A stretch of 41,527 nucleotides of DNA. Source: an uncultured Pseudomonadota bacterium (GTDB taxonomy: Bacteria > Pseudomonadota > Gammaproteobacteria > Burkholderiales > Thiobacillaceae). This document shows positions 1 through 41,527 of the stretch, one piece after another. The DNA lies in the NCBI GenBank assembly GCA_903835655.1, contig CAILNT010000042.1:1-41527 (forward strand), written 5' to 3'. The position numbers were made by a program, and so were the translations under genes. The notes beneath the pieces were generated by a model. It saw only the letters and a program-made list of their open reading frames with translations, was not told the DNA's origin and searched no databases. How positions within the stretch are numbered: position 1 is the first letter of the stretch; each line of letters starts with the position of its first letter.

Positions 1-140
1 ACGCTACCTGAATATCTACAACCACCACATTCCACAACGCGCTCTGAACCACCTGGCACCCATCCAGGCTCTGAAAAAATGGCAGGCGGAAAAACCCGAA
101 TTATTCGTTAAGCGCGTTTATAAACAGGCGGGACTGGACA
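1..140 (+). mobile_element. IS element 3' end (left copy, partial)
   Basis: This is the last 140 or so bases of an insertion sequence entering from the left edge. It matches the reverse complement of 41391-41527 with one difference (position 46, G here, A in the other copy, synonymous). Identity stops at 141/142, which places the element terminus at about 140-141. The terminus read inward starts TGTCCAGTCC, and a TGT end is usual for IS481/IS3-like elements. Family assignment is inferred from the transposase tail only. Confidence 0.8.
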
Positions 141-145
141 GATAG
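2..145 (+). CDS. IS481/IS3-like transposase, C-terminal fragment
   Basis: Forty-seven residues are readable (starting RYLNIYNHHIPQRALNHL, ending KQAGLDR). The NHHIPQRAL..PIQALKKWQ pattern is typical of the C-terminal end of DDE integrase-core transposases of IS481/IS3 type; the catalytic DDE residues lie outside the window. The TAG stop at 143-145 is formed by bases just past the point where the two IS copies diverge, so the stop codon seems to be supplied by flanking DNA. The right-hand copy consequently has a different, longer tail. Partial at the 5' end because the window begins here. Confidence 0.75.
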   Translation, partial: RYLNIYNHHIPQRALNHLAPIQALKKWQAEKPELFVKRVYKQAGLDR

Positions 146-420
146 GCAGTTGCGATGGTGAAAATTGCCTTGTTTGCTGCCGAAACTCTTGTACTCCTTC
201 GGTTTTGCTCCTGCGTTTCTCGTTCGGCGTTAAAAGCAGCCCATCCTCCCGCCCAGGCAGCGACAAAAGTCGCTACCGTGATTCCGAGTAGATCAATGAC
301 CTTGTCGGGAGTTGGCGCGGTAGTGATCGACACGCCCCAAGCAAGAAAAATATAAAACAGAGCAAAACCGATCAAGGAGCCCGAGACAGGCCAAACACCC
401 CACTTGGATGAGAATTTCAT
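118..420 (-). pseudogene. Small membrane protein truncated by the IS
   Basis: A 100-residue reading frame with two hydrophobic segments (about residues 10-31 and 41-62) followed by a charged region (FNAERETQEQNRRSTRVSAANKAIF). The final seven residues (LSSPACL) and the stop are encoded by the IS end, so the native C-terminus has been cut off by IS insertion or by rearrangement at the IS. Inner-membrane location is inferred. I do not recognise a named family; the two-helix plus 'ANKAIF' layout resembles longer conserved membrane proteins of unknown function. It lies 55 bp downstream of the 401-aa gene on the same strand and may have been the last gene of that operon. Confidence 0.6.
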
Positions 421-475
421 CTTGATACTCCTCGCAATCCGGATGCCGCCGCTTCAAAGCGTTGTGCTGTAGATT

Positions 476-1681
476 TCATTCGTCTGGAATGAGCCTGGAC
501 ATGAATTGCTGCATATGCATGGGGCCATCCAAGAGTCCCCGGACATTGGCGCGGGTTACCTCATCTGACTGGCCAGCCGAACGCGAGGCCATCATCGCCG
601 CGTCGTATGCTTCTCGAACATCAATCGCAGTGATGTCATAGCCACGACCATCAGCCATCCAGCGCAGGGCCGACAGTCCGGACGCAAGTGCGAACGCAGG
701 TTGTGATTGCGAGTAATCGCGCGCAGCGCGGATCAATGTGCGCGGGTCGGTCGGACTGCGTTTGACCAATTCAATGGCCAGATCAAAGAGACCGGCATCC
801 TTGGCCGCAGCAAACCACTTCCCTTCTGCACCCGGCGTGCTGGCCGCGAGGTCGCGCAATATTTCTACAGGTGTTTTTTTTGGATACTTCTTGGCGATGG
901 CGCGAAACGTTGCCAGATTGGTCGTGCCCTGGTTCGCCGCGATGGCATAGCGTTGATACGCTTCGTCGGCAAGGCCAGACGAGAGCAAGATTTCCTCGCA
1001 GATTGCCGAGATTTGCCAGTCGGGTTGATTGAGTCCTCGGCTGGCTTCGGCATATCTGATGGCTTCTGCTTTTTTACCGAGCGCAGCCAGCGCTTTCACG
1101 CCCCACTGCCTATCATGCCAAAACTTGTACGGTGCCAATTCAACCAGCGCGAGCAACTGTTCATACTGGCCTGCCACCAGCATCGCAGAGAGACAGGCGG
1201 CAGTGCCGTTGTAGTACCCATGACCGTTGGAATGCGGACGCCAGGCGTATTCCACCATCGGCTTGAACTCATCGATCCAACGTGTCGCGATTTTGGGATC
1301 TGCACACATGTCGCCCCAATGGTCGGCCAGGCTCTCGATGTAGCTGATCCCATCATCCTGGATGGCTTGCCACAGACGCTCCAGCCATCGAATGCGTACT
1401 TTCGCTTCAACTTTCGCTTTGGCGATGATGGGGACAACTGTTTCTATGGCGCGATTGACGGCAGCGCCGATGGCACCGGATGAACTATCGACCTGCTCAA
1501 TGGCCGGAGTCAGTTTTTCCAGGAAGACGACGGCACCTTCGGCAGCAAGCTCAGGGTCATTGCGCGCTACCTGCTTGATTTCCGAAACGGCCTCCTTGAT
1601 GCGCTGGATAGGGGTATCGGATTTCCAACCGAATGCGTTACGGCGGAATCGAGGTGCAAATTGCCATTTGTGAGCAGTCAC
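476..1681 (-). CDS. Conserved 401-aa helical protein, function unknown
   Basis: A soluble-looking, strongly helical protein without signal peptide or membrane segment. The middle (about residues 160-330) has TPR-like helix pairs (for example QYEQLLALVELAP, GLADEAYQRYAIAANQG), but no motif assigns an enzyme activity. The N-terminus (HKWQFAPRFRRNAFGWKS) looks conserved and basic. The start is GTG at 1681, preceded by GAGGA at good spacing; ATG starts further in would remove the conserved-looking N-terminus. The gene begins 11 bp after the ImmA-like gene ends, so it is probably cotranscribed with the XRE/ImmA pair. Whether it is host or phage cargo cannot be decided here. Confidence is for the gene, not for any function. 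Confidence 0.8.
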   Translation of the reverse strand: MTAHKWQFAPRFRRNAFGWKSDTPIQRIKEAVSEIKQVARNDPELAAEGAVVFLEKLTPAIEQVDSSSGAIGAAVNRAIETVVPIIAKAKVEAKVRIRWLERLWQAIQDDGISYIESLADHWGDMCADPKIATRWIDEFKPMVEYAWRPHSNGHGYYNGTAACLSAMLVAGQYEQLLALVELAPYKFWHDRQWGVKALAALGKKAEAIRYAEASRGLNQPDWQISAICEEILLSSGLADEAYQRYAIAANQGTTNLATFRAIAKKYPKKTPVEILRDLAASTPGAEGKWFAAAKDAGLFDLAIELVKRSPTDPRTLIRAARDYSQSQPAFALASGLSALRWMADGRGYDITAIDVREAYDAAMMASRSAGQSDEVTRANVRGLLDGPMHMQQFMSRLIPDE

Positions 1682-1692
1682 CTGTTCCTCAC

Positions 1693-2616
1693 CTATCGAA
1701 CCGGCAACTGCCCGCTGTCGACGAAGCGATCAAAGGTATCGTGCGTCGGCCCATCCTCCCAGCCGCTGCGGAAATATGTTCTGGGCGGCGCCGACTCCAG
1801 CATCAGTAGCGACAGCACACGATTGCCACCAGTGTAGGTGTGCTTCAACTCGCGCAGTTTGATCTCATCGGCCTCGCTGGTGCACCAGACCTTCGCCGGC
1901 ATATCGACACCATCCCACTCCTGGTCGATGGAGTCGTCGGCGGCCAGGGTGCCGGCCAACGGTTCCTGTGGATCGCCGGTCTGACGCAAACGCACGCGGG
2001 TTTTGCGCGCGTTGCCGCTGGGCCACTGATATTTCAGGAAGCCATGATCCCAATACACCAGCATGGCGCGCTGCTCGGTGTACTTGACGATGCGGATGGA
2101 CATCGACTCCAGGGACACGCCGAACTCCTTCGCCAGCGTGCCGATCAGATTAAAGTCGATGCACTTGCCTGCGATTCTGTCCCGCAGCATATCGCCGGGC
2201 ATCAGCAGATTGCTGGCGAAATCGTCGGCCTCGCGTTCGATCTGCTTCAGGTTGTCGATGCCGGAGTAGACGCTTTCCTTGTCGCACAGAAAACTGGGCT
2301 GGCTGGTGCGGTGCAGGATGAAGTGCCCCAACTCGTGCGCGATCGTGAAACGCCGACGTTCCGGTCGCGCCTTGGGATTCACGAAAATCCCCCACTCCCT
2401 CTCGTCGTCCGGGTTGCGCACCAAGGCACCCTCACTGGCGTTCCAGGTCAGGTCGGCCGGCTCCTTGATGGCACTTCCCCGACCGAACGGGGTGTCGGAC
2501 AGCATCTGCCGGACCAGGTCGAGATCGATGGGCAGGGTCAGCCGACCGATCGCGCCGAGCCAGGTCAGGATGCGGGCGGCGGCCTTGAAGGCGTTCAGGT
2601 CGTCCGCAACGGTCAA
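1693..2616 (-). CDS. ImmA/IrrE-family metallopeptidase
   Basis: A 307-aa protein with the zinc-protease signature HELGH at residues 94-98, in context FTIAHELGHFILH, and a downstream glutamate in EREADDFASNLLMP (about residues 130-143). This is the standard arrangement of the ImmA/IrrE (COG2856) family. Known members cleave or antagonise a partner XRE repressor to relieve repression under stress or phage induction. The gene overlaps the XRE gene by 4 bp (ATGA), so the two are translationally coupled. The C-terminal half (about residues 190-307) is longer than in minimal ImmA proteins and may be a sensor or substrate-binding part. The role in derepression is inferred from family and gene order. 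Confidence 0.9.
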   Translation of the reverse strand: MTVADDLNAFKAAARILTWLGAIGRLTLPIDLDLVRQMLSDTPFGRGSAIKEPADLTWNASEGALVRNPDDEREWGIFVNPKARPERRRFTIAHELGHFILHRTSQPSFLCDKESVYSGIDNLKQIEREADDFASNLLMPGDMLRDRIAGKCIDFNLIGTLAKEFGVSLESMSIRIVKYTEQRAMLVYWDHGFLKYQWPSGNARKTRVRLRQTGDPQEPLAGTLAADDSIDQEWDGVDMPAKVWCTSEADEIKLRELKHTYTGGNRVLSLLMLESAPPRTYFRSGWEDGPTHDTFDRFVDSGQLPVR

Positions 2617-2963
2617 GTTTTCTCCGAGTCCGCTTTCGGGGTCGATCCGAACATGAGTTTCATCGCTTCACGGTACTTGGCCTTTTCGGGCTCATTCATG
2701 CCGGCGTACTCGCGGAAAAATGCGACGTCTGTCGGAGTGGGGGTTTGCATCGGGGCGACGGGTTCGCCGAGCAGATCCTGGATGGTGACACCCAGCGTCT
2801 TGGCGATGGCGTTCAGTCGTTCTGCCGTGGGCTTTTGACCCTCACGCATTTCCAATTCCCACACATAGGCCTTGGTGCAGCCGACCGCGTCGGCCACCTG
2901 CTGCAATGTCAGGCCCTTGGCTTCCCGAAACTCCCGCAGGCGTATTCCGAAGGGGGATGGCAT
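2613..2963 (-). CDS. XRE-family HTH transcriptional regulator
   Basis: A 116-aa protein with an N-terminal lambda-repressor-like HTH domain (residues about 5-65: LREFREAKGLTLQQVADAVG, KAYVWELE, LNAIAKTLGVTIQDLL) and a short C-terminal tail that could be the ImmA-sensitive or dimerisation part. It is first in a minus-strand operon with the ImmA protease, diverging from the 411/319-aa gene pair, which suggests it controls both sides of 2964-3195. A GTGAATCAC palindrome at 2978-2986, close to its own predicted transcription start, could be an operator. It could be the prophage repressor or a local regulator of the neighbouring cassette. Confidence 0.9.
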   Translation of the reverse strand: MPSPFGIRLREFREAKGLTLQQVADAVGCTKAYVWELEMREGQKPTAERLNAIAKTLGVTIQDLLGEPVAPMQTPTPTDVAFFREYAGMNEPEKAKYREAMKLMFGSTPKADSEKT

Positions 2964-2994
2964 TGGCGTTCTCGTTAGTGAATCACAGCAAATT

Positions 2995-3003
2995 AGTATA
3001 GCA
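2995..3003 (-). promoter_or_regulatory. Extended -10 promoter for the XRE/ImmA operon
   Basis: Read on the minus strand the sequence is TGC-TATACT, an extended -10 element (TGn plus a -10 one base from consensus). No good -35 lies 16-18 bp upstream. Predicted transcription start is near 2988, about 25 nt before the XRE start codon. The palindrome GTGAATCAC at 2978-2986 falls in the short leader and could serve autoregulation. Confidence 0.45.
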
Positions 3004-3038
3004 GAAAGAGCCTATTCAACGAGGATGTCCCACTTTGA

Positions 3039-3066
3039 TTGACAAGCGGAAATGCGCGGCTAGAAT
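3039..3066 (+). promoter_or_regulatory. Sigma70-type promoter for the 411/319-aa pair
   Basis: TTGACA at 3039-3044 and TAGAAT at 3061-3066, separated by 16 bp. Predicted start near 3073 gives a leader of about 120 nt before the ATG at 3196. It faces away from the XRE/ImmA promoter in the same intergenic region, as expected for a divergent regulator-controlled locus. Confidence 0.6.
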
Positions 3067-3195
3067 GGCGCTTGTATCGTTCTGCTTTACTTACGTGGCG
3101 GTACAGGCTTTTTTCGTGAAACCTCGTCGCCGCCGGCAGCACGAACGTCCACAGGACCCGAGCCCTCCGACGACAGCCTATAAGGACCCAAAACA

Positions 3196-4431
3196 ATGAA
3201 GACTTACGCTGACGTTCTGCTCCACTTGCCGGTCGATGCCACGCTGCGCGGCTACCTCACCCATCACGGTCTGGCGTTGCCGGACGACTTTGACTGGACG
3301 GACGACACCGGCGTGACCAACCGTCTGATCGAGGCCATTCAGGAATGCCCCGACCCCGCCGTGCGTGACAAGATCGTGGCCGGTCTGCTGGTGAGCACCC
3401 AACTCGCCCATCCGCGCGGCAAGCAGGCGATGTTCCAGGTCGGCGCCTGGCATGCCACTGCCTTCATGGGGCTGATCGCGTGCCAGAGCGACCAGCACCG
3501 TGCATTCTGGCTGTTCGTCCACCACCCTGATTTATTCGAGCAGGCGGCCGAGATCGAGTACGTCGACAGCCATGTGCAGCAGGCCCAGCAGCACGACCTG
3601 GGGACGAAGGTGCCGATCCGGCGTGACGACGCCTCGACGAATGCCTTTTGCGAAGCCATCAAGTCGTTCTACAAGATGGAACTCGGCTGCGGCGAGGTGT
3701 GCGTGGCGCATATCCTCGACCGGGCACAGGGCACCCAACTGGTCACGGTCCACGCCAAAGATCTGGCGATGCTGCGGCTTGAATTCGAGGGCATGGTTCT
3801 GACGCGGCGAGTAGGCAGTCCGAACATCCACATGGTGCTGGAGTATTCCGACGCCACCGGCGTTGCGCGCACCATCATTCGCGGCGGCGCCAAGTATCAC
3901 GAGATGCTGGCGCAGGCCTTCGTCGAGCATCTGCTCGGCGTCAACGTCAGCGCCCAGCGCATCAAGCCGCCGACGCTCGACCTCTCGGCACTGAAACTCG
4001 GGTTTCAGGTGCCCCAGGCCATCGATGACGGGTTCGTAACGCTGCAGGTCAAGTCCCTCACCTTGATGAGCCCAGACACCGAGCTCAAGGCGGAATTCAC
4101 CGCCATGGCCAGCAGTGAGCATCAGTGCGTCACCGATCTGATCGCCGAGAAACTCCCTCACGACAACCCGCTTGCCCACCATTGGCTGGTCAGCGCCGCC
4201 AGCATCAATCTCTACTACGCGCCTCCACCCGGAAAGCAGCGCAGTCCGGTCGTGACCGTGGAAGTGACACGGCGTGGTCGGCTGAACCTGCACAAGTTCG
4301 ACGAAAAACTGCGTGCCCAGTTGGAAGGTTATCTGGTGCAGATCGGCATCCTGGCGGAAAAGCAGACCCTGTCGCCTCACGTCGACGTCGCTGGGAACCG
4401 CAACGACCTCGTCGACGAGCGCAGTGAATGA
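3196..4431 (+). CDS. Conserved 411-aa protein, function unknown (cassette gene 1)
   Basis: No family recognised. The protein appears cytosolic, with no signal peptide or transmembrane helix. Residues about 75-120 contain an aromatic, helical segment (GAWHATAFMGLIACQSDQH, FWLFVHHPDLFEQA). The second half is predicted beta-rich and has repeated hydrophobic/charged alternation (LRLEFEGMVLTRR, VTLQVKSLTLMSPD, VVTVEVTRRGRLNLHKFDEK). ATG at 3196 follows AAGGA. The stop overlaps the start of the next gene by 4 bp (ATGA), implying coupled production with the 319-aa zinc-ribbon-like protein. Together they form a two-gene operon behind a clear promoter, divergent from an XRE/ImmA pair. That layout is common in mobile defence or stress modules, but no function can be claimed. 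Confidence 0.85.
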   Translation: MKTYADVLLHLPVDATLRGYLTHHGLALPDDFDWTDDTGVTNRLIEAIQECPDPAVRDKIVAGLLVSTQLAHPRGKQAMFQVGAWHATAFMGLIACQSDQHRAFWLFVHHPDLFEQAAEIEYVDSHVQQAQQHDLGTKVPIRRDDASTNAFCEAIKSFYKMELGCGEVCVAHILDRAQGTQLVTVHAKDLAMLRLEFEGMVLTRRVGSPNIHMVLEYSDATGVARTIIRGGAKYHEMLAQAFVEHLLGVNVSAQRIKPPTLDLSALKLGFQVPQAIDDGFVTLQVKSLTLMSPDTELKAEFTAMASSEHQCVTDLIAEKLPHDNPLAHHWLVSAASINLYYAPPPGKQRSPVVTVEVTRRGRLNLHKFDEKLRAQLEGYLVQIGILAEKQTLSPHVDVAGNRNDLVDERSE

Positions 4432-5387
4432 TTGGCAACCGCAACGCCTCGGCCTGGGGGCTGGCGTGCAACCTCTTTGTGCGTGACGGGCCGACCATCG
4501 AGTCGGCTCTGTCAGAGGCCGAGAGGGACGCGCTGGCCCTTCTGGCCGAACTCAAGGCCATCAAGCAGAGCAAGTTCGACGCCCGCTTCGTCCTGTGCCC
4601 CTACTGCCAGTTGCATCGGGGGTCAGTCGTTCAGGGTGATGCCGGTCTCGTGTGCAACTGCCCGGATTGCGGGCCGGTGCCCATCTACAAACCGGATACG
4701 CGTGCGTGGATGCTGGATACCGACTGGCTGATTCGCAAGTTGCGTGGCGCGCTCGACGTTCCACCGCAGCAGTCGCCGGTGCCCATTACCCGTGACATCT
4801 GGCGAATTGGCGCCCATCAGCGGCATACGGTAATCATCGGCCGCCACCTCGACCAGGTGCTCCTGCACCCGAGTCTCCAATCCAGGGCGAATGCCCGCAA
4901 CGCCAATCCCGCCTGGCTGATCACGCCCAAGCCCTTGAAGGACGTAAAGCATGATCCTGGGGGCGCCGTGTGGCTGCCGCTGGAGGAACGCTTCAGCCTG
5001 TATAGCGGCAATCTGCACTTCACCGAACCCGGCTCGACATTCGAATCCGGGGATGACGGTACGACGGCGGTGAATGGCCCGCTCTCGGCCGACTTCCACA
5101 CCGTCCATATCGAGGCTTCGCCCTATGGACCGATCTCCTTGTCGGATGCGCAGGCAGCGGTGTTCAAGGCGCTGTGGCATTTCAAGGGTATACCGCAGAC
5201 AGCAGAATTCATCATGGGCAGGACCGGGTACAAGAGCGACAAGCCTGCTGACCTGTTCAAGGTCAAGGCCAGGAACAAGGGCGATCCCAAGTATGAAGGC
5301 CAACACTATGCCTACCAGACATTGGTAACAAGCGATCAACGCGCCGGCACCTACGCGTTGCCATGCGCGGCCTCCACCACCGGCTGA
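4428..5387 (+). CDS. 319-aa protein with zinc-ribbon-like Cys motifs (cassette gene 2)
   Basis: Function unknown. Two cysteine pairs, C57-P-Y-C60 and C76/C78-P-D-C81, suggest a zinc-binding knuckle of about 25 residues, followed by a middle domain of unknown fold. The C-terminal part (about residues 240-290: SLSDAQAAVFKALWHFKG, FIMGRTGYKSDKPADLF) reads like a winged-helix segment, so DNA or protein binding is plausible. It overlaps the preceding gene by 4 bp and is followed by a rho-independent terminator at 5410-5437, so the two genes form a closed transcription unit separate from the phage early operon. The zinc and winged-helix readings are inference from motif appearance. Confidence 0.85.
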   Translation: MIGNRNASAWGLACNLFVRDGPTIESALSEAERDALALLAELKAIKQSKFDARFVLCPYCQLHRGSVVQGDAGLVCNCPDCGPVPIYKPDTRAWMLDTDWLIRKLRGALDVPPQQSPVPITRDIWRIGAHQRHTVIIGRHLDQVLLHPSLQSRANARNANPAWLITPKPLKDVKHDPGGAVWLPLEERFSLYSGNLHFTEPGSTFESGDDGTTAVNGPLSADFHTVHIEASPYGPISLSDAQAAVFKALWHFKGIPQTAEFIMGRTGYKSDKPADLFKVKARNKGDPKYEGQHYAYQTLVTSDQRAGTYALPCAASTTG

Positions 5388-5409
5388 CAAACACAAACCT
5401 CCACCACGA

Positions 5410-5437
5410 CGGCGAGCCACTACGGTTCGCCGTTTTC
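5410..5437 (+). terminator. Rho-independent terminator after the 411/319-aa operon
   Basis: A nine-pair stem (CGGCGAGCC at 5410-5418 with GGTTCGCCG at 5424-5432, one G-T pair), a five-base ACTAC loop and a TTTT run. It separates the cassette from the prophage early genes. The right arm also belongs to the RGTTCGCCA motif cluster described below. Confidence 0.75.
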
Positions 5438-5506
5438 ATTTCTGCGGTCACTGGCGAACTGGAAGTGGCCATCGGGTTCGCCAGCCAGTCCATCAACAGT
5501 TCGCCA
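5410..5506. repeat. Cluster of RGTTCGCCA-like motifs
   Basis: Five related 9-mers: 5410-5418 (reverse, also a terminator arm), 5424-5432 (GGTTCGCCG), 5452-5460 (reverse, TGGCGAACT), 5475-5483 (GGTTCGCCA) and 5498-5506 (AGTTCGCCA). The last three are spaced 23 bp centre to centre. They sit directly upstream of the first phage early gene, where operator sites are expected. Which protein binds them, if any, is unknown. Confidence 0.45.
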
Positions 5507-5559
5507 CCCGAATTCAACACTTCGCAGCGTTGTTCCTCACCTGACTGAAAGGGGTATCA

Positions 5560-5844
5560 ATGTTGCAAACAACGACCGCAAATCGCAGCGCATTGGGCAC
5601 TGACGCCTTGCCTGCACCCGGAGCGCCGTTTGATCGGCGCGTACTTTCTGAAACCGAACTGGCGCACCGCTGGGGCGTGAGCCCCAAGACCTTGCAACGG
5701 TGGCGGACCGAAGGCCGTGGCCCGAGGTACCTCAAGCTCTCCAAGCGGGTGACCTACCCGCTGGATGCGATCACGGAGTACGAGCGCTGCGCCCTGCACA
5801 TCTCGACCTCCGAACGTGTGGCCAAAGGGGGAGATCGCGCATGA
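5560..5844 (+). CDS. Excisionase-like HTH_17 DNA-binding protein
   Basis: A 94-aa protein with a MerR/AlpA-type winged HTH at residues about 26-75: LSETELAHRWGVSPKTLQRW, then RGPRYLKLSKRVTYPLDAI. Such proteins act as excisionases or as small transcription factors in prophages. The ATG at 5560 follows GAAAGGGG at good spacing. It is the first gene of the rightward early operon; its stop region overlaps the start of the next gene. With no integrase in the window, a regulatory role is at least as likely as a role in excision. Confidence 0.8.
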   Translation: MLQTTTANRSALGTDALPAPGAPFDRRVLSETELAHRWGVSPKTLQRWRTEGRGPRYLKLSKRVTYPLDAITEYERCALHISTSERVAKGGDRA

Positions 5845-6344
5845 ACGACTCCACCATCACCAGCGTCGCGTTCGATCATGCGATGCCCCTGGCCGAAATG
5901 AGCGTGTCCCAGATTGCCGCACTGCCTCCCGCGCAGTTGCAGGAAGCGCACATCAATCTGCTCACGCTGCAATCTGCCATCAAGAGCGTCCTGGATCGCT
6001 TCAATGCCGCTCTCGACCAGCGCTACGCCGAACAGGCGGTGGCTGCCCGGCAGGCCAACGGCCGTGATTTCGGCGTCTGTCATCTCACGGATGGCCCGCT
6101 GCGGATCACCGTCGATGTACCCAAACGGGTGGCGTGGGATCAGGCCGAACTGACCGAGATCGCCCAGCGCATCGCGGCTGCCGGCGACAAGGTCGGCGAC
6201 TACATCGACACCGACTACTCGATTCCAGAAACCCGCTTCAACGCATGGCCTGCGCCCCTCAAGGAGACGTTCGCCAAGGCTCGCACCGTGAAACCCGGCA
6301 AGACCAGCTATCGCCTTGCCACCGTCAGCGATTCAGGAGAATGA
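5841..6344 (+). CDS. Conserved prophage early protein, 167 aa
   Basis: A small cytosolic protein, first half helical (LQEAHINLLTLQSAIKSVLD, FNAALDQRYAEQ), second half with short strands (GPLRITVDVPKRVAWDQ). Similar small proteins are found in early operons of proteobacterial prophages next to recombination genes, but I know of no assigned function. The start at 5841 (ATGA overlapping the previous stop) is preferred over an upstream in-frame ATG, which would overlap the HTH gene by almost 150 bp. Its 3' end overlaps or abuts the Bro-N gene. A role connected to phage DNA metabolism is guesswork from position. Confidence 0.75.
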   Translation: MNDSTITSVAFDHAMPLAEMSVSQIAALPPAQLQEAHINLLTLQSAIKSVLDRFNAALDQRYAEQAVAARQANGRDFGVCHLTDGPLRITVDVPKRVAWDQAELTEIAQRIAAAGDKVGDYIDTDYSIPETRFNAWPAPLKETFAKARTVKPGKTSYRLATVSDSGE

Positions 6345-6346
6345 CC

Positions 6347-7102
6347 ATGCCCAACATCCTGCCATTCCAGTTCGACCACCATGCCATTCGCGTCCAGGTC
6401 GACGATGGTGGCGAACCGTGGTTCGTCGCTGCCGATGTCTGTGCAGCACTCGATCTCCCGGAAACGCACAAGGCGGTCGCTCGCCTCGATGATGACGAGA
6501 AGGGTCGGAATTCAATTCCGACCCCTGGCGGCAACCAGGAAATGACGGTCGTCAACGAGTCCGGCCTGTTCAACCTGGTGCTCGGCAGCCGCAAGCCCGA
6601 AGCCAAACGCTTCAAGCGCTGGGTCACGCACGAGGTGCTGCCATCGATCCGCAAGTCCGGTTCCTATGCCGTGCCTGGCACCGTCACGGCACTGCCGGCA
6701 CCGACCCAGGACAAGGTGATCGCCATCCTGTCCATTGGCGAGGCCATCGCCAAGGTGCCCGGCGTCAAACCCGGTATCGCCATGGCGGCCACTCTGACGG
6801 CGATCCATGAAAACACCGGCCTGGCCGTGGAGCCGTTACGCAAGGTCCTGCCAGCTGCCAACGAACCAATCTGCAGCCTGAACCCGACGCAGGTCGGCGA
6901 AAGGATGGGCCTGTCGGCGCGCAGCGTGAATCTGCGTCTGCAGGCGCAGGGCTTCCAGTTCAAGAACGATCGCGACGAATGGGAACTGACGGATTCCGGC
7001 AAGGCGTGGGCCGAAGCACTGCCCTTCTCGCGCAACGGGCACTCCGGCTACCAGATCCTCTGGAACTCGGACGTGGTCAACGTGATCCGGGAGGTGGCGT
7101 GA
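6347..7102 (+). CDS. Bro-N domain antirepressor-like protein
   Basis: A 251-aa protein with an N-terminal Bro-N domain (residues about 5-105). Landmarks are GEPWFVAADVCAALDL, the VNESGLFNLVLGSRKPEAK loop and KRWVTHEVLPSIRKSGSY. The C-terminal part (about 155-245) contains a second HTH-like segment (NPTQVGERMGLSARSVNLRL) and ends in a substrate-like tail. Bro-N proteins act as phage antirepressors or DNA-binding regulators. The ATG at 6347 is chosen because AGGAG at 6334-6338 is correctly spaced for it; the ATG at 6341 is too close. A perfect 23-bp inverted repeat lies inside the coding sequence at 6502-6524. The downstream ATPase gene starts on its stop codon. Confidence 0.85.
   Translation: MPNILPFQFDHHAIRVQVDDGGEPWFVAADVCAALDLPETHKAVARLDDDEKGRNSIPTPGGNQEMTVVNESGLFNLVLGSRKPEAKRFKRWVTHEVLPSIRKSGSYAVPGTVTALPAPTQDKVIAILSIGEAIAKVPGVKPGIAMAATLTAIHENTGLAVEPLRKVLPAANEPICSLNPTQVGERMGLSARSVNLRLQAQGFQFKNDRDEWELTDSGKAWAEALPFSRNGHSGYQILWNSDVVNVIREVA
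6502..6524. repeat. Perfect 23-bp inverted repeat inside the Bro-N gene
   Basis: Arms GGGTCGGAATT and AATTCCGACCC (11 bp each) are centred on C6513. It encodes residues 53-59 of the Bro-N protein in frame (GRNSIPT), so it is not an insertion that breaks the gene. It could be an operator, a hairpin in the mRNA, or a coincidence of coding; an 11-bp perfect arm is long for chance. Confidence 0.6.
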
Positions 7103-7926
7103 TGCTTCCCATCATCTCCGCCGAAGAACGGCTGAAGGAACGCCACAGTGCCAAGGTCGGACTGGTGGGCTTCCCCGGTGTGGGCAAGACCACCCAACTG
7201 CGCACGCTGCCCGCCCAGTCCACCCTGTTCGTGGATCTGGAAGCTGGCGACCTCTCCGTCAAGGACTGGCCCGGCGACACGGTACGTCCGCGCACCTGGC
7301 AGGAATTCCGTGACCTCGTGGTGTTCCTTGCCGGCCCCATGCCGACCGCCACTGTGGATCAGGCGTTCTCCCAGGCGCATTTCGAGCATGTCTGCGTCAA
7401 GTACGGCGACCCGGCACAACTGGGCAAATACGACACCTATTTCGTCGATAGCCTGACCGTGCTCTCGCGCCTGTGCTTTGCCTGGTGCAAGACGCAACCG
7501 CAGGCTTTCTCCGACAAGACCGGCAAGCCTGACAACCGGGGTGCTTATGGCCTGCTCGGCCAGGAAATGATCACGGCACTGACCCACCTGCAGCATGTGC
7601 GCGACAAGCACGTGATCTATGTCGCCATCCTGGAAGAGAAGACCGACGACTTCGGCCGACGCTACTACCAGCTGCAGCTGGAAGGCAGCAAGACCGCACT
7701 GGAGTTACCCGGCGTGCTCGACGAGGTGGTCACCCTGGCCGTCCTCAAGGCTGACGACGGCACGCCCTATCGGGGCTTCGTCACCCGCGCCGACAACGCC
7801 TACGGCTATCCGAGCAAGGACCGCAGCGGCCGGCTGGATGCCATCGAGGAGCCCCACCTCGGAAAACTCATCGCCAAGTGCCTCGGCACGCCCTACCAGC
7901 CGGGCGTCGACACCGCCATCGCCTAA
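7102..7926 (+). CDS. Sak4-like phage ATPase (recombination mediator)
   Basis: A 274-aa RecA-fold ATPase with Walker A GFPGVGKTT at residues 23-31 and a Walker B-like strand in KYDTYFVDSLT (about residues 112-122). This is the AAA_24/'phage nucleotide-binding protein' type, which includes Sak4-class single-strand annealing partners in phages. The start overlaps the previous stop (TGATG). Together with the following probable ssDNA-binding protein and the Cas4-like nuclease it forms a compact recombination/replication module. The exact Sak4 assignment is inferred from size, motif and neighbours; a general ATPase role is secure. Confidence 0.8.
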   Translation: MLPIISAEERLKERHSAKVGLVGFPGVGKTTQLRTLPAQSTLFVDLEAGDLSVKDWPGDTVRPRTWQEFRDLVVFLAGPMPTATVDQAFSQAHFEHVCVKYGDPAQLGKYDTYFVDSLTVLSRLCFAWCKTQPQAFSDKTGKPDNRGAYGLLGQEMITALTHLQHVRDKHVIYVAILEEKTDDFGRRYYQLQLEGSKTALELPGVLDEVVTLAVLKADDGTPYRGFVTRADNAYGYPSKDRSGRLDAIEEPHLGKLIAKCLGTPYQPGVDTAIA

Positions 7927-7946
7927 CCCAATTCAAGGAAATCGAC

Positions 7947-8561
7947 ATGAACACGACCAGCAACTGGAATGACTTCAACGACGCCGACGCCCAGCAAGGC
8001 GGCTTCGATCTGATCCCCAAGGGCACCATCGTGCCGGTGCGCATGACCATCAAGCCGGGTGGCCATGACGATCACTCGCAAGGCTGGACTGGCGGTTATG
8101 CCACCGAGTCCTTTGATACCGGGGCGGTGTATCTCGCCTGCGAATTCGTGGTGACGGGCGGGCCGTTTGCCAAACGCAAGATGTGGTCGAACGTCGGCCT
8201 GCACTCCAGGAAGGGACCGACCTGGGGGCAGATGGGGCGTAGTTTCATCCGTGCTGCGCTCAACAGTGCGCGCAACGTGCATCCACAGGACAACGGTGCG
8301 CAGGCCGCCACCGCACGGCGCATCAACAGCTTCGCCGATCTGGACGGTATCGAATTCATCGTCCGCGTCGACGTGGAGAAGGATGCCAAGGGCGAGGATC
8401 GCAACGTGGTCAAAGTGGCGATCGAGCCTGACCACAAGGATTATGCCGCCATGATGGGCACGCCGACCAAGGGCGCGACGGCCGCACCTGCGCAACCGGC
8501 ACCGGCCTACGCCGCGCCTCAGCGCCCGGCCGCCACAGGCAAGCCTGCCTGGGCGCAGTGA
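7947..8561 (+). CDS. Probable phage ssDNA-binding or DNA-metabolism protein
   Basis: A 204-aa protein with a beta-rich core (KGTIVPVRMTIKPGG, VYLACEFVVTGGPFAKRKMW, FIVRVDVEKDAKGEDRNVV) and a low-complexity Ala/Pro-rich C-terminal tail (about residues 170-204) ending KPAWAQ. A beta-barrel-like core plus disordered acidic or Pro-rich tail is typical of phage SSB analogues, and the gene sits directly after a Sak4-like ATPase. I see no classical OB-fold SSB signature, so the role is inferred mainly from context. ATG at 7947 follows AAGGAA; an ORF extending upstream would overlap the ATPase gene. Confidence 0.7.
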   Translation: MNTTSNWNDFNDADAQQGGFDLIPKGTIVPVRMTIKPGGHDDHSQGWTGGYATESFDTGAVYLACEFVVTGGPFAKRKMWSNVGLHSRKGPTWGQMGRSFIRAALNSARNVHPQDNGAQAATARRINSFADLDGIEFIVRVDVEKDAKGEDRNVVKVAIEPDHKDYAAMMGTPTKGATAAPAQPAPAYAAPQRPAATGKPAWAQ

Positions 8562-8573
8562 TGGGGAGGGCCG

Positions 8574-9077
8574 ATGAAATGCTGGGTCTGCTCCAGACAG
8601 GCCCGGGGGTTCGGTCATACCGACAACCGTCACCGAATTGCAGACCCCCGGCACTACCCCATCGATTGGGCGTTCTGCTCGCGCCGCTGTCAGGACGTGT
8701 TCCACAAGCTCTATGGCAACTGGACACGTGCCTTGGACAACGGCTTGCCGCCGGAGGATGCCATGGTTGATGCCACACCCCTGGAACGAGCCGCCATGCG
8801 TATGTGCCTCAAGTTCTTCGGCGAGGCGGCAGCCGAGATCGGCTTCAACAAGCCCCTTGGCACCTACACCGAGGTCGAGGCATTGACGGTCATCGAAGCC
8901 ATCGTCACGGCCTACGTCGACGAAATGGCGGCTCAGCATGAGCGCAGCAAGTTCCCGCCAGTGCGCATGCCTGCCACCGCAGCACAGGTGAATGATCCGA
9001 TTCGGGAGTCCGCGCCTGCCCCGGCAGCCAATGCCTTCGCCGACCTCGAGGACGACCTTCCCTGGGAGGCATCCTGA
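8574..9077 (+). CDS. DUF6511-like zinc-binding phage protein
   Basis: A 167-aa protein with an N-terminal zinc-ribbon-like segment: C3-x2-C6 (KCWVCSRQARG) and C35-x3-C39 (FCSRRCQDVF), followed by a helical region (LERAAMRMCLKFFGEAAAEIG) and an acidic C-terminus ending DDLPWEAS. This layout matches DUF6511-type proteins of prophage early operons. The acidic, W-containing tail resembles protein-interaction tips of replication proteins, which is an inference. ATG at 8574 follows GGGGAGGG. It overlaps the start of the Cas4-like nuclease gene by one base (TGATG). Confidence 0.75.
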   Translation: MKCWVCSRQARGFGHTDNRHRIADPRHYPIDWAFCSRRCQDVFHKLYGNWTRALDNGLPPEDAMVDATPLERAAMRMCLKFFGEAAAEIGFNKPLGTYTEVEALTVIEAIVTAYVDEMAAQHERSKFPPVRMPATAAQVNDPIRESAPAPAANAFADLEDDLPWEAS

Positions 9078-9814
9078 TGCTGGACTTCAATTCATCCGCC
9101 AGCCTGTCGGGGCGCATCGAGGCGCTGCTCGATCGGGCGCTCGAAGAGGAGCATGACGCCACGCCGCCGCGTGACTACCTCGGGGCGTCACGCCTGGGGG
9201 CGGCCTGCGAGCGGCAATTGCAGTACGAGTACGCCAAGGCGCCGGTGGACGCGGGCAAGGCGTTTGCTGGCCGGCTCTTGCGCATCTTCGAACGCGGGCA
9301 TCGCACCGAGGAGATGGCAATCCGCTGGCTGCGCCTGGCTGGCTTCATTCTCAAAACCGAGGACGCCAATGGCCACCAGTTCGGTTTCTCTGTGGCCGGT
9401 GGCCGGCTGCGCGGGCATGTGGATGGCGTGCTGATCGGCGGTCCCGAGGGTTTCTCCTACCCGGCACTCTGGGAGAACAAATGCCTGGGAGCCAAGTCGT
9501 GGCGGGAACTGGAGAAACATCGGCTCGCCGTGGCCAAACCGGTCTATGCCGCGCAGATCGCGCTTTACCAGGGCTATCTGACCCTGCATGAGCACCCGGC
9601 GCTGTTCACGGCGGTGAATGCCGACACGATGGAAATCTACGCCGAACTGATCCCGTTCGACGCGGCTCTGGCGCAGCGCATGTCGGATCGCGCAGTGCGT
9701 GTGATCCAGGCCACCGAGGCCGGTGAACTGCTGCCGCGCGCCTTCACTGAATCCACACATTTCGAATGCAAGTTCTGCGCATGGGCAGAGCGTTGCTGGA
9801 GGACCACGCCATGA
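9077..9814 (+). CDS. Cas4-like Fe-S PD-(D/E)XK exonuclease
   Basis: A 245-aa nuclease of the PD-(D/E)XK superfamily. Active-site candidates are D116 in GHVDG and E133-x-K135 in LWENKC. Cysteines C44 and C231-x2-C234-x5-C240 reproduce the spacing of the 4Fe-4S cluster of Cas4/AddB nucleases. In phages such enzymes resect DNA ends to feed annealing recombinases, which fits the adjacent Sak4-like ATPase and putative ssDNA-binding protein. There is no CRISPR array or cas1/cas2 nearby, so adaptation is unlikely to be its job. It overlaps the next small HTH gene by 4 bp (ATGA). Confidence 0.85.
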   Translation: MLDFNSSASLSGRIEALLDRALEEEHDATPPRDYLGASRLGAACERQLQYEYAKAPVDAGKAFAGRLLRIFERGHRTEEMAIRWLRLAGFILKTEDANGHQFGFSVAGGRLRGHVDGVLIGGPEGFSYPALWENKCLGAKSWRELEKHRLAVAKPVYAAQIALYQGYLTLHEHPALFTAVNADTMEIYAELIPFDAALAQRMSDRAVRVIQATEAGELLPRAFTESTHFECKFCAWAERCWRTTP

Positions 9815-10047
9815 GCAAACCCATCATCGCACCGGCATCGTTGGGCGAACCCTTCGTGGATGCGCGCGAGGCGGCCTACACGCTGAATCTGCCGATGTAC
9901 TACCTCACCAATGCCACGCAGCGACGCAGGCTGCAGATCCCGCATTACCGGATCGGCCGCATGGTCCGCTTCAAGCTGTCAGAACTGTCGACATGGCAGT
10001 CCATCCGGGGCAGTCATGATCCCGACGCGGAGGTGATCCATGACTGA
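9811..10047 (+). CDS. Small HTH_17/excisionase-like DNA-binding protein
   Basis: A 78-aa protein with a MerR-like wing and helix: FVDAREAAYTLNLPMYYLT, then PHYRIGRMVRFKLSELSTWQ. These small proteins often control replication genes in prophages and satellites, and it is translated directly upstream of the primase-helicase. The ATG at 9811 overlaps the nuclease stop and follows GGAGGA. An upstream in-frame ATG at 9766 is rejected because it would lie within the nuclease gene without a ribosome binding site. Confidence 0.75.
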   Translation: MSKPIIAPASLGEPFVDAREAAYTLNLPMYYLTNATQRRRLQIPHYRIGRMVRFKLSELSTWQSIRGSHDPDAEVIHD

Positions 10048-12364
10048 GTCCGTCAGCCATGATCCACTCGACTTCAACGACAGTCATCCTCCGGTCGAAC
10101 ATGACCATGACGCGTGGCGCGAGGAGATCCGCGCAGCCCTCCTGGCCAGGCTCGAGTCGGTACTGTTCACGCTGTTCCCTGCCGGCAAGATGCGGCGGGG
10201 CAGGTTTACCATCGGTGATGTGCTGGGCAGCCCCGGTGATAGCCTGGAGATCGTGCTCTCCGGCGACAAGGCAGGTCTGTGGACGGATCGCGAGAGCGGT
10301 GAAGGCGGCGACGTGTTCGACGTGGTCGCCCGAAATCAACGCATCGATGCCCGGGCGGATTTCCCGCGACTGCTCACGTTTTGCTCGGAATTGGTTGGGC
10401 GTGCCGATCTGACGCCCACTCGGTCGGCCAAGTCGCGACGTGGTGCGGCCATCGACGAGTTGGGTCCTGCCACGGCGAAATGGGACTACCTGGACGCCAA
10501 CGGTCAGTTGATCGCCGTCGTCTATCGCTATGACCCGCCCGGCCAGCGCAAGGAATTCCGGCCCTGGGATGCCAGGCGCCGCAAGATGGCGCCGCCCGAC
10601 CCGCGCCCGCTTTACAACCAGCCGGGCATGGCCAGCGCCGACCGGGTGGTGTTGGTCGAGGGTGAAAAGTGCGCTCAGACCCTGATCGACATTGGCATCT
10701 GCGCCACCACGGCGATGCATGGTGCCAATGCGCCGATCGACAAGACCGACTGGTCGTCACTCGCCGGCAAAGCCGTTCTGATCTGGCCGGACAAGGACAA
10801 GCCGGGCTGGGAATATGCCGATCGTGCCGCACAAGCCATCCTCATGGCCGGGGCCGCGAACTGCCACATCCTCTATCCGCCTGAAGACGCGCCAGACGGG
10901 TGGGATGCGGCTGACGCGCAGGGCGAAGGTTTCGATGTCGCCGGCTTCATCGTTCATGGCCCACGCATGCAGATGTACTTGATCGCCGATGAGCCCGAAC
11001 CCGATACGGGTGCCTGCAGCACACAAGAGGAAACCGTCTGGGGTACCGAGGATGCGCTGGCCCTGAGTTTTACGCGGCGTTATCACCAGGACTGGCGCTA
11101 TGTGGCCGCGTGGGGCAAGTGGCTGGTATGGGATGGCCAGCGCTGGCGGTCGGAGGACACCCTGGCGGCGACTGACCTCATTCGCCACGTCTGCCGCCAC
11201 GCATCCATCAAGTCCACCAACCCAAAAATCGCAGCCAAGCTCGCCGCTTCCAGCACGGTTTCCGGCGTCGAACGCCTGGCGCGTGCCGACCGGCGCCATG
11301 CCGCCACGACCGAGGAATGGGATGCCGATCCATGGCTTCTGAACACGCCAGGCGGAGTGGTCGATCTCAGGCATGGCCGCATGCGGCCGCACGACCGCAC
11401 CGACCGCATGACCAAGATCACGACCGCCACACCTCGTGGCGATTGCCCCACCTGGCGGCAGTTTCTCGATGAAGTGACTGGTGGCGACAAGGAATTGCAG
11501 GCGTATCTGCAGCGCATGGTGGGCTATGCCCTGACCGGCTCGACGCGAGAACACGCCTTGTTCTTTCTGTACGGGACGGGCGCCAACGGTAAGTCGGTGT
11601 TCGTGAACACGATTGCCACCATTCTCGGCGACTACGCCACGAACGCACCCATGGACACCTTCATGGAAACGCGCACCGATCGGCATCCGACCGACATGGC
11701 AGGCCTGCGCGGCGCCCGCTTCGTGGCGGCCATTGAAACCGAACAGGGCCGGCGCTGGGCGGAATCTAAGGTCAAGAGCCTGACCGGTGGCGACAAGATC
11801 TCGGCGCGATTCATGCGCCAGGACTTCTTCGAGTTTTTTCCGCATTTCAAGTTGTTCGTGGCGGGCAACCACAAGCCGGCAATCCGCAACATCGACGAGG
11901 CCATGAAGCGTCGCCTGCACCTGATCCCGTTCACCGTGACCATTCCACCAGATCGGCGAGACAAGCACCTGCAGCAGAAATTGCTCGCCGAGCGCGACGG
12001 CATCCTGACGTGGGCGCTGGAAGGCTGTCTCGCCTGGCAGCGCCTCGGACGCCTCGATCCACCGCAACAGGTGATGGATGCCACCGAGGAGTATTTCGAG
12101 GCGGAGGACGCGCTCGGACGCTGGCTGGACGAGAACTGCCTCCGGGAACCCGGTGCGAGGTCGTTAACCGCCGAGTTGTTCAACGACTGGAAGCAATGGG
12201 CGGAAGCGGCGGGCGAATTCATCGGTTCCCAGCGGCGCTTCTCTGACCAGCTCATCACCCGAGGTGTCGAGAAATGGCGCAACGGCATGGGGGTGCGCGG
12301 CTTTCAGGGCATCGGCCTCAAATCGCCGCCCACGCCCGCCTACACCCCTTATGCCGACAACTGA
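10040..12364 (+). CDS. P4-type primase-helicase (TOPRIM + SF3 helicase)
   Basis: A 774-aa replication protein. The TOPRIM part is seen in VVLVEGEKCAQTL with E207 and in IWPDKDKPG with D251 and D253. A D5_N/P4 middle region follows (about 370-490). The SF3 helicase has Walker A GTGANGKS at residues 512-519, a Walker B-like GARFVAAIETEQ and a sensor-like LFVAGNHKPAI. P4 alpha-type proteins combine primase and helicase and also recognise the origin. The first 130 residues lack a visible zinc finger. The gene overlaps the upstream HTH gene by 8 bp, and a large inverted repeat directly after its stop is a candidate origin. Confidence 0.93.
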   Translation: MTESVSHDPLDFNDSHPPVEHDHDAWREEIRAALLARLESVLFTLFPAGKMRRGRFTIGDVLGSPGDSLEIVLSGDKAGLWTDRESGEGGDVFDVVARNQRIDARADFPRLLTFCSELVGRADLTPTRSAKSRRGAAIDELGPATAKWDYLDANGQLIAVVYRYDPPGQRKEFRPWDARRRKMAPPDPRPLYNQPGMASADRVVLVEGEKCAQTLIDIGICATTAMHGANAPIDKTDWSSLAGKAVLIWPDKDKPGWEYADRAAQAILMAGAANCHILYPPEDAPDGWDAADAQGEGFDVAGFIVHGPRMQMYLIADEPEPDTGACSTQEETVWGTEDALALSFTRRYHQDWRYVAAWGKWLVWDGQRWRSEDTLAATDLIRHVCRHASIKSTNPKIAAKLAASSTVSGVERLARADRRHAATTEEWDADPWLLNTPGGVVDLRHGRMRPHDRTDRMTKITTATPRGDCPTWRQFLDEVTGGDKELQAYLQRMVGYALTGSTREHALFFLYGTGANGKSVFVNTIATILGDYATNAPMDTFMETRTDRHPTDMAGLRGARFVAAIETEQGRRWAESKVKSLTGGDKISARFMRQDFFEFFPHFKLFVAGNHKPAIRNIDEAMKRRLHLIPFTVTIPPDRRDKHLQQKLLAERDGILTWALEGCLAWQRLGRLDPPQQVMDATEEYFEAEDALGRWLDENCLREPGARSLTAELFNDWKQWAEAAGEFIGSQRRFSDQLITRGVEKWRNGMGVRGFQGIGLKSPPTPAYTPYADN

Positions 12365-12382
12365 CCTCGATGAACAACCTTC

Positions 12383-12482
12383 GGTCTGACGCAGTCGACG
12401 CAGTTCTACGTAACTCTCTACACGTACGCGTGACGCGCGCCTCATGGAGTGTTACGACATCCTGCGTCGACTGCGTCAGACC
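12383..12482. repeat. Long inverted repeat with GACGCAG units (candidate replication origin)
   Basis: Perfect 21-bp arms at 12383-12403 and 12462-12482 separated by 58 bp. Each arm holds two GACGCAG units 9 bp apart (two direct units on the left, their reverse complements on the right). Inside, CGTAAC at 12409-12414 and GTTACG at 12451-12456 can extend the pairing. The spacer is rich in CG/GC alternation. Placement right after the primase-helicase, in a non-coding gap, resembles iteron-type origins bound by P4-like alpha proteins. A transcription-attenuating structure is the alternative. Confidence 0.6.
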
Positions 12483-12503
12483 TACCGAAAAAGGACTGAC
12501 GAC

Positions 12504-12968
12504 ATGAATACCAGCATCCTCGCCCTGGACCTGGGCACACAAACCGGCTGGGCCATCCGCCTCAAGGACGGCCAGATCATTAGCGACTGCGAGACCTTCA
12601 AGCCGCAGCGCTTCGAGGGTGGCGGCATGCGCTACCTGCGCTTCCGCAAGTGGCTCACCGAGATCAAGCAGAGCAGCGACGGCCTCGACGCCGTGTACTT
12701 CGAGGAAGTGCGCCGCCACGTCGGCGTGGATGCCGCGCACGCCTACGGTGGCTTTATGGCCACGCTGACGTCCTGGTGCGAACACCACGACATTCCTTAC
12801 CAGGGCGTACCGGTCGGCACCATCAAGAAGCACGCGACCGGCAAGGGTAATGCAAGCAAGGAGGACATGGTCGCCGCCATGCGCGACAGGTCGTATCCCG
12901 TCAGCGACGACAACGAGGCGGATGCGCTGGCGCTCCTGCATTGGGCCATCGAGACGCAGGAGGGCTGA
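12504..12968 (+). CDS. RuvC-like Holliday-junction resolvase
   Basis: A 154-aa RNase H-fold nuclease. The first strand carries the catalytic Asp (D9 in LALDLGTQTGWAI), followed by E67/E68 in VYFEEVRRH and the acidic C-terminal cluster D135, D136, E138, D140 in SDDNEADALALL. The KKHATGKGNASKEDM segment is typical for phage RuvC-like proteins. It likely resolves recombination junctions and branches before packaging. ATG at 12504 follows AAGGA; an upstream ATG would begin inside the inverted repeat and is rejected. Confidence 0.88.
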   Translation: MNTSILALDLGTQTGWAIRLKDGQIISDCETFKPQRFEGGGMRYLRFRKWLTEIKQSSDGLDAVYFEEVRRHVGVDAAHAYGGFMATLTSWCEHHDIPYQGVPVGTIKKHATGKGNASKEDMVAAMRDRSYPVSDDNEADALALLHWAIETQEG

Positions 12969-12969
12969 C

Positions 12970-13173
12970 GTGAAGATTCCAGCGCACACCTATCGCTGCC
13001 CGCTGGGGAGGGTTCAGTCGGAAAGCCCTGACCTGGATGACATCAAGCGCAACGGCTGGCAGGACCAGCACATCCTCGTCGTGGCGGAGAACGATGCCAG
13101 GCTCGACTTCGTGGAACGGGAATTCGTCCGCCGTCTGGGCCAGCGACTCTATGGAGGGCGGCGCAATGACTAG
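12970..13173 (+). CDS. Small phage protein, 67 aa, GTG start
   Basis: A short hydrophilic protein (begins KIPAHTYRC after the start residue; ends RLYGGRRND) without a recognised domain. The start is GTG at 12970, immediately after the resolvase stop, with GGAGGG just upstream. It overlaps the next gene by 8 bp. Its compact fit between the resolvase and DUF6362-like genes supports it as a real gene. The IKRNGWQDQHILVVAEND segment resembles small proteins seen next to resolvase genes in prophages, but no function is known. Confidence 0.65.
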   Translation: MKIPAHTYRCPLGRVQSESPDLDDIKRNGWQDQHILVVAENDARLDFVEREFVRRLGQRLYGGRRND

Positions 13174-13558
13174 CGTCAAATCCCACTGGACCATCGAGGA
13201 TGTCGCCGACCGATTCCATGAGGCGGTGTCCACCGCTCGACGCTTGCCACCTGTGCGGGTTCAAGGCTACTTCAGCCTGTGGCCACCCATCGTGCGCCAG
13301 GAGTGGGAACGCTATGTAGATGAAGACGCACCCCTGCGTCGTTTCCCACCGGAGCCGGTCGCTGTCGACCGGATGCTCGAAACCATGCGCTGGGTGCAAT
13401 GGCTGGCGGTCGAGCGTCGGCATCTGGTGTGGATGCGCGCCAACAACTACGAATGGCATTTGATCGGCAGGCGCTTTGGTTGCGATCGAACGACGGCATG
13501 GCGTCACTGGAAACTTTCGATGCAGTTGGTGGCGGACCATCTGAACGGTGCCGCGTGA
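13166..13558 (+). CDS. DUF6362-like phage protein with HTH
   Basis: A 130-aa protein. The N-terminus carries a Pro-rich segment (RRLPPVRVQGYFSLWPP) and the C-terminal half a helix-turn-helix (LIGRRFGCDRTTAWRHWKLS), as in DUF6362 proteins of prophages. Its position, last in the early operon before DNA-modification and packaging genes, suggests a late-gene regulator or packaging cofactor, but this is inference. ATG at 13166 is preceded by GGAGGG; it overlaps the small upstream gene by 8 bp. Confidence 0.78.
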   Translation: MTSVKSHWTIEDVADRFHEAVSTARRLPPVRVQGYFSLWPPIVRQEWERYVDEDAPLRRFPPEPVAVDRMLETMRWVQWLAVERRHLVWMRANNYEWHLIGRRFGCDRTTAWRHWKLSMQLVADHLNGAA

Positions 13559-13736
13559 ATTGGCGACATTTAGCGAGCATCGGCGGCGGAACTGCATTGG
13601 CTGCGGGAATGCGAGTAAGAAGCCGGGTTTTTGGCGTGCAACACATTGGGGTCGTTTGCTCTACTATTTCGGCTATCTTCTGGACAGCGTTGTGAGCAGG
13701 CGACCGAACCTGCATCCAGCGCTTCCTTGACCCGCA

Positions 13737-13772
13737 AACCCGCTCCTGAGGACGACTCACGGCGGGTTTTTT
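13737..13772 (+). terminator. Terminator-like hairpin before the ParB-methyltransferase genes
   Basis: Stem AACCCGC (13737-13743) with GCGGGTT (13762-13768), an 18-nt loop and a T run to 13772. It ends just 15 bp before the ATG of the first methyltransferase. The 13559-13786 gap otherwise shows no gene and no clear promoter; the hairpin may end the early transcript or act as an attenuator. Confidence 0.6.
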
Positions 13773-13786
13773 GTTTCCGGACCCCG

Positions 13787-15175
13787 ATGCCCACCCTGCA
13801 AATCGACTATCGCCCGATCGAGTCGCTGATCCCCTATGCCCGCAATGCGCGCACGCACAGCGAGGAACAGATCGCCCAGATCGCGGCCAGCATCCGGGAG
13901 TTCGGCTTCAACAACCCGATCCTGGTCGACGGCCAGCGCGGCGTCATCGCCGGGCACGGTCGCATCCTCGCGGCGCGCAAGCTCGACATGGCGGATCTGC
14001 CGGTGATCGAACTGGCCCACCTGACCGAGAGGCAGAAGCGCGCCTTCATCCTGGCCGAGAACAAGCTCACCGAGCGTGCCGGCTGGGACGATGAATTGCT
14101 GTCCCTGGAACTGGCGGATCTGGAGGCGGCTGGCTTCGATCTCGATCTCACCGGTTTCGACGATGGCGAAATCGAGTCCCTGCTCGCCAAGACCGGCGAC
14201 GAGCCCGATGACAAATCCGACGACGCTGCCGACGAGGTACCCGACGCACCCACACTGCCGGTATCCCGCCCGGGCGACCTGTGGCAGTTGGGATCGCATC
14301 GGCTGATCTGTGGCGATGCCGCCGACCCGAAAGTGGTATCGGCGCTGATGGCCGGAGAGCAGGCAGTGCTTTGCTTCACCTCGCCACCCTATGGCAGCCA
14401 GCGTGACTACACGAACACCATCGTCGATTGGGATGGTCTGATGCAGGGCGTGTTCGCCGGACTGCCCATGGCGGCCGACGGACAGGTCCTGGTCAACCTC
14501 GGCCTGATCCACCGCGACAACGAGGTCATCCCGTATTGGGAACGCTGGTTGGCGTGGATGCAGTCCCAGGGCTGGCGACGCTTCGCCTGGTACGTCTGGG
14601 ACCAGGGTCCCGGCATGCCCGGCGACTGGAACGGACGCCTGGCGCCCAGCTTCGAGTTCATCTTCCATTTCAACCGCGAGTCTCGCCGGCCCAACAAGAT
14701 AGTGCCCTGCAAGCATGCCGGCCAGGATTCACACCTGCGCGCCGATGGCTCATCGACCGCGATGCGCGGCAAGGACGCTGAGATCGGCGGATGGTCCCAT
14801 GCCGGCCAACCGACCCAGGACACCCGCATCCCCGACAGCGTGATTCGCATCATGCGGCACAAGGGCAAGATCGGTCAGGACATTGACCATCCGGCGGTGT
14901 TTCCGGTAGCGCTACCGGAGCACGTCATGGAAGCATTCTCGAACGTGGGCGACGTGGTGTTCGAACCCTTCAACGGTTCCGGCACTTCGATCCTGGCGGC
15001 CCAGCGCACCGGCCGGCACTGCCGGGCCATCGAGATCGCACCCGAATACGTGGACGTGGCCATCCGCCGCTTCCGGCAGAACCATCCCGATGTCGCCGTC
15101 ACCCTGGCCGCCACCGGCCAGACCTTCGACGAGGTCGGTTCCGAACGTACCTCAGGCGAGGTGGGGCATGGCTGA
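13787..15175 (+). CDS. ParB-domain/DNA methyltransferase fusion (SPPY type)
   Basis: A 462-aa fusion. Residues about 5-110 form a ParB/sulfiredoxin-like domain (IESLIPYARNARTHSEEQIA, DGQRGVIAGHGRILAARKL). Residues about 165-445 form an amino-methyltransferase with motif IV SPPY at 199-202 and SAM-binding motif I EPFNGSGT at 393-400, in the beta-class order (IV before I). SPPY is common among N4-cytosine enzymes, DPPY among adenine enzymes, so this one may make m4C. It likely modifies phage DNA against host restriction or regulates packaging. It overlaps the next, paralogous gene by 8 bp. An upstream in-frame ATG at 13631 is rejected because it would include the terminator hairpin. Confidence 0.88.
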   Translation: MPTLQIDYRPIESLIPYARNARTHSEEQIAQIAASIREFGFNNPILVDGQRGVIAGHGRILAARKLDMADLPVIELAHLTERQKRAFILAENKLTERAGWDDELLSLELADLEAAGFDLDLTGFDDGEIESLLAKTGDEPDDKSDDAADEVPDAPTLPVSRPGDLWQLGSHRLICGDAADPKVVSALMAGEQAVLCFTSPPYGSQRDYTNTIVDWDGLMQGVFAGLPMAADGQVLVNLGLIHRDNEVIPYWERWLAWMQSQGWRRFAWYVWDQGPGMPGDWNGRLAPSFEFIFHFNRESRRPNKIVPCKHAGQDSHLRADGSSTAMRGKDAEIGGWSHAGQPTQDTRIPDSVIRIMRHKGKIGQDIDHPAVFPVALPEHVMEAFSNVGDVVFEPFNGSGTSILAAQRTGRHCRAIEIAPEYVDVAIRRFRQNHPDVAVTLAATGQTFDEVGSERTSGEVGHG

Positions 15176-16427
15176 ACTGCGCCAGCCGGTGGCCGGCATC
15201 CAGATCGAGATGCGCCCCCTCGATGTCCTGATTCCGTATGCCCGCAACGCCAAGCAGCACTCGGATGCGCAGGTGGCGCAGATCGCCGCCAGCATCCGTG
15301 AATTCGGCTGGGGCGCGCCCATCCTGGTGGATGGACAGAACAATGTGATCGCCGGCCATGGGCGCCTGCTCGCAGCCCGCAAGCTCGGGCTTGCCGAGGT
15401 GCCGGTGGTGCCGATGGCGCATCTGACCGACATCCAGCGTCGCGCACTGATCCTGGCCGACAACAAGATCGGCGAGAACGCCGACTGGGATGCCGAACTC
15501 CTGGGGCTCGAACTGGCCGGATTGATGGAGGCCGGTTTCGATCTGGAACTGACCGGCTTCTCTGCGGAGGAATGGGATGCCCTGATTGCCGGTGATGAAG
15601 ATGTCAAGGAAGGCTTGACCGACGAGGACGCGGTCCCCGAGGTCGAGGAGGTGCCGATCTCCCGTAGCGGCGATGTCTGGCTGCTGGGTGAGCATCGGCT
15701 GCTCTGCGGCGACGCCACCAAAGCCGATGACTACACGACGCTGTTGGGCAACGAACTGGTGGACATGACCTTCACCGATCCGCCCTACAACGTGAACTAC
15801 GCCAACACCGCCAAGGACAAACTGCGCGGCAAGAATCGGCCGATCCTGAACGACAACCTGGGCGAGGGCTTTGGATCGTTCCTAGTGGCGGCCTGCCAGA
15901 ACATCCTGACGGTGACCAAGAGCGCGGTCTACATCGCCATGAGTTCCAGCGAACTCGACACCCTGCAATCGGCGTTCCGCACGGCAGGCGGTCGCTGGTC
16001 GACCTTCATCATCTGGGCAAAGAACACCTTCACCCTGGGACGTGCCGATTACCAGCGCCAGTACGAGCCGATCCTGTACGGCTGGCGCGAGGGCACCGAC
16101 CACTTCTGGTGTGGCGCCCGCGACCAGGGTGACGTCTGGCAGATCAAGAAGCCGCAGAAGAACGATCTGCACCCGACCATGAAGCCGGTGGAACTGGTGG
16201 AGCGGGCGGTGCGGAACAGCAGCAAGTCCCGCGACATCGTCCTCGATCCGTTCGGCGGCTCAGGCTCCACCCTGATCGCCTGCGAGAAATCAGGCCGGCG
16301 TGCCCGCCTGATCGAACTCGATCCCAAGTACGTCGACGTGATCGTGCGGCGCTGGCAGGCATTCACCGGCAAGCAGGCCACCCGCGTCTCGGACGGGGTG
16401 GCCTTCGATCAGGCGGCAACTTCGTAA
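15168..16427 (+). CDS. ParB-domain/DNA methyltransferase fusion (DPPY type)
   Basis: A 419-aa paralogue of the upstream protein: ParB-like N-terminus (LIPYARNAKQHSDAQVAQIA, NNVIAGHGRLLAARKLG), then a methyltransferase with DPPY at 204-207 (TDPPYNVNYAN) and motif I FGGSGS at 362-367. The order is again beta-class. DPPY points to N6-adenine methylation, so the two tandem enzymes probably have different chemistry and target sites. The start at 15168 lies inside the end of the previous gene and avoids an upstream out-of-context ATG. No cognate restriction enzyme is seen, so these are orphan phage methyltransferases. The 3' end overlaps the minus-strand gene by 19 bp (convergent). Confidence 0.9.
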   Translation: MAELRQPVAGIQIEMRPLDVLIPYARNAKQHSDAQVAQIAASIREFGWGAPILVDGQNNVIAGHGRLLAARKLGLAEVPVVPMAHLTDIQRRALILADNKIGENADWDAELLGLELAGLMEAGFDLELTGFSAEEWDALIAGDEDVKEGLTDEDAVPEVEEVPISRSGDVWLLGEHRLLCGDATKADDYTTLLGNELVDMTFTDPPYNVNYANTAKDKLRGKNRPILNDNLGEGFGSFLVAACQNILTVTKSAVYIAMSSSELDTLQSAFRTAGGRWSTFIIWAKNTFTLGRADYQRQYEPILYGWREGTDHFWCGARDQGDVWQIKKPQKNDLHPTMKPVELVERAVRNSSKSRDIVLDPFGGSGSTLIACEKSGRRARLIELDPKYVDVIVRRWQAFTGKQATRVSDGVAFDQAATS

Positions 16428-16606
16428 CCGGCCTTGATGAGCAGGCCGGCTTCGCGGTTGGTGGCCGGCACCCAGAACCGCTCGTCATCGCCCAGCAGGA
16501 CGGGTGTCCAGTAGGTCTGGCGCATCGCCACTTCCCTGGCCATCGCCAGGTTGCTGTAGCGGCGGGTGTTGGCGAGGGCGATGTGGGTGCTGCGTTCGGT
16601 GTTCAT
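16409..16606 (-). CDS. Small conserved-looking phage protein, 65 aa
   Basis: Unrecognised. The sequence (MNTERSTHIALANTRRYSNL at the start, LLIKAGYEVAA at the end) contains FWVPATNREAGLLIKAG, reminiscent of short binding domains. It is read from a GGAGCA ribosome site. The leader region just upstream carries a 37-bp sequence that recurs 81 % identical upstream of the DUF3489 gene (see repeat entries), which supports a real, coregulated gene. It converges on, and overlaps by 19 bp, the second methyltransferase gene. Confidence 0.6.
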   Translation of the reverse strand: MNTERSTHIALANTRRYSNLAMAREVAMRQTYWTPVLLGDDERFWVPATNREAGLLIKAGYEVAA

Positions 16607-16634
16607 CGTGTGCTCCGGGTTGATCGTTTCGACA

Positions 16635-16671
16635 TCTGCATGAACGCGCTGTTTGATTGAGAAGCCAAGCT
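16635..16671 (-). repeat. Duplicated leader element, copy A
   Basis: Thirty-seven bases upstream of the 65-aa gene, matching 17430-17466 at 30 of 37 positions. In the minus-strand reading both copies start AGCTTGGCTTC and contain AACAGCGC followed by TTCAT, and both lie roughly 30-65 nt upstream of a start codon. Likely a duplicated promoter/operator or leader. Confidence 0.65.
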
Positions 16672-16673
16672 AT

Positions 16674-16904
16674 TCAGTTCATCGCAGCGCGGCGCACGGC
16701 GGTGAGTTTCTCGATGACGTCCTCGCTAAAATTGAATCCGTCGAGACGGCTCAATCCCTCGCGTTCGAGGATGCGCCAGCGGGCGGCATCGCCTTCCGCC
16801 CGGTGCACCTCGTCGCCGAGTTGCTCGAGGTAGAGGTTCTCCTCGTCGGTGAGCCGGCGTGGTTGTGCCTTGAGGCTTTCCAGGATGGTGATGAGGTTCA
16901 GCAT
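16674..16904 (-). CDS. Small helical phage protein, 76 aa
   Basis: A charged, helical protein (LESLKAQPRRLTDEENLYLEQ, EVHRAEGDAARWRILEREGL) of unknown function. The ATG at 16904 is preferred over one 11 codons upstream because it is preceded by GGAGG at good spacing. It follows the DUF3489 gene by 13 bp on the same strand and so probably belongs to its operon. Confidence 0.65.
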   Translation of the reverse strand: MLNLITILESLKAQPRRLTDEENLYLEQLGDEVHRAEGDAARWRILEREGLSRLDGFNFSEDVIEKLTAVRRAAMN

Positions 16905-16917
16905 GGCGGGCCTCCGA

Positions 16918-17400
16918 TCACACGATCCGGTACACACGCTCGCCGCCCTCGGGTTTTTCCGAGGTGAGGACGAGCCCGAGTTTCTTCTTGAACGCGCCGG
17001 CGAAGGTGCCGCGCACCGTGTGTTGCTGCCAGCCCGTAGCCGCGCAGATCTGCGCGATCGTCGCGCCCTCTGGACGATTGAGCATCACGACCACCTGTGC
17101 CTGCTTGCTGTTGTCGCGGGTACGACGCTGGGGTTCCGATGCGACGGCAGGCGTCTCGGCTTCGGTCTCCGGTTCAGGTGCCGGGCGGGTGCGGCCCACG
17201 GCCGTGTAACCGGCATCGGTGAGAACCTGCCTGCCGTCGTGCTCGACGATCAGGCCGCGCGATGCTAGTCCTTCGATCACTTTGGTCTTTGCACCACCCT
17301 TGAGTGTGGCGGGCAGGGGTTCGATGTAGCCATCGGGCCGGTAGGCGGCCTGGGTGAGGACGTTGGTTTGCGTGTCGGTGAGGCGGATCGAGTCGTTCAT
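16918..17400 (-). CDS. DUF3489-domain protein
   Basis: A 160-aa protein with a C-terminal DUF3489 domain (about residues 85-160): a winged-helix-like ATIAQICAATGWQQHTVRGT, then FKKKLGLVLTSEKPEGGERV. The N-terminal half (about residues 5-65) contains a second degenerate copy of a similar fold (LTDTQTNVLTQAAYRPDGY, VIEGLASRGLIVEHDG). A Pro/Glu-rich linker joins them. The family is common in proteobacterial prophages and chromosomes; DNA binding is likely but its target is unknown. ATG at 17400 follows AAGGAG. Copy B of the duplicated leader lies upstream. Confidence 0.88.
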   Translation of the reverse strand: MNDSIRLTDTQTNVLTQAAYRPDGYIEPLPATLKGGAKTKVIEGLASRGLIVEHDGRQVLTDAGYTAVGRTRPAPEPETEAETPAVASEPQRRTRDNSKQAQVVVMLNRPEGATIAQICAATGWQQHTVRGTFAGAFKKKLGLVLTSEKPEGGERVYRIV

Positions 17401-17429
17401 GGCTTGCTCCTTCGTGCTGGTTGATGGTG

Positions 17430-17466
17430 TCTGTATGAAGGCGCTGTTCCAGAGTGAAGCCAAGCT
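17430..17466 (-). repeat. Duplicated leader element, copy B
   Basis: Second copy of the 37-bp element of 16635-16671, upstream of the DUF3489 gene. It shares the flanking motifs 'ATCAACC' and a GGAGCA-type ribosome site further downstream in the minus-strand reading, so the similarity covers most of both leaders. Confidence 0.65.
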
Positions 17467-17509
17467 GATTTCCGCGTAATGGCGCGGCTTTCTTGAATGA
17501 AGATCGAAC

Positions 17510-17887
17510 GTGCCCGTCCGTGCGCCCACCCCCTGTCGTCACCCGGGTTGCCCGGCGCTGGTCACCACGCCCGGCTTCTGCGACCAGCATCGGGCCGCAG
17601 TGCATCGTGACTACGGTCGCGCACGTCGTGGCTTCGATACCGAGCGGACGTTCTACCAATCCGAAGCGTGGCGTGCCGTGCGCGCCGCGTTCCTGCGCGA
17701 GCACCCGTTGTGCCGGCAGTGCCAGGCGAAGGGGTTGCTGGTGGCCGCCCGCGTGGTCGACCACGTCCGTCCCATCAAGGAGGGCGGCACACGTTTCGAT
17801 GCCGCCAACCTGCAATCGCTGTGCGTGCCCTGCCACAACGCGAAAACCGCACGCGAGACGGCGAGGCGTAAGTCACCACCCCGGTAG
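17510..17887 (+). CDS. HNH endonuclease (packaging-associated)
   Basis: A 125-aa HNH nuclease. Zinc-binding CxxC pairs flank the core: LCRQC and LCVPCHNAKT, with the catalytic His in VVDHVRPIKEGG. An additional N-terminal Cys/His set (CRHPGCPALV, FCDQH) forms a second zinc knuckle. In HK97-like cos phages an HNH protein next to the small terminase is required for efficient cleavage at cos. That matches its position 105 bp before the terminase gene. The ATG at 17510 starts immediately in front of the zinc knuckle. Confidence 0.9.
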   Translation: MPVRAPTPCRHPGCPALVTTPGFCDQHRAAVHRDYGRARRGFDTERTFYQSEAWRAVRAAFLREHPLCRQCQAKGLLVAARVVDHVRPIKEGGTRFDAANLQSLCVPCHNAKTARETARRKSPPR

Positions 17888-17992
17888 GGGGGTGAAATCT
17901 CTGGCGTCGCGTTCGCGCGATGCGCGCGCTAGCACGAATTTTTGCGCGTGCAAATTGAAACAGGGGGGACTCCCCCCGAGGACCCGAACAAC
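17888..17992. other. Candidate cos region between HNH and small terminase
   Basis: A 105-bp non-coding gap beginning with a G run and GTGAAATCTCT, then CG-rich alternation (GCGTCGCGTTCGCGCGATGCGC), the dyad TTGCGCGTGCAA at 17943-17954 and a G6-ACT-C6 hairpin at 17963-17977. HNH-TerS-TerL phages package from cos sites located here. The exact nick positions cannot be read from sequence alone. Confidence 0.4.
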
Positions 17993-18454
17993 ATGGCCGG
18001 ACGCAAGCCGCTGCCCACCACCGTCAAGAAGATCAAGGGGACGCTGCAGAGGTGCCGCACCAACTTGCGGGAACCGAAACCGGAAGGGGATCTGGTCGAG
18101 CCACCCGAGTACATGAGCGAAGGCGCGAAGTCCGCCTGGCGCTATGCGCTGGAGTGCGCGCCGCCCCATTTGCTGAGGCGGCTCGACATGTCGGTGCTCG
18201 AGGTCTGGGCCTGTGCCGCCGACCTCTACCGGAAGGCCCAGGCCGGCATCGGCAAGACCGGTCTGCTCGTGAAGGCGCCCAACACCGGCGTGCCGATGCA
18301 GTCGCCGTATCTGGCGATCGCCAACAAGCAGGCACAGATCATGACCAAAGCTGCCACGGAGATGGGCTTCACGCCCGCCTCGCGCTCGCGCGTCACGCTG
18401 CCCATGGAGGCGGCGGACGACGATCTCGATCCCTGGGCGGATATCGCCGGGTGA
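17993..18454 (+). CDS. P27-family small terminase subunit
   Basis: A 153-aa protein with the P27-type layout: basic N-terminus (MAGRKPLPTTVKKIKGTLQ), helical centre (LLRRLDMSVLEVWACAADLY), the typical PYLAIANKQAQIMTKAATEMGF-like segment, here at about residues 102-123, and an acidic C-terminus ending DPWADIAG. It binds the packaging site and activates the large terminase. The ATG at 17993 gives the canonical N-terminus. Unusually, its stop is followed at once by a reversed toxin-antitoxin pair rather than by the large terminase. Confidence 0.9.
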   Translation: MAGRKPLPTTVKKIKGTLQRCRTNLREPKPEGDLVEPPEYMSEGAKSAWRYALECAPPHLLRRLDMSVLEVWACAADLYRKAQAGIGKTGLLVKAPNTGVPMQSPYLAIANKQAQIMTKAATEMGFTPASRSRVTLPMEAADDDLDPWADIAG

Positions 18455-18943
18455 TCAGGTGCGGGTGCCGCCCAGAATCAGCATCAGCGTCATCGGATGG
18501 GTGGGCGAGGACTGGAATCCGTAATGCTCGTAGAACTGCTGGGCACGCTCGTTGAGTGCATGCACCAGGAGCGCCCGGACTCCGGCGTTCTGCGACACGG
18601 CCACGGCACGGTTGACCGCGTCCTGGAGCAAGGCGGCCCCGAGTTTGATGCCCTGCGCCCGCGTGTCGACCGCCAGCCTGGCCAGCACCATCACCGGCAC
18701 TGGGTCTGGCATGTTGTGCCGGACCGAGCGCGTGGCGGCCTGATGCGCGACGGCCCCGGCAGCCAGGGCGTAGTAGCCATGGACAACGCCCTCCGGGTCG
18801 GCGGCCACGAAGGTGCGGCTCGCGCCGCTTGCCTGGTTGGCGAGGGCGCGCCGCTTGAGCCAGTCGTCGAGCACCAGTTCGCCGCAGGAGAAGGCGTCGA
18901 GTTTGTGATGCGGCGCCAGCGGCTCTGGGAGACGCAGATTCAT
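18455..18943 (-). CDS. GNAT toxin, TacT-like
   Basis: A 162-aa GCN5-type N-acetyltransferase: MVLARLAVDTRAQGIKLG carries the acetyl-CoA-binding R-x-x-G-x-G/A-like loop, and FYEHYGF supplies the C-terminal Tyr. TacT/AtaT-type toxins acetylate aminoacyl-tRNA and stop translation. It overlaps the upstream DUF1778 antitoxin gene by 4 bp, the usual order. Its stop codon abuts the small terminase stop. The TA pair is on the opposite strand to the packaging genes, a typical 'moron' insertion. Assignment to the TacT class rests on partner and length (about 160 aa). Confidence 0.9.
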   Translation of the reverse strand: MNLRLPEPLAPHHKLDAFSCGELVLDDWLKRRALANQASGASRTFVAADPEGVVHGYYALAAGAVAHQAATRSVRHNMPDPVPVMVLARLAVDTRAQGIKLGAALLQDAVNRAVAVSQNAGVRALLVHALNERAQQFYEHYGFQSSPTHPMTLMLILGGTRT

Positions 18944-19209
18944 GCCCCGGCCTGCCAGGGCGCCTTCACGGCCATCAGGCGCTCAAGACCGGGGTTCGGC
19001 GCCGGTGGGGCATCCAGCATGGCGGTGAACTGACGGAACTTCGCTTCGTCCAGGCTGAAAAACACCTGATCGAGCAGCACCGCCTGGGCCTTGTCGCAAG
19101 CTGCCTCCAGCATGAAGTCGGAGCGGTTCTTGCCGAGCAGTTGCGCAGCATGGTCGATCAGATCGCGCTGCTCTGGCAGCGCCCGAAGGTTGATGGCGGC
19201 GTCACGCAT
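18940..19209 (-). CDS. DUF1778/TacA-like antitoxin
   Basis: An 89-aa ribbon-helix-helix antitoxin: RDAAINLRALPEQRDLIDHA then LLGKNRSDFMLEAACDKA, followed by a toxin-binding tail (VFFSLDEAKFRQFTAMLD). It represses its own promoter and neutralises the GNAT toxin. The ATG at 19209 (MRDAAIN) is chosen over one 8 codons upstream because GGAG precedes it at good spacing and it matches the family N-terminus. A strong minus-strand promoter with ATACAC direct repeats lies upstream. Confidence 0.9.
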   Translation of the reverse strand: MRDAAINLRALPEQRDLIDHAAQLLGKNRSDFMLEAACDKAQAVLLDQVFFSLDEAKFRQFTAMLDAPPAPNPGLERLMAVKAPWQAGA

Positions 19210-19225
19210 GATTTTCTCCACATGA

Positions 19226-19273
19226 ATACACAACAGATATACACATCCTAGTCAGGCGTGTAGCTGATGTCAA
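19226..19273 (-). promoter_or_regulatory. Toxin-antitoxin promoter and operator repeats
   Basis: On the minus strand, TTGACA (19268-19273) and TAGGAT (19245-19250) with a 17-bp spacer form a near-consensus promoter, start near 19238. Two ATACAC direct repeats (19226-19231, 19239-19244), 13 bp apart, overlap the start site and are likely antitoxin operators. This control region occupies the space where a large-terminase start and ribosome site would be expected. Confidence 0.65.
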
Positions 19274-19298
19274 TACAACCATTATCTGCACCCTCGAA

Positions 19299-21005
19299 TT
19301 GATCCCCTACACCAAGACCGCTAAAGACTACGCCGAGGCTGTGGCGGCGGGAGAGATTTCTGCCTGCCGCTGGGTGCAGATGGCCTGCCGGCGACAACTG
19401 GATGACCTGGCACGCTTCAAGGGCAAGGCCAGCCCCTATCAGTTCAATCCGAAACTGCATGATCGTGAGGGACGCGCCTTCCAGCCCGCCGACAACCTGT
19501 GCGCCTTCATCGAACGGCTGCCACACGTAAAGGGGCCCCTGGCCGGCGAGTTGATCAGCCTGGAACCCTGGCAGGTGTTCATCCTGACCACCGTGTTCGG
19601 CTGGGTGAAGCCTGACGGCAAGCGACGCTTCCGGCGTTCCTACATCGAGGTGCCGCGCGGCAATGCCAAGTCCACGCTGTCCTCGGCGCTGGCGCTGTAC
19701 ATGCTGGCCGCCGATGGCGAGGGCGGCGCCGAGGTGTATTCGCTGGCCACCACCCGCGACCAGGCGCGCATCGTGTTCGGTGACGCCCAGACCATGGCCC
19801 GGCGTAGCGCTGGTTTCCGTAGCCGCTTCGCGGTGAATCTCGGCGCGCACAACATGCACGTGCTCGCCACTGGCTCGAAGTTCGAGGCGCTGTCCGCCGA
19901 GGGCTCGACCCTGGATGGACTGAACATCCACTTCGGCTGCGTCGATGAACTGCACGCGCACAAGACCCGCACGGTCTATGACGTGGTGGAGACCGGCACC
20001 GGCAAGCGCGACAACTCGCTGCTGTGGGTGATCACCACTGCCGGCAGCAACCGCGCCGGCATCTGCTACGAGGTGCGCGCCTTCGTCACCAAGTTGCTCG
20101 ACGGGGTGATCCAGGACGACAGCCAGTTCGGGATCATCTACGGACTGGATGACGGGGATGCCTGGGATACCGAGGCAGCGCTGATCAAGGCCAACCCGAA
20201 CTGGGGCATCTCGGTGCGACCGGAGATTCTGGGGCCGCTGCAGGCCAAGGCCATGCAGTTGCCCAGCGCCATCAACAACTTCAAGACCAAGCATCTCAAC
20301 GAGTGGGTCAATGCGGGCACGGCTTGGATGGACATGCGCGCCTGGGATGCCTGCGCCGATTCCGGCCTGGATCTCGATACCTTCGAGGGGCAGCCGTGCT
20401 GGATCGGCCTGGACCTGGCCAGCAAGACCGACATCGCCGCACTCATGCTGGTGTTCCGGCATCCGGACATCGCCGATGCCTACGCGGTATTCGGTAAGTA
20501 CTACCTGCCAGAGGACACGGTCAGCGCTGCCGGCAACAGCCAATACCCGGGCTGGATGCGCACCGGACGTCTGACCGTGACGCCGGGCAACGTGATCGAT
20601 TTCAGCTGGATCGAAGCCGACCTGATGGACATGGCCTCGCGCTTCGGCATCCAGGCCGTGGCCTTCGACCCGTTCCAGGCCACGCAACTGTCGACCCGGA
20701 TGCTGGCCGAAGGCCTGCCGATGATCGAGGTACGGCCGACGGTGCTGAATTTCTCCGAGCCCATGAAAACCCTGGAGGCCCTGGTGCTGCAAAAGAAACT
20801 CGTCCACGACGGCGACCCGGTCCTGGCCTGGATGGCCAGCAACGTGGTGGCCCATCTGGACGCCAAGGACAACATCTACCCCAGGAAGGAGCGGCCGGAG
20901 AACAAGATCGATGGCATCGTGGCGTTGATCATGGCGCTCGCGCGTGCCTTCCTGCCTGGTGACGCGGTGGTCCTCGGTGCCGACTACGAACTGATGCTGC
21001 TCTGA
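19299..21005 (+). CDS. Large terminase subunit (ATPase-nuclease)
   Basis: A 568-aa packaging motor. ATPase: Walker A-like PRGNAKST at residues 119-126, Walker B VDE with D216/E217. Nuclease: D372 in GLDLASKTDIAAL and downstream AFDPF (about residue 456). It translocates DNA into the prohead and cuts at cos. The start is uncertain. TTG at 19299 is the first usable codon, has no ribosome site, and the frame is open upstream to 19212 without ATG or GTG. The insertion of the TA pair directly upstream probably displaced the native start, which in such phages overlaps the small-terminase stop. Confidence 0.9.
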   Translation: MIPYTKTAKDYAEAVAAGEISACRWVQMACRRQLDDLARFKGKASPYQFNPKLHDREGRAFQPADNLCAFIERLPHVKGPLAGELISLEPWQVFILTTVFGWVKPDGKRRFRRSYIEVPRGNAKSTLSSALALYMLAADGEGGAEVYSLATTRDQARIVFGDAQTMARRSAGFRSRFAVNLGAHNMHVLATGSKFEALSAEGSTLDGLNIHFGCVDELHAHKTRTVYDVVETGTGKRDNSLLWVITTAGSNRAGICYEVRAFVTKLLDGVIQDDSQFGIIYGLDDGDAWDTEAALIKANPNWGISVRPEILGPLQAKAMQLPSAINNFKTKHLNEWVNAGTAWMDMRAWDACADSGLDLDTFEGQPCWIGLDLASKTDIAALMLVFRHPDIADAYAVFGKYYLPEDTVSAAGNSQYPGWMRTGRLTVTPGNVIDFSWIEADLMDMASRFGIQAVAFDPFQATQLSTRMLAEGLPMIEVRPTVLNFSEPMKTLEALVLQKKLVHDGDPVLAWMASNVVAHLDAKDNIYPRKERPENKIDGIVALIMALARAFLPGDAVVLGADYELMLL

Positions 21006-21015
21006 GTCGAGACGG

Positions 21016-22500
21016 ATGGGATTCTTCAGCTTCTTCGACCGCTTCCGCGCCTCGACCGATGATCGTTCCCCCTGGGGCGATTTCTGGTTCGAGCCGGTTA
21101 CGGTGCGCACCTCGAGCGGCATGCGCGTGTCTGCTGACAATGCCCTGCGGCTGGCGGCGGTCTACGCCTGCGTACGGGTGCTGTCCGAGACGATGGCCTC
21201 GCTGCCCTTTGTGTTGTACCGGCAGCGTGCCGACGGCGGCAAGGACGTGGTGACCGACCACTGGTTGTACCGGCTGCTGGCGAAACGGCCCAACCGTTAC
21301 CAGAACGCCTTCGAGTGGCGCGAGATGCTGCAGGGACATCTGGCCCTGCGTGGCAATGCCTACAACCGTATTCTCGCCAACCCGCGCGGCGAGATCACCG
21401 AACTCATTCCCATCCACCCGGACCGCATCCGGATGGAACTGCTGCCCTCGGGTGATTACCGCTACCGGGTCACCGATCGGCTGGGCGAGGAGACAATCCC
21501 GCCGCGCGGCGAGGTCTGGCACCTGCGGGCGCTGTCGTCCGATGGCCTGATGGGCATGAGTCCGATCGAACTGGCAAGAGAGAGCCTGGGCATGGCGCTG
21601 GCGGCGCAGGACTATGGCGCGCGCTTCTTCGCCAACGATGCCAAGCCCACTGGCGGCTGGATCGAGTTTCCGGGTTCGTTCAAGGACTCCGAGGCGAAGA
21701 AGGTGTTCCGCGAGTCCTACCAGCAGGCTCAGAGCGGGGCCAACCGGGGCAAGGTGCTCGTTCTGGAAAACGGCATGAAATTCCACGAGGTGGGCGTCAC
21801 CAACAAGGACGCTCAGTTCCTCGAACTGCGACAGTTCCAGATTACCGACATCGCCCGGCTGTTCCGGGTGCCGCCGCACATGATCGCCGATCTGTCACGT
21901 GCCACCTTCAGCAACATCGAGCAGCAGAGCCTCGAGTTCGTGATGCACACCATGACGCCGTGGGCGGAACGGTGGGAGGCCTCGATCGAGTCCGATCTTC
22001 TGCTCGACGGCGACGACCTGGAAGTCGAATTCGATTTCGCCAACCTGATGCGCGGCGATGCGTCGAGCCGCGCCGCCTACTACCAGAGTGGCATCCAGAA
22101 CGGCTGGCTGACCCGCAACGAGGCGCGTATCGCGGAGAACATGAACCCGCTCGACGGCCTGGACGAGCCCCTGCGACCGTTGAACATGGTCGAGGAAGGC
22201 GCGGCCGAGGATCAGGAAGTCGACGCGGAAGCCACCGAACCGCCCGCGCAGGAGTCGGCAGATCCGATGGATGACGAGGCGAATGCCCGCTTTCGGGCCG
22301 TGGTCGCTTCGCAGGCTGCCCGGGTGGCGCGCCGCATCAGCCGCGCCGGGGCCATCGAGGACAAGGATATCGCCCTCATCGCCGAGGCGTTGGCTTTGCC
22401 CATGGCGCATGTGGCCGCCTGGGCTGCTGAGGCGCGCGACCTGCCGATGAGCGAAGCCGCCATGACCGAATCACTGATTTCTCTTGGGATGACACCATGA
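21016..22500 (+). CDS. HK97-family portal protein
   Basis: A 494-aa portal: LRLAAVYACVRVLSETMASL near the N-terminus, the HPDRIRMELLPSG segment and RQFQITDIARLFRVPPHMI (about residues 272-290) are hallmarks of Phage_portal HK97-type proteins. Twelve copies form the head vertex through which DNA passes. The C-terminal 90 residues are acidic, then helical (ARVARRISRAGAIEDKDIA). It overlaps the next gene by 4 bp (ATGA). Confidence 0.95.
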   Translation: MGFFSFFDRFRASTDDRSPWGDFWFEPVTVRTSSGMRVSADNALRLAAVYACVRVLSETMASLPFVLYRQRADGGKDVVTDHWLYRLLAKRPNRYQNAFEWREMLQGHLALRGNAYNRILANPRGEITELIPIHPDRIRMELLPSGDYRYRVTDRLGEETIPPRGEVWHLRALSSDGLMGMSPIELARESLGMALAAQDYGARFFANDAKPTGGWIEFPGSFKDSEAKKVFRESYQQAQSGANRGKVLVLENGMKFHEVGVTNKDAQFLELRQFQITDIARLFRVPPHMIADLSRATFSNIEQQSLEFVMHTMTPWAERWEASIESDLLLDGDDLEVEFDFANLMRGDASSRAAYYQSGIQNGWLTRNEARIAENMNPLDGLDEPLRPLNMVEEGAAEDQEVDAEATEPPAQESADPMDDEANARFRAVVASQAARVARRISRAGAIEDKDIALIAEALALPMAHVAAWAAEARDLPMSEAAMTESLISLGMTP

Positions 22501-23423
22501 AGCAACCACTGCTGATCGCCGAATTTCTCTCGACGCCCTGGGCCCTGATGCCCGAGCGGCTCAACGCCCTGACGGCGGTGCTCGCCCGCTGGTCGCAGGG
22601 CGTGCCGGCGACCGAGGCGGTGATGGACAGGATCGATGCCGACCGCACCGCACGCGAGGCACGCCGCCAGGCCGTGAGTTCTGCAGCCGGTGGCGGCATC
22701 GCGGTGCTCCCCCTCTATGGCGTGATCACCCAGCGCGGCAACCTGGTGGACGATGTCTCGGGGCCGGGCAGCGTGAGCACACAGGTATTCGCGCAGGCCT
22801 TGCGCCAAGCGCTGGCCGATGACACGGTGAGCCAGATCCTCATCGACATCGACAGCCCGGGCGGCAGCGTCTATGGCGTGTCGGAACTGGCCGACGAGAT
22901 CGCCGCCGCACGCACGCAAAAGCCGGTGGTGGCGATCGCCAACAGCCTGGCGGCATCCGCCGCCTATTGGCTGGGTGCGCAGGCCGATGAACTCTATGTG
23001 ACGCCGGGTGGCGAGGTCGGCTCGATTGGCGTCTGGCAGGCGCACTTCGACTACTCGCAGGCATTGGCCGCCGAGGGCGTGACGCCCACGCTGATCTCCG
23101 CCGGCAAATACAAGGTCGAGGGAAATCCCTATGCCCCGCTCGACGAGGAGGCGCAGGGTTTCATGCAGTCCCGGGTGAACGACTACTACGGTACCTTCAC
23201 CAAGGCCATCGCCCGCGGCCGGGCTGCCCCCATCGCCCAGGTTCGTGACGGCATGGGCCAGGGCCGCGTACTCGGCGCCGATGCCGCCCTCGCAGAAAAC
23301 ATGGTGGATGGCGTCAGTACCTTCGATGGCGTCCTGAAGCAGATGCGGTCACGGGCCAGGGCCAACGCCAAACCGAAAGTGTCCCGGCTCGCCCAGGCGA
23401 GAAACGCCCTGGCCATCCTGTAA
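22497..23423 (+). CDS. S49/SppA-like prohead protease
   Basis: A 308-aa serine protease of the SppA/ClpP-crotonase fold: DSPGGSVYGV (residues 119-128) as oxyanion loop, the nucleophile Ser154 in NSLAASAAYWLGA, and a Lys (K204 or K206 in ISAGKYKVEGNPY) as general base. In this phage group the protease matures the capsid and scaffold. Directly downstream lies the capsid gene, whose N-terminus carries the scaffold-like delta domain expected to be removed. The C-terminal tail is basic (RSRARANAKPKVSR). Confidence 0.92.
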   Translation: MKQPLLIAEFLSTPWALMPERLNALTAVLARWSQGVPATEAVMDRIDADRTAREARRQAVSSAAGGGIAVLPLYGVITQRGNLVDDVSGPGSVSTQVFAQALRQALADDTVSQILIDIDSPGGSVYGVSELADEIAAARTQKPVVAIANSLAASAAYWLGAQADELYVTPGGEVGSIGVWQAHFDYSQALAAEGVTPTLISAGKYKVEGNPYAPLDEEAQGFMQSRVNDYYGTFTKAIARGRAAPIAQVRDGMGQGRVLGADAALAENMVDGVSTFDGVLKQMRSRARANAKPKVSRLAQARNALAIL

Positions 23424-23488
23424 GCCAGGTTTCCGGCTGGGCTCCGTCGAGCCTCGCCAACCACGACCCGTCGGTCGACCCCAACCGC

Positions 23489-23511
23489 AACCGCCTCCGG
23501 GCGGTTTTTTT
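23489..23511 (+). terminator. Terminator hairpin 1 before the capsid gene
   Basis: Stem AACCGCC/GGCGGTT with a four-base TCCG loop and a seven-T run. It is the stronger of two hairpins in the 137-bp gap between protease and capsid genes, the remainder of which shows no gene. Confidence 0.75.
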
Positions 23512-23522
23512 ACGTTCATCGA

Positions 23523-23544
23523 GCCCGCCGCGTGCGGGTTTTTG
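23523..23544 (+). terminator. Terminator hairpin 2 fused to the capsid ribosome site
   Basis: Stem CCCGC/GCGGG with a five-base loop, a T-rich run, then TTTGGAGAACCGAAATG. The hairpin-T run-GGAGAAC-start arrangement recurs before the holin-like gene. Confidence 0.6.
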
Positions 23545-23560
23545 TTTTTGGAGAACCGAA

Positions 23561-24877
23561 ATGAGTAAGCAATTGCGCGAGCTGCAGGCTCGCAAGACCG
23601 CACTGGTGAAGGAGGCACGCGCGCTGACCGACCGAGCCGCCGCCGATAACCGCGACCTCAGCGACGAGGAAGTCACCGCCTTCGACACCCTCAAGGCGCG
23701 GATCGACGCCACCTCGGCGGCCATCGATCGCGAGGCAGCCCTGATCGCCGAGGAAGCCCAACTGGCGGTGCATCAGGCCCTGGGCCCCATCGTCACCGAC
23801 AACCGTGCGGCCGATCCGATGAATGGCTTCCGCAGCGTGGGCGAGTTCATGCAGGCGGTCTATCAGGCTGAGAAGCCTGGCAAGGGCATCGATGAGCGCC
23901 TGTTGATCGGCGGTGGCTCAGTTGGCAACCGAGGTGCGGCGGCACCCGGCACGTTCAGCAACGAGGCGGCCGGCCAGGACGGCGGCTTCCTCGTGCCGCC
24001 CCAGTTCTCGCAGCAGATCTTCCAGTTGTCGCTGGGTGAGGATTCGCTGCTGCCGCTCACCGACAACGTCGAGATCACCGGCAACAGCATGGCCTTCCCC
24101 AAGGACGAAACTACGCCCTGGGGGACCAACGGCATCCGTGCCTACTGGCAGGGCGAGGCGCAATCCGCCGTCGCCACCAAGCCGGTGCTGGGCCTGGCCA
24201 CGCTGCGCCTCAAGAAACTGATGGCGCTGGTGCCCACCACCGACGAACTGCTGGATGACGCCAACGCGCTGACCAGCTACCTGCCGCAGAAGGTGGCGCT
24301 GTCGATCCGCTGGAAAACCAACGAATCGATCCTGTTCGGTGCCGGCAACGGCGTGCCGGTCGGTGCGCTGGGCGCGGGTGCTACGGTGACGGTGGCCAAG
24401 GAATCCGGCCAGGCGACCCAGACGCTGCTGCCGCAGAACCTGGCCAAGATGATCGCGCGTCTGCCCACGGGCTCGTTCGCCAACGCCGTGTGGATCGTCA
24501 ACAACGACGTGCTGCCGGCGCTGTTCACGCTGTCCCTGGGCAACTACCCGATCTACCTGCCCACCGGCCTGCCGGTCGGCGGCATCCAGATCTCGCCCTA
24601 CGGCACGCTGCTCGGCCGCCCGGTGTTCGTGTCGCAGCACGCCAACACATTCTCGTCCCAGGGCGACGTGATCCTAGTGGACCTGTCGTACTACCAGACC
24701 ATCACCAAGGCCGGCGGCATGCAGACCGCGACGTCGATGCACCTCTACTTCGACGCCGACCTCACGGCCTTCCGCACCACGTTCCGCATGGACGGCCAAT
24801 CCAAGATCGTCGCACCCATCGCGCCGGCCAAGGGGGCCACGACCATGTCGCCCTACATCCAGCTCGGCGCCCGCTAA
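23561..24877 (+). CDS. HK97-family major capsid protein
   Basis: A 438-aa capsid protein. The first 75 or so residues are a coiled-coil delta (scaffold) domain (LRELQARKTALVKEARALTD, FDTLKARIDATSAAIDREAA). The HK97 fold begins near residue 125 (FSNEAAGQDGGFLVPPQFSQ), with the E-loop and spine-helix region following (TNESILFGAGNGVPVGALG). Forms the icosahedral head after cleavage by the S49 protease. The ATG at 23561 follows GGAGAAC. Confidence 0.95.
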   Translation: MSKQLRELQARKTALVKEARALTDRAAADNRDLSDEEVTAFDTLKARIDATSAAIDREAALIAEEAQLAVHQALGPIVTDNRAADPMNGFRSVGEFMQAVYQAEKPGKGIDERLLIGGGSVGNRGAAAPGTFSNEAAGQDGGFLVPPQFSQQIFQLSLGEDSLLPLTDNVEITGNSMAFPKDETTPWGTNGIRAYWQGEAQSAVATKPVLGLATLRLKKLMALVPTTDELLDDANALTSYLPQKVALSIRWKTNESILFGAGNGVPVGALGAGATVTVAKESGQATQTLLPQNLAKMIARLPTGSFANAVWIVNNDVLPALFTLSLGNYPIYLPTGLPVGGIQISPYGTLLGRPVFVSQHANTFSSQGDVILVDLSYYQTITKAGGMQTATSMHLYFDADLTAFRTTFRMDGQSKIVAPIAPAKGATTMSPYIQLGAR

Positions 24878-24896
24878 CCCATAAGGAGATTCCACC

Positions 24897-25346
24897 ATGT
24901 TTCCCAATGCAAAAGGCAGCGAGGAGATCGCCATCCTCGCCACCATCGACCCGGCCAGCCTGGCCGTGGGCACCGTAACCACCGGCTGGATTTCGGTGGC
25001 CAACTTCCATGCGCTCATCGCCGACATCCATTCCGGTGTGCTGGGCGCCGCCGCCACCCTGGACGCCAAGCTGCAGCAGGCGCTCGATGCCGTCGGCACC
25101 AGTGCCAAGGACGTTCCGGCCAAGGCCATCACCCAACTCACCCAGGTCGGCGGCGGCTCCAACCGTCAGGCGCTGATCAACGTGAAGCCGGAGGAACTGG
25201 ACACCGTGAACGGCTTCGGCTTCGTGCGCCTGTCCCTGACCGTGGGTGTGGCCGCGAGCCTGGCGGGCGCACAGGTGATCGGCGTCAATCCGCGCTATGC
25301 GACGGCGGACGCCTTCAACCAGGCCGCCGTGGCGCAGATCGTGTGA
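24897..25346 (+). CDS. Capsid-adjacent virion protein (putative decoration protein)
   Basis: A 149-aa protein between capsid and connector genes, in the place of head decoration proteins. It has the character of a compact beta/alpha fold (TVTTGWISVANFHALIADIH, LINVKPEELDTVNGFGFVRL). The ALDAVGTSAKDVPAKAITQL segment is common in siphophage head-decoration or head-associated proteins, but I cannot name the family. ATG follows AAGGAG at 24882. Expected on the outer capsid surface, by position only. Confidence 0.75.
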   Translation: MFPNAKGSEEIAILATIDPASLAVGTVTTGWISVANFHALIADIHSGVLGAAATLDAKLQQALDAVGTSAKDVPAKAITQLTQVGGGSNRQALINVKPEELDTVNGFGFVRLSLTVGVAASLAGAQVIGVNPRYATADAFNQAAVAQIV

Positions 25347-25356
25347 GGACCGAATC

Positions 25357-25575
25357 ATGAAAGCGATCCGATTCCTTGCCGATTTCTATGCCGTCGGCGG
25401 CAGCGGCGACAGCCATGTGAAGTACGCCCGAGGCGAAACCTATCCGTCCGACGAGGAAACCCAGCGTCAGGTCGCCGCCGGCATCGCCGAGGAGGTCGAT
25501 GTACCCGATGTAGCAACTACGGCCCCGACAACCCCGGCCGTGGACCATCCTGCCGATACGGGCATCACGACCTGA
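25357..25575 (+). CDS. Small head-region protein, 72 aa
   Basis: Begins MKAIRFLADFYAVG with a short SH3-like strand pattern (HVKYARGETYPSDEETQRQ), and ends in a low-complexity Thr/Pro tail. Such small proteins between decoration and connector genes are frequent in siphoviruses and often structural. ATG at 25357 follows GAGGA. Unnamed. Confidence 0.65.
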   Translation: MKAIRFLADFYAVGGSGDSHVKYARGETYPSDEETQRQVAAGIAEEVDVPDVATTAPTTPAVDHPADTGITT

Positions 25576-25578
25576 TCC

Positions 25579-26202
25579 ATGCCCCTGCAACTCGTCACCC
25601 CACCCGCGGAGGAGCCGGTGTCCCTGGCGGATGCCAAGCTCCACCTGCGAGTGGATTTCACCGACGACGATGCCCTGATCACGTCGCTGATCGCGGCGGC
25701 ACGCCAGGCGGCGGAAACACTGACCGGCCGGCAGATCGTCACCGCGCGCTGGAAGCTGGTACTCGACAGCTTTCCGGGGCCGAGCCTGATGGGCGTGCCG
25801 GCGGGACAAGCGTTCTCCCTGCCGGGCCACGCCATCCTGCTGCCCCGCAGCCCGCTCCAGTCGGTGGTGGCCATCCAGTACCTGGACATGGCTGGCACTC
25901 AGCAGACCATGCCGGCGACCGACTACACCGTGGATGCGGCCTGTGAGCCGGCCCGGATCACGCCAGTGTTCGGCAAGATCTGGCCGATCAGCCTGCCGCA
26001 GATCGGCGCGGTCAGCGTGACCTTCGACGCCGGCTTCGGTCCGGCCTCGAGCGTGCCCGAGGGCATCAAGAGCTGGATCAAGCTGCGCATCGGCAGCCTC
26101 TATGCCCACCGCGAGGAAGTGGCGCTGATCAATCGCGGCAGGATCGAGGCGCTGCCCTTCATCGACGGCCTGCTCGATCCATTCAAGGTGGTGACGGCAT
26201 GA
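25579..26202 (+). CDS. Head-tail connector (phiE125 gp8 / gp6-like)
   Basis: A 207-aa adaptor: AKLHLRVDFTDDDALITSLI at residues 18-37, then ARQAAETLTGRQ, and the C-terminal helix VPEGIKSWIKLRIGSLYAHR. This is the usual shape of the phiE125 gp8/HK97 gp6-like head-tail connector that sits under the portal. It overlaps the head-closure gene by 4 bp. Confidence 0.9.
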   Translation: MPLQLVTPPAEEPVSLADAKLHLRVDFTDDDALITSLIAAARQAAETLTGRQIVTARWKLVLDSFPGPSLMGVPAGQAFSLPGHAILLPRSPLQSVVAIQYLDMAGTQQTMPATDYTVDAACEPARITPVFGKIWPISLPQIGAVSVTFDAGFGPASSVPEGIKSWIKLRIGSLYAHREEVALINRGRIEALPFIDGLLDPFKVVTA

Positions 26203-26549
26203 CGGCGGTGCGAGCCGGACAACTGGCTCGGCGTCTGCGCATCCAGACCCGTGCCAGCACCCAGGACACCTTCGGCGGGCAGCAATGGGTCTGGACCGAC
26301 CTGATCACGGTCTGGGCCGACATCCAGCCGCTCTCCGGACGGGAACTGGAGAGCGCCCAGCGCATGGCCAGCGAGATTTCGCACCAGATCACCGTGCGCT
26401 ACCAGCCGATCTTCGCCGACACCCGGGTCGTGGCCGGTTACCGGGCGCTCTACAAGGGGCGCATCTTCAATATCCACGCCAGCATGAACGAGGACGAGAG
26501 GAACGCCGTCATCACCCTGCTGGCCTCCGAGGGACTGGATGATGGCTAA
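26199..26549 (+). CDS. Head closure protein (SPP1 gp16-like)
   Basis: A 116-aa head-tail joining protein with the family core RLRIQTRASTQDTFGGQQWV, VWADIQPLSGRELESAQR and RVVAGYRALYKGRIFNIHA. It forms the ring that stops DNA leakage and docks the tail. It is coupled with both neighbours by overlaps. Confidence 0.92.
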   Translation: MTAVRAGQLARRLRIQTRASTQDTFGGQQWVWTDLITVWADIQPLSGRELESAQRMASEISHQITVRYQPIFADTRVVAGYRALYKGRIFNIHASMNEDERNAVITLLASEGLDDG

Positions 26550-27027
26550 CCGCGAGAACGTCACCATCGCAGGTCTCGACCAACTGGCGCAGGCTCTGCG
26601 CGAGTTGCCCAGGCGGGTGGCCCGCAATGGATTGCGCGCCGCCGTCTATGCCGGCGCCAAGGTGATCCGCGACGAGGCCAGGCTGAAAGCGCCGGTGGCC
26701 ACGTCACTTCCGGGGCCGAACCAGCCGCCGCCGGGTACCTTGAAGCGTTCGATCATCATGAAGCAGGTGCCGGAACTCTCCGGTGAGCAGAAGCAGACCT
26801 TCTTCGTGACGGTGCGCCACGGCAAGAAGTACCGCAAGCAGGGCAAGAACGGGAATCTCTCACAGGACGCCTGGTACTGGCGCTTCGTCGAGTTCGGCAC
26901 CGTGAAGATGGCCGCCAAGCCCTTCCTGCGCCCGGCCTTCGAGGGCAGGAAGCGTGATGCCGTCGATGCCATCAAGAACCGTTTGGCCGAGCGTATCGAA
27001 CAGGCCGCTCAGGAACTCAAGAAATGA
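26539..27027 (+). CDS. HK97 gp10-family tail completion protein
   Basis: A 162-aa protein with the gp10 signature LAQALRELPRRVARNGLRAA, KVIRDEARLKAP and YWRFVEFGTVKMAAKPFLRP. It completes the tail terminator/joining interface. Two ATGs (26539 and 26542) are possible starts. It overlaps the next gene by 4 bp. Confidence 0.9.
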   Translation: MMANRENVTIAGLDQLAQALRELPRRVARNGLRAAVYAGAKVIRDEARLKAPVATSLPGPNQPPPGTLKRSIIMKQVPELSGEQKQTFFVTVRHGKKYRKQGKNGNLSQDAWYWRFVEFGTVKMAAKPFLRPAFEGRKRDAVDAIKNRLAERIEQAAQELKK

Positions 27028-27365
27028 TCCAGGAGCAGGTGGTCGCGGCCCTCTCGGGAGTGGCCGGGGGACGGGTGTATCCCAACGTCGCCCCGAACAA
27101 CGTGCAGAAGCCCTACCTCGTCTACATGCGGGTGGCGAGTAGCCAAGAGAACACCCTGGCCGACGGCATCCCGGTGGAGAACACGCGCATGCAGATCGAC
27201 TGCTTCGACACCACCTATGCCGCCGTGGTGGCCCTGGCGGAAGCCGTGAAGGCCGCCATGAAGCCCTCCGGCATCACCAATCTCCTGCTCATGGAGCAGG
27301 ACCAGTTCGATTCCGACGCCCTGCTGCATCGGGTCATTCTGGATTTCTCCCTCTGGCATTACTAA
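27024..27365 (+). CDS. DUF3168 tail terminator protein (gp17-like)
   Basis: A 113-aa protein: VVAALSGVAGGRVYPNVAPN, PYLVYMRVASSQENTLADG, MQIDCFDTTYAAVVALAEAV. This is the DUF3168 / HK97 gp10-U-like tail terminator layout. It caps the tail tube when its length is reached. Confidence 0.9.
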   Translation: MIQEQVVAALSGVAGGRVYPNVAPNNVQKPYLVYMRVASSQENTLADGIPVENTRMQIDCFDTTYAAVVALAEAVKAAMKPSGITNLLLMEQDQFDSDALLHRVILDFSLWHY

Positions 27366-27378
27366 AAAGGAGCCTCTC

Positions 27379-28026
27379 ATGCCCAGCACCGCCATCTCGG
27401 CACAGGGAACCACCGTCAGCATCGGCACGACGACCGGTTCCGCCATCAACCTCAGTGCCGTCGCTCTCACCAATCCCTGCCGGGTGACGCTCGCCTCGGT
27501 CACCGGACTCAACAAGGGGGACGTGCTGACCCTGGCCGGCATCGTCGGCACCACGCAGTTGAACGGCAACAGCTACGTGATCCAGTACATCGAGCCAGTC
27601 ACCAAGATCGTGACCCTGGCGGGCGTCGATGCCACCGGCTTCACCGCCTACACCAGCGGCGGCACGGCCACGCCGGTGCAATGGACGAAGGTGTCCAACG
27701 TCAGGAGTTACAACGGTTTCGACGGCGCGGCATCGGAGATCGAGCGCACCAACTTCGACTCGACCGCCAAGGAATTCATCCTCGGCCTGTTCGATCCGGG
27801 CCAGTTCACGATCGAGGTCGACCAGGACAACAGCGACGCTGGCCAGATCGCGTTGATGACCGCGCAGGTCACCGGCCTCCTCAAGAACTTCAAGCTGCTG
27901 CTGCCCAATGGCAACAGCGCCACCTTCACGGCCTACGTGAAGAAATTCAACAGCCAGGGCGCGGTGGACCAGGCCGTGCACCGTTCCGCCGACCTGCGCA
28001 TCTCCGGCCCGATCACCTGGGCCTGA
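27379..28026 (+). CDS. Major tail tube protein with inserted beta domain
   Basis: A 215-aa tail tube protein. The tube core lies in residues about 1-30 and 95-215 (SNVRSYNGFDGAASEIERTN, FTIEVDQDNSDAGQIALMTA, HRSADLRISGPITWA). Between them (about residues 30-92) is an inserted beta domain (VTGLNKGDVLTLAGIVGT, VTLAGVDATGFTAYTSGG), a type often found grafted onto phage virion proteins. Stacked hexamers form the tail shaft. ATG follows AAAAAGGAG. Confidence 0.9.
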   Translation: MPSTAISAQGTTVSIGTTTGSAINLSAVALTNPCRVTLASVTGLNKGDVLTLAGIVGTTQLNGNSYVIQYIEPVTKIVTLAGVDATGFTAYTSGGTATPVQWTKVSNVRSYNGFDGAASEIERTNFDSTAKEFILGLFDPGQFTIEVDQDNSDAGQIALMTAQVTGLLKNFKLLLPNGNSATFTAYVKKFNSQGAVDQAVHRSADLRISGPITWA

Positions 28027-28049
28027 TCCATCCCTGAAAGGAATCCGAC

Positions 28050-28493
28050 ATGAGTCTGCTGACCAAATCCGCCATCCTCGCCGCCAACGATCTCAAGACG
28101 GAGGACGTGGATGTCCCCGAGTGGGGCGGTTCTGTTCGCGTGCGCAGTTTCACCGGCCGCGAGCGCGACGCCTTCGAGTCCGGCCTGGTACGTGGCGATG
28201 GCAAGGATCGCAAGGTCGACCTCACCAACATGCGTGCCCGCCTGGTGGGGCTGACCGTCATCGACGAAACCGGCCAACGTCTCTTCAGCGACGTGGAGAT
28301 CGATCTGCTCGGCGCCAAGTCCGGCGCGGCGCTCGACCGCGTCTTCGCCGTGGCGCAGAAGCTCAATGGCCTGTCCTCGGACGATGTGGAGGAACTCGCA
28401 AAAAACTCCAGCGGCGGCCCGAGCGCCGCCTCTACTTCCGACTTGCCCTTGCCCTCGGCTACGGACACCCCGACCGCCTCCTCGACGACCTGA
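28050..28493 (+). CDS. Tail assembly chaperone gpG-like
   Basis: A 147-aa tail chaperone (RVRSFTGRERDAFESGLV, VGLTVIDETGQRLFSDVEI, ALDRVFAVAQKLNGLS), translated in the unshifted frame. It works with the frameshifted gpGT form to fold the tape measure during tail assembly. The slippery heptamer A-AAA-AAC at 28400-28406 lies at codons 118-119, after which the zero frame continues into a low-complexity Ser/Thr/Pro tail, typical of the gpG form. Confidence 0.88.
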   Translation: MSLLTKSAILAANDLKTEDVDVPEWGGSVRVRSFTGRERDAFESGLVRGDGKDRKVDLTNMRARLVGLTVIDETGQRLFSDVEIDLLGAKSGAALDRVFAVAQKLNGLSSDDVEELAKNSSGGPSAASTSDLPLPSATDTPTASSTT

Positions 28494-28756
28494 CCAGCCG
28501 ACAGATCGCCGAGTGGCTGGCTTTCGTCAGCCTGGAAGGATTGCCTGATGTCCGATCGGACTTCGGCTTCGGCCAGGTCTGCGCGACGCTGGCCAATGTC
28601 CATCGGCGGGAAGGCGACGAGCCATTCCGGCCCGACGATTTCATGCCCTTGTTGCGCCCTCTGTCGACGCCCCGTACCCACTCCACCCAGCCCTCCGCAC
28701 CGGACGCGGAAGCCCACAGCCGTTTGATCGCCGCCCTCCTGGGCAAGAAGGAATAA
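28050..28756 (+). CDS. Tail assembly chaperone gpGT-like (-1 frameshift product)
   Basis: Joining the gpG frame to the -1 frame at 28400-28406 gives a protein of about 235 aa. The extension (RRPERRLYFRLALALGYGHP, LTSRQIAEWLAFVSLEGLP, ending LIAALLGKKE) has the T-domain signature of tail assembly proteins. After the heptamer there is a 6-nt spacer and a GGCGGC/GCCGCC hairpin (28413-28430), as expected for programmed -1 frameshifting. The T region has no ribosome site of its own. It ends 6 bp before the tape measure gene. Confidence 0.88.
28400..28430 (+). promoter_or_regulatory. Programmed -1 frameshift signal
   Basis: Slippery A-AAA-AAC in correct phase (zero frame GCA AAA AAC), spacer of 6 nt, and a 6-bp GC stem with 6-nt loop. 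All three elements of a bacterial -1 signal are present at the place expected for gpG/gpGT. Confidence 0.88.
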
Positions 28757-28762
28757 CCCCCC

Positions 28763-30976
28763 ATGGCTACGCTCGCCAGCCTCGTGGTCAGCCTCGAGGC
28801 CAATGTCGCCCGCTTCGAATCCGACCTCAACAAGGCCGAGTTCATGACCAGGAAGGCGATGGACACGATCAGCAACGTGTCCGAGACGGCGATGAAGGCG
28901 GTCAAGGGCGCGGTGGCCGGGCTCGCTGCTGCCTACACCTTCGATGCCTTCGCCGACGGCATCAAGGGGGCGATCGAGTCGGCGGCAGAACTGGACCATA
29001 TGGCCCGGAAAACCGGTGCCTCGGTGGAGGCATTATCCGGCCTCAAGTCGGCGGCCAGGCTCTCCGGCACCAGCCTTGAGGATGTTGGTGTGGGCCTGCA
29101 GAAGCTCTCCAAGTCCATGTACGAGGCGGCCGGTGGCAGCCAGAAGCAGGTGGACCAGTTCAAGGCACTGGGCGTTTCGGTGACGGATTCATCCGGCAAG
29201 TTGCGCGACTCCGGCGAGGTTATGCTCGATGTCGCCAGGAAACTCGCCACCATGGACAGCAGCACCCAGGCCGTGGCCACCGCGCAGATGCTGCTCGGCA
29301 AGCGCGGCGCGGAACTGATGCCGTTCCTGCAGGACCTGGCGGACATCGGGGAGTTGAATGCCAAGGTGACCTCCGACATGGCCGCTGAGGCCGAGGCCTA
29401 TGAGAAAGACCTGATCCGTCTCGAAGGCCGCAAAAAATCCCTCTACAACACCATCGCCTCCGGTGTGCTGCCGGTGATGCGCGACTTCGCGGACGCGCTG
29501 CTCGGTGCCGGCAGCATGACCGAACGCCTCAATCAGCAGGCCAGGCAGCTTCAGCAGGACAACACCATCCAGGACTGGGCGCGGGCCGCCGCGAAGGCGG
29601 TGGCTTTCGTGATGGATGCGTTCGACGGCGTGATTCGCGTCGTGCGCCTGGTCGGCAATGCGATCGCGGCGGTGCTGGCCGACATCGGCTCGGCACTGGC
29701 CTTCCTCGATGGCATCGGCGCCGAGGTGCTGAAGGAGAAGAGCCTCGACCCGGTCAAGCGCCGCTTTGCCACGCTGACCAGCGATCTCAAGAGCCATGCC
29801 GAATCCTTCAACGCCGATATGGCGAAGATCCTCGGTGCGCCGACCTTCCTGCAAAAACTCGACGAGCAGTTCGCCAAGCGTGACGCCGGCCTCAAGAAAC
29901 TGCAGGAGTCGCGCAAACAGTCCTTTGCCATTCCCGACCAGAGCGGCAACAAGACCAGCGCCTTCGAGAGCTACTTGAACTCGTTGAATGTCGATTTGGT
30001 GAAGGATCAACTCGGCAAGTACGAGGCCATGATCCAGAAGGGGCAGTTGCTCGCCGAGAAGGAGGGTCGACTCGGCGACATGGGTCAGGTGCGTGACCTG
30101 GTCGGACGCATCCAGGCCGCCGACGAGGCCAAGCGGGTGGATGCCTTCACGCGCAGTCTCAAGGAGGCCAACGACCAGTATGAGTTCCAGAACAGCCTGA
30201 TCGGCCTGAATGCCCGCGACCAGGAAATCGCCACCCTTGCGCGCAAGAACTTCCTCGCCGTCGAGCAGCAGATCTGGGATGCAGAAAAGAACGGCGCCAA
30301 GCTCTCCATCGATGCGCAGCAGAAGCTGCGTGACGAAGCCGCCAAGTCCACCGCCAGGATGGTGGAGGCGATCAATGCGCGCTGGGAGGCGGAGCATGCC
30401 TGGGAAACCGGGGTGACGCGTGCGCTCAACAACTACATCGACAACGTCACCAGCGCGGCCGCGCAATCGGAGAAGCTGTTCTCGGATGCCTTCAAGGGCA
30501 TGGAGGATGCACTGGTCAACTTCGTGCGCACTGGCAAGCTCGACTTCAAGACCCTGGCCGACTCGATCATTTCGGACCTGATCCGCATCCAGATCCAGAA
30601 CAGCATCATGAAGCCGCTGGCCCAGGCGACGAGTGGCCTGTCGTTCTCGGGGCTGTTCTCCAGCGCCGGCAGTTTCCTCTCCGGCCTCTTCAAGGCGGAG
30701 GGTGGACCGGTCGCCTCGGGGCAGCCCTACATCGTCGGTGAGGAAGGTCCCGAGTGGTTCGTGCCGAACGGCGCGGGGTCGATCCTGCCCAATGGCACGG
30801 CACCCGCCACTTCGGCCGCTACCGGCAGCGGCCAGGGTCCGGTCAACATCAACTTCTCGGTGCGGGCCATGGACGCGAAGAGCTTCCAGTCGGCCATGGT
30901 CCAGAACAAGGCCGTGGTCGTGGGCATCGTCAACCAGGCGCTCAACATGCGCGGCCGCTATGGGATAACGGCATGA
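28763..30976 (+). CDS. Tape measure protein
   Basis: A 737-aa tail length protein. N-terminus: LVVSLEANVARFESDLNKAE and a hydrophobic region at about residues 45-60. The middle is helical and charged (for example QKLRDEAAKSTARMVEAI). The C-terminal domain is lambda gpH-like (FVRTGKLDFKTLADSIISD, FKAEGGPVASGQPYIVGEEG). By the usual ratio of about 0.15 nm per residue, a tail of roughly 110 nm is predicted. It guides tail-tube length and enters the host cell wall on infection. Confidence 0.94.
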   Translation: MATLASLVVSLEANVARFESDLNKAEFMTRKAMDTISNVSETAMKAVKGAVAGLAAAYTFDAFADGIKGAIESAAELDHMARKTGASVEALSGLKSAARLSGTSLEDVGVGLQKLSKSMYEAAGGSQKQVDQFKALGVSVTDSSGKLRDSGEVMLDVARKLATMDSSTQAVATAQMLLGKRGAELMPFLQDLADIGELNAKVTSDMAAEAEAYEKDLIRLEGRKKSLYNTIASGVLPVMRDFADALLGAGSMTERLNQQARQLQQDNTIQDWARAAAKAVAFVMDAFDGVIRVVRLVGNAIAAVLADIGSALAFLDGIGAEVLKEKSLDPVKRRFATLTSDLKSHAESFNADMAKILGAPTFLQKLDEQFAKRDAGLKKLQESRKQSFAIPDQSGNKTSAFESYLNSLNVDLVKDQLGKYEAMIQKGQLLAEKEGRLGDMGQVRDLVGRIQAADEAKRVDAFTRSLKEANDQYEFQNSLIGLNARDQEIATLARKNFLAVEQQIWDAEKNGAKLSIDAQQKLRDEAAKSTARMVEAINARWEAEHAWETGVTRALNNYIDNVTSAAAQSEKLFSDAFKGMEDALVNFVRTGKLDFKTLADSIISDLIRIQIQNSIMKPLAQATSGLSFSGLFSSAGSFLSGLFKAEGGPVASGQPYIVGEEGPEWFVPNGAGSILPNGTAPATSAATGSGQGPVNINFSVRAMDAKSFQSAMVQNKAVVVGIVNQALNMRGRYGITA

Positions 30977-31572
30977 GCGGCGCCTTTCCCCTCGTTCCGG
31001 CGCCCAACTCGATCAAGATCCAGTCGCTGGCCCCCACCCGCGTGTCGGTGGCGCACAGCCTGCGCCGCAGTACGCGCACCACCGGCGCGCAGCGCTGGCT
31101 GGTCACTGCCGACTGGATGGGACTCACCCGCGTCCAGTTCGCACCGATCCAGGCCTTCGTGATCGCCCAGCGCGGCCAGTGGGACAACTTCACGATGCTG
31201 CTGCCCGGCCACAAGGCGCCCCAGGGCGTGGCCACGGGCACGCCGCTGGTCAATGGCGCCGGCCAGTCGGGACGCGCACTGGCGACCAAGGGGTGGAGCG
31301 CCAGTGTCACCGGCATCCTCAAGGCCGGCGACTTCATCGGCCTCACCGGACAGACCAAGGTCTACATGGTCACGGCGGATGCCAGCTCGGATGCCGGCGG
31401 CAATGCCACGCTCACCATCGAGCCGGCTCTGATGGGCTCGCCCGCCGATGGGGCGGCCCTGATCGTGCGCAACGTGCCGTTCACCCTGGCGCTGGCCTCC
31501 GACACGATCGAGATGGCCGTGCAGCCGCCGGTGCTCTACAACTTCTCGCTGTCGCTCCTGGAGGCGTACTGA
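30973..31572 (+). CDS. Minor tail protein (distal tail, gpM-like position)
   Basis: A 199-aa protein beginning SGAFPLVPAPNSIKIQ. An inserted beta segment occupies residues about 78-160 (TGILKAGDFIGLTGQTKVYM, DAGGNATLTIEPALMGSP). Similar proteins follow the tape measure in siphoviruses and form the distal tail ring or adaptor. Coupled to the tape measure by a 4-bp ATGA overlap. The gpM/Dit role is by position; I see no decisive motif. Confidence 0.75.
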   Translation: MSGAFPLVPAPNSIKIQSLAPTRVSVAHSLRRSTRTTGAQRWLVTADWMGLTRVQFAPIQAFVIAQRGQWDNFTMLLPGHKAPQGVATGTPLVNGAGQSGRALATKGWSASVTGILKAGDFIGLTGQTKVYMVTADASSDAGGNATLTIEPALMGSPADGAALIVRNVPFTLALASDTIEMAVQPPVLYNFSLSLLEAY

Positions 31573-32135
31573 TGGACCGGGGTGCCTCCGCCGCGTTCGT
31601 CACGGAAATCCTCAAGAGCCGCAGCCAGCCGGTCTATCTGGTCGAGGTGGGGTTCGACGACGGCACGATCCGGATGACGGATGGCTGGATCAACGTGGTC
31701 TGGGGTGGCAACACCTACACGGCGAACGGCTACTACCTGGGCTTCACCGGCCTGTCAGAAACCAGCGACATGATCATCCCCAACGTCACCGTCCAGGTAT
31801 CGGCGGTGGACCAGACCTGGATCGCGATCGCCCTCTCGAAGCCCTACATCGACCGGCGCATCGCCATCTACAAGGCCTTCCTGGACTACACGTTTGCCGT
31901 GATCAGCAATCCGCTGCTGATCTTCGACGGGCGCATCGACACCATGGAGATCACCGACGATCCGGACCATGGCACCTGCACCATCGCAGTCACCGCCAGT
32001 TCGCAGTGGGTCGATTTCCAGCGCACGCCGGGCCGGCACACCAATGATGACGAGGAACAGATCTGGTACCCGGGCGACCGGGGCTTCCAGTTCGTCACCA
32101 ACATCAATCAGCAGATCAAGTGGGGGGCGGCGTGA
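31572..32135 (+). CDS. Minor tail protein (gpL/DUF2163-like)
   Basis: A 187-aa protein (LVEVGFDDGTIRMTDGWINV, NVTVQVSAVDQTWIAIALS, IFDGRIDTMEITDDPDHGTC). The layout resembles DUF2163/BR0599-type phage proteins, which connect the distal tail to the tip. TGATG overlap with the previous gene. No iron-sulfur cysteine set like that of lambda gpL is visible (a single Cys in HGTCTIAV). Confidence 0.75.
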   Translation: MDRGASAAFVTEILKSRSQPVYLVEVGFDDGTIRMTDGWINVVWGGNTYTANGYYLGFTGLSETSDMIIPNVTVQVSAVDQTWIAIALSKPYIDRRIAIYKAFLDYTFAVISNPLLIFDGRIDTMEITDDPDHGTCTIAVTASSQWVDFQRTPGRHTNDDEEQIWYPGDRGFQFVTNINQQIKWGAA

Positions 32136-32620
32136 TGGTGCGTGGTGCTTACTCGTTTGCGCGCGTGCCCATCGCCACCGTGGCCGCCGAGTTGCAGGCA
32201 CTGGCCGAGCGTGAGTACGAGGAGGTCGGCCAGAAGGATCTGGCACGCCTGAACGTGGATTGGGATCGCTACCGCGAACTCGATGCCGCCGGGAATCTTG
32301 CCACCTTCATCGTCAAACGAGGGCACGGAAATGCGGGCCGGATCGTCGGCTACAGCGTGTTCGTGGTACAGACCCATATCCACTACCGAGATGCCCTGGT
32401 CGCCGCCAACAGCGCCGTCTATGTGGCGCCCGAGGCCCGCGCCGGGCGGATCGTACTGAAGCTGCTGCGCTACGCCGAGATCGGCCTCGAGGCCCAGGGC
32501 GTGCGCAAGATCTACTACCACGTGAAGCGCGAGCGCGACTTCGGGCCGCTGCTGGCGCACCTGGGTTACGAGGATGCCGAGCGCATGTTCGCCAAGGTGC
32601 TCGGCGGGGAGGAAGGCTGA
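32135..32620 (+). CDS. GNAT-like acetyltransferase in the tail operon
   Basis: A 161-aa protein with a GNAT-like core: FIVKRGHGNAGRIVGYSVFV and YVAPEARAGRIVLKLLRYAE (R/A-x-x-G-like CoA-binding loop), then VRKIYYHVKRERDFGPLLAH. It sits where lambda-like phages carry gpK (a peptidase/JAMM protein), between gpL-like and J-like genes, with TGATG overlaps on both sides. That placement implies it is made with the virion proteins. Substrate unknown: a tail protein, host target or small molecule are all possible. Confidence 0.75.
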   Translation: MVRGAYSFARVPIATVAAELQALAEREYEEVGQKDLARLNVDWDRYRELDAAGNLATFIVKRGHGNAGRIVGYSVFVVQTHIHYRDALVAANSAVYVAPEARAGRIVLKLLRYAEIGLEAQGVRKIYYHVKRERDFGPLLAHLGYEDAERMFAKVLGGEEG

Positions 32621-35600
32621 TGGCCGGCGTCGTGATCGGCGCCATCATCGGCTCGGCGGCTTCGGAGGTGGTAGGCGCCGCCGTGGCGGATGCGGTCACC
32701 TGGTCCCTGGTCGATGCCGGCGTAGCGATGGGCTCCGAGATCGCCGTGGGCAGTTTCATCGGCGGCGCGGCGGGCCTGGTGGCCGGCGGCCTGGCGAACA
32801 TGGCCGTGCAAACCCTGATCGGCCCCAACGCGCCGTCCCAGGCGCAGTCGGCGGTGGCATCCGCCCAGGCCCAGGGCATCCTCATCAACTCCCAGAGCAA
32901 CGTCGATCCGATCCCGGTCATCTACGGGCGGCGGCGGGTCGGCGGCACGCGTGTCTTCATCGAGGTGTCGGGCTCGAGCCACGAATACCTGCACGTAGTG
33001 ATCGTACTGGCCGAGGGGCCGGTGGCCGCCATCGACAACGTCTACATCGACGATGTGCTGTCCACCGACCCGAAGTTCGCGGGCCTGGTGACCATCAACA
33101 AACATCTCGGCACGGCGGGCGACGCGGCCGACGCCACGCTGATGGCGGCGGTGCCCAAGTGGACCTCCGCATGCACGCTTGCCGGCCTCGCCTACTTGTA
33201 CGTTCAGCTCAAGTACGACAGCAATGCCTTCTCCGGGCTGCCGACGATCACGGCGGACGTGCGCGGCCGCACCCTGTATGACCCGCGCGACGGCGGCACG
33301 CGCTACGGCAACAACCCGGCGCTGGTGGTGCGCGACTATCTGACGAATGCGCTGTACGGGCGGGGCATCACCGCGTCCAGTATCGACGACGCCAGCATCA
33401 CGGCGGCCGCCAATGCCTGCGACGTGCGCCTCACCGCGCCGGCCTACACCGACACCTGCACGGCCGATCCGGCGAGCGATCTGCTGACCTTCGCGCAGGC
33501 CGAGCCGATCGATACCGGTGACGGCCTGCGCTTCACCGCGACCGGCATGCTGCCGGCGCCGCTGGCAGCGGGCACGACCTATTACGCGATCAAGGCGACC
33601 GACACGACCTATCGGCTGGCGACCTCGGTGGGCTATGCCTTTGCCGGGACGGCACTCGATCTGACCGGTGCCGGCAGTGGCACGATCACGGTGGCGCATG
33701 TCGACTACGCCACCTATGCGGTGGATGGGGCGGTGGACACCAGTCAGACCGCCTACGACAACATCAAGGCGCTGCTCACCGCCTGCCGGGGCATGCTGGT
33801 CTTCTCGGCGGGCAAGTACCGGCTGGTCCTCGACCAGGCAGCCACGCCCGCCAGCTTCGGCTTCACCGAGGACAACATCACCGGCTCCTGGGTGATCACC
33901 CAGGCGGGCAAGCGCACCAAATTCAACCGGGTGACGGCGGGGTTCTACAACCCGGCCAAGATGTGGCAGCCGGATCTGGCCATGGTCGAATCCACCGCCC
34001 TGCGCGCCGTGGACAACGGCCTGCTGCTCGAGGCCAAGATCGACCTGCCGTTCACGGCCAATGGCTACCGGGCGCAGAACATCGGCCAGCAGACCCTCAA
34101 CCAGAGCCGCTACGGCCTGGTCGTCAAATTCGCCGCCTTCCAGGAGGGCCTGCGCTGCGAGGTGGGCGACGTGGTGCCGATCACCCACTCGACGCCTGGC
34201 TGGACGGGCAAGCTGTTCCGCATCCTGCAGATCGAGTTGAAGGACAACGACGAAGTGACGGTCGTTGCCCAGGAGTACGACCCGAGCGTCTATCAGCTTA
34301 CTAACCTCGCGCCGGCCTCGATCGTGCCGCGCTCGAACCTGCCGGACCCGTTCAGCGTCCCGTCGATCTCGGGCCTGACGCTGACCTCGGGCACCTCGGA
34401 ACTGCTGCGGCTCGGAGATGGCTCGATCATCTCGCGCATCAAGGCCGCCTGGAACCTGCCGGGCGATGCCTACGCGCAGAAGGGACAGGTCGAGATCCAG
34501 TTCAAGCGCGGTGCCGACCTCACCTGGACGCCGGCCGACGTGGTGGCCGCCGATCTCACCGCCACCTGGATCGCGCCGGTGCAGGACGGCATGAACTACG
34601 ACGTGCGACTGCGTTCGATCAACGCCATCGGCGTGCGCGGTCCCTGGACCCAGGCCAGCGTCACTGTGGTGGGCAAGACCGCGCCGCCATCCGATGTGGC
34701 GGCCGCCTCGGCCATGCTCCTGCCGGATGGCATCTTGCTGTCCTGGAGCCCAGTGACGGATGCGGACCTGGCCCAATACGAGATTCGCTCGGGCGGCACC
34801 AGCTTCGCCAATGCGCTGCTGGTGGCCACGGCGCGCACCACCCAGATCAAGCTGCCCATGGCCTCCGGCGGCAGCTACGTCTGGCGCATCAAGGCGGTCG
34901 ACACCAGTGGCAACTACTCCGCCAACGAGGCCGTCGCAAGCGTGACGGTCGTGACGGCGAGCGCCCCGGTCGTCACCCAGAGTTTCCTCGGCGACAGCGT
35001 AGTGCTGTCCTGGCCGGCGGTCACCGGCAGCTTTGCCACCGATCACTACGATCTTCGCACCGGCGGCACGTCCTGGGCCACCGCGATACCCCTGGCGAGT
35101 GTCGGCACGACCCTGTACTCGGAACGGGCGGTCTGGTCGGGCACCAGGAACTACTGGATCGCAGCGGTCGACACCTTCGGCAACGTCGGTCCCGCCGCCC
35201 TGGTCACGGCCTCGATCACGCCTGCTCCGGCGCCCGCCATCACGCAGCAGGTGATCGACAACACGGTCCTGCTCTACTGGAACCAGACCGGCGGATCGCT
35301 GCCGACGGCCACCTACGAGATCCGCAAGGGGCCGACCTGGGCGAGTGCGGCGCTGGTGGGGGCCAAGGCGGGCGGCTTCACCACGATCATGGAGACGGTG
35401 GCGGGGAGCTACACCTACTGGGTGTGCCCGATCGACACCGCCGGCAACTATGGCACGCCCGGATCGGTGGCGGCGACCGTCAGCGCCCCACCGGACTATG
35501 TCCTCAAGGCCAGCTACGCCACCACGTTCTCGGGCACGCGTTCGGCCATGGCCCCGGACATCGACGGCGGCTGGGTGATGCCGGTAAACGCCACGGAAAC

Positions 35601-36207
35601 TGTCCAGGGGCATTTCACGGCGCGCGCCTGGAACACCCCGCAGGATCAGGTGAACGGTGGATTCCCCCTGTTCATCCAGCCCAACCAGACGCCGGGCTAC
35701 TACGAGGAAGTGGTCGACTACGGCTCGGTGCTGGCCGGCTGCAAGATTACTGTGTCGGCCAATGGCCAAGCGGCGAGCGGCAGTCCGACCCTGGCCTGCG
35801 ACATCTCGGTGAGCAGCGATGGGGTCAATTACACCCTGAACCCGGGCGTCTGGCAGGTCTACGCCACCAACTTCCGCTACGTGAAATACCGCCTCACGGT
35901 CCGCGCCTCGGACTCGACCAGCCTGTACAAGCTGGCCGGGGCCAATGTCAGGCTGGACGTGAAGCTCAAGAACGACGGCGGCACGGTGGCCTGCAACGCC
36001 TCGGACGTGAACGGCACCAACGCGAGTTTCGCGGTGCCGTTCCTCAGCATCACCAGCATCACCCTGACGCCGGCAGGGACCACCCCGCTGACGGCGGTCT
36101 ACAACTTCTCCGGCGCGGCGAATCCCACCGGCTTCGCCGTGTTCCTCTTCAACAGTGCCGGACAGCGCGTGTCCGGCAACGTTTCCTGGTCTGCGAAGGG
36201 ATACTGA
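32620..36207 (+). CDS. Tail-tip/host-specificity protein J-like
   Basis: A 1195-aa protein. The first 75 residues are Gly/Ala-rich and hydrophobic (GAIIGSAASEVVGAAVADAV, a putative membrane-active segment). The J core starts near residue 85 (DPIPVIYGRRRVGGTRVFIE) and contains PALVVRDYLTNALYGRG. An inserted beta domain occupies residues about 290-365. Three fibronectin-III-like repeats follow (about 684-960; for example ILLSWSPVTDADLAQYEIRS), then a C-terminal beta-sandwich with receptor-binding character. It closes the tail and contacts the host. It overlaps the previous stop (TGATG). Confidence 0.9.
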   Translation: MAGVVIGAIIGSAASEVVGAAVADAVTWSLVDAGVAMGSEIAVGSFIGGAAGLVAGGLANMAVQTLIGPNAPSQAQSAVASAQAQGILINSQSNVDPIPVIYGRRRVGGTRVFIEVSGSSHEYLHVVIVLAEGPVAAIDNVYIDDVLSTDPKFAGLVTINKHLGTAGDAADATLMAAVPKWTSACTLAGLAYLYVQLKYDSNAFSGLPTITADVRGRTLYDPRDGGTRYGNNPALVVRDYLTNALYGRGITASSIDDASITAAANACDVRLTAPAYTDTCTADPASDLLTFAQAEPIDTGDGLRFTATGMLPAPLAAGTTYYAIKATDTTYRLATSVGYAFAGTALDLTGAGSGTITVAHVDYATYAVDGAVDTSQTAYDNIKALLTACRGMLVFSAGKYRLVLDQAATPASFGFTEDNITGSWVITQAGKRTKFNRVTAGFYNPAKMWQPDLAMVESTALRAVDNGLLLEAKIDLPFTANGYRAQNIGQQTLNQSRYGLVVKFAAFQEGLRCEVGDVVPITHSTPGWTGKLFRILQIELKDNDEVTVVAQEYDPSVYQLTNLAPASIVPRSNLPDPFSVPSISGLTLTSGTSELLRLGDGSIISRIKAAWNLPGDAYAQKGQVEIQFKRGADLTWTPADVVAADLTATWIAPVQDGMNYDVRLRSINAIGVRGPWTQASVTVVGKTAPPSDVAAASAMLLPDGILLSWSPVTDADLAQYEIRSGGTSFANALLVATARTTQIKLPMASGGSYVWRIKAVDTSGNYSANEAVASVTVVTASAPVVTQSFLGDSVVLSWPAVTGSFATDHYDLRTGGTSWATAIPLASVGTTLYSERAVWSGTRNYWIAAVDTFGNVGPAALVTASITPAPAPAITQQVIDNTVLLYWNQTGGSLPTATYEIRKGPTWASAALVGAKAGGFTTIMETVAGSYTYWVCPIDTAGNYGTPGSVAATVSAPPDYVLKASYATTFSGTRSAMAPDIDGGWVMPVNATETVQGHFTARAWNTPQDQVNGGFPLFIQPNQTPGYYEEVVDYGSVLAGCKITVSANGQAASGSPTLACDISVSSDGVNYTLNPGVWQVYATNFRYVKYRLTVRASDSTSLYKLAGANVRLDVKLKNDGGTVACNASDVNGTNASFAVPFLSITSITLTPAGTTPLTAVYNFSGAANPTGFAVFLFNSAGQRVSGNVSWSAKGY

Positions 36208-36208
36208 C

Positions 36209-37108
36209 ATGGCCGACTGGTCCAAACCCAGCCTCACCGACACCTATGCCAACTTCCTCGCCCTGCTCGGGGCAAGGGACACGGATCTCGCCGCCGGGCT
36301 CGACCCGGCCCGGGTTTCGGTGACCAACCCACCTGCCAATGCCATCCGCTGGAATTCCGCCAACGGCTATTGGGAATACTGGAACGGCACGGCCTGGGGC
36401 GTGCTGGCGGTGACCTACAACATCGTCGCGGCCCAGGCGGCGAAGCTCAAGACGCCAGCCACGATCTCGCTCACCGGCGACATCTCGGGCAGCGCCGGCT
36501 TCGACGGCAGCGCAGGTATCGCGATTGCCGCGACCCTGCCGAACGTGAATGCGAACGCCGGCACGGCGGGCAGCGCCACCACCGTGCCGGTGGTCACCAC
36601 CAATGCCAAGGGGCTGGTGACGGCGGTAGGGCAGGCACCGATCAGTTTCCCGGCGGCGCCAGTGACCTCCGTGTTCGGCCGCACCGGGGCGGTGACCCTG
36701 GCTTCCAGCGATGTCACCGGAGCACTCGGCTTTACCCCCCAGGCGGCGTTGGGCTTCACCCCCGTCCAGCAGGGGGGCGGCACCGGACAGGGGACCAACA
36801 AGGTCTACCTGGGCTGGTCGGGTTCGCAACTGAGCCTGCAGGTCGACAGCACCAACTTCGGTGCCACCTGGCCCATCGGCATCAGCGGCAATGCCGCGAC
36901 CGCGACCAGCGCCACCTCGGCCGCTTCCGCCACCGCCGTGCCCTGGACCGGCGTCTCGGGCAAGCCCACGGTGGTGAGCGCGGTCACCTGGCCGGGGTAT
37001 CCGGGCAGCTATCTCGCGCCACCCGCTTCCTATCAGATCAGCACGGTCACGATCTCCGGTAGCACGCTGGTCTTCACCACCAACTGCAACTGCAATTGCG
37101 GTTGCTGA
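36209..37108 (+). CDS. Tail fibre protein with C-terminal NCNCNCGC
   Basis: A 299-aa tail fibre or collar-type protein: N-terminal MADWSKPSLTDTYANFLALL, then repetitive Ala/Thr/Gly-rich beta-helix-like stretches (ISLTGDISGSAGFDGSAGIA, TSVFGRTGAVTLASSDVTGA, LGFTPQAALGFTPVQQGG). The last eight residues (292-299) are NCNCNCGC; no other cysteine is present in the protein. The clustering of four cysteines alternating with Asn/Gly at the extreme C-terminus is unusual for a fibre. It looks like a peptide substrate or metal-binding tip. It is followed at 37119 by an Ig-like protein, then an oxygenase and a radical SAM/SPASM enzyme, suggesting modification of this tail. Confidence 0.88.
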   Translation: MADWSKPSLTDTYANFLALLGARDTDLAAGLDPARVSVTNPPANAIRWNSANGYWEYWNGTAWGVLAVTYNIVAAQAAKLKTPATISLTGDISGSAGFDGSAGIAIAATLPNVNANAGTAGSATTVPVVTTNAKGLVTAVGQAPISFPAAPVTSVFGRTGAVTLASSDVTGALGFTPQAALGFTPVQQGGGTGQGTNKVYLGWSGSQLSLQVDSTNFGATWPIGISGNAATATSATSAASATAVPWTGVSGKPTVVSAVTWPGYPGSYLAPPASYQISTVTISGSTLVFTTNCNCNCGC

Positions 37109-37118
37109 AGGAGCGTCC

Positions 37119-37940
37119 ATGAACGTCTATCGCGTCCAGAACACCAACTTCACGCCGGCTCATGACCATCTGGTCGCGCTGAGCCTCGATTCCGCCGCCG
37201 CCCGGATCGGCATCGCCATCGGCTACCCCGAGCCGCCCACCGCTGAAGGCGGGGTTCCCGATCCGGCGAATCAGCGCAGCGCCAATGGCACCGATTATGG
37301 GATGACGCCGGCGCTGACCGTCGACTTCGCCGATCTGCGCGCCCGCCATGGCTGGTGCGACCATCAGGTCTACATCCTCGCCACCCAGGGCCGTTTCCCC
37401 ACCGGCCTGGCCGCTCCCATTCCCCTGTTCGCCTGCACCCTGACGGAACGGCTTGCACCGCACGACCTGGCGGTGCGCAACCAGTTCAACATCATTGCCG
37501 CCCTGGTGGTGCCCTTCAAGGCGAGCGGTTTCGACGACTGCAGCCTGCTCGTGAACCTCCCCGGAGACAAGGGTGCCCTGGTGGTCGACGCCGGCCCCGA
37601 GCCGATCGACCACGGCCCCGGCAGCCTGGCAGACATCTGGCCGGCGATGTTGCCGTCCATTCGTCTCGCCGGTCCGGCCACGGTGGCAGCGGGACAATCT
37701 GCACCGGTCACCGTCCAGCTGCTGGATGCCGGTGGCAGCCCGATCCAGAGGGCCGGGGTCGAGGTCTACTTCGAAGCGGTGTCCGGGTCGGTCAGCAAGG
37801 CGCGCGGCCTGACCGATGCCAGCGGTGCCTGCGCGCTGACCTGTTCCGCGCCGGGTCTGACGGCGGGTGATTCGCTGCGGGTGAAGGCAGGGTTCAAGTT
37901 CTATCCCGGCGTCGCCGACCTGGTCGTGGGGGTGGTGTGA
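37119..37940 (+). CDS. Virion-associated protein with Ig-like C-terminal domain
   Basis: A 273-aa protein of unknown function. The C-terminal 95 residues look like a Big_1/invasin-type Ig domain (RLAGPATVAAGQSAPVTVQL, AGVEVYFEAVSGSVSKARG, TDASGACALTCSAPGLTAGD). The N-terminal region (VQNTNFTPAHDHLVALSLDS, ADLRARHGWCDHQVYILAT) is not recognised. Ig domains are often grafted onto phage virion proteins for weak surface binding, so a fibre accessory or receptor-binding role is plausible. ATG follows AAGGAGC, 10 bp after the fibre stop, and its stop overlaps the oxygenase start. Confidence 0.78.
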   Translation: MNVYRVQNTNFTPAHDHLVALSLDSAAARIGIAIGYPEPPTAEGGVPDPANQRSANGTDYGMTPALTVDFADLRARHGWCDHQVYILATQGRFPTGLAAPIPLFACTLTERLAPHDLAVRNQFNIIAALVVPFKASGFDDCSLLVNLPGDKGALVVDAGPEPIDHGPGSLADIWPAMLPSIRLAGPATVAAGQSAPVTVQLLDAGGSPIQRAGVEVYFEAVSGSVSKARGLTDASGACALTCSAPGLTAGDSLRVKAGFKFYPGVADLVVGVV

Positions 37941-38533
37941 TGGCACGGGACCGAGTGATGGAACTCTTCCCGGTGCGCGCCATGGTGTGCGAGGACGTCC
38001 TGCCGGTCGCCGAATGCCAGCGTCTGGCCCAGGTAGCCCTGGCGGTGCACCACCGTCTGCATCCCTATCGTCTGCCCTACCGGCGTCCCGATCCGGTCAG
38101 CCTGGACGAATTGATGCCGGAGACCTTTGCACCCCTCTTCGATCTGGTGCGCGACAAGGTGAGGGTCGGTTTCGGCTGCGAGGTGGCCCACATGGTGGGC
38201 CGGGAACTGGTGCTCTGGAACGGCACCCACATGCCGCCCCATGTCGAGCACAACGACTTGTCCGCGATCCTCTGGCTTGACTACACGGCCGAGCCCGATC
38301 CGGAGCATTGGGACTACAACGGCCTGGTCACCCTGGTTAATCCGTCCGGTCCCTGGGGCTTCAAGGATCTGCCCTGGGAGCCGCCGCGCAGTCAGATGAT
38401 CGAACCCCGGGTCGGTGCCCTGGCCCTGTTCCCGAGCTATGTCACCCATTACATCCATCCCTACCGGGGAAGCCGACCCGGTGTGGAGATCCATTTCGAG
38501 ATGGACCTTCGTCCGGCGCACGGGAGGGGATGA
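37940..38533 (+). CDS. 2-oxoglutarate/Fe(II)-dependent oxygenase
   Basis: A 197-aa double-stranded beta-helix oxygenase. Iron ligands: H104-x-D106 (HVEHNDLSAILWLDY) and a distal His in FPSYVTHYIHPYRG (H170 or H173); R179 in GSRPGVEIHFEMD is placed for the 2-oxoglutarate carboxylate. It resembles 2OG-FeII_Oxy_5-like phage enzymes. Likely a protein or peptide hydroxylase; sugar or nucleotide substrates cannot be excluded. It is coupled by overlap to both neighbours (TGATG upstream, ATGA downstream), so it is made with the radical SAM enzyme. An in-frame GTG at 37937 is a weaker start. Confidence 0.85.
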   Translation: MARDRVMELFPVRAMVCEDVLPVAECQRLAQVALAVHHRLHPYRLPYRRPDPVSLDELMPETFAPLFDLVRDKVRVGFGCEVAHMVGRELVLWNGTHMPPHVEHNDLSAILWLDYTAEPDPEHWDYNGLVTLVNPSGPWGFKDLPWEPPRSQMIEPRVGALALFPSYVTHYIHPYRGSRPGVEIHFEMDLRPAHGRG

Positions 38534-39909
38534 CGATGCCGATCTTCACGCTCTATTGCGAGAATCCGGAAACCGGGCTGCGTGCCCGGTTTTTTTATGA
38601 CAACCTGACCAGCGAACTGCTGCGCGAGGACGGCTCACCGGTCTTGCCGCCGGCCGACACGGCACCCTCCGGCGACCCGATCCATTTCGTGTCCAGGGAC
38701 GTGCCCGGCATCAAGTCCGCCCCCCTGACCCTCAAAATCCAGCTCGGCCTCGGCTGCAACCATGCCTGCAGCTACTGTAACCAGCGCGGCCAGGCCGAGG
38801 GGGCGCGAGCGGCGCGTGGCGCGGATGTCGAGCGCTTCCTGTCGGGACTGTCAGGCTGGTTCGATGGCGGCGCGCAGGGTGACGGCAACGGTTGCCGGAT
38901 CGAGTTCTGGGGTGGTGAGCCGCTGGTCTACCGCAAGACGCTGGTGCCCCTGGCCGAGGTGCTGCGCGCGCGTTACCCGAAGGCGTTGTTCAGCCTGATC
39001 ACCAATGGCAGCCTGCTGGATCGTGAGATCAACGCCTGGCTCGACGACCTCGGCTTCCATGTCGGGGTATCCCACGACGGGCCAGGGCAATCCATGCGCG
39101 GCCCCGACCCGCTGACCGTCCCCGAAAACCTCGATGCGATCCGTGACCTGTACCGGCGCCTGCATCCGCAGGGGCGTTTCTCGTTCAACGTGATGCTTCA
39201 CAGGGGTAATCCGAGTCGGGCGGCCATCAACAGTTACTTCCTGAACCTGACCGGCGATCCCACAGTGGCGATCGGCGAGGGCAGTTTTATTGATCCCTAC
39301 GATGCAGGTGGCCTGAGCCATTCCTTCCTGAGCGATGCCGAGTCGCTCGCCTTCCGGCGCGAGGCCTTCGCCGACCTGCGCCATGGCCGCGCGCCCAACT
39401 TTGCGCTCGTGCCGCAGCGCCTGGCCGGCATCATCGATGGCATTGCGCGCCGGCGTCCAGCGGCGCACCTGGGGCAGAAGTGCGGCATGGACCGGAGCGA
39501 CGCCCTCGCGGTGGATCTGAATGGCCAGGTGCTCACCTGCCAGAACGTGTCCAGCCGAACGATTGCGCCCAATGGCAGGCCGCACCGCATCGGCCACGTG
39601 GCGAACCTCGATGGTGTCCGCCTCGACACGGCGACCCACTGGTCTCATCGCGGGGAATGCGTGAACTGCCCCGTCCTGCAGTCGTGCCGGGGCGCGTGCA
39701 TGTTCCTGGATGGTGTGCTGTGGGAGGCGGGCTGCAACAACGCCTTCGCCGACCATCTGCCGTTCTTCGCGGCGGCGATCGAGCATCTGACGGGAACCAT
39801 GCCGTTTTACATCGACGGTCCGCAGCGCGAGTCGCGCCGGGACATCTTCGGACTGATCACAGAAGCCCACCAAGCCGCCCATCCGAGCACCGAGGCCGCA
39901 TCCGTTTAG
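38530..39909 (+). CDS. Radical SAM/SPASM maturase
   Basis: A 459-aa radical SAM enzyme. The SAM cluster motif C76-x3-C80-x2-C83 (GLGCNHACSYCNQRG) follows an N-terminal 65-residue extension, and FWGGEP follows near residue 125. The C-terminal SPASM domain is complete: C318-x13-G-x4-C337, then C377-x2-C380-x5-C386-x3-C390, and C402, the seven-Cys pattern that binds two auxiliary 4Fe-4S clusters. SPASM maturases modify peptides or proteins (thioether crosslinks, C-C bonds, epimerisation, formylglycine). Its nearest candidate substrate is the NCNCNCGC-ended fibre encoded three genes upstream. ATG at 38530 (or 38536). Last gene before a terminator and the lysis genes. Confidence 0.93.
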   Translation: MTMPIFTLYCENPETGLRARFFYDNLTSELLREDGSPVLPPADTAPSGDPIHFVSRDVPGIKSAPLTLKIQLGLGCNHACSYCNQRGQAEGARAARGADVERFLSGLSGWFDGGAQGDGNGCRIEFWGGEPLVYRKTLVPLAEVLRARYPKALFSLITNGSLLDREINAWLDDLGFHVGVSHDGPGQSMRGPDPLTVPENLDAIRDLYRRLHPQGRFSFNVMLHRGNPSRAAINSYFLNLTGDPTVAIGEGSFIDPYDAGGLSHSFLSDAESLAFRREAFADLRHGRAPNFALVPQRLAGIIDGIARRRPAAHLGQKCGMDRSDALAVDLNGQVLTCQNVSSRTIAPNGRPHRIGHVANLDGVRLDTATHWSHRGECVNCPVLQSCRGACMFLDGVLWEAGCNNAFADHLPFFAAAIEHLTGTMPFYIDGPQRESRRDIFGLITEAHQAAHPSTEAASV

Positions 39910-39928
39910 CCAACCGAGTTTTACCACC

Positions 39929-39963
39929 GACCGCCCAGGGTGCTGCCTGCGGCGGTCTTTTTA
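39929..39963 (+). terminator. Terminator hairpin before the lysis genes
   Basis: Stem GACCGCC (39929-39935) and GGCGGTC (39951-39957) with a 15-nt loop and T run, followed by CTTTGGAGAACTGAAATG. The same hairpin plus GGAGAAC-start pattern precedes the capsid gene. Confidence 0.7.
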
Positions 39964-39978
39964 CTTTGGAGAACTGAA

Positions 39979-40350
39979 ATGCCAGAACCAACCAGCAGTG
40001 GAGTCGCAGGGGCCGCCGCCTTCAAGGCGGCCGGAGGAGCAGCGGCGGGAGGTGCCCTGCTCGCCACCATCGTGGTGATGTTGATGACGCCACCCCGGTC
40101 GCACCGGGAATGGGCCGTCGGGGTGATCAGCACCGTGGTCACCGGGATCGGCGGCGGGGCCATCGCTGTCGAGTATTTCGGGTTGCAGGGCTGGGTGCAT
40201 TCCGTCACCGGGTTTCTCGCCCTGGGCGGGTTGATCTTCGGCTGCGGCCTGCCGGGGTGGGCCGTCGTGCGCTGGGTCTTCAACTTCATCGAGAAAAACC
40301 GCGATGCCGGCATCGATGAGGTGGCCAAGGAAGTGAAGGAGGTGCTGTGA
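39979..40350 (+). CDS. Holin-like membrane protein
   Basis: A 123-aa protein with three hydrophobic segments: about residues 20-38 (AAAGGALLATIVVMLM), 47-65 (AVGVISTVVTGIGGGAIAV) and 72-95 (HSVTGFLALGGLIFGCGL). A charged C-terminus follows (FIEKNRDAGIDEVAKEVKEV). The size, topology and position directly before the endolysin fit a class I holin or a closely related phage holin family. It would permeabilise the inner membrane at lysis. ATG at 39979 follows GGAGAAC; it overlaps the endolysin start (TGATG). Confidence 0.82.
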   Translation: MPEPTSSGVAGAAAFKAAGGAAAGGALLATIVVMLMTPPRSHREWAVGVISTVVTGIGGGAIAVEYFGLQGWVHSVTGFLALGGLIFGCGLPGWAVVRWVFNFIEKNRDAGIDEVAKEVKEVL

Positions 40351-40811
40351 TGGATGCGCAGGACTTCATCGATCTGATCGGGCCGGCGGCACAGGCCTCC
40401 GCCAAGGATTCCGGCGTGCCGGCCAGCTTCACCGTAGCCGAGGCCGCGCTGGAATCGGGGTGGGGCGAGTCTCTGCTCGCGCGCAGCGCCAAGAACCTGT
40501 TCGGGGTGAAGGCCGATCCGGCCTGGCACGGCGAGATCCTGACGCTGAACACCCGCGAGTTCCTGCATGGCACCTGGGTGATGGTGCCGGCGCGCTGGAG
40601 GAAGTACGACGACTGGCAGGACTGCATGGATGACCACGCCGCGTTCCTCCACCAGAACCGGCGCTACGTGCCGTGCTTCGAGTGCACCACCGGCGAGGCG
40701 TTCGCCATAGCCGTAGCCCAGGCGGGGTACGCCACCGATCCGGACTATGCGGCCAAGATCATCTCGATCATCCGCCAGCACCGGCTGGCCGACCTCGACG
40801 GAGGCGGCTGA
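40350..40811 (+). CDS. Endolysin, glucosaminidase (GH73/FlgJ-like)
   Basis: A 153-aa peptidoglycan hydrolase. Catalytic Glu is E35 in AEAALESGWGESLLARSAKN, with the family core NLFGVKADPAWHGEI and KYDDWQDCMDDHAAFL. It cleaves N-acetylglucosaminyl bonds in the periplasm after holin opening. No signal peptide is seen, consistent with holin dependence. It starts on the holin stop; the spanin gene starts on its own stop. Confidence 0.92.
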   Translation: MDAQDFIDLIGPAAQASAKDSGVPASFTVAEAALESGWGESLLARSAKNLFGVKADPAWHGEILTLNTREFLHGTWVMVPARWRKYDDWQDCMDDHAAFLHQNRRYVPCFECTTGEAFAIAVAQAGYATDPDYAAKIISIIRQHRLADLDGGG

Positions 40812-41332
40812 TGTTTCCGGTGCTGAACATTCTGGCGGCCTTGCCTTGGCGGTTGATCGGGGCCGGCTTGCTGGCCTTGGCGCTGTTCGCCGGGGGATGC
40901 CAGTACGGGGAGCGGCGCGTCACGGCCCGATGGGATGCCGAGAAGGTGGCCACTGCGCAGGCGGTGGTCAGGCGGGCCCAGCAGGTCGCCGCCGTGACCA
41001 CCCATCAATCCACCATCAACCAGGAGATATCGAATGAATTCCAGACTGCCAGGGCAGCGTTGGCTGCCGATCATGGGCATCTGCTTGACCGTGTTCCTCA
41101 CTGCGTGCGCGTCACCCTCCCAAGTGGTGCCGGCGCAGTGCCCGAAGTTTCCGCCATTGCCGCCAGAACTGATGCATCCCCCGCCGACGCTGTACCTGCT
41201 GCCGGACAGGCAGAAGACGCCAGAACCTGCGAACGGCTAGCCGAGGATGCGGCGCAGACGACGCTGATGGTGGTGGAGTTTCAGAGGTGGTATCGGGAGC
41301 AGGAGAAGGGCATAAATGGATCGAGTGATTAG
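40811..41332 (+). CDS. Rz-like inner-membrane spanin
   Basis: A 173-aa protein with one N-terminal membrane segment (PWRLIGAGLLALALFAG, about residues 12-29) and a helical periplasmic part (VATAQAVVRRAQQVAAVTTH, AEDAAQTTLMVVEFQRWY). Rz forms a complex with the outer-membrane lipoprotein Rz1 to fuse membranes at the end of lysis. The ATG overlaps the endolysin stop. The Rz1 gene is nested inside it in another frame. Its distance from the IS end (about 58 bp) suggests the prophage was cut soon after. Confidence 0.85.
   Translation: MFPVLNILAALPWRLIGAGLLALALFAGGCQYGERRVTARWDAEKVATAQAVVRRAQQVAAVTTHQSTINQEISNEFQTARAALAADHGHLLDRVPHCVRVTLPSGAGAVPEVSAIAARTDASPADAVPAAGQAEDARTCERLAEDAAQTTLMVVEFQRWYREQEKGINGSSD
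41034..41240 (+). CDS. Rz1-like outer-membrane spanin lipoprotein (nested)
   Basis: A 68-aa lipoprotein fully inside the Rz gene in another frame. Signal sequence with lipobox LTAC (C25) after LPIMGICLTVF, then a Pro-rich periplasmic part (CPKFPPLPPELMHPPP). This is the textbook nested Rz/Rz1 arrangement. ATG at 41034 is preceded by AGGAGA. Confidence 0.88.
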   Translation: MNSRLPGQRWLPIMGICLTVFLTACASPSQVVPAQCPKFPPLPPELMHPPPTLYLLPDRQKTPEPANG

Positions 41333-41361
41333 CAATAGAAATCACCGGTGAAGTTGGCTTG

Positions 41362-41526
41362 CTAGCCAGACTGAACAGCGGGTTCATAACTGTCCAGTCC
41401 CGCCTGTTTATAAACGCGCTTAACGAATAATTCGGGTTTTTCCGCCTGCCATTTTTTCAGAGCCTGGATGGGTGCCAGGTGGTTTAGAGCGCGTTGTGGA
41501 ATGTGGTGGTTGTAGATATTCAGGTA
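41362..41526 (-). CDS. IS481/IS3-like transposase, C-terminal fragment (right copy)
   Basis: Same 3' end as the left fragment but on the minus strand, starting at the right window edge. The readable part is identical in protein through GLD, then continues S-Y-E-P-A-V-Q-S-G before a TAG at 41362-41364, because the flanking DNA differs. This supports the stop codon not being part of the IS itself. The catalytic region lies outside the window. Confidence 0.72.
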   Translation of the reverse strand, partial: YLNIYNHHIPQRALNHLAPIQALKKWQAEKPELFVKRVYKQAGLDSYEPAVQSG

Positions 41527-41527
41527 G
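41391..41527 (-). mobile_element. IS element 3' end (right copy, inverted, partial)
   Basis: Reverse complement of 4-140, with a single base difference. The IS terminus lies at about 41391 (TGTCCAGTCC reading inward). The 3' ends of both copies therefore point into the prophage-bearing segment. Confidence 0.8.

Follow-up and report, generated by a model that had tools for sequence, protein, structure and literature searches.

A radical SAM/SPASM enzyme gene regularly paired with a cysteine-tract tail protein probably encodes a means of remodelling the phage tail tip

What does a radical SAM enzyme do among the tail genes of a phage, close to a tail fibre whose only cysteines are packed into its last eight residues? 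The locus lies in a stretch of 41,527 nucleotides (hereafter the window), which terminase, portal, capsid, tape measure and repressor genes identify as a tailed prophage or phage contig. We consider it probable that the locus encodes a system that matures the tip of a tail protein, in which the enzyme acts on an alternating (X-Cys)n strand, most likely by forming thioethers. The features are as follows.

32617-36207, directly 5' of the tip gene: central tail fibre J-like gene (phrog_31, 9.8e-90)
36209..37108, + strand: tail fibre or tip protein, 299 aa, which bears the Cys tract (PHROG tail-fibre matches in its body)
37082..37105, + strand: C-terminal alternating tract NCNCNCGC, the proposed enzyme substrate (equivalent tracts at related loci)
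37119..37940, + strand: partner protein, 273 aa, with a beta-rich N-terminal and an Ig-like C-terminal part
37940..38533, + strand: 2OG-Fe(II)-oxygenase-like protein, 197 aa from ATG (phrog_81, 3.5e-7)
38530..39909, + strand: radical SAM/SPASM enzyme, 459 aa (phrog_1802, 2.8e-55)
38755..38778, + strand: CX3CX2C SAM-cluster motif, Cys76, 80 and 83 (invariant, 41/41 sequences)
39481..39735, + strand: seven-Cys SPASM motif, Cys318, 337, 377, 380, 386, 390 and 402 (invariant, 41/41 sequences)

The initial annotation had read the genes downstream of the fibre as an Ig-like protein, a 2OG-like protein and a SPASM radical SAM enzyme, and this order was recovered at 37119-39909. The last three genes are coupled by stop/start overlaps (TGATG at 37938-37942 and ATGA at 38530-38533), the fibre stop and the start of the Ig-like gene are 10 bases apart, and the ORF list offers an alternative GTG start for the oxygenase, 3 bases upstream of its ATG. 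The radical SAM and SPASM labels stand above the profile cut-offs (Pfam Radical_SAM, PF04055, 32.5 bits against 29.5; NCBIfam SPASM, TIGR04085, 29.1 against 27), whereas the Ig-like and 2OG labels draw on weaker matches that lie below theirs. The enzyme is a member of PHROG phrog_1802 (radical SAM domain proteins), an entry that gives a domain name and no function; the link with a Cys tip is added here.

The fibre ends in ...VFTTNCNCNCGC, and the four Cys found there are indeed the only ones in the protein. By our own arithmetic, four randomly placed Cys in 299 residues would all fall within the last eight with P = 70/3.26e8, or ~2e-7. The codons of the tract (AAC TGC AAC TGC AAT TGC GGT TGC) form an imperfect DNA repeat. 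Only 2 of 80 tracts are perfect hexamer repeats, and AAC/AAT and TGC/TGT codons are mixed, so a microsatellite or chance origin of the tract was rejected. Asn is the commonest residue at X, followed by Ala or Asp. Ala, an unlikely thioether acceptor, occupies 55 of the 421 X positions, which counts against a thioether reading. Across loci, the tip proteins are mostly structural and span 80-616 aa.

Enzyme and tract are paired from whichever side the association is approached. When the enzyme is the starting point, an alternating-Cys tract lies within 7 kb in 50 of 57 non-redundant loci (80%-identity clusters with a representative from the enzyme searches and at least 2.5 kb of upstream sequence), at a C-terminus or immediately ahead of a Hint domain. 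L097 has a variant tract ending ACNCAGGACDCG, and the remaining six (L059, L062, L063, L070, L072 and L159) are divergent tract-less homologues scoring 306-420 bits. There are 89 clusters altogether, 76 of them with 2.5 kb upstream, and 67 of these 76 have a tract; the negatives beyond the seven already named are L182, whose tract lies 7.1 kb away, and L188, whose tract precedes a non-Hint region. Copies of the window itself and duplicates (L001-L004, L007-L009, L011-L014) were omitted from the locus set, as were radical SAM matches below 100 bits, which removed most phrog_1802 loci.

Starting from the tract, a same-strand enzyme accompanies every one of the 44 tracts that are C-terminal or Hint-bound among the matches listed for the pattern NCNCNCxC (at least 120 stretches). 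Among these matches, the enzyme lies within 3 kb in 42 cases, and 29 enzyme clusters are represented. This survey covered ORFs of at least 70 aa with 3 kb downstream, and the enzyme was called with an HMM for which only five enzymes were used. Six C-terminal tracts without an enzyme, in ORFs of 30-68 aa, fell below the 70-aa floor, and 21 of the 120 listed stretches held no ORF with the motif. Among the matches listed, the enzyme was found for 45 of 47 tracts at any position (one miss is a 482-aa ORF, L172) and for 1 of 8 tracts away from the C-terminus. Control repeats, scanned likewise over at least 120 stretches each and counted at any position among the matches listed, had the enzyme nearby in 0 of 60 cases for NGNGNGxG and 0 of 34 for (AC)4, the latter a weak control because its frames look largely non-coding. 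In one viral collection, a relative is encoded in 555 of 600 pattern-matched stretches among the matches listed, at least 600 being present.

Starting from the fibre body, tip and enzyme occur together in 35 cases and neither occurs in 19; there is no case of the tip only and one of the enzyme only, in which the enzyme gene is broken and which looks like a decaying pair. The 19 relatives with neither are weak controls, because each aligns with no more than a part of query residues 41-133. The initial annotation had proposed examining whether homologues of the enzyme lie beside Cys-repeat fibres, and its suggestion of an enzyme dedicated to such a tip gains strong support from this three-way pairing.

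Could mere neighbourhood account for the pattern, with the enzyme and the Cys-tip fibre travelling together as cargo and not acting on each other? Both lie in one tail operon and most tip bodies are related: a single-linkage family takes in 65 of 82, so the loci are less independent than the cluster counts suggest. The pairing could also reflect co-inheritance of a module. Against the cargo explanation, gene order varies, with the tip 3' of the enzyme in L073 and L077 and the Ig-like gene 3' of the enzyme in L206 and L218. In addition, 19 of the 20 tip-less fibre relatives lack the enzyme and the other has the broken gene; two closer fibre relatives that have no Cys tip, G588 and phage P26059A, also lack it. 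We hold cargo without mutual action to be highly improbable.

An enzyme tree was built from the window's enzyme and 77 of the 89 cluster representatives. One of its clades, with 51 rows and support 100/97, has the tract in 49 rows and a variant in 2. L016 and L024 are marked as tract-less in this tree, but their upstream sequence extends over only 1.1-1.3 kb. Homologues regularly lacking a Cys-repeat protein, which would have spoken against the original reading, do not occur in the phage-borne clade, and the six divergent tract-less ones fall outside it. Tract-less enzymes nest among tract-bearing lineages, so this family can take other substrates. Two tract-less homologues, L062 and L063, adjoin YcaO-nitroreductase fusions, a kind of enzyme from peptide clusters in which Cys is modified; this neighbourhood counts in favour of our reading. 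Pattern matches occurred elsewhere in two of the genomes of the six divergent homologues, all of them Ala-Cys repeats, and one of these two genomes also matched the reversed control pattern. No plasmid relatives were found.

Which reaction might the enzyme catalyse? Exactly ten Cys are conserved in the 41-sequence alignment, three of the SAM cluster and seven of a SPASM domain that is complete, as first described; no other column reaches 25% Cys. The spacing, invariant throughout (C318-x13-G332-x4-C337; C377xxC380x5C386x3C390; C402), agrees with the described SPASM motif CX9-15GX4C-gap-CX2CX5CX3C-gap-C (PMC6231123). The predicted structure (pLDDT 94) matches radical SAM folds, and the best Foldseek matches are sulfatase maturases, namely anSMEcpe structures (7.6e-13).

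This fold match, and the annotation of the phage JWF homologue as an anaerobic sulfatase maturase, raise the possibility that the enzyme converts tip Cys to formylglycine; the repeated Cys would be repeated targets, and the resulting aldehydes could bond host amines or sugars. We regard this as unlikely. The position of the additional (eighth) SPASM Cys, an Aux I residue of anSME, is not Cys in the enzyme alignment. The second SPASM Cys is followed by Gln in 37/41, His in 2/41 and Asn in 2/41 sequences, never by the Asp that acts as a base in anSME. The tract also lacks CxPxR, the target motif of sulfatase maturases, and, as previously noted, no sulfatase was found among the genes of the cassette in Pfam and NCBIfam profile searches.

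A sequence match to the epimerase YydG/EpeE (2.6e-7) would be in keeping with epimerisation of alternate tract residues, yielding a D/L beta-helix like that of polytheonamide or gramicidin and a membrane-inserting needle. The strict alternation with dominant Asn would suit such a product, as would the combination of radical SAM enzyme and oxygenase: the maturation of polytheonamide, a proteusin, likewise applies radical SAM and hydroxylating enzymes to an Asn-rich repetitive core. However, peptide epimerases need a hydrogen-donor Cys (EpeE C223A appears in titles of structure entries matched by the fold search), whereas all ten conserved Cys here fit cluster motifs and leave no eleventh as a donor. 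Epimerisation would also leave the requirement for Cys as the other residue unexplained and, in contrast to proteusins, the substrate here is a tail protein. We judge it very improbable; the sulfatase-maturase and epimerase readings are both disfavoured by the Cys counts.

Thioether formation is the most likely reaction on the enzyme's sequence features. The additional Cys of anSME is also missing from 5wgg, a CteB structure, in the alignment. In CteB, Aux I is described as having three Cys, with a further site left open for a Cys of the substrate to bind, whereas that of anSME is fully ligated (PMC6231123, PMC10452713). The seven-Cys SPASM fits a thioether maturase with open Aux I by count, coordination being a structural matter. 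The weak NCBIfam neighbours of the enzyme, all far below cut-offs, are peptide maturases such as PapB. SPASM thioether maturases of the CteB, PapB and QhpD type (ranthipeptides, sactipeptides) likewise combine a radical SAM core with a seven-Cys SPASM, presumably with open Aux I, and have a Cys-rich repetitive substrate region and adjacent genes. Unlike in these systems, the substrate here is a phage structural protein, and neither a leader nor an RRE was seen: no RRE-like winged helix is evident in the model, whose residues 1-62 form strands only, and no RRE family occurs among the profile matches. With tip proteins of structural size in place of a short precursor with a leader, and no RRE found in the enzyme, the locus falls outside the RiPP definition. 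The CX3D spacing of PapB cannot apply either, since strict alternation never places an X four residues away from a Cys; the acceptor spacing must be odd.

In a beta-strand, the alternation also brings every Cys to the same side, which would be compatible with a trimeric needle whose Cys bind metal or Fe-S or pair as disulfides, the enzyme only helping or modifying another nearby protein. Fibre needles that bind iron via HxH repeats are known; those of the T4 gp37 type have alternating residues at the extreme fibre tip. Here Cys replaces His, and a dedicated radical enzyme is present. A precedent for disulfides is the network in the tail of phage Milano (PMC10811340). We nevertheless consider such a needle quite unlikely, because metal or disulfides need no dedicated radical SAM enzyme, yet one is found at all 44 C-terminal tracts with room among the matches listed.

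The pair is regularly accompanied by the Ig-like protein or by an unrelated one in its place. A homologue of the Ig-like protein follows the tip within 1.2 kb in 45 of 68 tip loci and occurs anywhere in 49 of 68; a replacement stands in at 12 loci, with no homology to the Ig-like partner detected by hhalign (probability 0.2%). In the window, it scores below the Pfam cut-offs (Invasin_D3 23.1/33, Big_1 21.2/34.9), and its AlphaFold model (pLDDT 93) gave poor whole-chain matches in the fold search, to Ig domains only and led by Intimin Ig-type domains. The 2OG protein of the window is likewise below the PF13759 cut-off (22.7/27), and the L034 homologue in the same place is above it (31.6). His101 and His170 are invariant in 32 sequences, and the residue at the second ligand varies. 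Of 68 tip loci, 32 have an oxygenase homologue between the tip and enzyme genes, and 38 have one anywhere in the locus. As the oxygenase is inconstant, hydroxylation, part of the original proposal, could be no more than an optional step.

Nine of the 68 tip loci encode a tract that passes straight into a Hint domain; the window has no Hint domain. The Hint domains of JWF and 2-1 score above the PF05203 cut-off (47.5 and 46.6 against 32.1), and the block-B His is kept in 10 of 10 aligned Hint domains, in which Cys1 is present by construction because the sequences were cut there. As in Hint autoprocessing of the BIL and Hedgehog type, these tips have a domain that starts at Cys, keeps the block-B His and ends the protein. 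Unlike in those systems, the Cys of the Hint domain carries on an alternating Cys tract without a break.

We therefore propose the following model, to which the regular pairing of a cysteine-tract tail protein and enzyme gene leads: the enzyme probably remodels the tail tip. The tip protein ends in an alternating (X-Cys)n strand, on which the dedicated radical SAM/SPASM enzyme encoded close by would act. Most likely, hydrogen would be taken from X residues and the Cys sulfur joined to X as thioethers of the ranthipeptide or sactionine type, giving a rigid, knotted, non-reducible tip. Oxygenases, where found, probably hydroxylate the same strand, and the likely role of the Ig-like partner, or of its unrelated counterpart in other phages, is to chaperone or cap the tip. 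Hint domains probably self-cleave at the end of the tract, in which case all versions would end with an exposed Cys tract. The gene pairing, the conserved cluster ligands and the tract position are observations; action of the enzyme on the tract, its reaction and the parts played by the remaining genes are inferred. In a more specific picture, which could equally well prove right or wrong, each tip would contain presumably three alternating (Asn-Cys)n strands of the fibre end, joined by multiple Cys thioethers. Hydroxylation would be added in some cases and release by a Hint domain in some, and the product would be a needle that resists both oxidants and reductants and makes contact with the host surface or penetrates it.

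To our knowledge, no other virus particle involves radical SAM chemistry. The open-access literature searched contained no paper that connects radical SAM genes with virion proteins bearing Cys repeats. Radical SAM genes of environmental phages, which may be of other families, are reported as metabolic or unexplained (PMC7029224, PMC5332604, PMC9301287). Achromobacter phage JWF is cultured and reinducible (PMC3899368), which makes our proposal directly testable.

Taken together, if our model is true, this would be the first known virus particle finished by radical SAM chemistry, a new kind of post-translational modification of virions that hints at how tail tips become hardened or reactive. 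It would supply peptide chemistry with a large natural set of enzyme-substrate pairs. It would also assign a function to radical SAM genes that are at present classed as viral auxiliary metabolic genes, one large group of which gains a specific structural substrate in our proposal.

The window is an entire contig (41,527 bases) from a genome of 3.67 Mb; among its genes are those for terminase, portal, capsid, tape measure and repressor. A gene for a central tail fibre J-like protein is directly followed by that of a 299-aa fibre, whose only four cysteines form its end, NCNCNCGC. An Ig-like protein, a 2OG-like protein and a radical SAM/SPASM enzyme come next, with overlapping starts and stops, and then a gene of unassigned function and an endolysin. 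Our re-reading bears out this layout, as described in the initial annotation:

36209-37108, fibre ending in the Cys tract
37119-37940, Ig-like protein
37940-38533, 2OG-like protein
38530-39909, radical SAM/SPASM enzyme (459 aa)

The pairing of Cys tip and enzyme is real, common in viral contigs and specific in both directions; it also occurs in the genomes of bacteria of several Proteobacteria groups. Among 50,697 records of named phages, relatives of the enzyme were found in three, from the two Achromobacter phages JWF and 2-1 (44-45% identity to the window enzyme), and three other queries returned the same three records. In both phages a fibre with NCNCDCNCNCSCFPAGT precedes the enzyme, and the Cys tract runs straight into a Hint domain, an autoprocessing domain absent from the window. 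A profile of five enzymes matched 46 genome loci and at least 555 viral stretches, 80 of which were taken forward. After clustering at 80% identity, 57 clusters had a representative that came from the enzyme searches and had at least 2.5 kb of upstream sequence. In 50 of these, an alternating-Cys tract lies within 7 kb, either closing a protein or immediately preceding a Hint domain. The earlier proposal that neighbours of enzyme homologues end in Cys repeats held for these 50 clusters and failed for six divergent enzymes, with scores of only 306-420 bits; in the seventh negative, L097, the fibre ends in a variant, ACNCAGGACDCG.

Wherever Pfam gave a name, none of the neighbours of the six tract-less enzymes is a phage gene. 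The enzymes of L062 and L063 (Ramlibacter) adjoin YcaO-nitroreductase fusions, that of L159 flagellar genes and that of L072 two additional radical SAM genes. L059 has an ABC transporter and an RTX repeat protein of 1903 aa next to it, and L070 a phosphoesterase and two neighbours without a Pfam match. YcaO enzymes occur in Cys-modifying peptide clusters, so that the surroundings of L062 and L063 are consistent with a peptide-maturase family; all six loci are possibly undescribed peptide clusters. In a tree of 78 enzymes, where L016 and L024 are labelled tract-less but have flanks too short to tell, a 51-row clade (support 100/97) carries the tract in 49 rows and a variant in two. Outside this clade, the six enzymes without a tract fall into two groups, nested among other tract-bearing lineages.

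Starting from the tract, a DNA pattern for NCNCNCxC matched at least 120 stretches of the viral collection. We counted ORFs of at least 70 aa that had 3 kb or more of downstream sequence and carried the tract C-terminally or ahead of a Hint domain, and detected the enzyme with an HMM from the five enzymes of the enzyme-side search. Among the matches listed, all 44 such tracts, in 29 enzyme clusters, have a same-strand enzyme nearby (42 within 3 kb, the other two at 4.9 and 7.1 kb). With the tract anywhere in the protein the count is 45 of 47, and for the control repeats (AC)4 and NGNGNGxG it is 0/34 and 0/60, again among the matches listed. Below the 70-aa floor, the enzyme was not found with six ORFs of 30-68 aa that end in a tract, which we take for chance frames.

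Small, unrelated proteins that carry KNCNCNCHC or a similar motif (L167-L170, L175, L186, L201, L217) are probably metal-binding; no radical SAM gene was found near them in stretches that are mostly short downstream. At L182 (IMGVR 3300009135_000020), L269 and L189, a short ORF of 67-82 aa ends in an NCNCNC-type tract and has divergent radical SAM genes for neighbours; at L182, about 7 kb contains four such genes. This arrangement looks like a peptide-maturation cluster, not a fibre operon.

Fibre-body queries lacking the tip (residues 1-133 of one fibre, or 1-170 of the window fibre) gathered 82 loci, with 80 of 249 matches kept in the first search. In the 55 loci where the fibre is complete and 3.5 kb of downstream sequence is available, tip and enzyme occur together in 35, many of them closely related to one another; neither occurs in 19, which are weak controls because all of their matches are confined to part of query residues 41-133. 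The tip alone was seen in none and the enzyme alone in one (L579, IMGVR 2799112299_000001). Here, the tip reads NCNCDRNCGC and the enzyme gene is split into three frame fragments; the pair appears to be in decay, although a sequencing fault is possible. A second prophage-like contig of the window's genome (G000 contig 57; L007:5700-5859) has the same fibre start (80% identity over 179 aa), but this fibre ends differently, cut by an apparent insertion sequence (IS) element, and the genome holds only one enzyme of this radical SAM family. Such an enzyme was absent from the 9.4 kb examined of G588 and from the record of Curvibacter phage P26059A, two fibre relatives without the Cys tip.

Tracts comprise 3-10 X-Cys units, most commonly 4-5, and in representative loci the 421 X residues are mainly Asn (286), Ala (55) and Asp (46), followed by Gln (8), Ser (5) and others at no more than 4 each. 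Their mixed codons argue that the tract is kept as protein. The 82 tip-protein bodies fall into 11 single-linkage families, the largest with 65 members. At L155 and L156, three short consecutive proteins, each with its own terminal NC tract, lie upstream of one enzyme. The tract runs into a Hint domain in 9 of the 68 tip loci, and the block-B His of this domain is kept in 10/10 aligned sequences.

An Ig-like homologue follows the tip within 1.2 kb in 45/68 tip loci (49/68 anywhere in the locus). In 12 loci its place is taken by a protein of an unassigned, unrelated family, about 230-290 aa long (L126:6216-6968 and 11 homologues). Among 69 loci, 49 have the Ig-like type, 12 the replacement, none both and 8 neither; that the two exclude each other points to a shared role, at a guess capping or chaperoning the tip. 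In 32/68 tip loci, tip and enzyme have a PF13759-like oxygenase between them (38/68 if counted anywhere on that strand), and L041 carries a PF13640 oxygenase instead. The radical SAM enzyme is thus the constant component and the oxygenases are variable. L137:1857-6340 and L085:3326-6959 contain a number of additional genes close to tip and enzyme, mostly without a Pfam name; by eye, two of their products have apparent desaturase histidine boxes, to which Pfam gave no match.

Exactly ten Cys are conserved in an alignment of 41 enzymes, three of the SAM cluster and seven of the SPASM domain. By sequence, the solved chains closest to the enzyme are 8vpo (TigE), anSME and 5wgg (CteB); by fold, anSME ranks first, followed by 5why, ChlB, SkfB and SuiB. 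An identity as anSME was rejected, as neither of two anSME features tested was found. Aux I is described with four Cys ligands in anSME and SuiB and with three in CteB, which binds a substrate Cys there (PMC6231123, PMC10452713). In the sequence alignment, the additional Cys of anSME is missing from the enzyme as it is from 5wgg, which favours, without proving, thioether formation. PapB links Cys to Asp within Cys-X3-Asp (PMC8172795). If thioethers form in the tip, their spacing must be odd, because residue i+4 of a strictly alternating tract is again Cys; this would be a new topology.

Beyond the gene pairing, we infer the following course. The fibre tip would be made and then bound by the enzyme, with no leader evident, and its X-Cys units would be crosslinked. 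Oxygenases may hydroxylate the X residues. Where present, the Hint domain would cut itself off at the tract end, and the partner protein would bind the finished tip. Since residues alternate, all Cys would lie on one strand face and, in a trimer, line the axis.

A standard RiPP system was rejected, as leader and RRE were not found. In the open-access papers searched, we found no description of a radical SAM gene tied to a Cys-repeat virion protein. Pelagic phages carry radical SAM cassettes in a host-recognition region (PMC7029224) and one T4-like genome has twelve radical SAM genes (PMC5332604). An auxiliary gene of Baltic viruses was named ahbD; just three of its contigs contained both radical SAM domains and also survived the authors' taxonomy filter (PMC9301287). 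The enzyme would work like SPASM peptide maturases, whereas the substrate appears to be a structural protein of the virion. We regard this as a new kind of phage system, within an enzyme superfamily that is itself well known.
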